Of a DNA stretch of 64,000 nt, positions 1 through 64,000 are shown piece by piece. This stretch comes from Hansschlegelia quercus (lineage in GTDB: Bacteria > Pseudomonadota > Alphaproteobacteria > Rhizobiales > Methylopilaceae), in the NCBI RefSeq assembly GCF_004310425.1, contig NZ_SIUB01000008.1, forward strand, positions 1-64,000. Direction: 5' to 3'. Made by a program: the position numbers and the translations under genes. Under the pieces are notes generated by a model. That model was not told where the DNA came from. It saw only the letters and a list, made by a program, of their open reading frames with translations, and searched no databases. Numbering within the stretch: the stretch's first letter is position 1; every line of letters begins with the position of its first letter.

Positions 1-2
1 AA

Positions 3-50
3 ATGCCGTGCGTGGAGCGCCGGGCGACCGGCAACTACTCTACCCCCTGA
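3..50 (+). CDS. Possible leader peptide in element A (15 aa)
   Basis: ATG at 3 followed by codons ending VERRATGNYSTP and a TGA. The same frame and C-terminal residues occur in element B, where the peptide is 26 aa. The last codons and the stop lie inside the hairpin. No ribosome binding site can be judged because the window begins two bases upstream, and the true start may lie outside. Whether the peptide is translated is inference, resting only on frame conservation between two copies that are nearly identical anyway. Confidence 0.25.
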   Translation: MPCVERRATGNYSTP

Positions 51-153
51 CGGTGGCCCGGCGCTCCCGCGCTTCCCGCCTGAACGAGACCCTCGCTGTT
101 TGACCAAAGCTGGACAAGGGCTTTCCGGGCCGCCGGAGGATGTCGCGCGTCCG
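11..153 (+). repeat. Intergenic element, copy A (hairpin, mini-ORF 3' end and two conserved downstream blocks)
   Basis: Positions 11-74 match the reverse complement of 39273-39335 with one substitution (39) and one extra base. TTTGACCAAAGC at 99-110 matches 39220-39231, and 125-153 matches 39176-39204 with two differences. A perfect 12-bp stem (14-25 with 56-67) is extended inward by ACCG/CGGT (27-30 with 51-54) after a single mismatch, leaving a 20-nt loop that holds the TGA of the mini-ORF at 3-50. The sequence between the conserved blocks has diverged, which argues for selection or a modular repeat. I do not recognise the family. The next gene on this strand is the PHB depolymerase, about 290 nt downstream. 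Confidence 0.7.
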
Positions 154-174
154 GGTTCCTGCGCTTGATATTGG

Positions 175-221
175 GACGCCCCCTCACCCTTACCCTCTCC
201 CGCAAGCGGGAGAGGGGCGTC
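175..221 (+). repeat. Palindromic intergenic repeat (TCTCCCGCAAGCGGGAGA type)
   Basis: Nested palindrome: outer arms GACGCC/GGCGTC, inner arms CTCTCCCGC/GCGGGAGAG. Related copies lie between dnaN and recF (10242-10280 inverted, 10311-10352). It is a short dispersed hairpin repeat of the REP/MITE type with no coding content. Confidence 0.75.
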
Positions 222-445
222 AACGTCGCGCTATATGATCTCTAGACGCCGGCAGCGGCTGGATGAGGGGCCTTGGCGTATAACTCCACCGTCATCCCGG
301 CTTGTCCCCGGACGACGACGGAGGAGCAGGCGCGAGAAGCGCTCCGCCCCTCGCCGCCTTCCGGTCCTAAGGCGGCATTGACGCGCGGCGCTTTAGGCGG
401 AATCGTTCGGCCCTGTTGCGACGCAACATCGACAGGGATGAAGCG
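222..445. other. Non-coding stretch upstream of phaZ
   Basis: Part of a 400-nt stretch without a convincing gene between element A and phaZ. It contains a fragment of a second dispersed repeat family at about 289-315 (GTCATCCCGGCTTGTCC followed by CCGG), better preserved at 39041-39161. No promoter could be assigned with confidence. Confidence 0.5.
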
Positions 446-2161
446 ATGCCGCGTAAAAAGAAGGCTGCTGGGATCGGCGAATTCGGCGGCGCGCCCGAGG
501 TCGCGGATTGGGGCGGCTCGCTGACCTCGATGCCGCTTTACTGGATGTTCGAGGCGACGCAGGCCTCGCTCGGGCCCGCCCGCGCGCTCGCCGACGCCGG
601 CAAGCTCTACTTCAAGAACCCGGTCAATCCGGCGTCCCACACCGAATGGGGCCGCAAGGTCGGGGCGATGTGCGAGGTGTTCGAGCGCGCCACCCGCCGC
701 TACGGCAAGCCCGAATTCGGCATCGAATCCGTGCTGTGGCGGGGCGAGCGCGTCGCCGTCAGTCAGGAGGTCGTCTGGCGGCGCCCATTCTGCGACCTGA
801 TCCGCTTCAACCGCGCGCTCCGGCCGGGCGTCGCGAAGCAGCCGAAGCTGCTGATCGTCGCTCCCATGTCCGGCCATTACGCCACGCTGCTGCGCGGCAC
901 GGTCGAGGCCATGCTGCCCGATCACGAGGTCTACATCACCGACTGGACCGACGCCCGGCTGGTGCCGCTCTCGGAAGGCTCCTTCGATCTCGACGACTAC
1001 ATCGACTATCTGATCTCGATCTTCCATTTCATGCGCGGCGAATGCCACGTGATGGCGGTGTGTCAGCCGGCCGTTCCGGTGCTCGCTGCCGTGGCGCGGA
1101 TGGAGGCCGAGGGCGATCCCTATTCGCCGCGCTCCATGACGCTGATGGGCGGTCCGATCGACACCCGCGAAAACCCGACCGCGGTGAACCAGGTCGCGAT
1201 CGATCGCGGCACCGAGTGGTTCCAGCGCAACGTCGTCACCATGGTGCCGTGGCCCCACCCCGGCGCGATGCGGCAGGTCTATCCGGGCTTCCTGCAGCTC
1301 ACCGGCTTCGTGAGCATGAATTTCGACCGGCACGTCAGCGCGCATAAGGAGTTCTTCCAGCACCTCGTCGACGGCGACGGCGACGGCGCCGAAAAGCACC
1401 GCGAGTTCTATGACGAGTACCTCGCCGTGATGGACCTCACCGCCGAGTTCTACCTGCAGACGGTCGACACCGTGTTCGTGCGCCAGGCGCTGCCCAAGGG
1501 AGAGATGACCCATCGCGGCAAGCCGGTCGATTGCTCGAAGATAAAGAGCTGCGCGCTCATGACCGTCGAAGGCGAGCGCGACGACATCTCCGGCGTCGGC
1601 CAGACCAGCGCCGCGCACACGCTCTGCACGGGCCTCAGCGACGACAAGCGCGTTCACTACCTGCAGGAGCGCGTGGGCCATTACGGCGTGTTCAACGGCT
1701 CGCGTTTCCGCGCGGAGATCGCGCCGCGCATCCGCGACTTCATCCGCTGGAACGAGCCCGCAGCGCAGAAGGCGCCGGCGCCCGCAAAGCGCCCGGCCGA
1801 GTCCGGCGGCGTCTCCTCGGCCGAGGAGACGGCGGCCGGCCCGCTCGTGACCGGCTCGGCGACCAAGACGCAGGTCCGCGCCAAGCCTTCAGCTCCAAAG
1901 GCGGCGGCCTCGAAGCCATCGCGGAAGCCGGCCGCGCGCGGCGGCAAGGCTTCCGCGCCGGCCGACGACCTGACCCGCATCACCGGCGTCGGGCCGAAGA
2001 TCCAGAGCCAGTTGAACGAGGCCGGCATCTTCCATTTCTGGCAGATCGCCAAGCTCTCCGCCGCCGAGATCCGCGCGCTCGAGGAGCGGTTCAGCCCGCC
2101 CGGACGCATCACGCGCGACAAATGGGTGGAGCAAGCGGAAAGGTTGACACACGCCGACTAA
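446..2161 (+). CDS. phaZ: Intracellular polyhydroxyalkanoate depolymerase with C-terminal HhH-like domain
   Basis: 571 aa. Residues about 28-430 match the intracellular PHB depolymerase family (PhaZ), which hydrolyses cytoplasmic PHB granules to 3-hydroxybutyrate oligomers or monomers. The cysteine nucleophile sits in VMAVCQPAVP (C206), and the C-terminal GHYGVFNGSRF motif supplies the likely catalytic His. Residues 435-505 are a low-complexity Ala/Pro/Lys linker. Residues 506-571 (TRITGVGPKIQSQL onward) form a helix-hairpin-helix-like domain that the family usually lacks. ATG 446 (MPRKKK) was preferred to the in-frame ATG at 416 because the basic N-terminus and the family alignment begin there. 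phaA, phaB and phaR lie 30 kb away. Confidence 0.93.
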   Translation: MPRKKKAAGIGEFGGAPEVADWGGSLTSMPLYWMFEATQASLGPARALADAGKLYFKNPVNPASHTEWGRKVGAMCEVFERATRRYGKPEFGIESVLWRGERVAVSQEVVWRRPFCDLIRFNRALRPGVAKQPKLLIVAPMSGHYATLLRGTVEAMLPDHEVYITDWTDARLVPLSEGSFDLDDYIDYLISIFHFMRGECHVMAVCQPAVPVLAAVARMEAEGDPYSPRSMTLMGGPIDTRENPTAVNQVAIDRGTEWFQRNVVTMVPWPHPGAMRQVYPGFLQLTGFVSMNFDRHVSAHKEFFQHLVDGDGDGAEKHREFYDEYLAVMDLTAEFYLQTVDTVFVRQALPKGEMTHRGKPVDCSKIKSCALMTVEGERDDISGVGQTSAAHTLCTGLSDDKRVHYLQERVGHYGVFNGSRFRAEIAPRIRDFIRWNEPAAQKAPAPAKRPAESGGVSSAEETAAGPLVTGSATKTQVRAKPSAPKAAASKPSRKPAARGGKASAPADDLTRITGVGPKIQSQLNEAGIFHFWQIAKLSAAEIRALEERFSPPGRITRDKWVEQAERLTHAD

Positions 2162-2214
2162 GGGCTTCCCGACACAGCGCGAAGGTGTTTTGGCGGCGTC
2201 GCTTGCCCTGAAGG

Positions 2215-2237
2215 CTCCCAGGACAAAAAATTGGGAG
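2215..2237. other. Short inverted repeat CTCCCA...TGGGAG
   Basis: Six-base arms (2215-2220 and 2232-2237) around an A-rich 11-nt loop, just downstream of phaZ and upstream of the EF-hand gene. It could be a weak terminator for phaZ or an operator for the downstream gene; the sequence does not decide. Confidence 0.3.
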
Positions 2238-2364
2238 TGAGCGGTTTTCTTATGAGCCTTTTATACAATATGAGGACGCAGATAAGCGGGCTTCGGACCG
2301 TCAAGAGCGGATGCGAGCAAGCTTAGGTCGTTTCTAGTCCTTATTATTAGAGAAAGACTCCAAG

Positions 2365-2766
2365 ATGAAGCTCTCCCTCAAGGCCGGCGCCGCGATCACC
2401 GCTTTCGTCTTCGCCGCTTCCCCCGTCCTCGCCGCATCCGGCGCCGACGCCCTCAAGGCGCTCAACAAGGACAATGACGATTCTCTCGAGATCGCCGAGG
2501 TTATCCACGCCGGCGCCACGACCTTCACCGCGATCAACCCGGACGGCGACACGACGCTCGAGAGCGGCGAGACGAAGGGGCGTCTGACGGAGAAGGACTG
2601 GGCGCGCGCCAACAAGGACGGCGATCAGACGCTCGAAATGGACGAGTGGCTCAAGATCCTCCGCACCCGCTTCAAGCGCGCAGACGCCAATAAGGACGGC
2701 AAGCTGACCGCCGCGGAGCTCGACTCCAAGGCCGGCCAGGGCGTCCTCGTGATGATTATGAAGTGA
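2365..2766 (+). CDS. Exported EF-hand calcium-binding protein
   Basis: 133 aa. A cleavable signal peptide is visible (basic start, hydrophobic AAITAFVFAASPVLAA), so the mature protein is probably periplasmic. Four EF-hand-like loops follow: NKDNDDSLEIAEV, NPDGDTTLESGE, NKDGDQTLEMDEW and ADANKDGKLTAAEL, the last two closest to the DxDxDG pattern. A Ca2+-binding or sensing role is inferred from the motif; no partner is apparent. An AT-richer 200-nt leader precedes it, suggesting its own promoter, and a hairpin at 2790-2815 follows. Confidence 0.85.
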   Translation: MKLSLKAGAAITAFVFAASPVLAASGADALKALNKDNDDSLEIAEVIHAGATTFTAINPDGDTTLESGETKGRLTEKDWARANKDGDQTLEMDEWLKILRTRFKRADANKDGKLTAAELDSKAGQGVLVMIMK

Positions 2767-2789
2767 CCTCGGACGCGACCCCGAAAACG

Positions 2790-2820
2790 GCCCGCGTCGT
2801 CTCCACGGCGCGGGCTTCTC
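2790..2820 (+). terminator. Hairpin after the EF-hand gene
   Basis: GCCCGCG (2790-2796) pairs with CGCGGGC (2809-2815), followed by TTCTC. The T-run is weak. The structure touches the TTG start of the next gene, so it may be an attenuating intercistronic hairpin rather than a full terminator. Confidence 0.4.
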
Positions 2821-2821
2821 A

Positions 2822-3565
2822 TTGACCATTCGGATCGCATTCTCCGATTGGCGCCCCGCAATCCGGCCGCTGGCGCCGGGTCAAGCGGCGGCCGCCGTCG
2901 GCGACGTCCACGGGCAGGACGATCTGTTCGGCGCGCTGCTCAACGCGCTGGCCGACGATCTCGCTTCGCGCAGCGCCGCGCCCGTGATCGTCCAGCTCGG
3001 CGACCTCGTCGACCGCGGGACAGGCTCTATCGACGCGCTTCGGCGGGCGCAGCGTGGCCTGCCCGGCATCTCGTTCGTGACGCTCATGGGCAATCACGAG
3101 GACTGCCTGCTCCGCGCCCTCGGGGATGACGAGGACGACGCGCTCCGCTGGTTCAACTGCGGCGGCGCGACGACGCTAGCCCAGCTAGGGCTCAGCCCGG
3201 ATGACACAGATTGGCGCGAGCGCTTACGGTCCGGCGTCGGCGACGAAACGCTCGACTGGGTCGCGCGCCTGCCCACTGCTCACCGGATCGGCGACCTGCT
3301 GTTCGTCCACGCCGGCATCGACCCTGAAACGCCGCTTGTCGCGCAGGACGCCACGACGATGATGTGGGTCCGCGGCCCGTTCCTCGACAGCGACGGGCCC
3401 TACCCGGAAGGCGTTGCGGTGATCCACGGACACACGCCGCAGAAGAAGGTCGAACTTCGCCACCCCCACCGCGTCAATCTCGATACCGGAGCGTTCCGTT
3501 CGGGCGTCCTGTCGGCGCTGATGATCGCCGGCGACCGCATGCGCCTCGCGCAGGCCGTCCGCTGA
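2822..3565 (+). CDS. Calcineurin-like metallophosphatase (PP1-like serine/threonine phosphatase fold)
   Basis: 247 aa. The metal-ligand motifs of the calcineurin-like phosphoesterase family appear in order: GDVHGQ (residues about 27-32), GDLVDRG (about 60), GNHED (about 90) and later FVHAGI and GHTPQ. It resembles bacterial PrpA/ApaH-type enzymes that remove phosphate from proteins or nucleotides; the substrate cannot be read from sequence. The TTG start at 2822 lacks a good ribosome binding site, so the N-terminus is uncertain, but no ATG exists upstream of the first motif. regB follows 77 nt downstream on the same strand. Confidence 0.85.
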   Translation: MTIRIAFSDWRPAIRPLAPGQAAAAVGDVHGQDDLFGALLNALADDLASRSAAPVIVQLGDLVDRGTGSIDALRRAQRGLPGISFVTLMGNHEDCLLRALGDDEDDALRWFNCGGATTLAQLGLSPDDTDWRERLRSGVGDETLDWVARLPTAHRIGDLLFVHAGIDPETPLVAQDATTMMWVRGPFLDSDGPYPEGVAVIHGHTPQKKVELRHPHRVNLDTGAFRSGVLSALMIAGDRMRLAQAVR

Positions 3566-3642
3566 ACCGGCCGCACTTGTCTCGCGTCGGCGCGGCGACA
3601 TAGGGTCCGGCTCCGTCATATCGCCGACGCTTAAGGCCTCTC

Positions 3643-4992
3643 TTGGACTTCGACCGCCCTCCCGACCGGATGCTCGCGCAGCGGCATCTGAGGCTCGACA
3701 CGCTGGTTCGGCTGCGCTGGCTCGCCGTGGCGGGGCAGAGCTGCGCGGTGGTCGTGGTCCATGCGGCCCTCGACGCGCCATTGCCGATCGCGTTCTGCCT
3801 CGCGGTGATCGCCTGCTCGGCGGCGCTGAACGTCGCCGCCCGACTGCTTTATCCGATCACCTATCGCCTGAACGCCAATGCCGCCGGCCTGCTGCTCGGC
3901 TACGACATCCTCCAGCTCGCGGCGCTGCTTTATCTCACGGGCGGGCTGGAAAATCCGTTCTCGATCCTGTTCCTCGCCCCTGTGATGATCTCGGCGACGG
4001 CGCTGCCGCCGCTGACGACCGCCATGCTCGGCGCCGCGGTCGGGAGCTTCGCGACGCTGCTCGCCCTCCGCCACCTGCCGCTGCCATGGCCGGGCTCGCA
4101 GTCGATTGACCTGCCCTTCCTCTACGTCACCGGCGTCTGGGTCGCCCTGATGCTCGCGCTCGGCTTCATCGGCGTCTACGCCTGGCGCGTGGCCGAGGAG
4201 GCGCGCGAGCTGAGCCAGGCGCTCGCCGCGACTGAGCTGGTGCTCGCCCGCGAGCAGCATCTTTCCGCGCTCGACGGGCTCGCCGCGGCCGCCGCCCACG
4301 AGCTCGGCACGCCGCTCGCGACCATCGCGCTTGTCGCCAAGGAGCTCGAACGCGCGCTGACGCCGGGCCCGCATGAGGAGGACCTCAAGCTGCTGCGCGA
4401 GCAGGTCGCCCGATGCCGTGAGATCCTGAGAACGCTGACCTCGCTTGACGAAGGTGGCGCTCCGTTCGAGACGCTCGCGATGCGCGAACTGCTTGAGGAG
4501 ATCGCGGCGCCGCACCGCAATTTCGGCGTCGCGCTCGACATCCGGTCGGAGGGCGATGCTCGCAACGAGCCGGTCTGGCCGCGCAATCCGAGCGTGCTCT
4601 ACGGGCTCGGCAATCTCGTCGAGAACGCCGTCGACTTCGCGGGCTCGAAGGTCACGCTCGTCGCGCGCTGGACGGACGACCGCATCGACGTCGACATCGG
4701 CGATGATGGGCCGGGCTTCGCCGCCGACATCATAGGACGGCTTGGAGAGCCCTATGTTTCGACCCGCGCCGCGGGACGCGACGCGCCATCGGAGGCCGGA
4801 GGGCTCGGCCTGGGCTTCTTCATCGCCAAGACGCTGCTGGAGCGATCCGGCGCGCAGGTCTCGCTGTCGAACGCCGCCCTGCCCGATCACGGCGCGCGGA
4901 TCCGCATCGTGTGGCCGCGCGCCCGCCTGGCGTCCGGGCCGGAGACCAGCCTGGTCGGCCTTGATCGCGCGGCCCCGTCCGCGGCCACTTGA
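3643..4992 (+). CDS. regB: Redox-sensing histidine kinase, RegB/PrrB/ActS family
   Basis: 449 aa. Several N-terminal membrane segments (about 24-180) include the RegB quinone-binding signature GGLENPF (100-106). The dimerisation domain carries the phospho-acceptor H219 in AAAHELGTPLA, and the redox-active cysteine equivalent is C258 in REQVARCREIL. A HATPase domain follows (NLVENAVDFA, DDGPGF, GLGLGFFIAKTLLE). In this family the kinase represses or activates energy metabolism, CO2 and nitrogen fixation genes through the response regulator RegA. The usual regA neighbour is absent; rpsT follows. The TTG start is preceded by AAGG at proper spacing; ATG 3670 is an alternative. Confidence 0.93.
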   Translation: MDFDRPPDRMLAQRHLRLDTLVRLRWLAVAGQSCAVVVVHAALDAPLPIAFCLAVIACSAALNVAARLLYPITYRLNANAAGLLLGYDILQLAALLYLTGGLENPFSILFLAPVMISATALPPLTTAMLGAAVGSFATLLALRHLPLPWPGSQSIDLPFLYVTGVWVALMLALGFIGVYAWRVAEEARELSQALAATELVLAREQHLSALDGLAAAAAHELGTPLATIALVAKELERALTPGPHEEDLKLLREQVARCREILRTLTSLDEGGAPFETLAMRELLEEIAAPHRNFGVALDIRSEGDARNEPVWPRNPSVLYGLGNLVENAVDFAGSKVTLVARWTDDRIDVDIGDDGPGFAADIIGRLGEPYVSTRAAGRDAPSEAGGLGLGFFIAKTLLERSGAQVSLSNAALPDHGARIRIVWPRARLASGPETSLVGLDRAAPSAAT

Positions 4993-5118
4993 TCGTTGAC
5001 GGATGAGGCCCGGCTTGATAGGTGACCGGCTCTCGCGGCCGGCTTGAGAATTCCGCCGCTCGTGCTTTTGACGGCAGCGCCCACAGCCGCGGCCGAATAC
5101 TCTTTGAGGATCGCACCC

Positions 5119-5388
5119 ATGGCCAACACGCCGTCGGCCAAGAAGGCCGCCCGAAAGATCGCCCGCCGAACCATCGTGAACGGCGCGCGCCGCTCGCGCG
5201 TCCGCACCTTCCTTCGCAAGGTCGAAGAGGCGTTGGCCTCCGGCAAGGCGGACGACGCCCGTTCGGCGCTCGCCGCCGCGGAGCCGGAGATCATGCGCGC
5301 CGCCCAGAAGGGCGTGCTGCACAAGAACACCGCCTCTCGCAAGGTGTCCCGCCTCGCGGCCCGGGTGCGCGCGCTTTCCGCCGCCTGA
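5119..5388 (+). CDS. rpsT: 30S ribosomal protein S20
   Basis: 89 aa, canonical length. The lysine/arginine-rich helix [18 protein letters not shown], the following [19 protein letters not shown] and [13 protein letters not shown] are diagnostic of S20, which binds 16S rRNA in the small subunit. ATG 5119 has GAGGA 9 nt upstream; longer in-frame starts lack family similarity. It is followed by an excellent rho-independent terminator, so it forms a single-gene unit. rpsT next to dnaA is a common arrangement in alphaproteobacteria. Confidence 0.97.
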
Positions 5389-5413
5389 TATATCTCTTTC
5401 ATGACGGTTGAAG

Positions 5414-5437
5414 ACCCGGCCTCGCGCCGGGTTTTTT
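5414..5437 (+). terminator. Rho-independent terminator of rpsT
   Basis: ACCCGGC (5414-5420) and GCCGGGT (5426-5432) form a stem with a 5-nt loop, followed by an uninterrupted run of T. Confidence 0.93.
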
Positions 5438-6077
5438 CGTTTGTGGCGCCGGCGCGACTGGCATGTGAGCGTTTTTACGGATGCTGAATCCGGCTTGACT
5501 CGCAAAAAGCGGCCGCCCGCAACCTCTGCGAGTCTACATGACGTTTCCGATCATGGAAAACCATTTATTATCAATAGCTTGCTCCTTAGACGCGGACACG
5601 GGGTTGGAATCCGCCGAGCAACGTGCCCGACTCGACGGAGCCTCGAAAAAGAATCTTTCCACGCATTTTTCGGCCACAGCCGATCTTCGAGCGGGCACAA
5701 ATTTGCTGGCTATGCAGGGTTTTGCTGCGATGCCCGAAATGGCGCCGCGGGGGATGTTCGAAGCCGCTCGGAGCGCCCCGAATCGATTCCGCGAAAACGG
5801 GCCATTGCGCCGTCCGGAGCCGCTGGCTATCGTCTGACCCATGGAGAGCGCGGCACTAATTTCTTCCGTCTGAAGAGTTTATGCGCCGACCTCCTGATGT
5901 AATCCCAAGTTGTGACGAATGCGATCAGGCGGGCGAAAGCTCGCCGGCGGGGTCTCTGCTGCGCCCCTGACGATCACGTTCTTCGCTCTGCTCGGGTCGC
6001 GTAGCGAGTACATCTTCGGGGTTCCCTTTAGCGAACTGAACGGGGCGCCGCCCTTCGCGGGCTGCGATTGGATCTTG
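5438..6077. other. Low-coding gap between rpsT and the rhodanese/dnaA unit; candidate origin or regulatory region
   Basis: About 640 nt with no ORF showing family features. It contains an AT-rich patch (CATTTATTATCAATAG, about 5571-5586) and several T- or A-runs unlike the surrounding DNA. A degenerate DnaA-box-like string (CTTTCCACG near 5665) is present, but no perfect TTWTNCACA. Its place just upstream of dnaA makes it a candidate oriC or dnaA control region. The opposing 100-aa ORFs here (5538-5837 and its antisense) look accidental. Confidence 0.4.
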
Positions 6078-6521
6078 ATGTCTTCTTCTATGTCGGCCTA
6101 TGCGGGGGACGTGACGCCTCAGGACGCCTGGGCGACGCTTGAAGGCGACGAGGCTTCGGCGCTGGTCGACGTCCGCACCGTTGCGGAATGGACCTTCGTC
6201 GGCGTGCCGGAGCTCGGCGACGTGGGCAAGCGCGCCCTGCTGAAGGAATGGCAGAGCTACCCGTCGGGGCAGGTCGACGCCGCCTTCGTCGACAAGGTCG
6301 GTTCGGAGCTTTCGGCCGCGGGCCTCTCGAAGGACGCGCCGGTCTTCTTCCTCTGCCGCAGCGGCGCCCGCAGTCAGGCCGCCGCGGCGGCGATGGCGGC
6401 CGCAGGCTGGAGCCGCTGCTTCAACGTCGTCGGAGGCTTCGAAGGGCCGCCGAACGCCGAGCGTCATCGGGGATCGACCGCCGGCTGGAAGGCCGACGGC
6501 CTTCCCTGGTCGCAGTCCTGA
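6078..6521 (+). CDS. Rhodanese-domain protein
   Basis: 147 aa. Single rhodanese domain with DVRT near residue 30 and the active-site loop LCRSGARSQAAA carrying the catalytic cysteine that forms a persulfide during sulfur transfer. The C-terminal GGFEGPP..RGSTAGWKADGLPW is typical of alphaproteobacterial single-domain rhodaneses. The cytoplasmic sulfur donor and acceptor are unknown. ATG 6078 (MSSSMSAYAGDV) was chosen; ATG 6090 is possible, and the longer frame from 5919 has no family support. The gene ends 51 nt before dnaA on the same strand and may share a promoter with it. Confidence 0.88.
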   Translation: MSSSMSAYAGDVTPQDAWATLEGDEASALVDVRTVAEWTFVGVPELGDVGKRALLKEWQSYPSGQVDAAFVDKVGSELSAAGLSKDAPVFFLCRSGARSQAAAAAMAAAGWSRCFNVVGGFEGPPNAERHRGSTAGWKADGLPWSQS

Positions 6522-6572
6522 CGCCTCCTTCGCTTCACTCCTTCTGACCGTCGAGCCTTCCGGAGAATTTTC

Positions 6573-8039
6573 ATGTCCGTTTCGCAGTCGGCAGCGCGCT
6601 CTGGCGGTTATCTCGGGACTGAGGATCGCGACGGTCGCGACCCAGCCTGGGAGACGGTCAGCCAGCGGTTGCGCGCCGAATATGGCGAGGACGTCTATAC
6701 GAGCTGGTTCACGCGGATCGTCCTCGACCGGATCGAGGATGGGGCGGCGTTCCTGACCGTGCCCACGCGCTTCCTGAAGTCGTGGATCCAGGCCCATTAC
6801 GCCGAGCGCATCGCCGCCGTCTTCGCCGAGAGCGATCCGCGGGTGGCCCGCGTATCGATCGGCGTCAGGGTCGCGGCGCCCAAGCTCTCGACCCCGCCGC
6901 GCGATTCCGTCATCGCAGTCCCGGTCCCCGAGGCGCTCGGCGCCCGCACGGGCAGCGCCGTCGTGGCGCCGTTCCCGCGGGTCGACGCCAATCGGCTGGC
7001 GGGTTCGCCGCTCGACCGGCGACTGACCTTCGACACCTTCCATTCCGGCCGCTCGAATGCGCTCGCTTTCGCGGCCGCTCGCCAGATCGCCGAAGCCCGG
7101 CCCGGCGACCCGGTCGCGTTCAATCCTCTGGTGATCCACGCGGCCGTCGGCCTCGGCAAGACCCATCTGCTGCAGGCGACCGCGCACGCCGCCGAGGCGA
7201 CCGGCCGGCGCGTGACCTATCTGACCGCCGAGAAGTTCATGTTCGACTTCGTGGCGTCGCTGCGCGCCCAGACCGCGCTCGCCTTCAAGGAGCGGCTCCG
7301 CGCCATCGACGTGCTGATCATCGACGATCTGCAGTTCCTGCAGGGCAAGACCGTGCAGCAGGAGTTCGGCCACACGCTGAACGCGCTGCTCGACGGCCGC
7401 CAGCAGGTGATCGTGGCGGCCGACCGCGCGCCGGCCGAACTCGAGGCGATCGACGAGCGCCTACGCTCGCGCCTCGCCGGCGGACTGACGCTTGAGATGG
7501 GCGGCCTCGACGAGGAGCTCCGGGCCAAGATCCTGGAGATGCGGATCGCCGCGGCGAAGCTCGCCCATCCCCGCTTCGACGCGCCGGCCGAGGTCGTCGC
7601 CTATGTCGCCCGCACCGTCACCGCCAACGGCCGCGACCTCGACGGCGCCGTGAACCGGCTGATCGCCCACAACACGCTGAGCAACGCCCCCATCACGGTC
7701 GAGATGGCGGAGGCCGCTTTGCGCGACCTCGTGCGGCAGGTCGAGCCGAAGCGCGTGAAGATCGAGGAGATCCAGCGCATCGTCGCGCGGCACTATCAGG
7801 TCAGCCGCGCCGACATCCTGTCCTCGCGCCGGACCCAGACGGTGGTGCGGCCGCGCCAGATCGCGATGTATCTGGCGAAGCAGCTCACCCTGCGCTCGCT
7901 TCCCGAGATCGGCCGCCGCTTCGGCGGGCGCGACCACACCACGGTGCTTCACGCGGTCCGCAAGATCGACGAGCTCGTGAAGGGCAGCCCCACGCTCGCG
8001 GACGAGGTGGATCTGCTGAAGCGCATGCTTCTGGAGTGA
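6573..8039 (+). CDS. dnaA: Chromosomal replication initiator protein DnaA
   Basis: 488 aa. Domain I (about 24-95, [21 protein letters not shown]) mediates DnaB/self contacts, followed by a linker. The AAA+ domain III begins near 148 with the P-loop VGLGKTH (192-198) and Walker B IIDDLQF (249-255). The C-terminal domain IV contains the DnaA-box recognition signature [13 protein letters not shown]. It binds and opens the origin in its ATP form. GGAG lies 10 nt before the ATG. The expected downstream neighbour dnaN is separated by mscS on the opposite strand. Confidence 0.98.
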
Positions 8040-8051
8040 TTCTCTAAGCGT

Positions 8052-8843
8052 TTATTCGGCGGCCTGCTGGAGCCTCTGACGCTCGCGCGTAAGCTGGTCC
8101 ATGTGCCGGTCGAGGTCATATTTGAGCAGAGCGACCTCGTCCGCCTTGGCCCAGGCGTGAATGGTGATCTCGACGCCGCTCGCGCTGAAGGCGCTCGGCT
8201 TGATCGTCGGCTCGGGCGAATTCAGCACGTGGGGATCGTCGCGCAGGAAGGCGCCGATGTCGCTCACGATCTGGTTGACGTCGCCGTCGGGCGCGGTCGT
8301 GGTGATCTCCAGCCTGCGGGTCGGATAGGCCGAATAATTGACGACCGCCGCTCCCCAGACCTGAGCGTTCGGGATCAGCACCTGGACGTTGTCGTCCGTC
8401 GCCAGTTCGGTGAAGAAGAGCGACAGGTCCTTCACGATCCCCTTTTTCCCCGCGATCTCGATGCGGTCATTGGCGTGGAAAGGCCGGAACAGCAGCAGCA
8501 TGACGCCGGCGGCCATGTTCGAGAGCGTGCCTTGCAGGGCGAGACCGACCGCAAGGGAGGCGGCGCCGAGCACCGCGACGAGGCTGGTCGCCTGGATGCC
8601 CACCACCTGCAACATGGCGATCAGCACCATCGCGAGCAGCGCGTAACGCACCAGGCTCGCAATGAAGCCCGCCACGGTGACGTCCATGTGCTTCGATGCG
8701 AGCAGCAACCGGTGCGCGGCGGCGCCGGCCAGATTCGCCAACCAGAAGCCTATAATCGCGATCAGGATCGCGCCGAGGGCGCTCGTGCCGTAGGTGACGG
8801 CCAGTCCTGTCAGAACGGTGAAATCAATCGGGATTTGGGGCAA
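8052..8843 (-). CDS. mscS: Small-conductance mechanosensitive channel (MscS family)
   Basis: 263 aa, the size of minimal MscS. N-terminal membrane helices (about 20-40, 62-82, 86-115) end in the pore helix region AASLAVGLALQGTLSNMAAG, followed by the MscS beta domain (LFRPFHANDRIEIAGKKG) and a C-terminal cytoplasmic domain. The channel opens under membrane tension to relieve hypo-osmotic stress. The start is TTG 8843 with GAGG upstream. The gene is convergent with dnaA (12 nt between stops) and divergent from dnaN, interrupting the usual dnaA-dnaN pair. Confidence 0.92.
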   Translation of the reverse strand: MPQIPIDFTVLTGLAVTYGTSALGAILIAIIGFWLANLAGAAAHRLLLASKHMDVTVAGFIASLVRYALLAMVLIAMLQVVGIQATSLVAVLGAASLAVGLALQGTLSNMAAGVMLLLFRPFHANDRIEIAGKKGIVKDLSLFFTELATDDNVQVLIPNAQVWGAAVVNYSAYPTRRLEITTTAPDGDVNQIVSDIGAFLRDDPHVLNSPEPTIKPSAFSASGVEITIHAWAKADEVALLKYDLDRHMDQLTRERQRLQQAAE

Positions 8844-9083
8844 GCTCGCCTCCTCTCGCTTGAGCGCAGCCCTTCCGCATCGCGGTCAGCGGGCTCGGCG
8901 TTTGGACGTCCGGAGGTAGGTCGTAAGTCCGGAGATGTCACGGGGGTGGAGCGTTGGGCGCGACGGCTTGTCCCGCCGCCCCGCCTGAGGCAATGTCGCC
9001 AGCCCCGAGGCGGACCCCGCCGCGGGACGCACGCGGGCAGCACCCCGCGACGCGCGACCTTCAGCCCCTGGAGCGGGACGAAA

Positions 9084-10202
9084 ATGCGAGCGACCCTCGA
9101 GCGAGCGGCCCTGCTGAAGGCCCTCGCCCACGTTCACCGCGTCGTCGAACGGCGCAACACGATCCCGATCCTGGCCAACGTCCTGTTGCGCGCCGGCGAC
9201 GGGGGCTTACGCCTGCAGGCGACCGATCTCGATCTCGAGATCGTCGAGACCGCGACCGCCGAGGTTGCGCAGGCCGGCGCGACGACGGTGCCCGCCCACA
9301 CCTTCTACGACATCGTCAGGAAGCTTCCCGACGGCTCGCAGGTCTCGCTCGAAATGGGCGGCGAGCGCGGCACCCTCGTCATCCGCGCCGGGCGCTCGCG
9401 CTTCACGTTGCAGACGCTGCCCGACAGCGACTTCCCCGATCTCGCGGCGGGAGAGCTTCCGGTGCGCTTCACAGTTGGGGCGACGGATCTCCGCCGCCTG
9501 ATCGAGAAAACGCAGTTCGCGATCTCGAACGAGGAGACGCGCTACTACCTCAACGGCATCTATCTTCACGTCGCCGAAACCGCCGGCGTCTCCACGCTTC
9601 GGGCCGTCGCGACTGACGGCCACCGCCTCGCCCGCATCGAGATTCCCGCGCCGGAGGGCGCCAAGGGCATGCCGGGCGTCATCGTGCCCCGTAAGACGGT
9701 CGCGGAGATCCAGCGTCTGGTCGAAGACCCCGAAGGCGAGGTCGCGGTGGAGCTGTCGCCGTCCAAGATCCGCATCTCGATCGGCTCCATCGTGCTGACC
9801 TCGAAGCTGATCGACGGCGCCTTCCCGGACTACAACCGCGTCATCCCGACGGGCAACGACAAGCGCCTGACGGTCGATCGCGCGGAATTCGCGAGCGCCG
9901 TCGACCGCGTCTCGACCATCTCCTCGGAGCGCGGCCGGGCGGTCAAACTGTCGCTCGCGGATCGCAAGCTGGTGCTCACCGTCACCAATCCCGACAGCGG
10001 CAACGCGACCGAGGAGATCGAGGTCGACTACGACAGCGATCCGCTCGATATCGGCTTCAACTCCCGCTATCTGCTGGACATCGCCAGCCAGCTCGAAGGC
10101 GACACCGCCCTGATCCGGCTCGCCGACCCCGGCTCGCCGACGCTGGTCCAGGACCGCGAAGGCGCGCCTGCGCTCTACGTGCTGATGCCGATGCGGGTGT
10201 GA
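9084..10202 (+). CDS. dnaN: DNA polymerase III beta sliding clamp
   Basis: 372 aa, canonical length. The three clamp domains are recognisable: MRATLERAALLKAL at the start, ISNEETRYYLNGIYLH in the middle and the terminal YVLMPMRV. It forms the ring that tethers polymerase III to DNA and recruits repair and Hda-type regulators. ATG 9084 has GGAG upstream. The same reading frame stays open far upstream (antisense of mscS), which would wrongly double the protein. recF follows 164 nt downstream after two palindromic repeats. Confidence 0.97.
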   Translation: MRATLERAALLKALAHVHRVVERRNTIPILANVLLRAGDGGLRLQATDLDLEIVETATAEVAQAGATTVPAHTFYDIVRKLPDGSQVSLEMGGERGTLVIRAGRSRFTLQTLPDSDFPDLAAGELPVRFTVGATDLRRLIEKTQFAISNEETRYYLNGIYLHVAETAGVSTLRAVATDGHRLARIEIPAPEGAKGMPGVIVPRKTVAEIQRLVEDPEGEVAVELSPSKIRISIGSIVLTSKLIDGAFPDYNRVIPTGNDKRLTVDRAEFASAVDRVSTISSERGRAVKLSLADRKLVLTVTNPDSGNATEEIEVDYDSDPLDIGFNSRYLLDIASQLEGDTALIRLADPGSPTLVQDREGAPALYVLMPMRV

Positions 10203-10241
10203 GGGGCGAACGTTCTATCGATCGGGCGGAACGCTCTCCGG

Positions 10242-10280
10242 CCCCCTCGCCCGCTTGCGGGAGAGGGCATCGGGTGAGGG
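10242..10280 (-). repeat. Palindromic intergenic repeat, inverted copy
   Basis: CCCGCTTGCGGGAGAGGG with flanking GTGAGGG: the reverse complement of the element at 175-221 and of the copy starting at 10311. Together the two copies form a large inverted repeat between dnaN and recF. Confidence 0.7.
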
Positions 10281-10310
10281 TTTTTCCAGAAGGCGTGGTC
10301 GACGTCCCCT

Positions 10311-10352
10311 CATCCTTACCTTCTCCCGCAAGCGGGGGAAGGAGGCCCGGCC
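10311..10352 (+). repeat. Palindromic intergenic repeat
   Basis: GACGTCCCCTCATCCTTACC followed by TTCTCCCGCAAGCGGGGGAA, the same family as 175-221. It ends 14 nt before the recF start. Confidence 0.7.
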
Positions 10353-10366
10353 GTCACGGCTGACCG

Positions 10367-11506
10367 ATGACCCTCCCCCGCCGCACCGCCGTGACCCGGC
10401 TGCGTCTCACCAACTTTCGATCCTACGCCGCGCTCGACCTTGGCTGCGGGCCGAGCACGGTCGCGCTGGTCGGTCCGAACGGCGCCGGCAAGACCAACAT
10501 CCTGGAGGCGATCTCGCTGCTGAGCCCCGGCCGAGGCCTGCGCCGCGCGCCGCACAGTGATTTTCCGCGCGCCGCCGGTGACGGTTCGTGGGCGGTTGCG
10601 GTCGAGCTCGACGGCGAGGACGGGCCGGTTCGGCTCGGCACCGGCGTGGAGCCCGGCGCGAGCGACGGCTCGCGCCGCTGCCGGATCGACGGACAGACGG
10701 CGTCGGGCGCGGGCGCCTTCGCCGAACACGTCAGGCTCGTCTGGCTGACGCCCGATCTCGACGGCCTGTTCCGCGGCCCCGCGAGCGACCGGCGCCGCTT
10801 CCTCGACCGGCTGGTCAACGCCGCCGACCCCTCCCATGCCGCCCGCGCGTCGGGCCTCGAACGGACGTTGAGGGCGCGCAACAAGCTGCTGGAGGAGACA
10901 CAAGCGGACGGCCGCTGGCTCGACGCCTTGGAGCGTGAGCTCGCCGAACTCGCAGTATCGGTCGCCGCCGCCCGCGTCGAAACGGTCGGTCGGCTCGCGG
11001 CGCTGATCGGGGAGCGTCGCGATCCGGCCTCGCCCTTTCCAGCCGCGGCGATCGCGCTCGAAGGCTCGCTGGAGCAAGAACTCGCCGGCCGGTCGGCGAC
11101 CGAGGTCGAGGACAGCTATCGCAGCCGCCTAGCTGACAGCCGCCGTCGCGACCGCGCCGCGGGCCGCACGCTCGAAGGCCCCCATCTCAGCGACCTCGTC
11201 GTCCGCCACGAGGAAAAGGACATGGCGGCCGCGCGCTGCTCGACCGGCGAGCAGAAGGCGTTGCTGATCGGCCTCGTGCTCGCCCATGCGAGCCTTGTGG
11301 CGCGCATCGAGGGCGCGGCGCCGGTCGTGTTGCTGGACGAGGTCGCAGCCCATCTCGACCCTGTCCGACGCGCCGCATTGTTCGCCGCCATCGATGCGCT
11401 TGGAGCGCAGGCGTGGCTGACCGGCGCCGACCCGCTGGCATTCGCGGAACTCGGGCCGGGGGCCCGGATTTTCGCGATTTCCGACGGCGCCATCAGGCCA
11501 TTGTGA
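10367..11506 (+). CDS. recF: DNA replication and repair protein RecF
   Basis: 379 aa. SMC-like ABC ATPase with RLTNFRSY at the N-terminus, Walker A GPNGAGKTN (about residues 38-46), signature STGEQKALLIGL and Walker B VVLLDEVAAHLDP. It loads RecA at gaps together with RecOR. ATG 10367 is used, but GTG 10391 fits the usual RecF N-terminus better; neither has a strong ribosome binding site. It belongs to the dnaN-recF-gyrB order. Confidence 0.96.
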   Translation: MTLPRRTAVTRLRLTNFRSYAALDLGCGPSTVALVGPNGAGKTNILEAISLLSPGRGLRRAPHSDFPRAAGDGSWAVAVELDGEDGPVRLGTGVEPGASDGSRRCRIDGQTASGAGAFAEHVRLVWLTPDLDGLFRGPASDRRRFLDRLVNAADPSHAARASGLERTLRARNKLLEETQADGRWLDALERELAELAVSVAAARVETVGRLAALIGERRDPASPFPAAAIALEGSLEQELAGRSATEVEDSYRSRLADSRRRDRAAGRTLEGPHLSDLVVRHEEKDMAAARCSTGEQKALLIGLVLAHASLVARIEGAAPVVLLDEVAAHLDPVRRAALFAAIDALGAQAWLTGADPLAFAELGPGARIFAISDGAIRPL

Positions 11507-11546
11507 GGCGGGTTTTCAGGCCTCGCGCGCACGTCTTGCAGACGGC

Positions 11547-11555
11547 TGTGGAAAA
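11547..11555 (-). promoter_or_regulatory. DnaA box (TTTTCCACA) between recF and gyrB
   Basis: The reverse strand reads TTTTCCACA, a full match to the relaxed DnaA-box consensus TTWTNCACA. It lies 41 nt after the recF stop and 221 nt before the gyrB start, next to an AT-rich string (TTAAAACGCATTATATGACAA) that could hold the gyrB promoter. DnaA control of gyrB or a role in initiation is inference from one box. Confidence 0.5.
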
Positions 11556-11577
11556 ACGCTTAAAACGCATTATATGA

Positions 11578-14205
<2,628 letters not shown>

Positions 14206-14283
14206 GATCGCGAAAACCCCATCAGGCGTCCTTAGGAACCGGCCCGAGTCGAGATCGTTGACCCCTTAGCGGAGGGGGACGCG

Positions 14284-14484
14284 ATGAGCCTGGACGATCC
14301 AAACAGCCCGGACATCGATCGCGATCGCGCGAGCGGGGGTCGGAAGCCGAGTTTCGGCAAGTCGTTCACGATCATCGTCATCCTTGCGGCCCTGGTCGCG
14401 GGCGTCGCTTTGTTCGTGTCGAACCGGTCGGATCCCTCCCGGGAAAACGATCCGCATACGACGGCGCCCACCACCCGTCCTTGA
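14284..14484 (+). CDS. Small single-span membrane protein, unknown function
   Basis: 66 aa. Hydrophilic charged N-terminus, one hydrophobic segment (about 29-45, TIIVILAALVAGVALFV), then a polar Pro/Thr-rich tail. A strong purine-rich ribosome binding site (GGAGGGGG) 6-13 nt before ATG 14284 supports real translation. I recognise no family. It stands alone between gyrB and the BMP gene. Confidence 0.6.
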   Translation: MSLDDPNSPDIDRDRASGGRKPSFGKSFTIIVILAALVAGVALFVSNRSDPSRENDPHTTAPTTRP

Positions 14485-14571
14485 CGGGCGGCTGTCACAG
14501 TGCGCTGCAACAAAGCCGATTGTGCTTTGGCTTCAGGCCTTTCATTATCCCTCCGGTTGAACCGGGGGATC

Positions 14572-15678
14572 ATGACGATGGCTGGCAGGCACACGCGGCG
14601 GGATGTTCTGAAGGTCGGCGGCGCGGCCGCCGCGGGCTTGGCGCTCTCGCCCCTAGGCTCAGGATCCCTGCGCGCCGCCCAGCCGCTTAAGATCGGCGTC
14701 GCCTATGTCTCGCCTATCGCCGACATCGGCTGGACCAAGCAGCACAGCCTCGGCGTCGACGCGATCAAGGCGAAGTTTGGCGACAAGGTCGCGGTCACCG
14801 TCATCGAGAGCGTCACCAACCCGCAGGACGCCGAGCGCACCTTCGGCGACATGGCGGCGAGCGGCCACAAGCTGATCTTCGGCACCAGCTTCTCGCACGG
14901 CACGCCGCTGCAGAAGGCCGCGAAGCGGTTTCCCGACGTCAAGTTCGAGCACTGCTCGGGCATCGTGCACCTCAAGAACCTCGGCACCTTCGAGGCGAAG
15001 TATTACGAGGGCACCTACCTCGCCGGAATCGCCGCGGGGAAGATGTCGAAGACCGGCAAGATCGGCTTCATCGGCGGCTTCCCGATCCCCGACATCGTTG
15101 GCCCAGCGAATGCGCTGCTGCTCGGAGCGCAGAGCGTGCGGCCGGACGCGACCTGCAGCACGATCTTCCTCAACTCCTGGTTCGATCCCGGCAAGGAAAA
15201 GGACGCCGCAGCGGCGCTGATCGCCCAGGGCTGCGACGTCATCTGCGGGATGACCGACACGCCGACCAGCGTTCAGGCCGCGGAGAACGCCGGCGTCTGG
15301 GGCATCGGCTACGCGAGCGACATGTCGAAGTTCGCGCCGACCAAGCACCTCACCGCCTTCACGCTCGACTGGACAAGCGAATATGTCGGCGCGACCCAGA
15401 AGGTGCTCGACGGCACGTGGACATCCGAAGAGCGCTGGGACGGCCTGAAGGAAGGCGTCGTGAAGATGTCGCCCTACAACGCGGCGATCCCGGACGACGT
15501 GAAGGCGTTGCTCGCGGAGAAGGAGGCGGCCATCAAGTCCGGCGCGCTCCACCCCTTCTCCGGCGAGATCCGAGCCCAAAACGGCGAGGTGAAGGTCGCC
15601 GCCGGGGTCACGCTGGACGCCAAGGGGATCCGCAGCATCAACTGGTTCGTGAAGGGCATGTCCGGCTCGCCCGGCTGA
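14572..15678 (+). CDS. BMP-family ABC transporter substrate-binding protein
   Basis: 368 aa. The N-terminus HTRRDVLKVGGAAAAGLAL is a twin-arginine-type signal peptide. The mature part begins KIGVAYVSPIADIGWTKQHS, typical of the basic membrane protein (BMP, PF02608) family of periplasmic binding proteins, many of which bind nucleosides. No ATPase or permease gene adjoins it, so its transporter partner lies elsewhere or it acts alone. ATG 14572 is preceded by GGGGGA; an upstream in-frame ATG at 14500 would spoil the signal peptide. Confidence 0.9.
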   Translation: MTMAGRHTRRDVLKVGGAAAAGLALSPLGSGSLRAAQPLKIGVAYVSPIADIGWTKQHSLGVDAIKAKFGDKVAVTVIESVTNPQDAERTFGDMAASGHKLIFGTSFSHGTPLQKAAKRFPDVKFEHCSGIVHLKNLGTFEAKYYEGTYLAGIAAGKMSKTGKIGFIGGFPIPDIVGPANALLLGAQSVRPDATCSTIFLNSWFDPGKEKDAAAALIAQGCDVICGMTDTPTSVQAAENAGVWGIGYASDMSKFAPTKHLTAFTLDWTSEYVGATQKVLDGTWTSEERWDGLKEGVVKMSPYNAAIPDDVKALLAEKEAAIKSGALHPFSGEIRAQNGEVKVAAGVTLDAKGIRSINWFVKGMSGSPG

Positions 15679-15880
15679 ACCGGCGGTCGCCTCGCGCCAG
15701 CTTGGAACGCCTCAAGATTGAGGCGCAGCGCTTGCTCAAGCAGCGGTCGATCCTCTAACGTCCGCGCCGATGCCCAGGCCGCGGAAGACACGCGGCGGGC
15801 GCGAGCGACGCATGGCCGGCGCGGCCTTGGAAGGGCGGCGAGGCCGATGGCGCCGCGGGACCTTAAGCGAGCGAACTCCC

Positions 15881-16582
15881 ATGGATTCTGCGAACAAGAT
15901 CTATGTCGGCTACGACAGCCGCGAAGACATCGCCTGGCAGGTGTGCCGCCACTCGATCGCGCGCCACGCCTCGAAGCCGATCGCGACTCACCCGCTGAAA
16001 CAGACGACGCTGCGTGAACTCGGGCTCTACACCCGCGACGCCGACAAGGGGGCTTCGACCGAGTTTTCGCTCACCCGCTTCCTGACGCCCTATCTCGCGG
16101 CGACCGAGGGCTGGTCGATCTTCGTCGACTGCGACTTCCTGTTCACCGCTGACGTGAACAAGGTCTTCGAGGGCCTCGACAAGTCCAAGGCTGTCTACGT
16201 TGTCCAGCACGATTACACGCCCGCGAACGCGGTGAAGATGGACGGCAAGGCGCAGGCGGTCTACCCGCGCAAGAACTGGTCGTCCTTCATCATCTTCAAC
16301 GGCGCGAACGAGCACGTGAAAGCGTTGACGCCGGACGTCGTGAACGCGGCGGCGCCGGCGCATCTGCACCGCTTCTCCTGGCTGCCGGACGACAGCCTCA
16401 TCGGCGCTCTGCCGCTCGAGTGGAACTTTCTCGAGGGAGAATACCCCAAGGCCGAGAAGACGCCGGCCGCGATCCACTACACCAATGGCGGCCCGTGGTT
16501 CGATAACTGCCAGGGCGTGGACTACGCCGATCTGTGGCTCGCCGAACGCGACATGGTCGAGCGCCGGATGGCCGCGGAGTAA
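15881..16582 (+). CDS. Glycosyltransferase-like protein (GT-A fold, DxD motif)
   Basis: 233 aa. N-terminal KIYVGYDSREDIAWQVCRHSI and a DCDFLF (DxD-type metal/nucleotide-sugar motif) near residue 85 are features of GT8-like glycosyltransferases. The ending HYTNGGPWFDNC is also seen in that group. Donor and acceptor sugars are unknown. ATG 15881 is preferred to the frame-open ATG at 15770, whose extra 37 residues are arginine-rich and look like translated leader. It stands alone, convergent with the CoxG-like gene. Confidence 0.75.
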   Translation: MDSANKIYVGYDSREDIAWQVCRHSIARHASKPIATHPLKQTTLRELGLYTRDADKGASTEFSLTRFLTPYLAATEGWSIFVDCDFLFTADVNKVFEGLDKSKAVYVVQHDYTPANAVKMDGKAQAVYPRKNWSSFIIFNGANEHVKALTPDVVNAAAPAHLHRFSWLPDDSLIGALPLEWNFLEGEYPKAEKTPAAIHYTNGGPWFDNCQGVDYADLWLAERDMVERRMAAE

Positions 16583-16615
16583 TCCGCGAGGGGCCTTTCC
16601 GCCGGAGGCCTCGCC

Positions 16616-17353
16616 TCAGACGGGCGGGGCCTGGAACATCAGGTAATAGGCGACCGCGCCCACGATGAGGACGATCGCCGCGACGAGCGTGACACGCGCG
16701 GCGACGCTCGCCCCCGTCGAGCCCGGCTCGACCACCTCGGACGCCCCGATCGCTTCCGGCTCCGTGAGCATTGGCACGGCCGTGGGCGCGATCGGCGTCG
16801 GGCCGCCGGTGATAGGCGGCGTCTCTGCGATCAGGACCGCCGGTCCTTCCGCAGGCTCCTCGTAGACCAGCGGCGGGGCCTCGGCGAGCGGCGGAGCCTT
16901 GGGCGACGCCGCATAGCCCGCATCGAGACGCGCCGCGACGGCCGCGAGCGTCGCCTCTGCGCTGACCTTGCCGAAGCCGGTGACGAGGCGGGAGCCGAGT
17001 TGCCCGATCTTGCCGCCGACCTCGCCGGACGCCTTATAGGAGACCAGCGTCGCGCCGCCCTCCTCCGTCAGCGTCACGTCGGCGCGGCCCTTGGCGGAGC
17101 CAGCGGCTCCAGCGTCCCCGTCGCCGATCAGCGAAAATCGCTCCGGCGCCGCCTCGTCGACTCGCGAGAGCCTGCCTGAGAACGTCGCCCTCACCGGCCC
17201 CACCTTGCCCTCGGCCGCCGCGTCGAAACCGTCGCCATTCGTCTCCAGTCTGGTGCAGCCGGGCGCGCACTCCCGAATGAGCGCGGGGTCGGCGAGCGCC
17301 GCCCAGACGGTTTCGCGCGGCGCGTTGATGCGGTGGGAGCCAGAAAATTCCAT
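16616..17353 (-). CDS. CoxG-like SRPBCC protein with C-terminal membrane anchor
   Basis: 245 aa. Residues 1-145 form an SRPBCC/CoxG domain (MEFSGSHRINAPRETVWAAL, LIRECAPGCTRLE). A Pro/Ala-rich linker follows, and a final hydrophobic helix (ARVTLVAAIVLIVGAVAYYL) anchors it to the membrane. In CO dehydrogenase clusters CoxG helps recruit the enzyme to the membrane, but no cox genes are present, so its partner is unknown. ATG 17353 starts the domain exactly; the longer open frame to 17917 is antisense of the next gene. Confidence 0.82.
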   Translation of the reverse strand: MEFSGSHRINAPRETVWAALADPALIRECAPGCTRLETNGDGFDAAAEGKVGPVRATFSGRLSRVDEAAPERFSLIGDGDAGAAGSAKGRADVTLTEEGGATLVSYKASGEVGGKIGQLGSRLVTGFGKVSAEATLAAVAARLDAGYAASPKAPPLAEAPPLVYEEPAEGPAVLIAETPPITGGPTPIAPTAVPMLTEPEAIGASEVVEPGSTGASVAARVTLVAAIVLIVGAVAYYLMFQAPPV

Positions 17354-17464
17354 CGGTCGCCAGCGTCGCTTATGGGTTAAGGAGGCATCTTCTATGGCGC
17401 GTCGACGCCGCCGGTCCAGTGCGCCGGCGTCGATCTCGCGTCGCCCGTCTCCCAAGGACGCCCG

Positions 17465-18154
17465 ATGACCGATTACGTCTTCGCCCCGCCGCCCGTCCCC
17501 GCGATCGCCGTGCGCGGCTCGTCCGCCCTGTTTCCCGCACGACGGGTCTATTGCGTCGGACGGAACTATGCGGCCCACGCCGTCGAGATGGGTCACGATC
17601 CAGACCGCGAGCCGCCCTTCTTCTTCATGAAGACGCCGGACGCGCTGCTCGGCGACGGCGGTGTGTTCCCTTATCCGCCGGCGACCTCGGACGTGCATTA
17701 CGAGGTCGAGATGGTCGTGGCGCTGTCCAGCGGCGGGCGCGACATCGCCGAGCAGGACGCGCAAGGGCTCGTGTTCGGCTATGGCGTCGGCATCGACTTC
17801 ACCCGGCGCGATCTGCAGGCGGAGGCGAAGAAGCTCTCCAGGCCGTGGGACGTCGGCAAGGCGTTCGACCATGCGGCGCCCTGCGGGCCTCTCGCCCGCG
17901 CTTCCGAGATCGGCCACCCGACGCAGGGCGCCGTGACGCTCGACGTGAATGGCGTTCGAAAGCAGACCGGCGATCTCGACCAGCTGATCTGGACCGTCCC
18001 GGAGATGATCTCGCTGCTGTCGCGCCTGTTCGAGCTGGGAGCCGGCGACCTGATCTTCACCGGCACCCCGTCCGGCGTCGGCCCGGTCGCGCGCGGCGAC
18101 CGGCTAAATGGTTTCGTGGAGGGCGTCGGCGCCCTATCCGTGACGGTCGGATGA
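17465..18154 (+). CDS. Fumarylacetoacetate hydrolase-family protein
   Basis: 229 aa. FAH-fold enzyme with VYCVGRNYAAHAVEMG, PPFFFMKTPDAL, the metal-binding HYEVEMVVAL and the C-terminal DLIFTGTPSGVGPV. Members hydrolyse or decarboxylate acylpyruvates, for example fumarylpyruvate; the exact substrate cannot be told from sequence. ATG 17465 follows directly after AAGGACGCCCG. It is divergent from the CoxG-like gene. Confidence 0.88.
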   Translation: MTDYVFAPPPVPAIAVRGSSALFPARRVYCVGRNYAAHAVEMGHDPDREPPFFFMKTPDALLGDGGVFPYPPATSDVHYEVEMVVALSSGGRDIAEQDAQGLVFGYGVGIDFTRRDLQAEAKKLSRPWDVGKAFDHAAPCGPLARASEIGHPTQGAVTLDVNGVRKQTGDLDQLIWTVPEMISLLSRLFELGAGDLIFTGTPSGVGPVARGDRLNGFVEGVGALSVTVG

Positions 18155-18251
18155 CGCGGCGGCTCACCTTCACGTGAGCGTCGCACAGCGGGAATAGCGT
18201 CGCTGGCGATCCGGCGGCGGCCTTTGCCGTCGGCCCTCGCAGGAGCCGCCG

Positions 18252-19856
18252 ATGGCGCATATCGCATCCCACCCCGCGCTCAGCCAACCGGCAGGACCAC
18301 GCGGCAGCGCCGGCGTGTTTGCGGCCGGCATCTTCGCCGCCATCCTGCTGATCGGCGTCGGCTACGCTGGCATGAGCCTGCTCGAGGATCTGGAATCCGC
18401 CCCGCCGGCCGGCATGCTCGCTTACGTCCTGCTGTTCCTCGCGCTGCTGATCGCGCTCGGCTTCGAGTTCGTGAACGGCTTCCACGACACCGCCAACGCG
18501 GTCGCGACGGTGATCTATACGCACTCGCTGAAGCCGAACCAGGCCGTGATGTGGTCGGGCATGTGGAACTTCCTCGGCGTGCTGACCTCGTCGGGCGCCG
18601 TCGCGTTCGGCATCGTCTCGCTGCTGCCGGTGGAGCTGATCCTCCAGGTCGGCAGCGACGCCGGCTTCGCGATGGTGTTCGCGCTGCTGATCGCAGCGAT
18701 CATCTGGAACCTCGGCACCTGGTATTTCGGCCTGCCGTCGTCTTCGTCCCACACGCTGATCGGCTCGATCATCGGCGTCGGCCTGATGAACCAGCTGATG
18801 GCGACCGATCCGAGCGGGACGTCCGGCATCGACTGGAGCCAGGCGCTCGGCATCGGCAAGTCGCTGCTGCTGTCGCCCCTCGTCGGCTTCTGCGCGGCGG
18901 CGCTGCTGCTGCTCGCCATGAAGGTCGTGGTCAAGCGCCCGGAGCTCTACGCCGAGCCGAAGGGCGCCAACCCGCCGCCGCTCTGGATCCGGGGTCTGCT
19001 CATCCTGACCTGCACGGGCGTGAGCTTCGCCCACGGCTCTAACGATGGTCAGAAGGGCATGGGGCTCATCATGCTGATCCTGATCGGCACCGTGCCGACG
19101 GCTTACGCGCTCAACCGCGCGGTCGAGCCCGCTCAGATGGACGCCTATGTCGTGAACGCCGGAAAGGCCGCCGATGCGCTCGGGGCGCACGCGCAGGGAG
19201 CGCCTGCGGTCACCGGGGATCCCCGGCCGGCCGTGACGAAGTTCGTCGGGACCCGGGCGCTCCAGCCCGACACCCTCCCCGCGCTGCAGAGCCTGATCGC
19301 GATCACCGCCAAGGACGTCGCCGCCTACGACAAGATGGCGGACGTTCCGCCGGAGAAGATCGGCAACGTCCGCAACGACATGTATCTGGCCTCCGAGGGC
19401 CTCCGCATCATTCAGAAAAGCGGTCAGCCCGCCTTCGCGCCGGACGAGGTGAAGGCGCTCTCGGCCTTTAAGGGCTCGCTCGACCAGTCCACCAAGTTCA
19501 TCCCGATCTGGGTAAAGGTGGCGGTGGCGATCGCGCTCGGCCTCGGCACGATGGTCGGCTGGAAACGGATCGTGGTGACGGTCGGAGAGAAGATCGGCAA
19601 GACGCACCTGACCTACGCGCAAGGCGCCTCCGCCGAGCTGGTGGCGATGGTGACGATCGGCGCGGCGGACATGTACGGCTTACCCGTCAGCACGACGCAT
19701 GTGCTGTCCTCAGGGGTCGCCGGCACGATGGCGGCGAACCATTCCGGGCTGCAGATCTCAACCCTCCGCAACCTCGCAATGGCCTGGATCCTCACACTTC
19801 CCGCCTCGATCGCCCTGTCTGGCGCGCTGTTTTGGATCTTCCGCCACGCTTTCTGA
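18252..19856 (+). CDS. pit: Inorganic phosphate transporter, PiT family
   Basis: 534 aa. The two inverted PiT signatures are present: GFHDTANAVATVIYT (about 76-90) and GSNDGQKGMGL (about 262-272). There are about ten membrane helices and a long soluble insertion (about 290-410) between the two halves. The carrier imports metal-phosphate with H+. The ATG has AGGAG 7 nt upstream. It is followed closely by the CorA/ZntB-type gene on the same strand; the two may be co-transcribed. Confidence 0.94.
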   Translation: MAHIASHPALSQPAGPRGSAGVFAAGIFAAILLIGVGYAGMSLLEDLESAPPAGMLAYVLLFLALLIALGFEFVNGFHDTANAVATVIYTHSLKPNQAVMWSGMWNFLGVLTSSGAVAFGIVSLLPVELILQVGSDAGFAMVFALLIAAIIWNLGTWYFGLPSSSSHTLIGSIIGVGLMNQLMATDPSGTSGIDWSQALGIGKSLLLSPLVGFCAAALLLLAMKVVVKRPELYAEPKGANPPPLWIRGLLILTCTGVSFAHGSNDGQKGMGLIMLILIGTVPTAYALNRAVEPAQMDAYVVNAGKAADALGAHAQGAPAVTGDPRPAVTKFVGTRALQPDTLPALQSLIAITAKDVAAYDKMADVPPEKIGNVRNDMYLASEGLRIIQKSGQPAFAPDEVKALSAFKGSLDQSTKFIPIWVKVAVAIALGLGTMVGWKRIVVTVGEKIGKTHLTYAQGASAELVAMVTIGAADMYGLPVSTTHVLSSGVAGTMAANHSGLQISTLRNLAMAWILTLPASIALSGALFWIFRHAF

Positions 19857-19890
19857 TCAGCGCGCCGCGCCACATAACGACAGCCCGCGG

Positions 19891-20850
19891 ATGATCTGCG
19901 GGTTCAGGAACGACGCATCCGGCGCGACGGTCCGCATCGACTGGGATCAAGTCGACAGCGCAGTCGCCGCCGCGCCCGACGCTTTTGTTTGGCTCCACCT
20001 CGACGTCTCCGACGTCCGCGTCCAGCGATGGCTGAGCGATCAGCCATCGCTCAGCCGCGAGACCAAGGCGCTCCTGCTCGGCACGGAGAACCACGTTCCG
20101 CTGCGCGTGGTCGGCGACGCCGCCATGGGCGTCGTCAGCGATCTGCATCATGATTTCGACGACGATCCATCCGCGGTCGGCGCGCTCCGCGTCTTCTTCG
20201 ACGAGCGTCGCCTGATCACGGCTCGAAGGCATCCGCTCCAGGCCGTGGACCGGCTGCGCCGCACCGTCGAGCGCGGTCGCTGCGAGCTTCGCCCGATCCC
20301 GATGATCGCTGCGCTCCTCCATCATCTCGCCGACGCCTTCATCACCCTGGTGCATGAGGCCACCGTGGACCTCGACGCCATCGAAGCCGCGATCCTCGAC
20401 GATGCGGGCGAGGGCGCAGCCGATCTCGGCCGGGTGCGGCGACAGCTTGCGCGTCTTCGGCGTCATCTCGGACCGCAGCGTCTCGCGCTCGGCGCGCTTG
20501 GAGCGCGCCCGCCGGCCTGGGCGTCTTCGGAGGATTCCGCGACGCTTCGGGACGCGGTCTCGCGCATCGATGGCGTCGGCCACGATCTCGATCTCGCACA
20601 GGAGCGCGCACGCCAACTGCAAGACGAGCGCGCCGCGGCGCTCGCCGAGATCACCAACCGGAACCTCTACGTCCTCTCGATCTTCACCGCCGTCTTCCTG
20701 CCGATGACGCTGGTCACGGGGGTGTTCGGGATGAATGTCGGCGGCTTGCCGGGACTGAACGACCCCAGCGGATTCTTCTGGACGATGGTCCTGATGGCCG
20801 CGACCGGCGGCGCCACTCTGGTCGTGCTGAAAATCTCGCGGATATTCTGA
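19891..20850 (+). CDS. CorA-family metal ion transporter, ZntB-like
   Basis: 319 aa. A long cytoplasmic helical N-terminal domain is followed by two C-terminal membrane helices with the pore motif GMNVGGLPG after the first. YVLSIFTAVFLPMTLVTGVFGMN is characteristic of CorA/ZntB proteins, and the GMNxGG form with short spacing is closer to ZntB (Zn2+) than to CorA (Mg2+). ATG 19891 matches the usual start; the open frame before it overlaps the phosphate transporter gene and is not coding. It lies 34 nt after that gene. Confidence 0.88.
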   Translation: MICGFRNDASGATVRIDWDQVDSAVAAAPDAFVWLHLDVSDVRVQRWLSDQPSLSRETKALLLGTENHVPLRVVGDAAMGVVSDLHHDFDDDPSAVGALRVFFDERRLITARRHPLQAVDRLRRTVERGRCELRPIPMIAALLHHLADAFITLVHEATVDLDAIEAAILDDAGEGAADLGRVRRQLARLRRHLGPQRLALGALGARPPAWASSEDSATLRDAVSRIDGVGHDLDLAQERARQLQDERAAALAEITNRNLYVLSIFTAVFLPMTLVTGVFGMNVGGLPGLNDPSGFFWTMVLMAATGGATLVVLKISRIF

Positions 20851-20950
20851 TCAGCCTGAAGCAGGGGTTCGCTCTAGGGATGATTGTCTCGTCGCGCCGC
20901 AGGGTCTATGGGCCTCGCTTCCGAAGACGTCGTCGCCTGAAAGCCAGCCC

Positions 20951-22237
20951 TTGCCCTCCCCCGCCCGCAACTCGCCCGCCCGCGTCCTGTTCGCGAGCCT
21001 GATCGGCACGACGATCGAGTTCTTCGATTTCTACATCTACGCCACCGCGGCGGTGCTGGTGTTCCCGAAGCTGTTCTTCCCCAGCAGCGATCCGGCCTCG
21101 GGCGTCCTGCAATCCTTCGCGACCTTCGCGATCGCCTTCTTCGCACGGCCGTTCGGGGCTGCGATCTTTGGGCATTTCGGCGACCGGATCGGCCGCAAAG
21201 CGACGTTGGTCGCCGCGCTGATGACGATGGGCGTGTCGACGGTCGCCATCGGCCTCCTGCCGGCCTATGCGCAGATCGGCGTTGCGGCGCCCCTGCTGCT
21301 CGCGCTGTTCCGCCTCGGCCAGGGTCTTGGGCTCGGGGGCGAATGGGGCGGCGCCGTGCTGCTTGCGACCGAGAACGCGCCTCCCGGCAAGGAGGCCTGG
21401 TACGGGATGTTCCCGCAGCTCGGCGCGCCGATCGGCTTCATCTGCTCGGCGTCAAGCTTCCTCCTGCTCGACTGGGCGCTCACCGACGAACAGTTCTTCG
21501 CCTTCGGCTGGCGCGTTCCTTTCATCGCGAGCGCCCTGCTCGTGATCGTCGGGCTCTATGTCCGCCTCAAGATCACGGAGACGCCGGCTTTCAAGGAGGC
21601 GCTTGACCGCCACGAGCGCGTGCGCGTGCCGATGCTCACGGTCCTGAAGGAGCACACCGGAATCCTCGCGCTCAGCACGCTGGGCGCGACCGCGACCTTT
21701 ACCATTTTCTACCTGATGACGGTGTTCGCCCTGAGCTGGGGCACCAGCGTGCTCGGTTACGCCCGCCACGACTTCCTGCCGTTGCAGATGATCGGCATGG
21801 TGTTCTTCGGGCTGCTTATCCCCGCCGCCGCGCGCCTTGCCGACCGCATCGGGCGTGAGGTCACGCTGATCTGGGCGACGGTCGCGATCTTCCTGTTCGG
21901 CTTTCTTTTCGAGCCGCTGTTCGGCTCGGGCGGCGTGGCCGGCGTGATCCTGTTTCTGGTGATCGGCCTTGGCCTGATGGGCGCGACTTACGGACCGCTG
22001 AGCTCGGCGCTCGCCGAACTGTTCCCCACGGCGGTGCGCTACACCGGCGCCTCGCTCGCCTTCAACCTCGCCGGCATCTTGGGTGCCTCACCCGCGCCCT
22101 ATGTCGCAACGTGGCTGGCTCACGCCTACGGTCTGGCGGCGGTCGGCTGGTATCTGTCGGCGGTCTCCGCCGTGACCGGACTCGCGCTCTATGGCATCGC
22201 GCGGCGTTCGGCGCAGTTCGCGCCAAGCCAAGCGTAG
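20951..22237 (+). CDS. MFS transporter, metabolite:H+ symporter type
   Basis: 428 aa with 12 predicted helices. IGTTIEFFDFYIYATAAVLVF at the start, GHFGDRIGRKATL after helix 2 and RLGQGLGLGGEWGGAVLL in helix 4 are diagnostic of the metabolite:H+ symporter group (ShiA, ProP, KgtP relatives). The transported compound (organic acid, osmolyte or shikimate-like) is not decidable. The TTG start at 20951 lacks a good ribosome binding site but gives the expected N-terminus. Confidence 0.9.
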   Translation: MPSPARNSPARVLFASLIGTTIEFFDFYIYATAAVLVFPKLFFPSSDPASGVLQSFATFAIAFFARPFGAAIFGHFGDRIGRKATLVAALMTMGVSTVAIGLLPAYAQIGVAAPLLLALFRLGQGLGLGGEWGGAVLLATENAPPGKEAWYGMFPQLGAPIGFICSASSFLLLDWALTDEQFFAFGWRVPFIASALLVIVGLYVRLKITETPAFKEALDRHERVRVPMLTVLKEHTGILALSTLGATATFTIFYLMTVFALSWGTSVLGYARHDFLPLQMIGMVFFGLLIPAAARLADRIGREVTLIWATVAIFLFGFLFEPLFGSGGVAGVILFLVIGLGLMGATYGPLSSALAELFPTAVRYTGASLAFNLAGILGASPAPYVATWLAHAYGLAAVGWYLSAVSAVTGLALYGIARRSAQFAPSQA

Positions 22238-22438
22238 CCACCCCGGCGCTCCGTGCGAATGCGCCCTGCGCGACCCGCGCCAAAGTCTTTCCAAAATATA
22301 ATCCGGCTTACGAGAGGTAATAGAGAACTTTTCGAGTTGGGCCGCGTTCATCACACGAACTCGGATTCATCGACTGGATATTCATGTGAACGCCAAGTCA
22401 AAGTTGGACGTCTTCGTCCTTTATGATCGAAGCGAGAC

Positions 22439-22903
22439 GTGATTCCGGAACCGGAGAAAGAGGCGTGGATAGAAAAGGCCGCTGCCGAACCAGAGCTCTC
22501 CACGATATCTCTCGCCGAGGAGAAAGTCCGGCTTACTAAGCGTAAGGTCGAGACCGGTAGAGTTCGTGTAAGCACATATACTGAAACGACCGAAAAACTG
22601 GTGAGCGATATCCTCAGGAGTGAGGATGTCGAGTTGACGCGTGTTGCGTTCGATAGGCCCATCAGCGACGGGGAAGATTTGCCTCAAGTTAGAGTTGAAG
22701 GCGATCTTACGATTATCCCCGTCATCGAAGAGATCCTGTTCGTCGAAAAACGGCTTGTGCTCAAAGAAGAACTTCATCTCCGCCGCGTGACGACGGAAGA
22801 CGAAGTTGAAATTCCGGTCACGTTGCGTAGGCAGCATGCATTGGTTGAGCGTGTAGAAACCAGTATACCCGACCCAATAGAGAGCAAGGACGCCACGTCA
22901 TGA
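22439..22903 (+). CDS. DUF2382-type stress protein
   Basis: 154 aa, highly charged, with the repeating beta pattern of DUF2382 (YsnF/AvaK-like) proteins: SLAEEKVRLTKRKVETGRVRV and EEILFVEKRLVLKEELHLRR. No catalytic motif or membrane segment. An in-frame stop at 22424 forces the GTG start at 22439. Its stop overlaps the start of the next DUF2382 gene (ATGA), so they are translationally coupled. Base composition is visibly lower in G+C than in the neighbours, and the 200 nt upstream is AT-rich, suggesting a separate promoter or acquired DNA. Confidence 0.8.
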   Translation: MIPEPEKEAWIEKAAAEPELSTISLAEEKVRLTKRKVETGRVRVSTYTETTEKLVSDILRSEDVELTRVAFDRPISDGEDLPQVRVEGDLTIIPVIEEILFVEKRLVLKEELHLRRVTTEDEVEIPVTLRRQHALVERVETSIPDPIESKDATS

Positions 22904-23814
22904 CCCAGACCATCACTGCGATGTACGATTCGCCAGCCGAAGCCCAAGCCGCCGTCGAAAAGCTTGTCAGCGCCGGCGTCTCCCGCTCCGCTATCCGCCT
23001 CGTAGCCGGTAGCGATAAAGCCGCCAATCAGGCCGGCTCGTACGATCACGCTACCGATGACCGGGGCTTCTGGGCCTCGCTCAAGGATATGTTCATGCCG
23101 GACGAGGACCGTTACGCCTACAGCGAGGGCCTCAATCGCGGCGGCACGCTGTTGACCGCCCAGGTTCCGGACGAAGACGCCGAGGGCGCGATGGACATCG
23201 TCGAGGAGCACGGATCGGTGGACCTGAACGAGCGCGAAAGCGCCTGGCGCAAGGAAGGCTGGAGCGGTTATCAGAAGCCGGGACTTGGCGCATCTGGCAC
23301 GCCCGCCGGCGGGGTCGTGGGCTCTGGCGGCTCGTCCTCGGCGTTCGAATCCGGCGCGATCGACGCGGGTTCGACGCGGTTCGAGGGCCGCACCGCGGGC
23401 GCAGACGAGCAGACGCTCTCCGAGGTCGAAGAGCGTCTTCAGGTCGGCAAGCGTGTGGCCGAGCATGGCCGGGTCCGTCTGCGCTCCTACGTCGTCGAGA
23501 CGCCTGTCGAAGAGCAGATCACGCTCCGGGACGAGAATGTGCACGTCGATCGGCGGACGGTGGACCGTCCCGTTACAGCGGCCGATGAGGCGCTGTTTGC
23601 GGAGAAGACCATCGAGGCCGTCGAACGCGGCGAGCACGCCGTGGTCAGCAAGGACGTCCGCGTCACCGGCGAAGTCGGCATTCGCACGGAGCAGAGCGAG
23701 CGGACCGAGACGATCTCCGACAAGGTCCGGCGCACCGAGGTCGAAGTCGAAGACGACCGCGGCGAATTTGAGCGGACCGGCACGTCTGGCGTTTCGAACG
23801 CAACGAAACGCTAA
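22900..23814 (+). CDS. DUF2382 protein with N-terminal general-stress (YflT/GSP17M-like) domain
   Basis: 304 aa. Residues 1-100 (ITAMYDSPAEAQAAVEKLVS, RGGTLLTAQV) resemble the general stress protein 17M/YflT domain. A Gly/Ser linker (about 125-155) leads to a C-terminal DUF2382 domain (EVEERLQVGKRVAEHGRVRL, ENVHVDRRTVDRP). The role is unknown; such proteins are usually stress-induced. It is coupled to the preceding gene by a 4-nt overlap and closed by a strong terminator, so the pair forms an operon. Confidence 0.87.
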   Translation: MTQTITAMYDSPAEAQAAVEKLVSAGVSRSAIRLVAGSDKAANQAGSYDHATDDRGFWASLKDMFMPDEDRYAYSEGLNRGGTLLTAQVPDEDAEGAMDIVEEHGSVDLNERESAWRKEGWSGYQKPGLGASGTPAGGVVGSGGSSSAFESGAIDAGSTRFEGRTAGADEQTLSEVEERLQVGKRVAEHGRVRLRSYVVETPVEEQITLRDENVHVDRRTVDRPVTAADEALFAEKTIEAVERGEHAVVSKDVRVTGEVGIRTEQSERTETISDKVRRTEVEVEDDRGEFERTGTSGVSNATKR

Positions 23815-23840
23815 GCTCAACTCACTTCGGATTACTGCGA

Positions 23841-23867
23841 CGCTCCGCCTCATCGGCGGAGCGTTTT
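23841..23867 (+). terminator. Rho-independent terminator of the DUF2382 operon
   Basis: CGCTCCGCC (23841-23849) and GGCGGAGCG (23855-23863) form a perfect 9-bp stem with a 5-nt loop, followed by TTTT. Confidence 0.9.
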
Positions 23868-23920
23868 CAGTTTGTTTACCATCTCTCCGGCCACACTAGG
23901 GACGCCGGAGGTCACGCCGC

Positions 23921-24214
23921 ATGCGCACCATCCACGTCGAGCAGGATCTACGGTTCCGCTTTCCAGGTCAGTCCGCGGACTTCGATGAAGGCGTGGAGAT
24001 CGGCCTTCTGATCGCGAGGATGGCGGATGGCGTCATCGCATTCGAGCAGACGGTCGCCGCATCCACGCTCGAGCAGGCTTCCGCCGTCGCGACGCGTCTC
24101 GGTTATCGTCTGTCGGTGCTTCGAGCGGACGACGAAAGACTTCTGCTCTCGGTGTCCCGTTTCAGCAGGCGTCCGCAGCTCAAGCTCGTCTACGAGAGAG
24201 CGTCAGCGCTCTGA
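23921..24214 (+). CDS. Hypothetical protein, 97 aa
   Basis: A compact soluble protein with an alternating pattern (DLRFRFPGQSADFDEGVEIG, LEQASAVATRLGYRLSVL). GGAGG lies about 10 nt before the ATG, supporting translation. No family recognised. Its 3' end overlaps the end of nth by 12 nt in convergent orientation. Confidence 0.55.
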   Translation: MRTIHVEQDLRFRFPGQSADFDEGVEIGLLIARMADGVIAFEQTVAASTLEQASAVATRLGYRLSVLRADDERLLLSVSRFSRRPQLKLVYERASAL

Positions 24215-24949
24215 GATTTTTGGTCCGTCGGCGAGCCACCCCGCGGGCGGCGGCGTCTTCGGCTCATAAGGGCAAAGGTCGCGGATCAGGCAGCGCCAAC
24301 ATTCCGGCCGCCGCGCCTTGCAGACGTAGCGGCCGTGCAGGATCAGCCAATGATGCGCGTGCCGGCGGTAGCGCTCCGGCACGACCTTTTCCAGGCCGAT
24401 CTCGACAGCGAGCGGCGTCGATCCGGGCGCGAGCTGAAGGCGGTTGCCGAGCCGGAACAGATGGGTGTCGACCGCGATCGTCGGTTCGCCGAAGGCGTTG
24501 TTCAGCACGACGTTCGCAGTTTTCCGACCGACGCCCGGCAGCAGCTCCAGCGCCGGGCGCGACGGCGGCACAGCGCCGCCATGCTCGTCGATCAAGCGCT
24601 GCGACAACGCCACGACGTTCTTCGCCTTGGCGCGGTAGAGGCCGATGGTGCGGATCAGTTCCTGCACGCGCTCTTCGCCGAGCCGGACCATAGCTTCCGG
24701 CGTCGCGGCCTCCGCATACAGTCTGCGCGTCGCCTTGTTGACGCCGACGTCGGTCGCCTGAGCGGAGAGCACGACGGCGACGAGCAGCGTATAGGGGTCG
24801 ACATATTCGAGCTCGCCCCGCGGCTCGGGCTCACGCGCCTGAAAGCGGCGGAACATCTCCTCGACGGTCGCCGGAGGAAGTCGCTTGATCCGGCTGCGCC
24901 GGGCTACGGCCACAGGCTTTTTCTCGGGGCGGGACTGACGATCGGCCAT
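24203..24949 (-). CDS. nth: Endonuclease III (DNA glycosylase/AP lyase)
   Basis: 248 aa. HhH motif LPGVGRKTANVVL with the catalytic lysine, aspartate in VDTHLFRLGNRL, and the 4Fe-4S cluster ligands C-X6-C-X2-C-X5-C (CKARRPECWRCLIRDLC). It removes oxidised pyrimidines and nicks the abasic site in base excision repair. ATG 24949 is used; the longer open frame is antisense of the DUF2244 gene. The divergent gene starts 21 nt away, so the two promoters must overlap the coding sequences. Confidence 0.96.
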   Translation of the reverse strand: MADRQSRPEKKPVAVARRSRIKRLPPATVEEMFRRFQAREPEPRGELEYVDPYTLLVAVVLSAQATDVGVNKATRRLYAEAATPEAMVRLGEERVQELIRTIGLYRAKAKNVVALSQRLIDEHGGAVPPSRPALELLPGVGRKTANVVLNNAFGEPTIAVDTHLFRLGNRLQLAPGSTPLAVEIGLEKVVPERYRRHAHHWLILHGRYVCKARRPECWRCLIRDLCPYEPKTPPPAGWLADGPKISER

Positions 24950-24970
24950 GTCGGGACCTATACTTCGCCG

Positions 24971-25519
24971 ATGACCATGGACGCCAGACGGCCGGCCGCC
25001 GACGCCACGGTGTTCGCCGCAGAGATCACGCCCCACCGGTCGCTCGGTAGGCGGGGGTATCTCGCGGTCATGGTCGGATTCGGCGTGCTTTCGACGATCG
25101 TCAGCGTGCCGTTCTACCTGCTCGGCGCATGGCCGGTGCTCGGTTTTCTTGGGCTCGACGTGCTCGCGCTCTGGATCGCGTTCCGGCTCAGCTTCGCGCA
25201 GGCGCGCGCCTGCGAGCAGATCGTGCTGACGTACTTCGAGCTCCTCGTGCGCAAGGTCACGCCAGCCGGCGCTGCGAGCGAATGGCGGTTCAACCCAGCC
25301 TGGGTGCGCATGGAAAGCGAGAGCGACGAAGAGTTCGGCATGACGCAGCTGTCGATCGCGGAGAAACGCCGGTCGATCCATCTCGCGGAGGCGCTGTCGC
25401 CTCGCGAACGCGCGGACTTCGCGACGCATTTCGGACGCGCGCTCGCCACCGCGAAGGCCGGCCCGCGAGGCGCTCCGACGCCTGGCCACGATCAATGCCC
25501 AGCGACGCCGCCCACCTAA
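24971..25519 (+). CDS. DUF2244 integral membrane protein
   Basis: 182 aa. After an N-terminal tail there are two membrane helices (about 36-56 and 60-80) in the pattern HRSLGRRGYLAVMVGFGV of DUF2244, then a soluble domain with RFNPAWVRMESE and SPRERADFATHFGRAL. Function unknown; in related genomes it is often near nth, as here. ATG 24971 was chosen because the frame further upstream is antisense to nth. Confidence 0.8.
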   Translation: MTMDARRPAADATVFAAEITPHRSLGRRGYLAVMVGFGVLSTIVSVPFYLLGAWPVLGFLGLDVLALWIAFRLSFAQARACEQIVLTYFELLVRKVTPAGAASEWRFNPAWVRMESESDEEFGMTQLSIAEKRRSIHLAEALSPRERADFATHFGRALATAKAGPRGAPTPGHDQCPATPPT

Positions 25520-25648
25520 ACTTTTGTGAGGAAAGGATTCCGGAACCGATTTGCGGGTCCGGCGTTTTCACATCACGACGGCGCGTATAAGGGGGGAGCG
25601 TCGTCCCGCGACACATTCGCCTCCTCTCGCCTGAAAGGACGACGAGCT

Positions 25649-25813
25649 ATGGAAGGCCCGCTCATTGGTATTCTGATCACGGTCCTCGTGATCTTCCTCG
25701 TGCTCTACCTCATCGGCATGCTGCCGATCGACGGGCGCGCGAAGCAGATCATCCGGATCATCGTGATCATCATCGGAATCATCTCGCTGCTGAAATATCT
25801 CGCAGTATTTTGA
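25649..25813 (+). CDS. Small hydrophobic membrane protein (Thivi_2564-like)
   Basis: 54 aa, two hydrophobic segments (about 5-22 and 33-52) separated by PIDGRAKQ. The pattern MEGPLIGILITVLVIFLVLY with a following PIDGRAKQIIRIIVIII matches a family of tiny bacterial membrane proteins. AAAGGA lies 10-15 nt before ATG 25649, and a perfect terminator follows. The frame is open from GTG 25526, but that extension is polar and unlike the family. Confidence 0.75.
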   Translation: MEGPLIGILITVLVIFLVLYLIGMLPIDGRAKQIIRIIVIIIGIISLLKYLAVF

Positions 25814-25824
25814 TGCCAGACGTG

Positions 25825-25851
25825 AACGGCGGGCTCAGGCCCGCCGTTTTT
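25825..25851 (+). terminator. Rho-independent terminator overlapping the galE stop codon
   Basis: CGGCGGGC (25827-25834) and GCCCGCCG (25839-25846) form the stem with a TCAG loop, followed by five T. It ends the small membrane protein gene on the plus strand. The same bases encode the last residues and stop of galE on the other strand. Confidence 0.9.
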
Positions 25852-26845
25852 CGATCATCGGCATCCGCTCGCCACGCAGCATGCGCTCCCAGCGGAGCGC
25901 GTGATCGACAACCAGGTCGATATTGTCGCGGCTCGGCTTCCAGCCGAGCTTCGCACGAATAAGCGTCGCGTCCGCGATAGAGACGTAGGGGTCGCCCTCG
26001 CGTCGTGGCCCTTCGACGACGGGAAGCGGCTTCCCCGTCACACGATTCACTGCGTCGACGACTTCGCGCACGGAATAGCCGTGCCCGTAGCCGCAATTCA
26101 GCGTCAGGCTGCCGCGATCCTCGCGCAGATGCCTCAGCGCCGCCACGTGCGCATCGGCGAGATCGGAGACGTGGATGTAGTCCCGCACCCCGGTTCCGTC
26201 CGGCGTCGGCAGGTCCGTGCCCATGATCTGGAGCTTCGGCCCGATCCCGAGCGCCGCTCTCACAGCCAGCGTGATCAGGTTCGACGCGGCCGGGGACCTC
26301 TGCCCGGCGCGCATCGCGGCATCGGCGCCGGCGACATTGAAATAGCGCAACACGACGTAAGACATGCCGTAGGCCGCGCCGACGTCGCGTAGAATGCGCT
26401 CCGACATCGCCTTGGACGCGCCGTAGGGCGAGGCCGGATCACACGGAGCGCTCTCCGGCGTCGGCGTTGGCGGCGCCATGCCGTAGACGGCGGCCGTCGA
26501 CGAGAAGATGAAGCGCTTTACGTTGGCCGCGACGAGGGTCTCCAGGAGGCCATGGGTCCGCAGGGTGTTCGCGGCGTAATATCCGAGCGGATCACGCACG
26601 GATTCAGGCGCGACGATGCGGGCCGCAAAATGCGCGACGGCGTCGATCCCATGTTGGCCGAGCGTCCGCATCAGGAGCGCGTTGTCGCCGACGTCGCCGA
26701 TGACGAGCGGCACGTCGGCCGGCACGGCCTCACGGAAGCCGGTCGACAGATTGTCGAGCACGACGACCGGCTCGCCCGCATCCCGCAGAGCGAGAACCAT
26801 ATGGGAGCCGATGTAGCCGGCGCCGCCGGTAACCAGCACGGTCAT
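25835..26845 (-). CDS. galE: UDP-glucose 4-epimerase
   Basis: 336 aa. Short-chain dehydrogenase fold with GGAGYIGSHMVLAL (NAD binding), the SSTAAVYG serine and YGASKAMSE catalytic Tyr-x3-Lys, and RYFNVAGAD. It interconverts UDP-glucose and UDP-galactose for polysaccharide synthesis. It is a single gene; its 3' end is shared with the terminator of the convergent gene. Confidence 0.93.
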   Translation of the reverse strand: MTVLVTGGAGYIGSHMVLALRDAGEPVVVLDNLSTGFREAVPADVPLVIGDVGDNALLMRTLGQHGIDAVAHFAARIVAPESVRDPLGYYAANTLRTHGLLETLVAANVKRFIFSSTAAVYGMAPPTPTPESAPCDPASPYGASKAMSERILRDVGAAYGMSYVVLRYFNVAGADAAMRAGQRSPAASNLITLAVRAALGIGPKLQIMGTDLPTPDGTGVRDYIHVSDLADAHVAALRHLREDRGSLTLNCGYGHGYSVREVVDAVNRVTGKPLPVVEGPRREGDPYVSIADATLIRAKLGWKPSRDNIDLVVDHALRWERMLRGERMPMIEKRRA

Positions 26846-26940
26846 TGGGTCCGCTCCTAACCTGACACAGGAAGACGACCTTAAGGCGGGAGGCCTTACG
26901 GTTTGGTTGCGTGCGGACAGGTCATTGCGCGCAGCAAGCG

Positions 26941-26955
26941 CTAACGGTTCGTTAA
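26941..26955. promoter_or_regulatory. CtrA-like site (CTAA-N7-TTAA)
   Basis: One mismatch from the CtrA consensus TTAA-N7-TTAA, 55 nt upstream of the GGDEF/EAL gene. Suggestive of cell-cycle control; a single degenerate site is weak evidence. Confidence 0.3.
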
Positions 26956-27009
26956 CGCCGCCGGGTGATTGTCTGCGCCGGGTTCAGCATGTGAGGAGTC
27001 GACCCGTTC

Positions 27010-29130
27010 ATGCGGCAAGCCATCAGGTCGGATGCGCAGGCGTCCAATGGCCGCTGGTGGCGGGGCCTCGCAGCGCGGTCGACGGCGGCCGTCGGGGCTC
27101 TTCTGGCCGGGCTATCGATCATCATGATCGTCACGGTCGCCCTGTCCGTGAGATCGGCGACGATCGACACGATTGAAGCCGATCTCGTCGCCGACGTCGA
27201 GATGATCGCCGCGGATCTGCAACAGCACGATTTCTCGTCCGCGCATTTCGACACGCTCGCCCCGCGCCTCGGCGGCTACGCTTATATCGTCGGGGCCGAC
27301 GGCGCCGTGCTGGTGGGCGCCACGCCCGCGAATGCGTGGCGCTTCTCCAAGCAGTCTCTTCCGGGCTCCGCGAGCGAAAGCGCCGCCTTGGTCGCCCGTG
27401 CGGACGGCTTCGCTCACGCAGCCAAGCCGATTGTCGTTCGCGGACAGCCGGCCACGCTGCGGATGGGCCGGTCGCTCGCCACCGCCCAGGACGCGGCGCT
27501 CGCCGCTGCGGCGCGTGGCGTGCTCGCGACGCTCGCATTCCTCGCCCTCGCGCTTCCCACGGCGGCCCTGCTGACCGATCGCGCCGCAGCTCCCCTGCGG
27601 GCTCTCACGCGCGCCGTCTCCAGACCCGGCCAAAGCCAGGAGGCTCTCGATCGTGCGGGTGGGCGGCGCGACGAGATCGGGGCGCTCGCCCGCGCCCATC
27701 TCTCCATCGCGCGCAATCTTGCGGAAAGCGCGGCGCAGCTTCACAGGCTGACGTTCGACGATCCCGTCACTCTGCTCCCCAACCGCGAAAGCCTGATGAG
27801 CCGCCTCGCCAGCGCGCTCCAGGTGGGCGAAAGCATTGCGCTCGTGAAGATCGAGATCGAAGGCTTGGCCCGCGTGATGGCGGGGCTCGGCCAGCGTCAG
27901 GGCGACGAAGCGGTCCGCGCCGCTGCCGCCCGTCTCAGGAAGGCGGCCACGGAGTGGGCGCTGCAGGCGAGCCCGCCGCCGCCGCGCGGCGCCGACGCGC
28001 CGGTGTTCGTCGCGCGCATCTCCGAGGCTCAGTTCGCGATGCTTGCGCCGGGCGTCGCTTCCGAGACGGCGCAGCAGCTCGCGGCGAAGGCCATCGCGGC
28101 GTTCGCCTCACCAATGCCGCTCGGCGAACACCACATCACGCTGACGATGTGCGCGGGCGTCGCCGTCAGTCCGTCCGACGGCGACGAGGCCGGCGCCCTG
28201 CTGCGCAGCGCGGACGCCGCGCTCGAGGCGGCGCGCGCCGCCGGCCCGATGTCGGTCAGGGCCGCGGCGGCCGACCTCAATCGGATCGCCTACGGACGGC
28301 TCAGGATCGAGGAGGATCTCCGCCGCGCGCTCGAACTCGGCCAACTCGAGGTGCACTACCAGCCGCAGATCGCGCTCGCGGACGGCGAGGTCAGCGGGGT
28401 CGAGGCCCTCGTGCGCTGGCGTCACCCGACGCGCGGATTGGTGCCGCCCGGCGAATTCGTCGAGGTGGCGGAGCAATGCGGCCTGGTCGAGCCACTCGGT
28501 CGCTTCGTGCTCGCCGACGCCTGCAAGCTGTGCGCGAACTGGGCCGCGGCCGGCGTCACGCTGAGGGTCGCGATCAACGTCTCGACCATCCAGTTCCGTC
28601 ATCCGCGCTTCGCTGAAACGACACTCGATATCATCCGCGCCTCGGGCGCCGATCCCGCTTCGATCGAACTCGAGATCACCGAAAGCGCGGCGATGGGCGA
28701 TCCGGAACACGCCGCACGCGAGCTCGCGCCGCTGAAGGCGGCCGGCGTTCGCGTCGCGATCGACGACTTCGGCACCGGATATTCGAACCTCGCGACGCTG
28801 ACTCAATTGCCGTTCGACGTGCTGAAGATCGATCGCGCCTTCGTGCGGGACGCCCTCCACAGCCCGGCGGCCCATGTCGTCGTCGGAACCGTCATCGCGA
28901 TGGCCGAAAAGCTCGGCTTCGAGAGCGTCGCGGAAGGCGTCGAGACCGAGGAGCAGCTGGATCTCGTGAAGAGCTGCGGCGCGACCCATGCGCAGGGCTA
29001 CCTTTTCGCCCGCCCTCTGACTGCGGAAGCGCTCGAGGCATGGTACGCGAACCGGATGGTCGCGCGGCTGCGGCTGGTGACGCAGCGCGGGACGTCACCC
29101 ATCATTGAGCCGTCGCGCCGAACCGTCTAG
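27010..29130 (+). CDS. Membrane GGDEF/EAL protein, degenerate GGDEF with intact EAL (c-di-GMP phosphodiesterase)
   Basis: 706 aa. Two membrane helices (about 29-48 and 170-192) flank a periplasmic sensor region. A GGDEF-type domain follows (about 250-410) in which the signature is replaced by ISEAQ (337-341), so cyclase activity is not expected. The EAL domain (about 428-690) keeps EAL at 465-467, INVSTIQFRHP, the metal-binding DDFGTGYSNL, LKIDRAFV and EGVETEEQ. It therefore probably hydrolyses c-di-GMP, with the GGDEF-like part serving regulation. It is a single gene between galE and argB. Confidence 0.92.
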   Translation: MRQAIRSDAQASNGRWWRGLAARSTAAVGALLAGLSIIMIVTVALSVRSATIDTIEADLVADVEMIAADLQQHDFSSAHFDTLAPRLGGYAYIVGADGAVLVGATPANAWRFSKQSLPGSASESAALVARADGFAHAAKPIVVRGQPATLRMGRSLATAQDAALAAAARGVLATLAFLALALPTAALLTDRAAAPLRALTRAVSRPGQSQEALDRAGGRRDEIGALARAHLSIARNLAESAAQLHRLTFDDPVTLLPNRESLMSRLASALQVGESIALVKIEIEGLARVMAGLGQRQGDEAVRAAAARLRKAATEWALQASPPPPRGADAPVFVARISEAQFAMLAPGVASETAQQLAAKAIAAFASPMPLGEHHITLTMCAGVAVSPSDGDEAGALLRSADAALEAARAAGPMSVRAAAADLNRIAYGRLRIEEDLRRALELGQLEVHYQPQIALADGEVSGVEALVRWRHPTRGLVPPGEFVEVAEQCGLVEPLGRFVLADACKLCANWAAAGVTLRVAINVSTIQFRHPRFAETTLDIIRASGADPASIELEITESAAMGDPEHAARELAPLKAAGVRVAIDDFGTGYSNLATLTQLPFDVLKIDRAFVRDALHSPAAHVVVGTVIAMAEKLGFESVAEGVETEEQLDLVKSCGATHAQGYLFARPLTAEALEAWYANRMVARLRLVTQRGTSPIIEPSRRTV

Positions 29131-29169
29131 AACCCGCCGGCCTGACGCCAAGCCGAAAGCCGGGACCCG

Positions 29170-30066
29170 ATGACCGGAACGTCTCCGAACCCTCACGATA
29201 CCGCCCGCATTCTCGTCGAGGCGCTGCCCTACATGCAGCGCTACGACGCGGCGACCGTCGTGGTGAAGTACGGCGGCAACGCCATGGGCGACGCCGACGC
29301 CGCCCGCTGGTTCGCGCAGGACGTCGCGATCCTGAAGGAGGTCGGCATCAACCCTGTGGTGGTGCACGGCGGCGGCCCCCAGATCGGCAGGATGCTCGAC
29401 CGGCTCGGCATCAAGAACGAGTTCAAGGCCGGCCTTCGCGTGACCGACGCCGCGACGGTCGAGATCGTCGAGATGATCCTCGCCGGGTCCATTAACAAGA
29501 ACATCGTCGCCGCGATCAACGCCGAGGGCGGCAGGGCGATCGGCCTGTCCGGCAAGGACGGCGGCATGGTGTTTGCGCGCAAGGTCTCGCGCAGCCTGAT
29601 CGATCCCCAAACCGGCCGCGAGGAGGTCGCCGATCTCGGCTTCGTCGGCGAGCCCTCCCAGGTCGACCGCACCGTGCTCGATTGGGCGATCAAGTCCGAC
29701 TTCATCCCCGTCGTCGCTCCGGTCGCGGGCTCGGCGGATGGCCGCGAGACCTACAACGTCAACGCCGACACGTTCGCCGGCGCGATCGCCGGGGCCGTCG
29801 AGGCCAAACGCCTGCTGATGCTGACCGACGTGCCGGGCGTGCTCGACCGCGACAAGAAACTGATCCACCAGCTCACGATCGAGGAGGCCCGCCGGCTAAT
29901 CGCCGACGGCACCGTCTCCGGCGGCATGATCCCAAAGGTCGAGACCTGCATCTACGCGGTCGAGCGGGGCGTTGAAGGCGTCGTCATCCTCGACGGCAAG
30001 ACTCCCCACGCGGTCCTGATCGAGCTGCTCACGCCGGGCGGCGCCGGCACGCTGATCACGCGCTGA
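29170..30066 (+). CDS. argB: Acetylglutamate kinase
   Basis: 298 aa. Amino acid kinase fold with [25 protein letters not shown], the feedback-type N-terminal helix ([15 protein letters not shown]) and [11 protein letters not shown]. It phosphorylates N-acetylglutamate in arginine synthesis; the extended N-terminus is typical of arginine-inhibited hexamers. argH is 24 kb away. A small membrane protein gene follows 14 nt downstream. Confidence 0.96.
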
Positions 30067-30080
30067 AACCGGAGACCGCC

Positions 30081-30413
30081 ATGGCCGTCGTCCCGTTCAA
30101 GCGTCCGGAAGATTCCCGCCGGCCCAAGGCCGCAAGCGTAGCCCAGCGCAGCTTCGGCGAGTTCGCCGCGGCGATGCTCGTCATCGGCGTCGTCTGCTTC
30201 CTGATGCCGATGCTATGGGCCGGCGTCCCGCAGATGATGCTGGCGGTCGTCCATCTGCTCGTCGCCGTCGTCTACTTTACGCAGGGACCGCGGATCGCAG
30301 CCGGCGCCTGGATTGCGCTGACGCTGGTCTGCCTCGCGCTCACCGGCGCGCCCTCGCCAGTCACCTACGCAATCTCGCGCGCCGCAATCGCGCTCGACGC
30401 CGGGCTCCGATGA
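30081..30413 (+). CDS. Hypothetical small membrane protein
   Basis: 110 aa with about three hydrophobic segments (30-50, 55-70, 73-92) after a basic N-terminus (FKRPEDSRRPKAASVAQRS). GGAG precedes the ATG at good spacing, and it follows argB by 14 nt, so co-transcription is likely. No family recognised. Confidence 0.65.
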   Translation: MAVVPFKRPEDSRRPKAASVAQRSFGEFAAAMLVIGVVCFLMPMLWAGVPQMMLAVVHLLVAVVYFTQGPRIAAGAWIALTLVCLALTGAPSPVTYAISRAAIALDAGLR

Positions 30414-30495
30414 CCGCGGCTTCGGCTTAAGGCCTGCGCTCTTGACCGAGATCGCGACGCCGCTAGCCTCCCGCACCCAACGCGCCGGAGGCTGC

Positions 30496-31263
30496 ATGCC
30501 CGCCGAAATCGTCCTCGTCCCCTGCCTGTCCGACAATTACGCGGTGATCCTGAAGGATGTCGCGAGCGACACGATCGTCCTCGTCGACGCGCCGGAGGAC
30601 GGCCCGATCGTCGAAGCGCTCGATGCGCGGGGCTGGGGCCTCACCGACATCCTCGTCACCCACAAACACAACGACCACGTCGCGGGCCTTCCAGCGCTGA
30701 AACAGCGTTATGGCGCTCGGATCTTCGGCCCGAAGGCCGAGGCCTCCTCCATTCCCGGCATCGACGTCGAGCTCGTCGAGGGCGATGTCGCGGCGATCGG
30801 GCCATGGGCCTTCGAGACCATCGCCACGCCCGGCCACACCAAGGGCCACGTCGTGTTCTTCGAACCCCGCGAGAAATGGCTGTTCTCCGGCGACACCCTG
30901 TTCGTCATGGGCTGCGGACGGCTGTTCGAGGATACGCCGGCGGCCATGTGGGACTCGCTCTCGAAGCTCGCGCGCCTGCCGAACGAAACCACGGTCTGGT
31001 GCGGGCACGAATACACCGCGTCGAACGCGAAGTTCTGCGCCGGGGTACTGCCAGACGACGCGGCGATCACCGAGCGGCTGCGCAAGGTCGAGGCGGCCCG
31101 CGCGGCGGGCCAACCGACCGTGCCGACCACGATCGGCGCCGAGAAGGTGACGAACATCTTCCTGCGCGCGGCCGAGGAGAAGGTCGCCGCCGCGGTCGGC
31201 CTGTCGGCTGAAGATCCCGCCGCCGTCTTCGCTGAACTCCGCGAGCGGAAGAACCGCGGTTGA
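30496..31263 (+). CDS. gloB: Hydroxyacylglutathione hydrolase (glyoxalase II)
   Basis: 255 aa, canonical length. Metallo-beta-lactamase fold with the dinuclear metal motif THKHNDH, the HTKGH and GDTLF ligands, and GHEYTASNAKF. It hydrolyses S-lactoylglutathione to lactate and glutathione in methylglyoxal detoxification. ATG 30496 (MPAEIVLVPCLSDNYAV) matches the family start; ATG-like starts further upstream add unrelated residues. Its stop overlaps the TTG start of the cupin gene. Confidence 0.94.
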   Translation: MPAEIVLVPCLSDNYAVILKDVASDTIVLVDAPEDGPIVEALDARGWGLTDILVTHKHNDHVAGLPALKQRYGARIFGPKAEASSIPGIDVELVEGDVAAIGPWAFETIATPGHTKGHVVFFEPREKWLFSGDTLFVMGCGRLFEDTPAAMWDSLSKLARLPNETTVWCGHEYTASNAKFCAGVLPDDAAITERLRKVEAARAAGQPTVPTTIGAEKVTNIFLRAAEEKVAAAVGLSAEDPAAVFAELRERKNRG

Positions 31264-31718
31264 GCTCGCTCGATGATCTTTCCGCGCAGGACGTCATCGC
31301 CCGGCTGAACCTCGAGCCGCATCCGGAGGGCGGCCACTTCCGCGAGACCTATCGCGACGAGGCGACGGATTCCGGCGGCCGGTCTCGCTCGACCGCGATC
31401 TACTTCCTGCTCGCCGCCGGCGAGGTCTCGCACTGGCACAGGGTTGACGCGGTCGAGGTCTGGCACTGGTACGCCGGCGGCCCCCTCGCGCTGACGCTCT
31501 CGGCCGACGGCCACGACGCGGAAGCTCATCGGCTCGGGCCGAACCTCATGTCCGGCGAAGCCCCTCAGATCGTCGTGCCTGCCGGCTGCTGGCAGGCGGC
31601 GGAAAGCCTCGGTCGCTGGACGCTGGTTGGATGCACCGTCGCGCCGGGCTTCGACTTCGCAGGCTTCGAACTCGCCCCGCCGGACTGGCGCCCGACGCCG
31701 CGGCCCTCAGGCCTCTAG
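31260..31718 (+). CDS. Cupin-domain protein (DUF985 family)
   Basis: 152 aa. Beta-barrel cupin with LNLEPHPEGGHFRETYRD, HWHRVDAVEVWHWYAG and QIVVPAGCWQAA, all characteristic of the DUF985/cupin_5 family; the catalytic role is unknown. The TTG start overlaps the gloB stop, implying translational coupling. It is convergent with the EamA transporter gene, which it overlaps by 12 nt. Confidence 0.85.
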   Translation: MSSLDDLSAQDVIARLNLEPHPEGGHFRETYRDEATDSGGRSRSTAIYFLLAAGEVSHWHRVDAVEVWHWYAGGPLALTLSADGHDAEAHRLGPNLMSGEAPQIVVPAGCWQAAESLGRWTLVGCTVAPGFDFAGFELAPPDWRPTPRPSGL

Positions 31719-32594
31719 CCTCTCCACTTTGCGCCGCGAGCCCGCCGCGGCGACGCCGGCGCCGAGGATGATCAGCCCGCAACCTGCGATCAGCGCGGCG
31801 CTTGCGGGCGCGACGCCCGCCACGATCAGCAGCAGGACCGAGAGCATCGGGCACGCGTAGGAGGCGACGCCGAGCAGCGCGACATCGCCGCGCTTCATCG
31901 CCCAGTCCCAGGCGAAGAACGCCACGCCGACGGGCCCGAGGCCCAAGGCACCGACCGCCGCCCACTGGCGCGCGCCCTCCGGCCAGACCGCCGGCTCGCA
32001 GGCGAGATGACAGAGAGCGGCGAGCGCCGCCGTCGCGAGGCAGAAGCCGGCGACCGCCTCAGTCGGCGTCGAGCGGAACAGCCGAGACGTCACCGAATAG
32101 ACGGCCCAGACGAAGGCGCTCGCGAAGGCCGCAGCATAGCCCGGCCAGTGCGCCGCCTCGAACCCAAGGCCGCCTGTGCGCCCAACAATCAGGAGCGCAG
32201 TCCCGCCGAGCCCGCAGACCGCGCCGAGGACATGCCGCGTGGATAGGCCCGCGCCCGGCGCCACAGCTGAGAACAGCACGATGAGGAGAGGCCACAGATA
32301 GCAGATCGAGCCGGCTTCCGCCGGCGGCGCGAGCTTGAGCGCTGTGAAGTAGAGCAGGTGATAGCCAAACAGGCCGCCGACGCCATGGACCCACACGAGC
32401 GTCGGCTGGCGGAGGACGCGCAAGCCGCTGGGACGGAACGCGGCGACGACGAGCCCGACCGATCCGCCGATCCCGAAGGTCAGGGCCGTCAGCAGGAATG
32501 GCGGCGTTGCGCCGGTTTCGGCTGTGAGCAGCGCAAGCGCCGCCCAAAGCAGGATCGCCAGAAGTCCGATAGAGGTGGCGCGGGATGACGGCAC
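31707..32594 (-). CDS. EamA/DMT-family transporter
   Basis: 295 aa with about ten helices arranged as two EamA repeats, including FGYHLLYFTALKLAPPAEAG and WDWAMKRGDVALLGVASYACP, typical of drug/metabolite exporters. The substrate is unknown. Its end overlaps that of the cupin gene, and phaB ends just upstream on the same strand. Confidence 0.88.
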   Translation of the reverse strand: MPSSRATSIGLLAILLWAALALLTAETGATPPFLLTALTFGIGGSVGLVVAAFRPSGLRVLRQPTLVWVHGVGGLFGYHLLYFTALKLAPPAEAGSICYLWPLLIVLFSAVAPGAGLSTRHVLGAVCGLGGTALLIVGRTGGLGFEAAHWPGYAAAFASAFVWAVYSVTSRLFRSTPTEAVAGFCLATAALAALCHLACEPAVWPEGARQWAAVGALGLGPVGVAFFAWDWAMKRGDVALLGVASYACPMLSVLLLIVAGVAPASAALIAGCGLIILGAGVAAAGSRRKVERLEA

Positions 32595-32637
32595 GGCCGG
32601 TGATTAGACCGCACCGCGCCCGCCGTCATCCCTACGG

Positions 32638-33360
32638 TCAGGTGATGTACTGGCCGCCATTGATGGTCAGCGTCGAGCCGGTGACGAAACCGGCCTTCTC
32701 GCCGGCGAGATAGACCACGGCTTCCGCGATCTCCTCGGATTCGCCGAGGCGCCCCACCGGGATCGTCGCGATGATGCTCTCGCGCACCTTCTCCGGCACC
32801 GCCATCACCATCTCGGTCGCGATGTAGCCAGGCGCGATCGCGTTGACGGTCACGCCCTTCTTGGCGTTTTCCTGCGCCAGAGCCTTGGTGAAGCCGATGA
32901 CGCCGGCCTTGGCGGCGGAATAGTTCGCCTGGCCCATCTGGCCCTTCTGGCCGTTGATCGAGGTGATGTTGATGATGCGGCCGAAGCCGCGCTCGCGCAT
33001 GCCGTCGATCACCGGGCGGGTCATCGTGAACATCGAGTCGAGATTGGTGCTCATCACCTCCCGCCACTGCTCGAACGTCGCCTTGTGGAACATGGCGTCG
33101 CGCGTGATGCCGGCATTGTTGACGAGCACGTCGACCGGCCCGAGCTCCGCCTCGACCTTGGCGATCCCGTCCGCGCAGGCCTGGGGGTCGGAAACGTCCC
33201 ACTTGAACACCGCGATGCCGTGCTCGGCCTTGAAGGCGTTCGCCTTCTCTTCGTTGCCGGCATAGGTCGCGGCCACGTTGTAGCCGGCGTTTTTGAGGGC
33301 GATCGAGATCGCTTCTCCGATGCCGCGGGTTCCGCCGGTCACGAGCGCGGTGCGCGCCAT
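32638..33360 (-). CDS. phaB: Acetoacetyl-CoA reductase
   Basis: 240 aa. Short-chain dehydrogenase with TGGTRGIGEAIS, NNAGITRD, catalytic serine region ITSINGQKGQMGQANYSAAKAG split around Y-x3-K, and the ending GSTLTINGGQYI of the PhaB family. It reduces acetoacetyl-CoA to (R)-3-hydroxybutyryl-CoA with NADPH for PHB synthesis. GGGAGGATGAC before ATG 33360 is a strong ribosome binding site and excludes the longer start at 33411. It is second in the phaA-phaB operon. Confidence 0.96.
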   Translation of the reverse strand: MARTALVTGGTRGIGEAISIALKNAGYNVAATYAGNEEKANAFKAEHGIAVFKWDVSDPQACADGIAKVEAELGPVDVLVNNAGITRDAMFHKATFEQWREVMSTNLDSMFTMTRPVIDGMRERGFGRIINITSINGQKGQMGQANYSAAKAGVIGFTKALAQENAKKGVTVNAIAPGYIATEMVMAVPEKVRESIIATIPVGRLGESEEIAEAVVYLAGEKAGFVTGSTLTINGGQYIT

Positions 33361-33399
33361 GTCATCCTCCCGTTGATCTGGGCGCAACAGCCCGTCGAC

Positions 33400-33418
33400 G
33401 CCGGGGCTCATCCCCGGC
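33400..33418. other. Hairpin between phaA and phaB
   Basis: GCCGGGG (33400-33406) and CCCCGGC (33412-33418) around a 5-nt loop, without a T-run. It may stabilise or partition the phaA-phaB transcript. Confidence 0.4.
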
Positions 33419-33455
33419 CTCGCCTTTCAATTTCAGTTTTCGAGACGCGAGCGCG

Positions 33456-34637
<1,182 letters not shown>

Positions 34638-34787
34638 GAGAGCTCTCCTTAAGCCGAGCGGTCTTCGCAACCGCGAGACCACACCCGGTTAATGAGCGGC
34701 GCGCCCGCGAAGCGTCAACACGACCTTCGACGGCGCCTCCGAAAGGCGAGCGGCTCCGGACACCTCGGCCCGCGCGCGAATCCCGCT

Positions 34788-35333
34788 TTAAGAGCCCTGA
34801 CGCTTGTCGAATCCGCAGCGGAAGGAGCTCGCGGCGTCGGCGGCCTCACGCGCCGTCGCCGCAGCGCCCGGCTCCTTGATCACGGCCATGAGACAGGACG
34901 TCCCGGACGGCTCTAGCCTGTAGACGACGAGGCGGTTCTCACGGCGCGAGGCAGCCGATTTGCCGACCCGATACTTCACGATCGCGGCGCGTGGCCGGCC
35001 AGTCGTCTTGTCGAGCCGCCACTCGACCGTGTCGGCAGGCGCGTACGACGCCCCGAGATCGATCTTCTCAGTGATGGGCCTGCGGCCGAACCAGAGCCCT
35101 TCGGACACATCGTCCTTGACCCAGTAAATCTCGATGTTTCCGACCCCCAGGCAGGCGCGGCGCGCGACGCCTGCGCCATTGTCGCCGCGGGTTGGGCAGC
35201 GATCGTAGTTGTGGCGTGTGTAGATGCTCTCCTTGACCTTCAACGGCTCCTGCGCTGCGGCAGGCGCCGCGACCGGGATCATGGACGCAGCGCCGAACAG
35301 CGCCGCTGCGATCATCACTCTACTAACAGCCAT
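34788..35333 (-). CDS. Secreted hypothetical protein with conserved-looking cysteines
   Basis: 181 aa. A clear signal peptide (SRVMIAAALFGAASMIPVAAPAAAQ) suggests a periplasmic or secreted protein. The mature part has four cysteines (two near residues 46 and 60, two near the C-terminus), which could form disulfides. No domain recognised. It lies between phaA and phaR without an obvious link to PHB. Confidence 0.7.
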   Translation of the reverse strand: MAVSRVMIAAALFGAASMIPVAAPAAAQEPLKVKESIYTRHNYDRCPTRGDNGAGVARRACLGVGNIEIYWVKDDVSEGLWFGRRPITEKIDLGASYAPADTVEWRLDKTTGRPRAAIVKYRVGKSAASRRENRLVVYRLEPSGTSCLMAVIKEPGAAATAREAADAASSFRCGFDKRQGS

Positions 35334-35512
35334 GAGCCCGGAATTCCTCGCGAATAGTTTTCAACATTAGGACGAAGGTCTTAGATCGCGCTGCACAAAA
35401 ATATGGTCGACGCCTTGCTTTCGACTTATCGTTCAAACCTCGGTCCGCGCCCGCCTTTGTTCAGCGCGCGGAGATCCGAACACGGATCGCGCCGGGCGGA
35501 GAACGCTGCGTC

Positions 35513-36103
35513 ATGCCGACCAAGTCCGATACGATCACGATCAAGAAATACGCGAACCGAAGGCTCTACAACACGGGGACGAGCACCTACGTCACGCTCG
35601 AGGACCTCGCCACCATGGTCAAGAAGGGCGACGACTTCCATGTCGTCGACGCCAAGACCAATGACGACATCACCCATCAGGTCCTGACCCAGATTATCTT
35701 CGAGCAGGAGAACAAGGGGCAGAACCTGCTGCCGATCAATTTCCTGCGCCAGCTCATCAGATTCTACGGTGACTCGATCCAGAGCTTCGTGCCGAAATAT
35801 CTCGAGCTCTCAATGGGCGCCTTGGCCCGGGAGCAGGACAAGGTCCGTGGGCCGATGAAGGCGTTCGGCGCCCCGGCGCCGTTCCAGAACGCGGTCGAGG
35901 AGCAGATGCGCAACAACGTGGCCATGATGGAGCGCGCGTTCCGCATGTTCACGATGTTCCCTGGCGCGGACGGCGAGAAGACCGAAGAGCCGGCGGCGCA
36001 GCAGCCTGCCGCTACGCCGGCCAAGACCGACGACCTCGACGACCTCCGCCGCGAGATGGCGGAGATGCGCGCGCGTCTCGACAAGGTGACGTCGAAGGGC
36101 TGA
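35513..36103 (+). CDS. phaR: PHB synthesis repressor / granule regulator PhaR
   Basis: 196 aa. The N-terminal DNA-binding module TITIKKYANRRLYNTGTSTY and the following PHB accumulation domain (DLATMVKKGDDFHVVDA, DITHQVLTQII) are diagnostic. The C-terminus is a Gln/Ala-rich linker and a coiled coil (DDLRREMAEMRARLDKV). PhaR binds nascent PHB and its own and phasin promoters, releasing DNA when polymer is present. It is divergent from the phaA-phaB side. Confidence 0.95.
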   Translation: MPTKSDTITIKKYANRRLYNTGTSTYVTLEDLATMVKKGDDFHVVDAKTNDDITHQVLTQIIFEQENKGQNLLPINFLRQLIRFYGDSIQSFVPKYLELSMGALAREQDKVRGPMKAFGAPAPFQNAVEEQMRNNVAMMERAFRMFTMFPGADGEKTEEPAAQQPAATPAKTDDLDDLRREMAEMRARLDKVTSKG

Positions 36104-36131
36104 CCGGGGGTACGGCGCCAGCGCTCGTAGC

Positions 36132-37049
36132 CTATCGATCCCGCAACACGACGAACCGGGCGGCCTCTCTCAGCGCATCAGCCTCCGAGCCGAACGCGGC
36201 GAGCGCCGCATCGGCCTCGTCGACGAGCGATGCGAGCCGCGCCCGAGCGGCGTCGATGCCCATCAGGCCGACCAGCGTCGCCTTGCCGGCCGCCGCGTCT
36301 TTGCCCGTCGCCTTGCCGACCGACGCCGCATCCCCCGCAACGTCGAGCAGATCGTCGGCGAGCTGGAAGGCGAAGCCGAGAGACTCCCCGAACCGCAGCA
36401 GGGCTTCTTGCGCCGTCGCCGACGCGCCGCCGAGGACGCCGCCCATTGCGACCGACGCCGCGATCAGCGCGCCGGTCTTCATCGACTGGATCAGCCGAAC
36501 GCCCGCCTCATCCGCGCCGCCGCCTGGGCCGAAGCGCCCTTCCGCCGCGAGATCGAGCATCTGCCCGCCGACCATGCCGCCGAGCCCTGAGGCGCGAGCG
36601 AGGATTGCGACCAGCGCAATGCGGACCGCGGGATCGGGATGCGTCCGCTCCTGCGCCAGCAGGTCGAAGGCGAGGGCCTGCAGCGCGTCGCCGGCAAGGA
36701 TCGCGGTCGCCTCGTCGAAGGCGCGGTGCGTTGTCGGCCGGCCGCGGCGCAGATCGTCATCGTCCATTGCCGGCAGATCGTCGTGGATCAGGCTGTAGCC
36801 GTGGATGCACTCGACCGCGAGACCAGCCATCAGCGGTTCCTCGCCGGTGACGTCAAACAGCCGCGCCGAGGCCGCGACCAGCGCCGGCCGCAGCCGCTTG
36901 CCGCCGCCCAGCATCGCGTGGCGCATCGCGGCGACGAGCCGCTCGGGCCGGGCGATCTCGCCGGGCCGGGGCTTGGGCGACAGAACGCTGTCAAGCGCGA
37001 CCTCGACGGCTTCCGCGGTTTCGCTGAGCAGCGCCTCGAAGCCGCTCAT
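36132..37049 (-). CDS. ispA: Polyprenyl synthetase (farnesyl/geranyl diphosphate synthase)
   Basis: 305 aa. Aspartate-rich motifs DDLPAMDDDD (first) and DDLLD (second) with GGKRLRPAL and HDDLP; the IspA-type spacing suggests a C10-C15 product. It condenses IPP with DMAPP/GPP. ATG 37049 overlaps the TGA of xth (ATGA), so the two are translationally coupled. The frame stays open upstream as antisense shadow of xth. No dxs or xseB follows within the window. Confidence 0.92.
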   Translation of the reverse strand: MSGFEALLSETAEAVEVALDSVLSPKPRPGEIARPERLVAAMRHAMLGGGKRLRPALVAASARLFDVTGEEPLMAGLAVECIHGYSLIHDDLPAMDDDDLRRGRPTTHRAFDEATAILAGDALQALAFDLLAQERTHPDPAVRIALVAILARASGLGGMVGGQMLDLAAEGRFGPGGGADEAGVRLIQSMKTGALIAASVAMGGVLGGASATAQEALLRFGESLGFAFQLADDLLDVAGDAASVGKATGKDAAAGKATLVGLMGIDAARARLASLVDEADAALAAFGSEADALREAARFVVLRDR

Positions 37050-37849
37050 GCGATGTCGAGGATGACGGGGACGTGGTCGGAGGGCCGCTCCCAGCCGCGC
37101 GCTTCCCGCAGCACGGAGACGCCGGTCGAGCGCGCCACGATGTCCTCGCTCGCCCAGATGTGGTCGAGCCGGCGGCCGCGGTCGTTCACTGTCCAGTCCT
37201 GGCTGCGATAGCTCCACCAGGAGAACAGCTTTTCCGGATAGGGCGAGTGGGCCCGCACCGCGTCCACCCAGCGGCCGGCGACGCGCATGGCGTCCATGCC
37301 CTCGGTCTCGACGGGGGTGTGGCTGACGACCTTGAGCAACTGCTTGTGGCTCCACACGTCGTCGGGATGCGGCGCGATGTTGAGATCGCCGACCATGATC
37401 CGACCGCCCGTCTCGGCGATGCGCGTCGACCACGACGTCAGCTCTTCGAGGAACTGGAGCTTGTGCGCGAATTTCGGGTTGATCGCCGGGTCCGGCTCGT
37501 CGCCGCCTGCGGGGACATAGAAATTGTGCAGCGTCACGCCTTCGAGCGGGCCAGCCGCGAAGGTGGTGGCGAGGTGCCTGGCGTCGTCCTTGTCGGCCCA
37601 GCGCTCCCGCGCCGTGGTGACGAAGGGCAGGCGCGAGAAGGTGGCGACGCCGTGATAGCCCTTCTGCCCGTGGATCGCGACGTGCTCGTAGCCGAGCTTG
37701 CGGACCTCCTTCAGAGGGAAGCAGTCGTCCGCGCACTTCGTCTCCTGCAGGCACAGGACGTCGGGCGCGTGCTCCGCGACGAGCTTGGCCACCAGCCCGA
37801 TGCGCAGGCGCACGGAATTGATGTTCCAGGTGGCGATGCGGACGGACAT
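37046..37849 (-). CDS. xth: Exodeoxyribonuclease III
   Basis: 267 aa. Endonuclease/exonuclease/phosphatase fold with RIATWNINSVRLR, CLQETKCAD, VGDLNIAPHPDDVW and SDHVPVILDI. It is the main AP endonuclease in base excision repair. The gene lies downstream of lolA on the same strand and overlaps ispA by 4 nt; ftsK-lolA-xth is a known alphaproteobacterial order, here interrupted between ftsK and lolA. Confidence 0.95.
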   Translation of the reverse strand: MSVRIATWNINSVRLRIGLVAKLVAEHAPDVLCLQETKCADDCFPLKEVRKLGYEHVAIHGQKGYHGVATFSRLPFVTTARERWADKDDARHLATTFAAGPLEGVTLHNFYVPAGGDEPDPAINPKFAHKLQFLEELTSWSTRIAETGGRIMVGDLNIAPHPDDVWSHKQLLKVVSHTPVETEGMDAMRVAGRWVDAVRAHSPYPEKLFSWWSYRSQDWTVNDRGRRLDHIWASEDIVARSTGVSVLREARGWERPSDHVPVILDIA

Positions 37850-38173
37850 GAACGAAGGCGTCTCGGGAGGGGCCGCCGGGCTTTACGCGATCCCGTTTCG
37901 GGATGCAAAAACCATCCTCCAGACGCGAAGACGCCCGACCTCCGGGGGAAAGGTCGGGCGTCTGGCGCTGAGCGCTCCGCCGATCGGAGGAACGGCGGAA
38001 ACGGGGCGGACCACGGAACCTGCGACGGGGGAGGCGCAGGTGAACTCCGGGCTATTCGCCCCGCTCGAGATCGCAGATGGGAGGTCGCTAGCGCAGCGTC
38101 AAGCGCACGCCTGCGTGAGCAGCCACGCGCTCAGCATCGCTGCCATGCGCCGGGAGCATCTCGGCCTTTGACC
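37850..38173. other. Non-coding gap between lolA and xth with a strong hairpin
   Basis: No gene is apparent. Positions 37929-37940 and 37952-37963 form a perfect 12-bp stem (AGACGCCCGACC/GGTCGGGCGTCT) without a T-run on either strand. It may reduce read-through from lolA or be a repeat. Confidence 0.5.
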
Positions 38174-38890
38174 TTACCGGCCGCCGCCCGGCCCGCGGGT
38201 TCCGCTCGGCGCCTGGACGCGGAACACGCCGGGGTCGATCTTCGCCTGCGGATTGAGGTCGGAAAGCACCACGGACGTGTCCATCCCCTGCGCGTCGGTC
38301 ACCGTCCACTGGCGCAGCTCGTAGTTCTGGCCGGAGAACAGCAGCTGGATCTGCGCCGCGCCGCCGATGGCGTTCTTCTGGATGAGCACGACCGAGACCA
38401 TGTCGGGCTCCTGGTAGACGCCGATCACGTCGGTGTCCTTCATCAGGTCGATGTTCGCCGACAGCAGCACGCGCAACGGCGTCTGGCTGAGCGGCCAGTT
38501 CTCCTGCGTCGCGAGCTTGCGGTTCTTCACCACCACGGTGTTGCCGTTCGAGACGATCTCGAGCGGGCTCGGCGGCGCATACTGGAAGCGGATCTTTCCG
38601 GGCCGCGACAGATAGAGCTTGCCGACGCTGCGCGAGCCGTCCGGCCCGGTCTGCTCGAAGCTCGCGGTCAGATCCTGGATCGAGTTGAAATAGGCGTTCA
38701 CGCGTTGCAGCGTCGCCCGCTGGGCGGCGTCGAGCTGGTTCACCGGCACGCCGCGATTGCCCGCGGCCGGCTGGGCCTGCGGCGGGGGCGGCACGTCGGC
38801 CGGCGCGCCCGAGGCGGACTGGGCGGCCGCGGGCGCGGCGGCGAGCGCTGACAGGATCGCGAAGGCGGCGGCGGAACGGCGAAGCGTCAT
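38174..38890 (-). CDS. lolA: Outer-membrane lipoprotein carrier LolA-like protein
   Basis: 238 aa. Signal peptide (RRSAAAFAILSALAAAPAAAQ), a Pro/Ala-rich stretch, then the LolA core (VNAYFNSIQDLTASFEQT, SVGKLYLSRPGKIRFQY, LPLRVLL-like PLRVLLSANIDL). It carries lipoproteins across the periplasm to the outer membrane. ATG 38890 begins the signal peptide; the open frame beyond it is intergenic. In relatives ftsK lies immediately upstream; here 3.4 kb of extra DNA intervenes. Confidence 0.9.
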   Translation of the reverse strand: MTLRRSAAAFAILSALAAAPAAAQSASGAPADVPPPPQAQPAAGNRGVPVNQLDAAQRATLQRVNAYFNSIQDLTASFEQTGPDGSRSVGKLYLSRPGKIRFQYAPPSPLEIVSNGNTVVVKNRKLATQENWPLSQTPLRVLLSANIDLMKDTDVIGVYQEPDMVSVVLIQKNAIGGAAQIQLLFSGQNYELRQWTVTDAQGMDTSVVLSDLNPQAKIDPGVFRVQAPSGTRGPGGGR

Positions 38891-39040
38891 GACGGGATTT
38901 TCGACCTTCCGGAACTCGAAACGGGAACAGGGACCGTAACGCGGCCCCGTGGCCGATTTAAGGGCCTCGCCGCCGATTGCGAGCCCTGCCGACTCGTTAG
39001 CAGCTTCGCAAGACGCTCCGCCGTAACCGCCATCCTCCGC

Positions 39041-39161
39041 CGTCATCCCCGACTTGTCCCGGGATCCATTTGCCGCCGCGCGTTGAGAACAGACCGCCGC
39101 GCGCCCGCTCACTCCCGCGCCGTCGCGTTTATGGATCCCGGGACGAGCCCGGGATGACGGC
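39041..39161. repeat. Inverted repeat of the GTCATCCCGG...CCGGGATCCA family
   Basis: GCCGTCATCCCCGACTTG with CCCGGGATCCAT (39041-39071) faces ATGGATCCCGGGACGAGC with CCGGGATGACGGC (39131-39161). The family is also seen in part at 289-315 and near 60393-60500. No coding role. Confidence 0.75.
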
Positions 39162-39175
39162 GGCGGGAGGTCTTG

Positions 39176-39335
39176 CGGACGCGCGAAATCCTCCGGCTGC
39201 CCGGATCGGCTTCAGGCCCGCTTTGGTCAAAGAGCCCCGGCGAACGACTTCGATCGCCGCACCTTACGGGGAAAGCGCGGAGCGCCGGGCCACCGTCAGG
39301 GGGTAGTGTAGTTGCCGGTCGCCCGGCGCTCCACG
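39176..39335 (-). repeat. Intergenic element, copy B (inverted relative to copy A)
   Basis: Reverse complement of element A in three blocks: 39273-39335, 39220-39231 and 39176-39204. The 12-bp hairpin is intact (39279-39290 with 39321-39332, extended by 39292-39295 with 39316-39319), and the mini-ORF stop lies in its loop. The spacing between the first and second blocks is larger than in copy A (41 versus 24 nt). The next gene on this strand is lolA, about 290 nt downstream, with an inverted repeat between, as copy A is followed by repeats before phaZ. Confidence 0.7.
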
Positions 39336-39376
39336 CGCGACGTCTCCCGTCTGGCTGCGGACGAAGTCTCGGACAT
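39296..39376 (-). CDS. Possible leader peptide in element B (26 aa)
   Basis: ATG at 39376, arginine/serine-rich, ending VERRATGNYTTP and TGA at 39298-39296. It shares its final 12 residues, with one change (S to T), and frame with the mini-ORF of element A. No strong ribosome binding site is visible. Translation is unproven. Confidence 0.3.
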   Translation of the reverse strand: MSETSSAARRETSRVERRATGNYTTP

Positions 39377-39923
39377 CAATGGTTTTTCCCGCAGACATTC
39401 GCGTCCGCTTCGGGCGGGTCCCGGACCGATCCGGCCTTTGGAGCCGGGATCCGAAATCCGCCGCCATGCGCCCTTACGCCACGAAAGGCGCGCCCGTCTT
39501 AGTGCGGGCGGTTCTCTTCCCCGACGAAGCCCCCGCGCCCTCTTGAGGAACGCGCGAGCCGCGCCGACGCCGCAACAGACGCCCCGGGGCCGACACTTCC
39601 GGTCATGTCAGCCGCAGGCGCCGCTCCTCCCCCGCATGGCCGGCCGGTCCGGACACGCCTTCCGACGGGGAAGGATGTGCGGAAGAGAGCATGAGGCGGG
39701 GTGGAATGTCAAGGAATATTTACCCACATCAGCTTTCTCGCCATCGAACGGGCGCGCGCCTCTGCCTGACCCTTCGACGACAATCAGACTGTCCGTTTGC
39801 AAGGACTTGCCGGCTTATTATCCCGCGAGCGACGGAAGCGGAATGGCGGTTTTAGAGAGTCTTGCGGTAAGCGGCCCTCCGGCTACGATTGTCTTGTCGT
39901 GACCTCCCGTACAAGATTGATCC
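39377..39923. other. Gene-free left flank of the acquired segment
   Basis: About 550 nt without a credible gene. G+C falls progressively from about 39690 toward the nuclease-like gene (AAGGAATATTTACCC near 39710), marking the likely left border of foreign DNA. The longest ORF (from 39312) is Arg/Pro-rich and has no family features. Confidence 0.45.
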
Positions 39924-41138
39924 ATGCTGGGCTATCGACGGACGTCATTTCGCAAGGCACATGCCTTACTTGGCTCGCTTCGTCGGAACCTGTCGGATTT
40001 CGATTCTTTGATCGCACTACAGCAATTGCTGACACGTGAGATCATGCGCGCGGAGCGCAGGGTTCCTGGCCTCCGCCTAATGCTGAAGACAAACCCGAAT
40101 GATGCGAGCGTCAATCGTCGCCTCGAGGGATATCGCCATGCCGCATACATCTGGCGGTGCTTCGGCGACGCGATCGCCTTCCTTTATATGGATAAGCATG
40201 CCCTCAAACACACCTTCTACCATACCGACAAGGTAACGCCAAAGCAGAGCGCAGGCTTTTTAGGCAAAACCGGCATGGCGCATGAAATCGCGCTGGTTGA
40301 GTTTGCAAGCTCCAAAGGGGTGCCGGCGATGCTGACCGATCTCACGAACACCATACGCCATGGTGATGTGTGCCTGATGGGCGAGCCGGACCCTTACCTT
40401 ATAGAGGTGAAGACTAGTATCGACCTCAACTCCCGTGGAAGGCGGCAAAAGCGCAGCATCGAGAAGTTGCAATCGTTTTTTAAAAACGACTTCAGCAGGG
40501 AACTGCGTGGCTCTTCATACGTCCAGCGCGTTGAGTACAAAATTTCAGAGCGTGATTACGCCAGCGAGATGGCGGCTTGCATTGCCGAAGCAATGAAAAC
40601 GGGTCACGGCGTCCGGATGCCCGAACCTGGGTTGCTCTACATCGCAGCGACCAGGCGTTCCGCCGTCGAGGACGCCTTGAGCCAGGTTGAGGTGTCAGGA
40701 ACGACGGTATTCCTTCTTAACGAGATTAAGTCGCAGAGGAGTTGGTCGCCCTACTATCCCTTCACATTGTCGCTTCAGGATTTCGAGCACCTTTGGGCAT
40801 TCAGCCGCGGGACCGTCTATCTGATGGTGATAGTGGATTATTTGATGATGGTGACGACACTGAAAAGTGCGGGTCACCAAGCCGTTTTCGATCCCGATGC
40901 GGGAGATTTCCCTATTCGCTTTGTGCTGGATTCAGGTCAGATGGGAGCTATAGGCACGCACCTGTTAACTCGGATCGGGCTTGAGTTTCTCTCGCCATCG
41001 GTAATTGCTTTGTCTTCGGTCGAGATTTATCGAGCCTCCTCAGAACTGGTGGCTCAGCGGCAAGAGCAAGGCGAAGATGTCAGAGAATATTGCACAATGC
41101 CTAGCCCGGAAGCATGGCTTCGGGGCGATGCGCTATAA
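39924..41138 (+). CDS. Putative PD-(D/E)xK nuclease-like protein in low-G+C insert
   Basis: 404 aa. I recognise no named family. The pattern GDVCLMGEPDPYLIEVKTS (D148, E161-V-K163) fits the D...ExK core of PD-(D/E)xK nucleases; E121 in HEIALVEFA could be the helix glutamate. The rest is a mixed alpha/beta protein with a hydrophobic stretch near 280-300 (TVYLMVIVDYLMMV). Base composition and codons (TTA, ATA, TTTAAAAAC) differ sharply from the high-G+C surroundings, indicating horizontal transfer. It lies between lolA and a broken ftsK fragment. A defence or restriction role is inference only. Confidence 0.6.
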   Translation: MLGYRRTSFRKAHALLGSLRRNLSDFDSLIALQQLLTREIMRAERRVPGLRLMLKTNPNDASVNRRLEGYRHAAYIWRCFGDAIAFLYMDKHALKHTFYHTDKVTPKQSAGFLGKTGMAHEIALVEFASSKGVPAMLTDLTNTIRHGDVCLMGEPDPYLIEVKTSIDLNSRGRRQKRSIEKLQSFFKNDFSRELRGSSYVQRVEYKISERDYASEMAACIAEAMKTGHGVRMPEPGLLYIAATRRSAVEDALSQVEVSGTTVFLLNEIKSQRSWSPYYPFTLSLQDFEHLWAFSRGTVYLMVIVDYLMMVTTLKSAGHQAVFDPDAGDFPIRFVLDSGQMGAIGTHLLTRIGLEFLSPSVIALSSVEIYRASSELVAQRQEQGEDVREYCTMPSPEAWLRGDAL

Positions 41139-41274
41139 CGTTGCCCCTAGGTTGAATTCCGCTGCAAGCTCTTTACTGCGATTGAATTTTCCTCTCGGAC
41201 CGGCTGAGCGGCAGGAGTAGGTCGAGGGCGCGGCGGAGGCTCATCTCGCTTCGCAGAATAGGCACAGATTTCCG
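41139..41274. other. Right border of low-G+C insert
   Basis: AT-richer non-coding sequence after the nuclease-like gene that changes abruptly to ftsK-like high-G+C sequence at about 41275. Confidence 0.45.
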
Positions 41275-41428
41275 CGCTCCACCAGCGAGGCGGCGCGGTT
41301 GTATCCGATCTGGAGGCGGCGCTGGATGGTGGAGGTCGAGCATTTGCGGTCACGCAGCACGACGGCGACCGCCTGATCGTAGACGTCGCCGCCCTTCTCG
41401 CCGAACGAGCCCTTGTCGATCACCGCGC
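41275..41428 (-). pseudogene. Fragment of an ftsK 3' end (gamma domain)
   Basis: Aligns without gaps to 42364-42517 of the intact ftsK (offset 1089), with about 11 differences in 154 positions by eye. The translation keeps [18 protein letters not shown] and [18 protein letters not shown] with only a few residue changes, so most differences are synonymous. Similarity stops after VER on one side and before the IDKGSF equivalent on the other. It is the FtsK winged-helix (KOPS-reading) domain without the motor, so it is non-functional as FtsK. It forms a direct repeat with ftsK around the COG3910 gene. Confidence 0.85.
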
Positions 41429-41486
41429 CTTTCCATCCGTCCGCCGTCCGGCGAAGCTGCTCTCTTGGTTCGCCCGGGGCGCCAAG

Positions 41487-42266
41487 ATGCTGATCTCGTT
41501 GCGCATGGAATGGGACCGGGTCGAAGACCGCGCGGCCTACCCCTACAATCTGCCTGCCATCGCGCAGATCGACGAGCTCGATCTCGACGCGCCAATCGTG
41601 ATCTTCGTCGGGGCCAACGGCTCCGGAAAATCGACGCTGATGGAAGCGATCGCCGTCCATCTCGGCTGCAATCCGGAGGGCGGATCGCCGAACTTCAACT
41701 TCGACACCGCGAAGACGCTGTCGTCGCTCCACCAGGCGTCTCGGCTCGCCCGGCGCATCCGCCGCAACGCGCCCCGGTTCTTCTATCGCGCCGACGCCTA
41801 CCATGTGTTCGCCACCGAGATGCGCCGGCTGGACGAGAACGAAGACGAGGACGGGCCGCTCGGCGCAAACTCGCCGCCGGTGAAGATGTTTTACGGCGGG
41901 CAGGATCTTCACGAGATGTCGCACGGGCAGGCCGTCATCCGGCTCCTGCGCAACCGTTTCCGCGGCGGCGGGATCTACCTGATGGACGAGCCGGAGGCTG
42001 CGCTCGCGCCAGAGACCCAGCTCGAGGTGATCGCCCGGATCGCGGAGCTCGTGCGGAAGGGCGCCCGCTTCGTGCTCGCGACGCACTCGCCGCTGCTGAT
42101 GGCGCTGCCCGGCGCCTTGATCTACGAGCTGTCGGACGAGGGGATCGCGCGGAAGAGCTACGCCGAGCTCAACCACGTCCGGCTCTACAAGAGGTTTCTG
42201 GGCGACCCCGAAAGCATGGTCGCGCGGCTGACGGCGCCGGAGGAGCCCGAACTGTTCGACGACTGA
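41487..42266 (+). CDS. AAA/ABC-type ATPase, COG3910-like
   Basis: 259 aa. Walker A GANGSGKSTL (about 45-54), a signature-like SHGQAVIRLL, Walker B IYLMDEPEAAL and the H-loop LATHSPLLM. The N-terminus (LRMEWDRVEDRAAYPYNLPAI) matches stand-alone predicted ATPases of the COG3910 type; their cellular role is unknown. No membrane segments, so it is not a transporter by itself. Its stop is 3 nt from the convergent ftsK stop, and its start lies 58 nt from the ftsK fragment. Base composition is like the host. Confidence 0.85.
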   Translation: MLISLRMEWDRVEDRAAYPYNLPAIAQIDELDLDAPIVIFVGANGSGKSTLMEAIAVHLGCNPEGGSPNFNFDTAKTLSSLHQASRLARRIRRNAPRFFYRADAYHVFATEMRRLDENEDEDGPLGANSPPVKMFYGGQDLHEMSHGQAVIRLLRNRFRGGGIYLMDEPEAALAPETQLEVIARIAELVRKGARFVLATHSPLLMALPGALIYELSDEGIARKSYAELNHVRLYKRFLGDPESMVARLTAPEEPELFDD

Positions 42267-42269
42267 CCT

Positions 42270-44855
42270 TCAGGCCGCGTCTTCGTCCCGCTCTCCGCCT
42301 TCCAGCAGGATCTCGCGCTTGCCGGCGTGGTTGGCCGGGCCCACCACGCCTTCCTTCTCCATCCGCTCGACGAGCGAGGCGGCGCGGTTGTAACCGATCT
42401 GGAGGCGGCGCTGGATGTAGGAGGTCGAGCACTTGCGGTCGCGCAACACGACGGCGACCGCCTGGTCGTAGACGTCGCCGCCCTCTTCGCCGAACGAGCC
42501 CTTGTCGAACACCGCGCCGTCTTCGGCATCAGTGGAGCCGTCTTCGTCGTCGGCGAGAACCGCGTCGAGATAAGACGGGCGGCCCTGTTTCTTGAGGTGC
42601 GCGACGACGGCCTCGACCTCGGCGTCGGAGCAGAACGGGCCGTGGACGCGGGAGATGCGGCCGCCGCCCTGCATGTGCAGCATGTCGCCCTGCCCCAGCA
42701 GCTGCTCGGCGCCCATCTCGCCGAGAATGGTGCGGCTGTCGATCTTGGACGTCACCTGGAAGGAGATTCGGGTCGGGAAGTTCGCCTTGATCGTGCCGGT
42801 GATGACGTCGACTGAGGGGCGCTGCGTCGCCATGACGATGTGGATGCCGGCGGCGCGCGCCATCTGGGCGAGGCGCTGGATGGCGCCCTCGATCTCCTTG
42901 CCGGCGACGAGCATCAGATCCGCCATCTCGTCGACGATCACGACGATGTACGGCAGCTTGCCGATCTCCATCACCTCCTGCTCGTAGATCGCCTCGCCGG
43001 TCTCGCGGTCGAAGCCGGTCTGCACGGTGCGGGTGATCGCCTCGCCCTTGGCGAGCGCCTGTTCGGCGCGGGCGTTGAAGCCGTCGATGTTGCGGACGCC
43101 GAGCTTCGACATCTTGCGGTAGCGGTCCTCCATCTCGCGGACCGCCCATTTGAGCGCCACCACCGCCTTCTTCGGGTCGGTGACGACGGGCGTCAGCAGA
43201 TGCGGGATCTCGTCATAGACCGAGAGCTCGAGCATTTTGGGGTCGATCATGATCAGGCGGCACTCTTCGGGCTTCAGCCGATAGAGCAGCGACAGGATCA
43301 TGGTGTTGATCGCGACGGACTTGCCGGAGCCGGTGGTGCCGGCGATCAGCAGATGCGGCATGCGCGCGAGCTCGGCGATGACGGGCTCGCCGCCGATCGT
43401 CTTCCCGAGGCACAAGGGGAGCCGCATCTTGGCCTTCTCGAAATCGGCGGAGGCCAGCAGCTCGCGCAGATAAACCGTCTCGCGGCGCGCGTTCGGCAGC
43501 TCGATGCCGATCGCGTTGCGGCCGGGGATGACGGCGACGCGCGCCGCGACCGCGCTCATCGAGCGGGCGATGTCGTCGGCGAGGCCGATCACGCGGCTCG
43601 ACTTGATGCCGGGGGCGGGCTCGAGCTCGTAGAGCGTCACGACCGGGCCTGGGCGCACATTGATGATCTGGCCGCGGACGCCGTAATCCTCGAGCACGCC
43701 TTCGAGCAGCCGGGCGTTCTGCTCCAGCGCCTCCTGGCTCAGCACGGGGCCGGAACCCTTCTTTGGCTCGGCCAGCAGCGCGAGCGGCGGCAGCTCGTAG
43801 GTGTCCTGCTCCAGCAGGTCGGGCTGCGCCTCGCGCTGGGCGCGTCGGCCGGGGCGCAGTGCGCCGGGAACCGCGCCGACGCGGTTGGCGGGCGCCTCGG
43901 CCTGACGGCGGGCGCTCGGCGCGACCGGCGCGCCGGAGAGGTCGACGTCGCCGCCGTCACGCAGCGCCGGCTCGCGGCGCGGGGCGCGGGGCGCGTCTTC
44001 GAAATCGTCGCTCGCCCGCGCGAGGATGCGCGACAGCGTGTGCTCGTCGGGGCGGACGTCTTCGCGATCGCGCGACAGCTTCCTCGCGATCGCGGCCTTG
44101 GCCGAGAGCGCCCAATGGGTGAGAAGGCCGAGCGAGACGAGGCGGCGGTCGTCCTCGTCCTCCTCCTCATACTCGTCGATCGGCTGAGCGGCCGCAGGCC
44201 GTCCGGGAGCCTGACGAGGGGCCTGCGGCTCCTGGCGGGAGTCGCGGCGGGGGCTGACCGCCGCGCGCTCGCTCGGCGCGACGAGGCCGATCGCGAGGGC
44301 GAAGCCCGTGACGCCGAGCGTTGCAAAGACGCCGCCCGCGATCAGCGAGCCTGTCGCGCCGCCAAGGCCGAGCGCGTCGAGGCTCATCGAGAACAGGTCG
44401 CCGACGCAGCCGCCGAGACCCGTGGGCAGCGGCCAGGACGCCGGCGCGGGCGCGACGCCGGCGAGCCCCGCGAGCAGGATCGCAGCGACGGGCCAGGCGA
44501 CGACCTTGAGACGCTCACGCTCGACGGCGCGGCGCGTCATCAGCGACCAGCCCCAGACGCCGATCGGCGCCACGAAAGCGGACGCCGCGAGTCCGAAGGC
44601 CTGGGTGAGCATGTCGGCGACGATCGCGCCGGGCGCGCCGAGCAGATTGTGGACGGGGCCGTCGGTCGCGTGGCTGAAGCTCGGATCCTGCACCGACCAG
44701 GTGGCGAGCGCCGCGCCTGCCAGTCCCGCGAGCAGCACCAGCGCCACGCCGCCCAGTTCAGTCGCGCGCCTGACGAGCGTCGCGCGGACGGAGTCCGGCA
44801 GGACGGAGGCGGTGTGGAAGCCGCGCGGGCGGGGACGTAACGCGCGAATGCTCAT
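42270..44855 (-). CDS. ftsK: DNA translocase FtsK
   Basis: 861 aa. About four N-terminal membrane helices (35-55, 80-105, 118-140, 165-190) anchor it at the septum. A Pro/Arg-rich linker follows, then the RecA-like motor with Walker [15 protein letters not shown] and [16 protein letters not shown]. The C-terminal gamma winged helix (about 780-830) reads the KOPS polarity sequences. It moves chromosome ends through the septum and activates XerCD at dif. A CtrA-like site lies upstream (45012-45026). Confidence 0.97.
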
Positions 44856-45011
44856 CGAATGCTCCCGGCAGGGCCGCTCCGGCCGTGATGGCGGACGCCC
44901 TGCCCCGCCGCGAAACCCTCATCCCCCGATGAACGCATCCGCGACGCCGACCCAAGTTGAACGCTTGACCGCTTACCGGCCGATCCTTTGAAAATCCTAG
45001 GCGCAAGAGGG

Positions 45012-45026
45012 TTAAGGCGGGCTTAC
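45012..45026. promoter_or_regulatory. CtrA-like site (TTAA-N7-TTAC) upstream of ftsK
   Basis: One mismatch from TTAA-N7-TTAA, about 157 nt before the ftsK start. It is plausible for a division gene in an alphaproteobacterium, but a single degenerate site is weak. Confidence 0.3.
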
Positions 45027-45077
45027 CCCCTCGCGGCGAAGACGCCGAAAATGCAGCTCCTCGGGGCTCTTCGAACG

Positions 45078-45103
45078 AAAAAGGCCCCGGCTAAGCCGGG
45101 GCC
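45078..45103 (-). terminator. Rho-independent terminator of glnK-amtB
   Basis: On the minus strand, GGCCCCGGC (45103-45095) pairs with GCCGGGGCC (45091-45083) around TTA, followed by TTTTT. It lies 44 nt beyond the amtB stop. Confidence 0.93.
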
Positions 45104-45146
45104 TTCGTGCTTCGGGATCCGTCGGAGGCGAATGCGCCGCCGGGGA

Positions 45147-46616
45147 TCAGATGTTGTAGGCGCGCTCGCCGTGCTCGGTGACGTCGAGACCCTCGCGCTC
45201 CTTATCCTCGGAGACGCGCAGACCGATGATGACGTCCACGATCTTGTAGAGGATGAACGAGCCGACGCCGGACCAGACGACCGTCACGAGGACGCCCTTG
45301 GCCTGAGCGGTGACCTGGGTGATCAGGTCGTAGGCGCCGGCCGTGCCCGCGCCGTTGTCGAGCGTGTAGTCGACCACGCCAGCGCCGCCGAGGGCGGGGT
45401 TGACGAGGATGCCGGTCGCGATCGCGCCGACGATGCCGCCGATGCAGTGGACGCCGAAGACGTCCAGGGAGTCGTCGTAGCCGAGGGCGTTCTTCACGCT
45501 CGTGCAGAACACGTAGCAGACCACGCCGACGACCAGGCCGAGGACGATCGAGCCCATCGGACCGGCAAAGCCGGCGGCGGGCGTGATCGCGACGAGGCCG
45601 GCGACGGCGCCCGAGGCGATGCCGAGCATGCTCGGGTGACCCTTCGCCATCCATTCGATGAACATCCAGGCGAGAGCCGCAGCAGCGGTCGCGACAAAGG
45701 TGTTGATCATGGCGAGAGCGGCGTAGCCGTTGGCCTCGAGGTTGGAGCCGGCGTTAAAGCCGAACCAGCCGACCCACAGGAGGCCGGCGCCGACGAGGGT
45801 CAGCGTCAGGGAGTGCGGAGCCATCGGCTCGCGGCCGAAGCCGATGCGCGGGCCGAGGACGAGAGCGCCGACCAGCGCGGTGATGCCCGCGTTGATGTGC
45901 ACGACGGTGCCGCCGGCGAAGTCGATCGCGCCGAAGGCCCAGATCAGGCCTGCGCCGGCGACGGTCGCGTCAGCGGGGTTCGTCGCGGCGAACTCCGGAC
46001 CGGGCCAGAACCAGACCATGTGGGCCATCGGGAAGTAGATGAAGGTGACCCAGAGGACCGTGAACACCAGCAGCGCCGAGAACTTGATGCGCTCGGCGAA
46101 GGCGCCGACGATCAGCGCCGGCGTGATGGCGGCGAAGGTCATCTGGAAGCAGACGAAGACGAGCTCGGGGATCACCACGCCGCGCGAGAAGCTCTCGACA
46201 GTGGTGGTCACGTCGACGCCGGCGAGGAACGCCTTGGAGAAGCCGCCGACATAGGAGTTCAGGCTGCCGCCGTCGCTGAAGGCGAGCGAATAGCCGTAGA
46301 CGACCCAGATGATCATGACGAGGCAGGCGATCGCCATCACCTGCATGAGCACCGATAGCATGTTCTTGGTGCGGACCAGGCCGCCATAGAACAAAGCGAG
46401 GCCCGGCACCGTCATCAGAAGCACCAGGACGGTGGAGAGCAGCATCCAGGTGGTGTCGCCCTTGTTCGGCACGGGCGCGGCGGCGGCGGCCGGAGCGGCG
46501 GCCGTGGCGGCCGCTTCGCCGCCCGGAGCCATGGTCTGCGCGTAGGCGGCGCCCGCCATCAGGACGCCTGCGGCCAGGGCCGGCGCTCCCCAGCGTAATA
46601 CGGAACCCAGTTTCAT
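45147..46616 (-). CDS. amtB: Ammonium transporter
   Basis: 489 aa. A cleavable signal-like N-terminus (LRWGAPALAAGVLMAGAAYAQ) and an Ala/Pro linker precede eleven helices with ALFYGGLVRTKN, DFAGGTVVHINAGI and FGVHCIGGIVGAIATG, including the pore histidine regions. It conducts NH3/NH4+ and is blocked by GlnK. GGGAG stands 8 nt before the ATG. It is co-transcribed with glnK 52 nt upstream and ends at a strong terminator. Confidence 0.96.
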   Translation of the reverse strand: MKLGSVLRWGAPALAAGVLMAGAAYAQTMAPGGEAAATAAAPAAAAAPVPNKGDTTWMLLSTVLVLLMTVPGLALFYGGLVRTKNMLSVLMQVMAIACLVMIIWVVYGYSLAFSDGGSLNSYVGGFSKAFLAGVDVTTTVESFSRGVVIPELVFVCFQMTFAAITPALIVGAFAERIKFSALLVFTVLWVTFIYFPMAHMVWFWPGPEFAATNPADATVAGAGLIWAFGAIDFAGGTVVHINAGITALVGALVLGPRIGFGREPMAPHSLTLTLVGAGLLWVGWFGFNAGSNLEANGYAALAMINTFVATAAAALAWMFIEWMAKGHPSMLGIASGAVAGLVAITPAAGFAGPMGSIVLGLVVGVVCYVFCTSVKNALGYDDSLDVFGVHCIGGIVGAIATGILVNPALGGAGVVDYTLDNGAGTAGAYDLITQVTAQAKGVLVTVVWSGVGSFILYKIVDVIIGLRVSEDKEREGLDVTEHGERAYNI

Positions 46617-46668
46617 CGAGTGAACTCCCGAAGACTTAAGAGGAGAAAGAGGGTGCGTCGGCCGCGCC

Positions 46669-47022
<354 letters not shown>

Positions 47023-47111
47023 TTAGCCCACCGCCCGCTTGTGAGACGCGCGAACAGTCGACAGTTGACGATGACGATCCCCAGCCGAAGCCGGGCTTGC
47101 GGCGCGTGGCA

Positions 47112-47127
47112 ATCAAGCGCCGTGCCA
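47112..47127 (-). promoter_or_regulatory. Sigma-54 (RpoN) promoter for glnK-amtB
   Basis: The minus strand reads TGGCACGGCGCTTGAT, matching TGGCACG-N4-TTGCT with one mismatch in the -12 element and perfect -24 spacing. Its location 105 nt before glnK fits NtrC/RpoN control of ammonium uptake. I could not identify a convincing NtrC palindrome upstream. Confidence 0.75.
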
Positions 47128-47306
47128 AGTCTTCCGACCGCTCGTAAGCTGTTGATTCACACCACACAGCGCTGGATTTTCCATCGCCTGCCGAGACTCC
47201 CAAGCGGAATCTGTTTAGTTATCGATCCTTCCGATTAAAAAATGTGCATTCTTCGTGGGTTTTTCGTGGCTGCCGCAGAATCGCCTGAGCAATAATTCGG
47301 CGCCCG

Positions 47307-48164
47307 TCACTTTCGGCGGCGCCGGATGAGTCCCTCCTGGGCGACCGAAGCGACCAGTTCACCGGCCTCCGTATAGATCCGTCCCCTAGAGAATCCGCGG
47401 CCTCCGCCCGCGAACGGACTGTCCTGCGTGTAGAGCAGCCAGTCGTCGGCGCGGAACGGGCGGTGCAGCCACAGCGCATGGTCGAGGCTCGCGCCCTGGA
47501 TATCGGCGGAGAACACGCTCGATCCGTGGGCGACGAGGGCGGTGTCGAGCAGCGTCATGTCCGAGGCGTAAGCCAGCACGCTCTGGTGCGCCGCCGGATC
47601 GTCTGGCAGACGTTCCGTCGCGCGGATCCACACGCTCTGCATCGGCGGCCGCGGCCGGCTGTCGACATAGCGGCTGAGATCGACCGGCCTGAGCTCGATC
47701 GGGCGCTCGCGTTCGAGATAGTTCCTGATCGCCTGCGGCATGTCCGCCGGCAGGCGATTCTTGAACGCCTCTTCCGAAGGCAGCTCGGTCGGGCGCGGAA
47801 TGTCCGGCATGTCGATCTGGTGGGAAAAGCCCTCTTCCTCCGTCTGGAAGGAGGCCGACATCGAGAAGATCGCCTGGCCGTGCTGGGTCGCGACCACACG
47901 CCGGGTGACGAAGCTCCGCCCATCTCGGATGCATTCCACCTCATAGATGATCGGCGTCGACGGATCGCCGGGCAGCATGAAGTAGCCGTGGAGCGAATGC
48001 GGCGAGCGGCCTTCGACCGTGCGCGTCGCCGCGACAAGAGCCTGTCCGACGACCTGCCCGCCGAAGACGCGCTGCCAGCCGGTTTGTGGGCTTCGCCCGC
48101 GGAAGAGATTGACGTCCAATTGTTCGAGATCGAGGATCTTCAGCAGCTCGGCGACGGCGGACAT
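47307..48164 (-). CDS. tesB: Acyl-CoA thioesterase II
   Basis: 285 aa. Double hot-dog protein: LEQLDVNLFRGRSPQTGWQR, FGGQVVGQALVAA, the SLHGYFMLPGD motif, and the C-terminal SLDHALWLHRPFRADDWLLY with the catalytic aspartate. It hydrolyses medium- to long-chain acyl-CoA. It is divergent from the small ORF at 48276, and nearly 300 nt separate its end from glnK. Confidence 0.94.
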   Translation of the reverse strand: MSAVAELLKILDLEQLDVNLFRGRSPQTGWQRVFGGQVVGQALVAATRTVEGRSPHSLHGYFMLPGDPSTPIIYEVECIRDGRSFVTRRVVATQHGQAIFSMSASFQTEEEGFSHQIDMPDIPRPTELPSEEAFKNRLPADMPQAIRNYLERERPIELRPVDLSRYVDSRPRPPMQSVWIRATERLPDDPAAHQSVLAYASDMTLLDTALVAHGSSVFSADIQGASLDHALWLHRPFRADDWLLYTQDSPFAGGGRGFSRGRIYTEAGELVASVAQEGLIRRRRK

Positions 48165-48275
48165 GAGATCTCGGCTCTCTCGGAACAGGGCCGACGAAGC
48201 ATCGTGCCGGACGTCCGCTCGTCAAGCCTGCGGTCCTCCGGTGATCCGCCGGCGCGCCAAAACCGAACAGGCCCC

Positions 48276-48458
48276 ATGCTGTTCACCATCATCATGTCCG
48301 TCTGCATGCTCGCGAACGCGACGACCTGCCGCGAAGAGCGGATCGACATCCGCGGGCCGGCGATGGCCTGCCTCGTGCAGGCCCAGCCGGTGGTCGCGGA
48401 ATGGAGCGGGGACCATCCGGACTGGAAGGTCGAGCGCTGGAAATGCCGTCCCTCCTGA
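48276..48458 (+). CDS. Small hypothetical protein, 60 aa, Cys/Trp motif
   Basis: Hydrophobic start (MLFTIIMSVCMLANA), then CREERIDI and a C-terminal AEWSGDHPDWKVERWKC motif that looks structured and export-related. The Cys and Trp pattern recalls small conserved Rhizobiales proteins, but I cannot name a family. The ATG is preceded by a weak CAGG. It is upstream of the UbiH-type gene on the same strand by 34 nt. Confidence 0.6.
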   Translation: MLFTIIMSVCMLANATTCREERIDIRGPAMACLVQAQPVVAEWSGDHPDWKVERWKCRPS

Positions 48459-48492
48459 CAGGCGCCCTGCGATCCGTGCTAATCGTCGCGCT

Positions 48493-49665
48493 ATGAGCGC
48501 CGCGCCCGAAGACATTCTCGACGTCGCGATCGCGGGTGGCGGCCCGGCGGGCCTGACGCTCGCGCTTGCTCTGCAGCATGAACTCGGAGCCGCGCTCCAG
48601 GTCGCGGTCTTCGATCCCGCGCTCGATCTTCCGGTGAACGACGCCCGCGCCTCGATGATCGCCGCGGACGGCCGAAAACTGCTCCGGCGACTGGATGTCT
48701 GGCCTGACGGAGCGACGCCCGTCGCAGCGCTCAGGATCACCGACAGCCGGCTCGACGACGCGATCCGCCCGACCTTTCTCGACCTTGCTGGACAGGCCGA
48801 CGGCGAGCCCTTCGCGCATATGGCGCCGGATGCCGACCTGCGGGCGACGCTCAGGGCGCGCGCCGAGGAAGCCGGCGTCTCGCTCATCGCCGAGGCCATC
48901 GCCGACCACAGAGCGGCCCCGGGCATGGTCCGGATCACGCTGCAGTCCGGCGCGGTTCGACAGGCGCGCCTGCTGGTCGCGGCGGACGGAGCGCGCTCCC
49001 CGACGCGAGCCCGCGCAGGCGTGGCCGTCCACGCCTTCGACTACGACCAGACGGCGCTGGTCGCGACCATCGGCCATTCCGAGCCGCATCGCGGCGTCGC
49101 CGTGCAGCATTTCCTGCCCGGCGGGCCCTTCGCCATGCTGCCGCTCGACGAAAACCGCTCGTCGCTCGTCTGGAGCGAACGCCGCGCATTCGCGGACGCC
49201 ATGATCGCAGCCGACGACGAGACTTTTCTGGCGGAGGTGGCGCGCCGCGCCGGGCCGGATTTCGGGACGCTGTCGCTCGCCGGACCGCGCGGCCATTTTC
49301 CGCTGCGCTTCATGCTCGCGGCGCGGTTCGTAGCGCCTCGGCTGACGCTTGTTGGAGACGCCGGCCACGTCGTGCATCCGCTCGCGGGCCAAGGCTTCAA
49401 CGCCGGACTTAGGGACATCATGGCGCTCGTGCGCGTCGTCGCTGAGGCCGCCCGCGCCGGCGAGGATTTCGGCGCCCCCGCCGCGCTGGAGGTTTACGAG
49501 CGCGCCCGCCGTTTCGATGTCGCCGCGCTCGCCGCCGCGACGGACGGGCTTTACCGCCTGTTCGCGCGGCCCGCGGTCCGCTCACTCCGCGACGTCGGGA
49601 TGGGCCTCGTCGACCGCGCGCCCGGCCTGAAGCGCCGGATCGTCGCCGCCGCGTCCGGGATCTAG
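48493..49665 (+). CDS. FAD-dependent monooxygenase, UbiH/UbiF/VisC family
   Basis: 390 aa. FAD-binding GGGPAGLTLALAL near the start, the internal LLVAADGARSPTR motif and the GDAGHVVHPLAGQG ribityl-binding motif define the ubiquinone-biosynthesis hydroxylase family. It probably hydroxylates the ring of a ubiquinone precursor; UbiH versus UbiF-type specificity cannot be decided. ATG 48493 matches the family start; the frame is open far upstream as tesB antisense. Confidence 0.9.
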   Translation: MSAAPEDILDVAIAGGGPAGLTLALALQHELGAALQVAVFDPALDLPVNDARASMIAADGRKLLRRLDVWPDGATPVAALRITDSRLDDAIRPTFLDLAGQADGEPFAHMAPDADLRATLRARAEEAGVSLIAEAIADHRAAPGMVRITLQSGAVRQARLLVAADGARSPTRARAGVAVHAFDYDQTALVATIGHSEPHRGVAVQHFLPGGPFAMLPLDENRSSLVWSERRAFADAMIAADDETFLAEVARRAGPDFGTLSLAGPRGHFPLRFMLAARFVAPRLTLVGDAGHVVHPLAGQGFNAGLRDIMALVRVVAEAARAGEDFGAPAALEVYERARRFDVAALAAATDGLYRLFARPAVRSLRDVGMGLVDRAPGLKRRIVAAASGI

Positions 49666-49760
49666 CGCGCTCACGCGGCGCCGCGCCTGTTGTTAGTTGC
49701 GATCAGGCCGCCTCCAGAACGTGCGCAACCTCGACAGAACGAAGCGCTTCGCCTATGTAT

Positions 49761-49779
49761 TGACCGAACGGTTCGGTCA
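49761..49779. promoter_or_regulatory. Perfect 19-bp palindrome, likely TetR operator
   Basis: TGACCGAACGGTTCGGTCA: 9-base arms around one central base, 117 nt upstream of the TetR-family gene. The form and size are typical of TetR-family operators, so autoregulation is likely. Confidence 0.65.
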
Positions 49780-49895
49780 GCGGCTTTCTCGCTCTCGCGG
49801 GCGACAATGCGACCGCGTCCGGATTGTGCGCCGCCGGGCTTTGAGCGAGTTATCGAACGCGGCGGATCGCACGAGAAACAGGGACGGACGAGAGA

Positions 49896-50540
49896 ATGCG
49901 AGGCGACACCGCCACGGCCGTCGTGGCCGACGAAGCGATCGACAGCGCCAAGCGCCGGCAGATCGTCGACGGCGCGCGCAGCGTGTTCCTCGCGCAGGGC
50001 TTCGACGCCGCGAGCATGGGCGAGATCGCCCGCGCGGCCGGCGTCTCCAAGGGCACGCTCTACGTCTACTTCGACAGCAAGGAAGAGCTTTTCGCCGCTT
50101 TGGTGAAGAGCCAGTGCGCGCTGACTGCCGAACGTCTCTTCGAGCTCCAGGACGACAGCCACGACATCCGCGGCGCCCTACGGCGCCTCGGCCTGAGCTT
50201 TGTCGAGGCGGTGCTCGAGCCGTCCCATGTCTCGACCGTCCGGATGGTCATCGGCGCCGCGGACCGCAAACCGGAGATCGGCCAGCTGTTCCTAACCGCC
50301 GGGCCGCGCCAGGGCTGGGCGCGGCTATCCGCCTGGCTCGCGACCAAGGCGGAACAGGGCGAGCTTGTGATCGACGACGCCGACGTCGCGGCCAAGCAGT
50401 TCCTCACCATGTGCCACGGCCCGGTGATGATGCCGGTGCTGATCGGCGCGGAACCGACGCCGCCGCAGGAGCGCATCGCCTATCTCGTGGAGAAGGCGAT
50501 CGACGTCTTCATGGCGGCCTACGCGCCGAAGCAGGGCTGA
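49896..50540 (+). CDS. TetR/AcrR-family transcriptional regulator
   Basis: 214 aa. N-terminal HTH with SAKRRQIVDGARSVFLAQG and EIARAAGVSKGTLYVYF, followed by the ligand-binding helical domain (C-terminal TetR_C-like). The ligand is unknown. A perfect palindrome lies upstream. No transporter or enzyme is divergent from it, so the regulon may be only itself, rlmN downstream or a distant gene. Confidence 0.93.
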   Translation: MRGDTATAVVADEAIDSAKRRQIVDGARSVFLAQGFDAASMGEIARAAGVSKGTLYVYFDSKEELFAALVKSQCALTAERLFELQDDSHDIRGALRRLGLSFVEAVLEPSHVSTVRMVIGAADRKPEIGQLFLTAGPRQGWARLSAWLATKAEQGELVIDDADVAAKQFLTMCHGPVMMPVLIGAEPTPPQERIAYLVEKAIDVFMAAYAPKQG

Positions 50541-50636
50541 GCGTCGCCCCAGCGGTCGCCTTCGTCGTCCTTCCATGATAGGAAGGCCGCGTTTCCGCAC
50601 CATCCAATCTCAACCGCTCCGACGCCGCCGAACGTT

Positions 50637-51854
50637 ATGACGCTGCTCGACCTCACAAGACGCCCCGACGCCGACGACGCTCCCGCGCCGGCGCCCGCCC
50701 TTGCGGCCAAGCCGTCGCTGGTCGGGCTGACGCGCGCGCGTCTCGCGGAGGCGCTCTCATCTGTAGGCGTGCCAGAGCGGCAGCTGCGCATGCGGGCGGG
50801 CCAGTTGAACCACTGGCTGCACAATCGCGGCGCGACCTCTTTCGACCAGATGACCAACGTCTCGAAGGATCTGCGCGCGACGCTGGCAGAGGCCTTCACG
50901 CTGGATCGGCCCGAGATCGTCACCGAGCAGATCTCCAGCGACGGCACGCGCAAGTGGCTGCTGCGGCTTCCCGCACAGGGGCCGCGAACGCGGCCGGCGG
51001 AGGTCGAGACCGTCTATATCCCTGAAGAAGGCCGCGGAACGCTGTGCGTTTCGAGCCAGGTCGGCTGCACGCTGACCTGCTCCTTCTGCCACACCGGCAC
51101 GCAGGTGCTGGTGCGCAACCTGACCGCCGCCGAGATCGTCGCGCAGCTGATCGTGGCGCGCGACAGGCTGGGCGACTGGTCGGGCGGGGCCGCGCCCGAA
51201 GGCGCTTCCGTGCCGACCGACGGCGGGCGCTTCGTCACCAACATCGTCTTCATGGGCATGGGCGAGCCGCTCTACAATCTCGACGCGGTGCGCGACGCGA
51301 TCGAGGTGATGGCCGACGGCGAAGGCCTCGGGATCGGCCGCCGCAAGATCACGGTCTCGACCTCCGGCGTCGTGCCTGAGATGCGCCGGCTCGGCGAGGA
51401 GACCGGCGCCCAGCTCGCGATCTCGCTGCACGCTGTGCGCGACGACCTCCGCGACGTGCTGGTGCCGATCAACAAGAAATATCCGATCGCCCAACTGATG
51501 GAGGCGTGCCGGACCTATCCCGGCGCGTCGAACGCCCGGCGCATCACCTTCGAATACGTCATGCTGAAGGGCGTCAACGACAGCCCGGCCGATGCGCGCG
51601 CGCTGGTCAAGCTGCTCGCCGGCCTGCCAGCCAAGATCAACCTGATCCCGTTCAATCCCTGGCCGGGCAGCCCGCACGCCTGTTCGGACTGGGCGACGAT
51701 CGAGGCGTTCTCGGAAATCGTGTTCCGCGCGGGCTATGCCAGCCCGGTGCGGACCCCGCGCGGCCGCGACATATCCGCCGCCTGCGGACAGCTCAAATCC
51801 GAGACGCAGCGGGTGCGCGCGAAGGACCGCCAGGCCCTCGAAGCCGCCGAATAG
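50637..51854 (+). CDS. rlmN: Dual-specificity RNA methyltransferase RlmN
   Basis: 405 aa. Radical SAM protein with CxxxCxxC as CTLTCSFC, the preceding [20 protein letters not shown] and the C-terminal CGQLKSE with the methyl-carrying cysteine region. It methylates C2 of A2503 in 23S rRNA and of A37 in some tRNAs. ATG 50637 is used, giving the usual length. Confidence 0.96.
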
Positions 51855-51900
51855 ACGAGGTTTTTCGTGAACGGAGCGCATCACGAGGCGTTCTGATCAT

Positions 51901-52344
51901 ATGCTCGCCAGGCTCGCGTCTCGGATCCTGTTCGCCCCCGTCGGGCTCGTCTGCGGATTGTTCGCGGGCTTCCTCACGCTGGCGTTTCTGTCGAGCCACG
52001 ACTTCGCGTCGTTCTGCGACTTCCCCGACGAGGTGATCCTGCTCGGCTACGACATGTCGCTGACGACGGTGGCGGTCGCGATGCTGCTAGGCCCGCTTAT
52101 GGCCGCTCCGGCTTTCGTCGCGGTGATGATCTCCGAGATGTTTTCGATCCGCAGCTGGACCTACCACGCGATCGCAGGGGCGATCGCGGTCGCCCTTCCC
52201 TGGTCAATCGCGCCGTCGGGCTTTGAAGGCCCGCTGTTCAATTTCTCCAGCGTCTTGGCCGCAGGCTTCATTGGCGGCCTGACGCATTGGGCGGTCGCAG
52301 GCCGCAAGGCCGGACTCGCGCCGGAAGGGCCGCCGCCGGCCTGA
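51901..52344 (+). CDS. Hypothetical membrane protein, about four helices
   Basis: 147 aa with hydrophobic segments at about 10-30, 50-75, 85-102 and 113-132, and a short polar C-terminus (AGRKAGLAPEGPPPA). No family recognised. It lies 46 nt after rlmN on the same strand and before the L,D-transpeptidase gene. Confidence 0.65.
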   Translation: MLARLASRILFAPVGLVCGLFAGFLTLAFLSSHDFASFCDFPDEVILLGYDMSLTTVAVAMLLGPLMAAPAFVAVMISEMFSIRSWTYHAIAGAIAVALPWSIAPSGFEGPLFNFSSVLAAGFIGGLTHWAVAGRKAGLAPEGPPPA

Positions 52345-52454
52345 GCCGCTGCCTCTGGAAAGTATTCGTTTACCCTGACGCGCGAAACTCGGGTCCTCAA
52401 GGAGGAGCGAAGGGCCATACGCCGCGCCGATCCATCCTCGCTCGGAGCAGGCCA

Positions 52455-53762
52455 GTGTCGGCGTCCCGCTTCTCCGTCGCAGCTCTTGCGGCGGCCCTCT
52501 CTCTTGCGACCTCGGTCGCGTCCGCCCGGTCCGATGATCCGATCGGCGCGCTCCTCGGCGGGTCGACCGCAGCCGAGCGCGACGTCGAGGTCACCGGCTC
52601 GGTCGACGCGGCGCCCGAGGCGGGCCGCGCGCACGCCGCCGCGCCCGTGCGCGTCGCCTCGCCGCAGCCGCCTGCGCAGGACTACCCGGTCGACCTGTTG
52701 ATCTCGCTTGCGAACGACGCGGTGTTCACGCCGGACCCTTACCCCAAGGGCCGCCGGTCCGACCCGCGGATGATCAAGCTGCAGGTCCTGCTCGACCGCA
52801 ACAACGCCTCCACCGGCGTGATCGACGGCATCTTCGGCGACAACGTCGTCAAGGGCGTCATGGCGTTCGAGGAGATGCAGGGCCATCAGGTCGACGGCAG
52901 GATCGACCCCGAGATTTGGGCTGCGCTCGAACGCACCTCCGCCGAGCCGGTGCTCGTCCCCTATACGATCACGCCCGAGGACGTCGCCGGGCCCTTCGTA
53001 CCGACCATGCCGCAGGATTACGCCGAGCAGGCGCAGCTTCCGGGCCTCGCCTATCGCGACGCGGCGGAGATGCTGGCCGAGCGCTTCCATATGGACGAGG
53101 CGTTCCTGCGCCGTCTCAACCCCGACGTGACATTCGCCGAGGCCGGCGCCGAGATCATCGTCGCCAATCCCGGCAAGCCGCTCAAGGCCAAGGTCGCGCA
53201 CATCATCGCCGACAAGGCCCGCAAGCAGATCCGCGGCTACGACGACGCCGGCAAGCTGATCGTCGCTTACCCCGCGACGATCGGAAGCTCCGACATGCCC
53301 TCGCCGACCGGCACGCACGCCGTGAAGGCGATCGCGATCAACCCGGACTATTGGTATCGGCCGAAGGTCAACTTCGTGCAGGGGACCAACACGAGCGCGC
53401 TCCGCCTGCCGCCCGGCCCGAACGGCCCTGTCGGCGCGACCTGGGTCGGGCTCGACAAGCCGACCTACGGCCTGCACGGCACGCCGGAGCCCTCGAAAAT
53501 CGACAAGACCAACAGCCATGGCTGCGTCCGCCTGACCAACTGGGACGCGCGGGAACTCGCAGGATTGGTGCAGCCCGGCGTGCCTGTGGACTTCCAGGAG
53601 CCTCCGTCGGCCCCGGCCGAGGATGCGCCGGTCGCGGAGACACCTGCGCCGTCGGACCCGGTGGCCGAAGCGCCGCCGGTCGCTGCGCCGCCGCTGCAGC
53701 GCGCGCCGATCGAAGTTCCGAACCGCATCCCGCTCGCGAGCGAGCGCCGCGCGGAGCGCTGA
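52455..53762 (+). CDS. L,D-transpeptidase (YkuD) with peptidoglycan-binding region
   Basis: 435 aa. A signal peptide (SRFSVAALAAALSLATSVASA) exports it to the periplasm. A peptidoglycan-binding-like region (about 105-155, LLDRNNASTGVIDGIFGDN) and a LysM-like or linker region precede the YkuD domain with its HGTPEPSKIDKTNSHGC motif, catalytic C357 and R360. A Pro/Ala-rich tail follows. It likely forms 3-3 peptidoglycan cross-links or attaches proteins. GTG 52455 with GGAG upstream starts the signal peptide; the frame is open earlier. Confidence 0.92.
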   Translation: MSASRFSVAALAAALSLATSVASARSDDPIGALLGGSTAAERDVEVTGSVDAAPEAGRAHAAAPVRVASPQPPAQDYPVDLLISLANDAVFTPDPYPKGRRSDPRMIKLQVLLDRNNASTGVIDGIFGDNVVKGVMAFEEMQGHQVDGRIDPEIWAALERTSAEPVLVPYTITPEDVAGPFVPTMPQDYAEQAQLPGLAYRDAAEMLAERFHMDEAFLRRLNPDVTFAEAGAEIIVANPGKPLKAKVAHIIADKARKQIRGYDDAGKLIVAYPATIGSSDMPSPTGTHAVKAIAINPDYWYRPKVNFVQGTNTSALRLPPGPNGPVGATWVGLDKPTYGLHGTPEPSKIDKTNSHGCVRLTNWDARELAGLVQPGVPVDFQEPPSAPAEDAPVAETPAPSDPVAEAPPVAAPPLQRAPIEVPNRIPLASERRAER

Positions 53763-53783
53763 GGTGTCCCACTTTGACGGTCT

Positions 53784-53897
53784 GCGTGCTTCGAGACGCC
53801 CGCTGAAGCGGGCTCCTCAGCATGAGGACCGTTGGGGCTTACTCAGACAATCCTCATGCTGAGGAGCGATCCGCTAGGATCGCGTCTCGAAGCGCGC
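53784..53897. repeat. Palindromic intergenic repeat (CTTCGAGACGC / CCTCAGCATGAGGA type), copy 1
   Basis: Outer arms GCGTGCTTCGAGACGC and GCGTCTCGAAGCGCGC enclose inner CTCCTCAGCATGAGGA and TCCTCATGCTGAGGAG. The same element recurs at 56025-56134. It lies between the convergent L,D-transpeptidase and tlpA genes. Confidence 0.85.
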
Positions 53898-53902
53898 ACC
53901 CA

Positions 53903-54544
53903 TCACTTCCCCAGCGCGGCGTCCACCAGCTTCATCGCCTCTTCGCTCGCCCATTCCGCGGGGCCCGGCAGATAGGCGATCTCGCAGCCCGCTTTGTCGA
54001 GGATCAGCGTCGTGGGCAGGCCCGTCCCGCGCCCGACGGATTTCAGCGCCTGCAGCGACTTGCCGGACGTGTCGACATAAAGCGGCAAGCGCTCCGCGCC
54101 GATTTCCTTGAGGAAGGCGCGCGGCTTGTCGACCGAGCCGAGGTCGAGCGAGACCGGGATCACCGCGAAATCCGCCCCGCCCTTCGCAGCCTCCAGCCGG
54201 TCGAGCGCCGGCATCTCCTTGCGGCAGGGCGCGCACCATGTGGCCCACAGGTTCAGCAGCACGACCTTGCCGCGGAACTGCTCAAGGCTGACGTCCCGCC
54301 CCTCGCCATCCTTGAACGCAAGCGCGGGAACCGCCCGCGGCGCAGCTGGCGCGACGATCCCGGCGACTTCACCGACGGCCGCCGCCGAGATCGCCTTCAG
54401 CGTCTCCGGACCTGCGGCGCAGCCGGCGGTCTTGTCGCCGCCGCCGATCCCGTATAGGGCGAGCGCGCTCAGGGCCAGCGTGATCACGGCCGCGATCAGG
54501 GCGGCGCGGACGATCGATCGTCGCGAGCGAACCGGTTCTGGCAT
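53903..54544 (-). CDS. tlpA: Membrane-anchored thioredoxin-like protein, TlpA family
   Basis: 213 aa. One N-terminal membrane helix (about 12-32) places the thioredoxin domain in the periplasm. The active site is WATWCAPCRKEMP, followed by the cis-proline region GLPTTLILD. It reduces disulfides, for example in cytochrome c or oxidase assembly. ATG 54544 precedes the helix with matching composition; the longer frame is antisense. It is divergent from argH with 55 nt between. Confidence 0.92.
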   Translation of the reverse strand: MPEPVRSRRSIVRAALIAAVITLALSALALYGIGGGDKTAGCAAGPETLKAISAAAVGEVAGIVAPAAPRAVPALAFKDGEGRDVSLEQFRGKVVLLNLWATWCAPCRKEMPALDRLEAAKGGADFAVIPVSLDLGSVDKPRAFLKEIGAERLPLYVDTSGKSLQALKSVGRGTGLPTTLILDKAGCEIAYLPGPAEWASEEAMKLVDAALGK

Positions 54545-54599
54545 GACTTCAACCTCGTAAGGCCCGGCGCGAGCCGGCGGAAACGCGGACGTTTCGACA

Positions 54600-56003
54600 A
54601 TGAGCAACGCGATGTGGGGCGGGCGCTTCACGGACAAGCCCGACGCCGTCCTCGAAGCGATCAACGCCTCGATCGATTTCGATCGCCGCTTCTACGCCCA
54701 GGACATTGCGGGCTCCAAGGCGCATGTGGCGATGCTGGCCGCCACCGGGATCGTCTCGCAGGAGGACGCCGCCAAGATCACCAAGGGTCTCGACCAGGTT
54801 CTGCGCGAGATCGAGAGCGGCAAGTTCACCTTTTCGCGCGCGCTCGAGGACATCCACATGAACGTGGAAAGCCGGCTCGCGGAGATCGTCGGGCCGGCGG
54901 CCGGGCGCCTGCACACCGCGCGCTCGCGCAACGATCAGGTCGCGACAGACTTCCGCCTGTTCGTGCGCGACGCGGTGGACGCGCTGGGGGTCTCACTTCT
55001 CAAGCTGCAGCAGGCGCTGGTCGAGAAGGCGCATGCGCATGCGGGCTCCGTCATGCCCGGCTTCACCCATCTGCAGAGCGCGCAGCCCGTGACGTTCGGC
55101 CACCATCTGATGGCCTATGTCGAGATGGTCGGCCGCGACCGCGGCCGGCTGGCGGATGCGCGAAAGCGCCTCAACGAATGCCCGCTCGGCGCCGCCGCGC
55201 TTGCCGGCACCTCCTTCCCGATCGACCGTGAGATGACCGCAAAGGCGCTCGGCTTCGACCGGCCGACCGCGAACTCGCTCGACAGCGTCGCCGACCGCGA
55301 CTTCGCGCTCGAGACGCTTTCCGCAGCCTCGATCTGCGCCGGCCATCTGTCGCGCTTCGCGGAAGAAATCGTGCTGTGGTCGACGCCGCAATTCGGCTTC
55401 GTCACGCTCTCCGACCGGTTCTCGACCGGCTCGTCGATCATGCCGCAGAAGCGCAACCCGGACGCGGCCGAGCTGGTGCGCGGCAAGGCCGGCCGGGTGG
55501 TCGGCGCGCTGGTCGGGTTGCTCACCGTGATGAAGGGCCTGCCGCTCGCCTATTCCAAAGACATGCAGGAGGACAAGGAAGGCCTGTTCGACGCGCTCGA
55601 CACGCTCGACCTCTGCGTCGCCGCCACCACGGGCATGGTCGACGACATGGTCCCGAATCTGCCCGCGATGAAGAAATCGGCGGGCGCGGGATACGCCACG
55701 GCGACCGACCTCGCGGATTGGCTGGTCAGGACCCTCGGCATGCCGTTCCGCGAGGCGCATCACGTCACCGGCCGCATTGTCGCGAAGGCGTCCGAGGCCA
55801 AGGTGCCGCTGGAGAAGCTGCCGCTTGCGGCCATGCAGGAGGTGGAGCCCCGCATCACGGACGCGGTGTTTGCGGTGCTTGGCGTCTCAAATTCCGTGAA
55901 GAGCCGCACGAGCTATGGCGGCGCCGCGCCCTCGAACGTGCGCGCTCAGGCTGCGCGCTGGCGCAAGCGGCTCGCGAAGGAGCTTGCTTCCCTTGCGGGA
56001 TAG
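54600..56003 (+). CDS. argH: Argininosuccinate lyase
   Basis: 467 aa. Fumarase/aspartase superfamily with [25 protein letters not shown] and the signature [20 protein letters not shown]. It splits argininosuccinate into arginine and fumarate, the last step of arginine synthesis. The ATG is 55 nt from divergent tlpA. A palindromic repeat separates it from lptM; tlpA-argH-lptM-lysA is a typical alphaproteobacterial order. Confidence 0.97.
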
Positions 56004-56024
56004 AAGTTCTGGACGAACGCTCCT

Positions 56025-56134
56025 GCGTGCTTCGAGACGCGCCTTTGGCGCTCCTCAGCATGAGGAGGTTGGTGTATGCCATCCTCTACCGTCCTCATGC
56101 TGAGGAGCCTGCGAATGCAGGCGTCGCGAAGCAC
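56025..56134. repeat. Palindromic intergenic repeat, copy 2
   Basis: The same family as 53784-53897: GCGTGCTTCGAGACGC at the left, CTCCTCAGCATGAGGA and TCCTCATGCTGAGGAGC inside, GCGTCGCGAAGCAC at the right. It fills most of the argH-lptM gap. Confidence 0.85.
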
Positions 56135-56171
56135 CCAGTCCGTCACCGCCAGCCATCCAACGGAACCGCCC

Positions 56172-56360
56172 GTGAGCCGCATCGCCGCCATCGCCGCCCT
56201 GCTCGCGCTCAGCCTCGGCCTCGCCGCCTGCGGCAAAAAGGGCGACCCCGAATATCCCGCGGGCACGCAAGTCGAGACGGTCAAGAAGCCCGACGGCACG
56301 AGCGACAAGCGGCCAAAGAAGTCGACGCGGCCGTTCGTGCTGGACGGCCTGCTGAACTGA
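56172..56360 (+). CDS. lptM: LPS translocon maturation lipoprotein LptM-like
   Basis: 62 aa. Lipoprotein signal peptide with lipobox LAAC followed at once by GKKGDPEYP, the hallmark of LptM/YifL proteins, which assist LptD folding at the outer membrane. The GTG start at 56172 places the signal peptide correctly; the ATG at 56076 would read through the repeat. It lies directly before lysA (26 nt), as in other proteobacteria. Confidence 0.85.
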   Translation: MSRIAAIAALLALSLGLAACGKKGDPEYPAGTQVETVKKPDGTSDKRPKKSTRPFVLDGLLN

Positions 56361-56386
56361 CCTCTGCCGACGGGCGCTCTTAGGCC

Positions 56387-57655
56387 ATGCACCATTTCGA
56401 CTATCGCGGCGGCGCGCTTCACGCCGAGGGGGTCGCGCTTTCGCGGATCGCGGAGGAGGCCGGCACCCCCGCTTACGTCTACTCGACCGCGACGCTGACC
56501 CGGCACGTCCGCGTATTCGACGAGGCTTTTTCCGGCGTCGATCACCTCGTCTGCTACGCCGTCAAGGCGAACTCAAACCAGGCCGTGCTGACGACCATCG
56601 CCCGGCTCGGCTGCGGCATGGACGTGGTCTCCGCGGGCGAACTCCAGCGCGCGCTGAAGGCCGGGACGCCGGGCGAAAAGATCACCTTTTCGGGCGTCGG
56701 CAAGACGGAGGAGGAGATCGCCGCCGCGCTCGACGCCAGGATCCTCAGCTTCAACGTCGAGAGCGAGCCGGAGCTCGAGGCGATCTCGCAGATCGCTTCC
56801 GAAAAACAAGTCGAGGCCCATGTCGCGCTCCGGGTGAATCCCGACGTCGACGCCAAGAGCCATGCCAAGATCTCGACCGGGTCGTCCGAGACCAAGTTCG
56901 GCGTGCCGATCGGCCGCGCCCGCGCGGTCTACGCCGAAGCCGCAAAGATGCCGGGGATCAAGGTCGCCGGCGTCGACATGCATATCGGCAGCCAGATCAC
57001 CGAGCTCGCGCCGTTCGAGAGCGCGATCACCCGGCTGCTGCCCTTCGTGGCCGAGCTCAGGGCCGACGGCCACGCCATCGACCACGTCGACCTCGGCGGC
57101 GGCCTCGGCATCCCCTACCGCCTCTCGAACGAGCCGCCGCCGTTGCCCGCGGCCTATGCCGAGATGGTGAAGCGGCTCACCAGGGGCATCGACGCCAAGC
57201 TGATCTTCGAGCCGGGCCGTCTGATCGTCGGCAACGCCGGGATCCTGCTCACGCGCGTGATTTACGTGAAGCAGGGCGCCGACAAGACCTTCGTGATCGT
57301 CGACGCCGGGATGAACGACCTGATCCGCCCGACGCTCTACGAGGCGCATCACGAAGTCTGGCCGGTGAGCGAGCCGGCTCCCGAGGCGCCGCGCGGGCGG
57401 GTCGACGTGGTCGGCCCGGTCTGCGAGACCGGCGATTACCTTGCGCTCAACCGCGAGATGCCGATCCCAAAGCCGGGCGACCTGCTCGCGGTGATGACCG
57501 CCGGGGCCTATGGCGCGGTGCAGGCTTCGACCTACAATTCGCGCCCGCTGGTGGCGGAGACGCTGGTCGACGGGGACCGTCTCGCGATCGTCCGCGCCCG
57601 GCCAAGCGTCGAGGAGCTGATCGCGCTCGACGCCGTGCCGGACTGGCTGGCGTAA
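56387..57655 (+). CDS. lysA: Diaminopimelate decarboxylase
   Basis: 422 aa. Group IV PLP decarboxylase with the PLP lysine in CYAVKANSNQAVL, GSQITELAPF, HVDLGGGLGIPY, FEPGRLIVGNAG and CETGD. It converts meso-diaminopimelate to lysine. It forms a probable operon with lptM and argH. Confidence 0.96.
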   Translation: MHHFDYRGGALHAEGVALSRIAEEAGTPAYVYSTATLTRHVRVFDEAFSGVDHLVCYAVKANSNQAVLTTIARLGCGMDVVSAGELQRALKAGTPGEKITFSGVGKTEEEIAAALDARILSFNVESEPELEAISQIASEKQVEAHVALRVNPDVDAKSHAKISTGSSETKFGVPIGRARAVYAEAAKMPGIKVAGVDMHIGSQITELAPFESAITRLLPFVAELRADGHAIDHVDLGGGLGIPYRLSNEPPPLPAAYAEMVKRLTRGIDAKLIFEPGRLIVGNAGILLTRVIYVKQGADKTFVIVDAGMNDLIRPTLYEAHHEVWPVSEPAPEAPRGRVDVVGPVCETGDYLALNREMPIPKPGDLLAVMTAGAYGAVQASTYNSRPLVAETLVDGDRLAIVRARPSVEELIALDAVPDWLA

Positions 57656-57749
57656 CGTCCTCGCCGCTGGCGTCGCGTCTGTGCGCCCTGCGGCCGCCAT
57701 GCTAGCGTGCCACAAACAGCATCCTTAGGCGGGGGCCGGAGACCGGCGG

Positions 57750-60383
57750 TTGGCGAGCGATAGACGAGACGGACCCAATCTGGGCGCCCTTCTCCTCAGG
57801 GCGCGGCTCGCGCTCTTCTGGGAGAACGCGTGGCCCTGGGCCGCAGCCGCGCTCGGCGTCGCGACGCTGTTCCTCGCAGTCTCCTGGTTCGGCCTTTGGG
57901 ACGCGCTCCCTCCGCTCGGCCGCATGGCCGGCGTCGTCCTGTTCGCCCTCGCCTTTCTCGGCATTCTCGCGCCGATCGTCAGGGCCGGCCTTCCGAGCCG
58001 CCAGGCCGCGCTCGCACGGCTCGACCGCGAAAGCGGCGTCGCCCATCGCCCTGCGACTAGCCTCGACGACAGGCTTTCAGCGACCTCCGACGATCCCCTG
58101 ACGCGCGCGCTCTGGAAGGCGCATGCCGAAAAGCTGGCGGCCGACGCCAGGCGGCTCAGGGCCGGCGCGCCGGCGCCAAGACTCGCGGCGCGCGACCCTT
58201 ACGCGCTGCGCTTCCTGCTCGGCCTCGTCGCCGTCGCGGCCTTCGCCTATGCGGGCGCGGACCGCGGCGGTCGGTTGCGCGCCGCCTTCGACTGGACGAC
58301 GCCCGCGCCCGAGAGCGCGCCGGCGCGCGTCGACGCCTGGGTCGCGCCGCCGGCCTATACCGGGCGACCGCCGATCTTCCTCACCGCTCGCGCAAGCGCG
58401 GACGCCGCGGCGGTGACGCCCGACGCCGCCGAAACTGTGCGTGCGCCCGTCGGCTCGATGGTGGTGGTGCGCGGGTCGGGGGGCGCCGTCGCTGTTACGC
58501 CCGAGGGCGGCGTCGAGCCGGTCGAAACCGAAAATCGTCCTCCGGAAGGACTCACCGAACGCCGCTTCAAGCTTACCGGCGACGCCGGCCTCAAGATCGC
58601 GGCCGCCGGATCGCCCGAACGCGCCTGGCGCTTCGCCGCCATCCCGGACGTTCCGCCGTCGATCACGATCGAGGGCGCGCCCAAGCAGAACGCCCGCGGG
58701 ACGGCGACCGTCGGCTACGAGGTGAAGGACGATTATGGCGTCGCCGCCGCCGAGGCGCGCTTCGTGCTGAAGCCGGACCCGGCGGCGGCCCCCCGTCGCA
58801 CGACGGGCGACCGCGGCGACGCGCCGCCCGCAAAGCCGCGCCCGCTCTACGAGGCGCCGAAGATCGCGCTCGGCCTGCCGCGCGCGAAAGCGCGCGAGGG
58901 GCGCGCGCAGACCCCGCTCGACACGATGGAGCACCCCTTCGCCGGCGCGGAAGCGACCATGACGCTCTACGCCCGCGACGAAGCCGGCCAGGAGGGCGCC
59001 TCCGCCCCGGTCGCCTTGCGGCTTCCCGCCCGCAGCTTCACCAACCCGCTCGCGCGCGCGCTCGTCGAGCAGCGCCGCGTGCTGGCCTCCGACGGCGATT
59101 CCAAGCCGCGCGTGCTGCAGGCGCTTCGCGCGCTCGCGCTCTATCCGGAGCAGTTCACCCCGCAGGCCGGCGTCTATCTAGGGCTCACCACCGCCTATCG
59201 CCGGCTGGAGATCGCGGTCTCCGACGACGAGCTCCGCGGCGCGGCCGACTACATCTGGGAGGTGGCGCTTCGTATCGAGGACGGCGATTTGCCGGACGCC
59301 GAGCGCGACCTGAAGACCGCCGAACAGGCGTTGCGCAAGGCGCTCGAGGAGGGCGCGTCCGAGCAGGAGGTCGCCAAGCTCACGCAGGATCTGCGTCAGG
59401 CGCTGGAAAAATTCATGCGCGAGATGGCGCAGCAGGCGCAGAAGCAGCCTCAGCAGCCAGCTCAACCCGGTCAGAAGGGCGCGCAGGCGGTCACGCCCAA
59501 GGACCTGCGCGACATGGTCGACCGCATGGAGCAGCTCTCGAAGCAGGGCTCCAAGGACGCCGCCAAGCAGGCGCTCGCCGACCTCAAGAACATGCTCGAC
59601 AATCTGAAGAACGCGCAGAGCCAGCAGGCCGACCCGAACGCCCAGGCCCAGCAGCAGCAGATGGACAAACTGCAGGACATGATCCGCGAGCAGCAGAAGC
59701 TGCGCGACAAGACGTTCCAACAATATCGCCAGAACGACCGCGCCGACCGCAATCAGCGCCAGCAGGGCCGTCAGAAGCAAGGGGACCAGGGCGAGCAGGC
59801 GATGCGCGACCTCGAGAAGCAGCAACAGCAGCTTCGCGAAAAACTCGACCAGATGATGAAGGAGATGGGCGAGGGTCAGAAGCAAGGCGAGCAGCAGCCC
59901 GGCGAACAGCAAGGCGAGGGTCAGCAGAAAGGCCAGCACCCCGGAAAGCAGGGTCAGGGGAACCAGGGCGAAGGCCAGCAGCCCGGCCAGAACGAGCTTG
60001 GCCAGGCAGGAAAGAGCATGGGCGACGCCAAGGGCGCGCTCGGCCAGGGCCAGACCGGCGAGGCGCTCGACCAGCAACAGAAGGCGCTCGAAAGCATGCG
60101 CAAGGGCGCGCAGGCGATGGCCGAGAGCCAAGGCCAGGGCCAGCCTGGACAGGGCGGCCAGCAGGGCGAACAGGGCGCGGAGAATGGCGAGGAGGGCCGC
60201 GACGACGACCCGCTCGGCCGCCCGACCCGCCGCCGCGAGAGCGAGGGCAACACCACCAAGGTGCCCGGCCAGATCGAGGCCGAGCGCGCGCGGAAGGTGC
60301 TGGACGAGCTTCGGAGGAGGCTGGGCGAATCCGAGCGTTCGCGCGACGAGCTCGACTACCTCGAGCGGCTGCTCGCGCCTTGA
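57750..60383 (+). CDS. TIGR02302/DUF4175 membrane protein with Gln/Gly-rich tail
   Basis: 877 aa. Three hydrophobic helices near the N-terminus (about 28-50, 58-78 and 147-165), a large periplasmic mixed region (about 180-500), a helical region, then a long Gln/Gly/Glu-rich low-complexity stretch (about 555-815, many QGQ and KQG units). The C-terminus is charged (ERARKVLDELRRRLGESE). It matches the alphaproteobacterial family TIGR02302 (DUF4175); function unknown. The TTG start at 57750 has GGCGG upstream. It follows lysA, a conserved neighbourhood. Confidence 0.9.
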   Translation: MASDRRDGPNLGALLLRARLALFWENAWPWAAAALGVATLFLAVSWFGLWDALPPLGRMAGVVLFALAFLGILAPIVRAGLPSRQAALARLDRESGVAHRPATSLDDRLSATSDDPLTRALWKAHAEKLAADARRLRAGAPAPRLAARDPYALRFLLGLVAVAAFAYAGADRGGRLRAAFDWTTPAPESAPARVDAWVAPPAYTGRPPIFLTARASADAAAVTPDAAETVRAPVGSMVVVRGSGGAVAVTPEGGVEPVETENRPPEGLTERRFKLTGDAGLKIAAAGSPERAWRFAAIPDVPPSITIEGAPKQNARGTATVGYEVKDDYGVAAAEARFVLKPDPAAAPRRTTGDRGDAPPAKPRPLYEAPKIALGLPRAKAREGRAQTPLDTMEHPFAGAEATMTLYARDEAGQEGASAPVALRLPARSFTNPLARALVEQRRVLASDGDSKPRVLQALRALALYPEQFTPQAGVYLGLTTAYRRLEIAVSDDELRGAADYIWEVALRIEDGDLPDAERDLKTAEQALRKALEEGASEQEVAKLTQDLRQALEKFMREMAQQAQKQPQQPAQPGQKGAQAVTPKDLRDMVDRMEQLSKQGSKDAAKQALADLKNMLDNLKNAQSQQADPNAQAQQQQMDKLQDMIREQQKLRDKTFQQYRQNDRADRNQRQQGRQKQGDQGEQAMRDLEKQQQQLREKLDQMMKEMGEGQKQGEQQPGEQQGEGQQKGQHPGKQGQGNQGEGQQPGQNELGQAGKSMGDAKGALGQGQTGEALDQQQKALESMRKGAQAMAESQGQGQPGQGGQQGEQGAENGEEGRDDDPLGRPTRRRESEGNTTKVPGQIEAERARKVLDELRRRLGESERSRDELDYLERLLAP

Positions 60384-60392
60384 GATTTCTCG

Positions 60393-60500
60393 GCCGTCAT
60401 CCCGGCAGAGCGGCAGCGAGAGCCGGGATCGTCCTCAGGAACAAGCGCTCTTTCTTGCGCTAGATCCCGGATCGGCCGGAAGGCCGTCCGAGATGATGGC
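60393..60500. repeat. Divergent GTCATCCCGG-family repeat
   Basis: CCGTCATCCCGGCAGAGC faces GATCCCGGATCGGCC and GATGATGGC. It is a degenerate inverted repeat between convergent genes, related to 39041-39161. Confidence 0.5.
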
Positions 60501-61379
60501 TCAAGCCCGCCCCCGCGCGCTCGCCTCGGCCGTCACGCGGCCGAGCCAGTTGATGAGCTCGGTCCGCCTGACCTTGGGATCGAGCACCGAGGGCGCGACG
60601 CCGAGGCGCCAGGCGACGTCCTTGCGGCCGGGATCTTCGTCGAGCGCGACGAGGTCGGCGACATATTTGCCCGCCTCCTCCGGCGCGCGGAAAAAGCCTT
60701 CCTCGACCATGATCGGCGTGATGCGGGTGAGGATGCCGCCGAGTTCGGCGAAAGTGTATTCCGGGTGGAACTGGACGCCCCAGAACACGCCCTTGCCGTG
60801 CCGGATCTCGGCCGCCTGAACCGCGCAGAGCTCGTTGGTCGCCGTCACGGTCGCGCCTTCGGGGAGCACGGAGACCTCGTCGGAATGGATCGCCGGGGCG
60901 TCGAACACCTCGCGTCGGCCCTGGTGCAGCCCCGCCGCCCGCCCGGCCTCGGTCACGCGGATCGACCGGGCGATGCCGACCTCGCGGCCTTGAGGGTTGC
61001 GCGTCACCGCGCCGCCGGCCGCCGCCGCCGCCACCTGCAGGCCCCAGCACGAGCCGAAGATCGGCACGCCCGCGTCGAACACGGCTCGGGCGAAATCGAC
61101 CTGCGCCAAGGAGGAGCGCTCGCCCTTCCAGAGGTTGAGCCCGGAGCCCGTGATCGCCACGCCGTCATAGCCTTCGAGCCCCGCCGCGTCAGGCAGGACC
61201 GCGCCCTCGTCGGCCGGGAAGCAGATCTCGGTTTCGATCTCAGCGCCGAGGTCTTTTCCGAGGGTCGTGAGGATATCGGCGTAGAACGCGCTTGGCGTGC
61301 GGCCGGACTGCGCGGCGTGCCGCTCGCGAAGCTCGACCGTGCCGCCTTCGGCGACGAGGATGCGTAGGGGCCGTGTCAT
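60501..61379 (-). CDS. Class I glutamine amidotransferase-like protein
   Basis: 292 aa. GATase fold with the nucleophile elbow FGSCWGLQVAA (cysteine) and the His/Glu pair in VQFHPEYTF. It resembles stand-alone GMP-synthase-type amidotransferase domains that act as gamma-glutamyl hydrolases in some catabolic operons. Its ATG overlaps the stop of the aldehyde dehydrogenase gene (ATGA), so they are coupled. The substrate is unknown. Confidence 0.88.
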   Translation of the reverse strand: MTRPLRILVAEGGTVELRERHAAQSGRTPSAFYADILTTLGKDLGAEIETEICFPADEGAVLPDAAGLEGYDGVAITGSGLNLWKGERSSLAQVDFARAVFDAGVPIFGSCWGLQVAAAAAGGAVTRNPQGREVGIARSIRVTEAGRAAGLHQGRREVFDAPAIHSDEVSVLPEGATVTATNELCAVQAAEIRHGKGVFWGVQFHPEYTFAELGGILTRITPIMVEEGFFRAPEEAGKYVADLVALDEDPGRKDVAWRLGVAPSVLDPKVRRTELINWLGRVTAEASARGRA

Positions 61380-62761
61380 GAACGCTCGCGCAGGTGGAAG
61401 CTCTTCGGCCGGGTCAGCTGGTGGAAGCCGATCTCGGAAAGCGAGGCCCCGCGGCCGGTGTCTTTCACCCCTGTCCAGGCGAGTGCAGGGTCGAGATAGT
61501 CGCAGCGGTTCATGAAGACGGTGCCGGTCTCGACGAGGTCGCCGATCGCCTCGGCCGCCTCGATGTCCGCGGTCCAGATCGAGGCGGTGAGTCCATAGGC
61601 GCTGTCGTTCATCAGCCGGATGGCCTCCTCGTCATCCCTGACCTTCATGATCCCGACGACCGGCCCAAAACTCTCCTCCACCATGACCCGCATGGAATGA
61701 TCGACGCCGGTCAGCACCTGCGGGCCGAGATAGGCCGTGCCGGCCTTGTCCGCCGGAAAGGACGCGGGATCGAGATGCGCGGTCGCGCCGCGCTCCAAGG
61801 CGTCGGCGATATGGGCGCGCACGGTGGCGGCGAAGCGCACATGCGCCATGGGCCCGAGCGTCGTGGTCTCGTCGAGCGGGTTGCCCAGCACGTATTTTGA
61901 CGCTGCCTCCACCGCACCCGCGACGAAGCGGTCGTAGTGGCTTTCGTGGACGTAAACGCGCTCGATGCCGCAGCAGCACTGGCCCGAATTGTAGAAGGCG
62001 CCGTCGACGAGATTTTCGACCGCGAAGTCTAGGTCGGCGTCGGCGCGAACATAGGCCGGGTCCTTGCCCCCGAGCTCCAGCCCCATCGAGGTGAACGTCC
62101 CGCCCGCCGCGCGCTCCACCGTCCTTCCGCCCGCGACCGAGCCCGTGAAGTTGATGTGGTCGAAGCGACCGGCGGAGATCAGCTGGCCGGCCTGGTCGTG
62201 GTCCATCACCACGTTCCGAAACAGGCCCTTCGGCAGGTCGACCTTGTCCATCGCCTCCTGGAACCGCTCGCCGGCGAGGATCGTCTGCGCGGCATGCTTG
62301 AGGATCACGGCATTGCCCGCGAGCAGCGCGGGGACGATCGTGTTGACCGCGGTAAGGTAGGGGTAGTTCCACGGCGCGATGACCAGCACGAGGCCGAGCG
62401 GATCGCGCTTGATCATGCGCCGGAAGCCGGGCTTTGGCTGGGGCGTGACCGGGCTGAGCGAAGCCTCCGCCGTCGCGATGCAGTGGCGGACGCGCTCCTC
62501 CACGGGGCGCATCTCGCCGCCATAGCGCACCGGGCGGCCCATCTGCAGCGCAAGCTCCGGCACGATCTGCTGGTTGAGGCCGAGCAGCGCGTTCATGAAT
62601 TCGAGCATCTTGGCCGAGCGGACGCTGAGCGGAACCCGCGTCCATTCGGCCTGCGCCGCCCGCGCGTCGGCGATCGCCTGTTCGAGCTGCTCCATCGGCC
62701 AGCTCGAGCGGCGCGCGAATTCCTGTCCGTCGATGGGCGAGATGCAGATCTGGTCGGTCAC
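61376..62761 (-). CDS. Aldehyde dehydrogenase (NAD(P)+-dependent)
   Basis: 461 aa. ALDH superfamily with PWNYPYLTAVNTIVPALLAGN, FTGSVAGGRTVERAA, LELGGKDPAYV and the catalytic cysteine in NSGQCCCGIERVYV. It oxidises an unidentified aldehyde to its acid. GTG 62761 begins TDQICISPIDGQEF at the usual point; longer starts have no similarity. It is the first gene of a two-gene operon with the amidotransferase and divergent from DUF779, a gene often next to ALDHs. Confidence 0.92.
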   Translation of the reverse strand: MTDQICISPIDGQEFARRSSWPMEQLEQAIADARAAQAEWTRVPLSVRSAKMLEFMNALLGLNQQIVPELALQMGRPVRYGGEMRPVEERVRHCIATAEASLSPVTPQPKPGFRRMIKRDPLGLVLVIAPWNYPYLTAVNTIVPALLAGNAVILKHAAQTILAGERFQEAMDKVDLPKGLFRNVVMDHDQAGQLISAGRFDHINFTGSVAGGRTVERAAGGTFTSMGLELGGKDPAYVRADADLDFAVENLVDGAFYNSGQCCCGIERVYVHESHYDRFVAGAVEAASKYVLGNPLDETTTLGPMAHVRFAATVRAHIADALERGATAHLDPASFPADKAGTAYLGPQVLTGVDHSMRVMVEESFGPVVGIMKVRDDEEAIRLMNDSAYGLTASIWTADIEAAEAIGDLVETGTVFMNRCDYLDPALAWTGVKDTGRGASLSEIGFHQLTRPKSFHLRERS

Positions 62762-62849
62762 GGCCCTCTCCTTCGACGACGCGCCAATGCAGGCCCAAGC
62801 CTTCGTACGCGCGTCAGATGCTTTATATGAAGGGCGTGGAGGAGACGCC

Positions 62850-63248
62850 ATGAGCACGGAAGCAAAGTCCGAAATCGGCGAAGCCCCGGAGAGGGTGGTC
62901 GCGACGACGCGCGCGCTGGAGCTGATCGCGACGCTGACCGCGGAGAACGGGGAGATCCTGTTCCACCAGTCCGGCGGCTGCTGCGACGGGTCGAGCCCGA
63001 TGTGTTTCGCGCGGACCGACTACATCGTCGGCGACGACGACGTGAAGCTCGGCGAGGTCGGCGGCGCGCCGTTCTACATGAGCCCGTCGCAGTTCGAATA
63101 CTGGCGTCACACGCACCTTACGCTCGACGTCGTGTCCGGCCGCGGCGGCATGTTCAGCCTGGAGAACGGCCGCGAGGTGCGCTTTCATATCCGTTCTCGC
63201 CTGTTCACCGAGGCGGAGACGCGAGCGCTCGACGCTGCGGCGGCCTAA
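62850..63248 (+). CDS. DUF779 family protein
   Basis: 132 aa. FHQSGGCCDGSSPMC, with paired cysteines, and FYMSPSQFEYWRHTHLTLDV are characteristic of DUF779, a small family usually found beside aldehyde dehydrogenase genes; function unknown, possibly metal-binding. The ATG has GGAG 6-9 nt upstream. It is divergent from the ALDH gene with 88 nt between, and its stop overlaps that of nudC by 4 nt. Confidence 0.9.
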   Translation: MSTEAKSEIGEAPERVVATTRALELIATLTAENGEILFHQSGGCCDGSSPMCFARTDYIVGDDDVKLGEVGGAPFYMSPSQFEYWRHTHLTLDVVSGRGGMFSLENGREVRFHIRSRLFTEAETRALDAAAA

Positions 63249-64000
63249 CCGCCAGCGACGAAAAGCTTCAACAGGTGATGGGCGATCGCGGCCGGCGGCG
63301 GCGCGAAGGCGCCCGCCTCGTGGCGGCCTTCGAGCATCGCCGCGACCTCCTCGCGGGAGAACCAGCGCGCCTCCTCGAGCTCGACCTCGTCGATCGTCAG
63401 CCGGTCGTCGAACGCCTCGGCGGTGACGCCGATCATCAGCTGCGCCGGGAACGGCCATGGCTGGGAGAAGGCGTATCCGACCGCGCCCAGCCTGACCCCC
63501 GCCTCCTCGAAGATCTCGCGACGCGCGGCCTCCTCCAGAGTCTCGCCGGGCTCGATAAAGCCGGCGAGGCACGACCACATGCCGGGCCTGAAGCGCGGCT
63601 GGCGGCCGAGCAGGCAGCGCCCCTCATGCGTCACCAGCATGATCACGACCGGGTCGACGCGGGGAAAATGATGCGTTCCGCAAGCAGGGCACTCCCGCCG
63701 CCACCCGCCGGAGGCGAACTCGGTCCGCGACCCGCAATTCGAGCAGAAGCCATGGCGCGCGTGCCAGGACAGCAGGCTTTTCGCGCAGCCCGCGAGCGCC
63801 AGCGCTTCTCCGGTGAGCCGCCCGTCGGTCGCGAGCGCGCGAAGATCGTCGGCGTGAGGGGGCGTGACAGAGAGGGTCGCCGCGAACACCGGGCCTTCCA
63901 GCGAGCGTCCGAGGAAGATGGCCGGCGTCTCGGCGCCCATCGCATCGGCCTCGTCGGCCGAAAACAGCAGCCCACCCTCTTCCCGCAGCGCGACGTCGTC
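63245..64000 (-). CDS. nudC: NAD+ diphosphatase NudC, 5' end outside window
   Basis: At least 252 codons, still open at the window edge. Zinc ribbon FCSNCGSRTEF...ECPACG and the Nudix box GFIEPGETLEEAARREIFEE are intact, followed by the SQPWPFPAQLMIG motif typical of NADH pyrophosphatase. It hydrolyses NAD(H) and removes NAD caps from RNA. The ATG at 63940 is internal in my view, because family-like residues continue to the edge and the family is about 300 aa. Confidence 0.92.
   Translation of the reverse strand, partial: DDVALREEGGLLFSADEADAMGAETPAIFLGRSLEGPVFAATLSVTPPHADDLRALATDGRLTGEALALAGCAKSLLSWHARHGFCSNCGSRTEFASGGWRRECPACGTHHFPRVDPVVIMLVTHEGRCLLGRQPRFRPGMWSCLAGFIEPGETLEEAARREIFEEAGVRLGAVGYAFSQPWPFPAQLMIGVTAEAFDDRLTIDEVELEEARWFSREEVAAMLEGRHEAGAFAPPPAAIAHHLLKLFVAGG

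Follow-up and report, generated by a model that had tools for sequence, protein, structure and literature searches.

The window, the whole 64,000-nt stretch of Hansschlegelia quercus DNA analysed here, contains two copies of a dispersed element, one at each end of a 39-kb interval. Copy A, at the left edge and followed downstream by a PHB depolymerase gene, contributes a plus-strand stem-loop with one conserved internal mismatch and a 20-nt apical loop. Copy B lies on the minus strand. The preliminary description of this DNA had reported that the stem, the TTTGACCAAAGC box and a GGAGGA-bearing tail recur 39 kb away in the same order with different spacers, and we saw exactly this arrangement at 39176–39339 on the minus strand. 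The 12-mer box occurred exactly twice in the 64 kb, with 0.10 occurrences expected when one mismatch was allowed. A blast search with bases 1–165 returned 8 dispersed matches in the 3.58-Mb host genome. When the copies were compared across 13 genomes of the genus, conservation extended ~375–400 nt 5′ of the hairpin. The hairpin first noticed is the 3′-terminal hairpin of a putative RNA gene of ~470 nt. The 5′ three quarters of the element are present in copy B (39340–39725) and missing from copy A, since base 1 of the window is also the first base of contig C16, and for the same reason only the 3′ end had been seen at first. The features of both copies are collected in Table 1.

Table 1. Features of the two RNA gene copies in the window and the genes next to copy B.
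Feature	Position	Strand	Remarks
Copy A, 3′ end of RNA gene	1–155	+	R1 match 1–73 = model positions 6–78 of 78; 5′ parts in other host copies
Copy A, final hairpin: 16-bp outer stem, internal mismatch G.G, 4-bp inner stem	10–72	+	
Copy A, hypervariable apical loop; non-conserved TGA at 48–50	31–50	+	frame lost in other copies
Copy A, 3′ tail box TTTGACCAAAGC	99–110	+	variants in other species, e.g. GCTGTTTGAC
Copy B, complete RNA gene with promoter-like region	39176–39725	−	
Copy B, AT-rich dyad GG-W8-CC directly upstream of TTGACA	39713–39724	−	possible operator
Copy B, −35-like TTGACA	39707–39712	−	
Copy B, weak −10-like hexamer CTCTCT, 17-nt spacing	39684–39689	−	last T invariant in 41/41 copies
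Copy B, P1: 5′ domain helix with inner stem	39625–39677	−	helices 1–3, 97–98% of cells paired, CG<->UA double changes
Copy B, long-range helix, 5′ strand GCGGCG	39619–39624	−	helix 4, 100% of cells paired, G-C/G-U only
Copy B, P2: hairpin with conserved loop ACCGG	39582–39618	−	helix 5, double changes in 7/11 pairs
Copy B, mid hairpin CCGCCC-GCACTAAGA-(C)GGGCG	39491–39511	−	loop GCAYTANGA recognisable in other families too
Copy B, long-range helix, 3′ strand CGTCGC	39337–39342	−	foot of final hairpin
Copy B, final hairpin	39275–39336	−	second copy of the preliminary description
LolA gene	38177–38890	−	neighbour of copy B
Gene for 404-aa protein	39924–41135	+	neighbour of copy B; no Pfam match

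A mini-ORF whose TGA is trapped in the hairpin loop had been put forward as a conserved feature. This was not borne out, as both the frame and the TGA are lost even between copies of the host genome. Among the 8 host copies, two gain an extra C before the TGA and lose the frame, one has a different loop, and in one the TGA comes earlier; other species keep the stem, with a loop of unrelated sequence.

We examined the fold in an alignment of 41 copies (A4), from which RNAalifold gave a consensus of 58 pairs. The consensus comprises P1 with its inner stems, P2, a long-range helix (GCGGCG/CGYCGY), the mid hairpin and the final hairpin, of which the long-range helix pairs the 5′ domain with the base of the final hairpin and closes over ~300 nt. 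Across the 41 copies, 96.7% of the cells in the consensus pair. Double changes were found in 18 of the 58 pairs (200 cells), compared to 12.6 pairs and 54.7 ± 10.6 cells in shuffled alignments; the copies are related and not independent, so that shuffles inflate significance, and slid controls, a partial remedy, reached at most 11 pairs and 43 cells with double changes. Variation in the long-range helix is confined to G-C <-> G-U exchanges. Within the genus the final hairpin has 2 compensated pairs, and in other families the sequence of its stem is widely different and, judged by eye, still pairs. Covariation is thus present in the element, which is not what a randomly placed MITE would be expected to show.

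The pairing signal was asymmetric between the strands. Under one RNAalifold procedure, the sense strand folded at −93.3 kcal/mol with 58 pairs and the antisense strand at −45.1 kcal/mol with 42 pairs, and the minimum free energy was lower for the sense strand in 34 of the 41 copies. Sense-structure cells contained 236 G-U and 13 A-C combinations, in agreement with this asymmetry, although the choice of the sense strand for the structure biases the count. The stronger sense-strand fold points to selection on an RNA read from the plus strand at copy A and from the minus strand at copy B. The structured-RNA reading in the preliminary description is strongly supported by the compensatory changes and the strand asymmetry, and it is upheld for a larger RNA than had been envisaged. 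With a length above 200 nt and a multi-helix structure carrying compensatory changes, this RNA resembles the large ornate ncRNAs in these respects. Between the window copy and its orthologous partner at the same site in another genome, L107, 4 of 116 paired columns differ compared to 65 of 372 other columns, and 11 of the 20 loop positions differ. Three of the four changes in paired columns break pairs, which suggests that some copies may be decaying.

A promoter-like region precedes the 5′ domain. TTGA is present in 53 and TTGACA in 45 of 55 distinct copies, always 48–52 nt upstream of the 5′ block, and in 40 of the 55 a GG-N8-CC dyad stands directly before TTGACA, with 8 inner bases that are 94% A+T in these GC-rich genomes. 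In the host genome the dyad-TTGACA pattern occurs at 5 sites, all of them RNA copies, and the reversed-pattern control gave 0. The hexamer after the 17-nt spacer is poor; its last T (column T23) is the sole invariant base before P1, as would be expected of the last base of a −10 box. Since a σ70 consensus scan of the region called no promoter, the promoter is a predicted one. By eye, promoters of the RpoH, EcfG and σ54 types fit more poorly than TTGACA-N17-NNNNNT. The promoter-like sequence differs in other families, reading AACTTATCCCC...TAAACT in some.

The hairpin model (R1) matched in all 13 genomes of the genus, and the 5′-domain model (R2) gave 1 to 25 matches per genome. An exact 24-mer from the 5′ block, whose single occurrence in the window is at 39637–39660, was found in 27 stretches of the genome collection; 26 of these come from records that carry the name Hansschlegelia, Methylopila or Chelatococcus sambhunathii, and the remaining one comes from a Xanthobacteraceae MAG. 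The same exact pattern had no match in viral contigs, and plasmid and phage records gave no match with the queries used. Another genus of the same family yielded 3 weak matches. Further out, families f3, f5, f31, f32, f35 and f42 carry the same element order where upstream DNA could be compared, and the homologues in other Hyphomicrobiales families are diverged and mostly multi-copy. In a sample of 337 genomes of the class the host was the sole match, and no homologues were found in the other alphaproteobacterial orders sampled; the hairpin model with its strict filters detects incompletely, and these absences are soft. A third model (R3), built from an alignment that held both palindrome strands, served for distribution only and was left out of the covariation analysis. 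The carriers are methanol-using soil bacteria and their relatives.

Comparison of flanks showed that several sites are common to different species. Despite these shared sites, copies cluster by genome in the tree (14 label changes compared to a shuffled mean of 29.6), and L132, L147 and L149, whose flanks show shared sites, do so as well; gene conversion or a recent duplication would account for this. The window copy does, however, group with L107. The copies appear to have been homogenised within genomes, either by recombination or by the recent duplication of units to which the promoter-like region belongs. Because the duplicated units include this region, copying was probably DNA-based. One site holds the RNA in genomes G010 and G012 and is empty in G008, through either loss or gain. 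At this single empty site we saw a 17-bp unrelated scar and no duplication. Three further copies (L229–L231) are truncated or interrupted. The empty site and these damaged copies indicate that individual copies are dispensable. In L230 (G012, ~2120–2200), the loop of the final hairpin is split by an apparent insertion sequence (AGAGCGTGATCGTCGTGTTTTGAATC...).

Nearly all copies checked (50 of 51) are intergenic. Of the 51, 33 are followed on the 3′ side by a gene running in their own direction and 18 by one running against them, at distances of 12–1373 bp, and no neighbour gene is common to the RNA copies. In a Pfam search of 38 proteins, nearly all of them direct neighbours, most of the families identified belong to metabolism, the envelope or transport. 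Transposase, integrase and helicase families did not turn up in this set; a neighbour located beyond L107 encodes an Exo_endo_phos protein. Y1_Tnp (RAYT) had no match in the host genome, in a search whose controls were positive in 5 of 14. No terminal inverted repeats were found, the final hairpin being the only inverted repeat, and no U-tract terminator follows it. In G004 and G012, two copies (L102 and L118) lie beside genes of the same family, Iso_dh (isopropylmalate/isocitrate dehydrogenase), on opposite sides.

These observations bear on several readings. The preliminary description had raised a leader peptide or attenuator acting in cis on the adjacent gene. With the reading frame lost even within one genome, a 3′ gene that varies in orientation and distance, unrelated neighbours and no U-tract after the hairpin, this is already contradicted, the ORF that ends in the hairpin loop of copy A being the one feature in its favour. 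It is also very improbable that the complementarity matters at the level of DNA only, as in the palindromic repeats of the MITE or REP/BIME type. A dispersed intergenic inverted repeat is what such an origin would leave, but here one strand carries the clearly stronger pairing signal, covariation extends over multiple helices including the one closing over ~300 nt, and neither terminal inverted repeats nor a Y1/RAYT gene was found in the genome. A family of trans-acting base-pairing sRNAs would use the hypervariable loop on its rigid stem for target recognition, with different targets for different paralogues. Most copies within one genome have nearly identical loops, and an ornately folded RNA of 470 nt is big by the standards of the class, so that we think this improbable, even though the loop varies between species over a constant stem and has diverged at so many positions between the window copy and L107.

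The serious rival is a selfish one, a mobile or repeat structured RNA whose fold aids the element's own spread or its tolerance and not the cell. It accommodates the high copy number of some genomes, the clustering of one-genome copies in the tree, the variable occupancy of one site, the truncated copies and the location of many copies at contig ends, which is typical of repeats. We nevertheless consider it less likely than a cellular role, as at least one copy is present in 13 of 13 genomes, several of which have only 1–2, at sites shared between species. Moreover, the neighbours searched include no transposase or integrase, the host genome has no Y1 gene and there is no terminal inverted repeat, the searches of plasmid and phage records (with the queries used) and of viral contigs (with one exact pattern) gave no match, and the neighbours are mostly core metabolic genes. 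The earlier suggestion of a non-autonomous repeat with modular constraint stands insofar as the element is a dispersed, homogenised repeat, but it finds no counterpart in terminal inverted repeats, a Y1 transposase in the genome or a transposase family next to the copies searched.

We conclude from the sequence comparisons that the element is probably a previously undescribed family of large (~470 nt), stand-alone structured ncRNA genes, dispersed in multiple copies and putatively transcribed. The preliminary description knew of no named family with this arrangement, and likewise no Rfam family matches: with Rfam release 15 the window gave no match at the gathering threshold, and among the loci searched at an E-value threshold no match reached the gathering score or covered the element. 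Lenient Rfam matches are attributable to chance, and the 46-nt stretch of Brucella BASRCI408 found in L161 falls elsewhere. The literature searched, which included few subscription papers, contained no earlier description of the RNA.

For such an ncRNA gene, RNA polymerase would start at the foot of P1, possibly helped by an activator on the adjacent AT-rich dyad. Class II activator sites usually lie near −42, which is where the dyad would be centred. The 5′ domain would then fold and the long-range helix close a multi-branch body, from which the final hairpin would project as an arm with a long conserved stem and a hypervariable apical loop; RNA dosage would be set by gene copy number. The role we favour for the product is that of a stable trans-acting structural RNA, for example part of an RNP or an oligomeric scaffold, a predicted role to which we give somewhat less than even credence. 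We also propose, tentatively, that the genes form a class of large trans-acting RNA that extends across the order Hyphomicrobiales. Like rRNA genes, they would have been amplified, to as many as ~25 chromosomal copies, and homogenised; they would share a conserved arrangement of operator and promoter, carry an exchangeable arm and supply an abundant structural RNA or RNP in many members of the order.

Known systems share parts of this picture. Phages or mobile elements are the usual setting of GOLLD and ROOL, whereas OLE typically occurs as one copy. The present RNA differs from all three in occurring as many chromosomal paralogues between core genes, with no Rfam sequence match. It resembles them in its size of several hundred nt and its elaborate conserved fold, and GOLLD, ROOL and OLE have been reported as homo-oligomers (PMC12286853). 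The mobile/repeat sequence candidates (MRSC) of the GC-IGR pipeline are likewise structured elements with several copies per genome, and they are often associated with transposases, integrases, nucleases or helicases (PMC11109978). In contrast, no transposase, integrase or helicase adjoins the copies of the present RNA that were searched, the single Exo_endo_phos neighbour aside. REP units are 20–40 nt long and far more numerous than the present RNA. REP/BIME elements share with it a dispersed intergenic hairpin with a conserved internal mismatch, but the RNA is ~470 nt long and folds on one strand, in a host that lacks a Y1 transposase. Some rhizobial trans-sRNA families, also from Hyphomicrobiales, are multicopy; these are usually ~100 nt, and none of their Rfam models matches the present RNA.

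Large structured bacterial RNAs are scarce, and where their role has been solved it has in several cases turned out to be fundamental. The present family is not in Rfam, occurs across several families of an environmental and plant-associated order and in all 13 genomes sampled from one genus, and has more paralogues per genome than most large structured RNAs. Methylopila and Hansschlegelia type strains, single-copy genomes and a covariation-supported fold provide material for testing its role.

Several other repeats and variants were seen along with these copies. The genus has a second RNA subfamily of ~280–300 nt with the same plan and promoter-like dyad (L223, 2009–2300; L224–L228; L233). 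It is marked by a GCACTACGA mid loop, a AAAACCGTGCGCGGGGCGCC final hairpin and a GCTGTTTGACATCGC tail, and one copy lies in the host genome (G000:C8:524508). In L161, L163 and L219, which belong to genomes G276 and G341 of a single other family, tandem units of GTTTGCGCTACCGGCC..GGCCTACTTGAGCG and GTCCTCATGTAGCCG..AGGACAAACAAAA enlarge the RNA's variable region; these units are found outside the RNA as well. REP-like dispersed palindromes often adjoin RNA copies, in the window as CGTCATCCCGGGCTCGTCCCGGGATCCAT (39041–39160 and 282–310) and CCCTCACCC..CTCTCCCGCAAGCGGGAGAGGG (181–216). A different repeat of ~160 bp adjoins the RNA in G010 (L148, ~3456–3613) and recurs ~25 times in G012 and G008.
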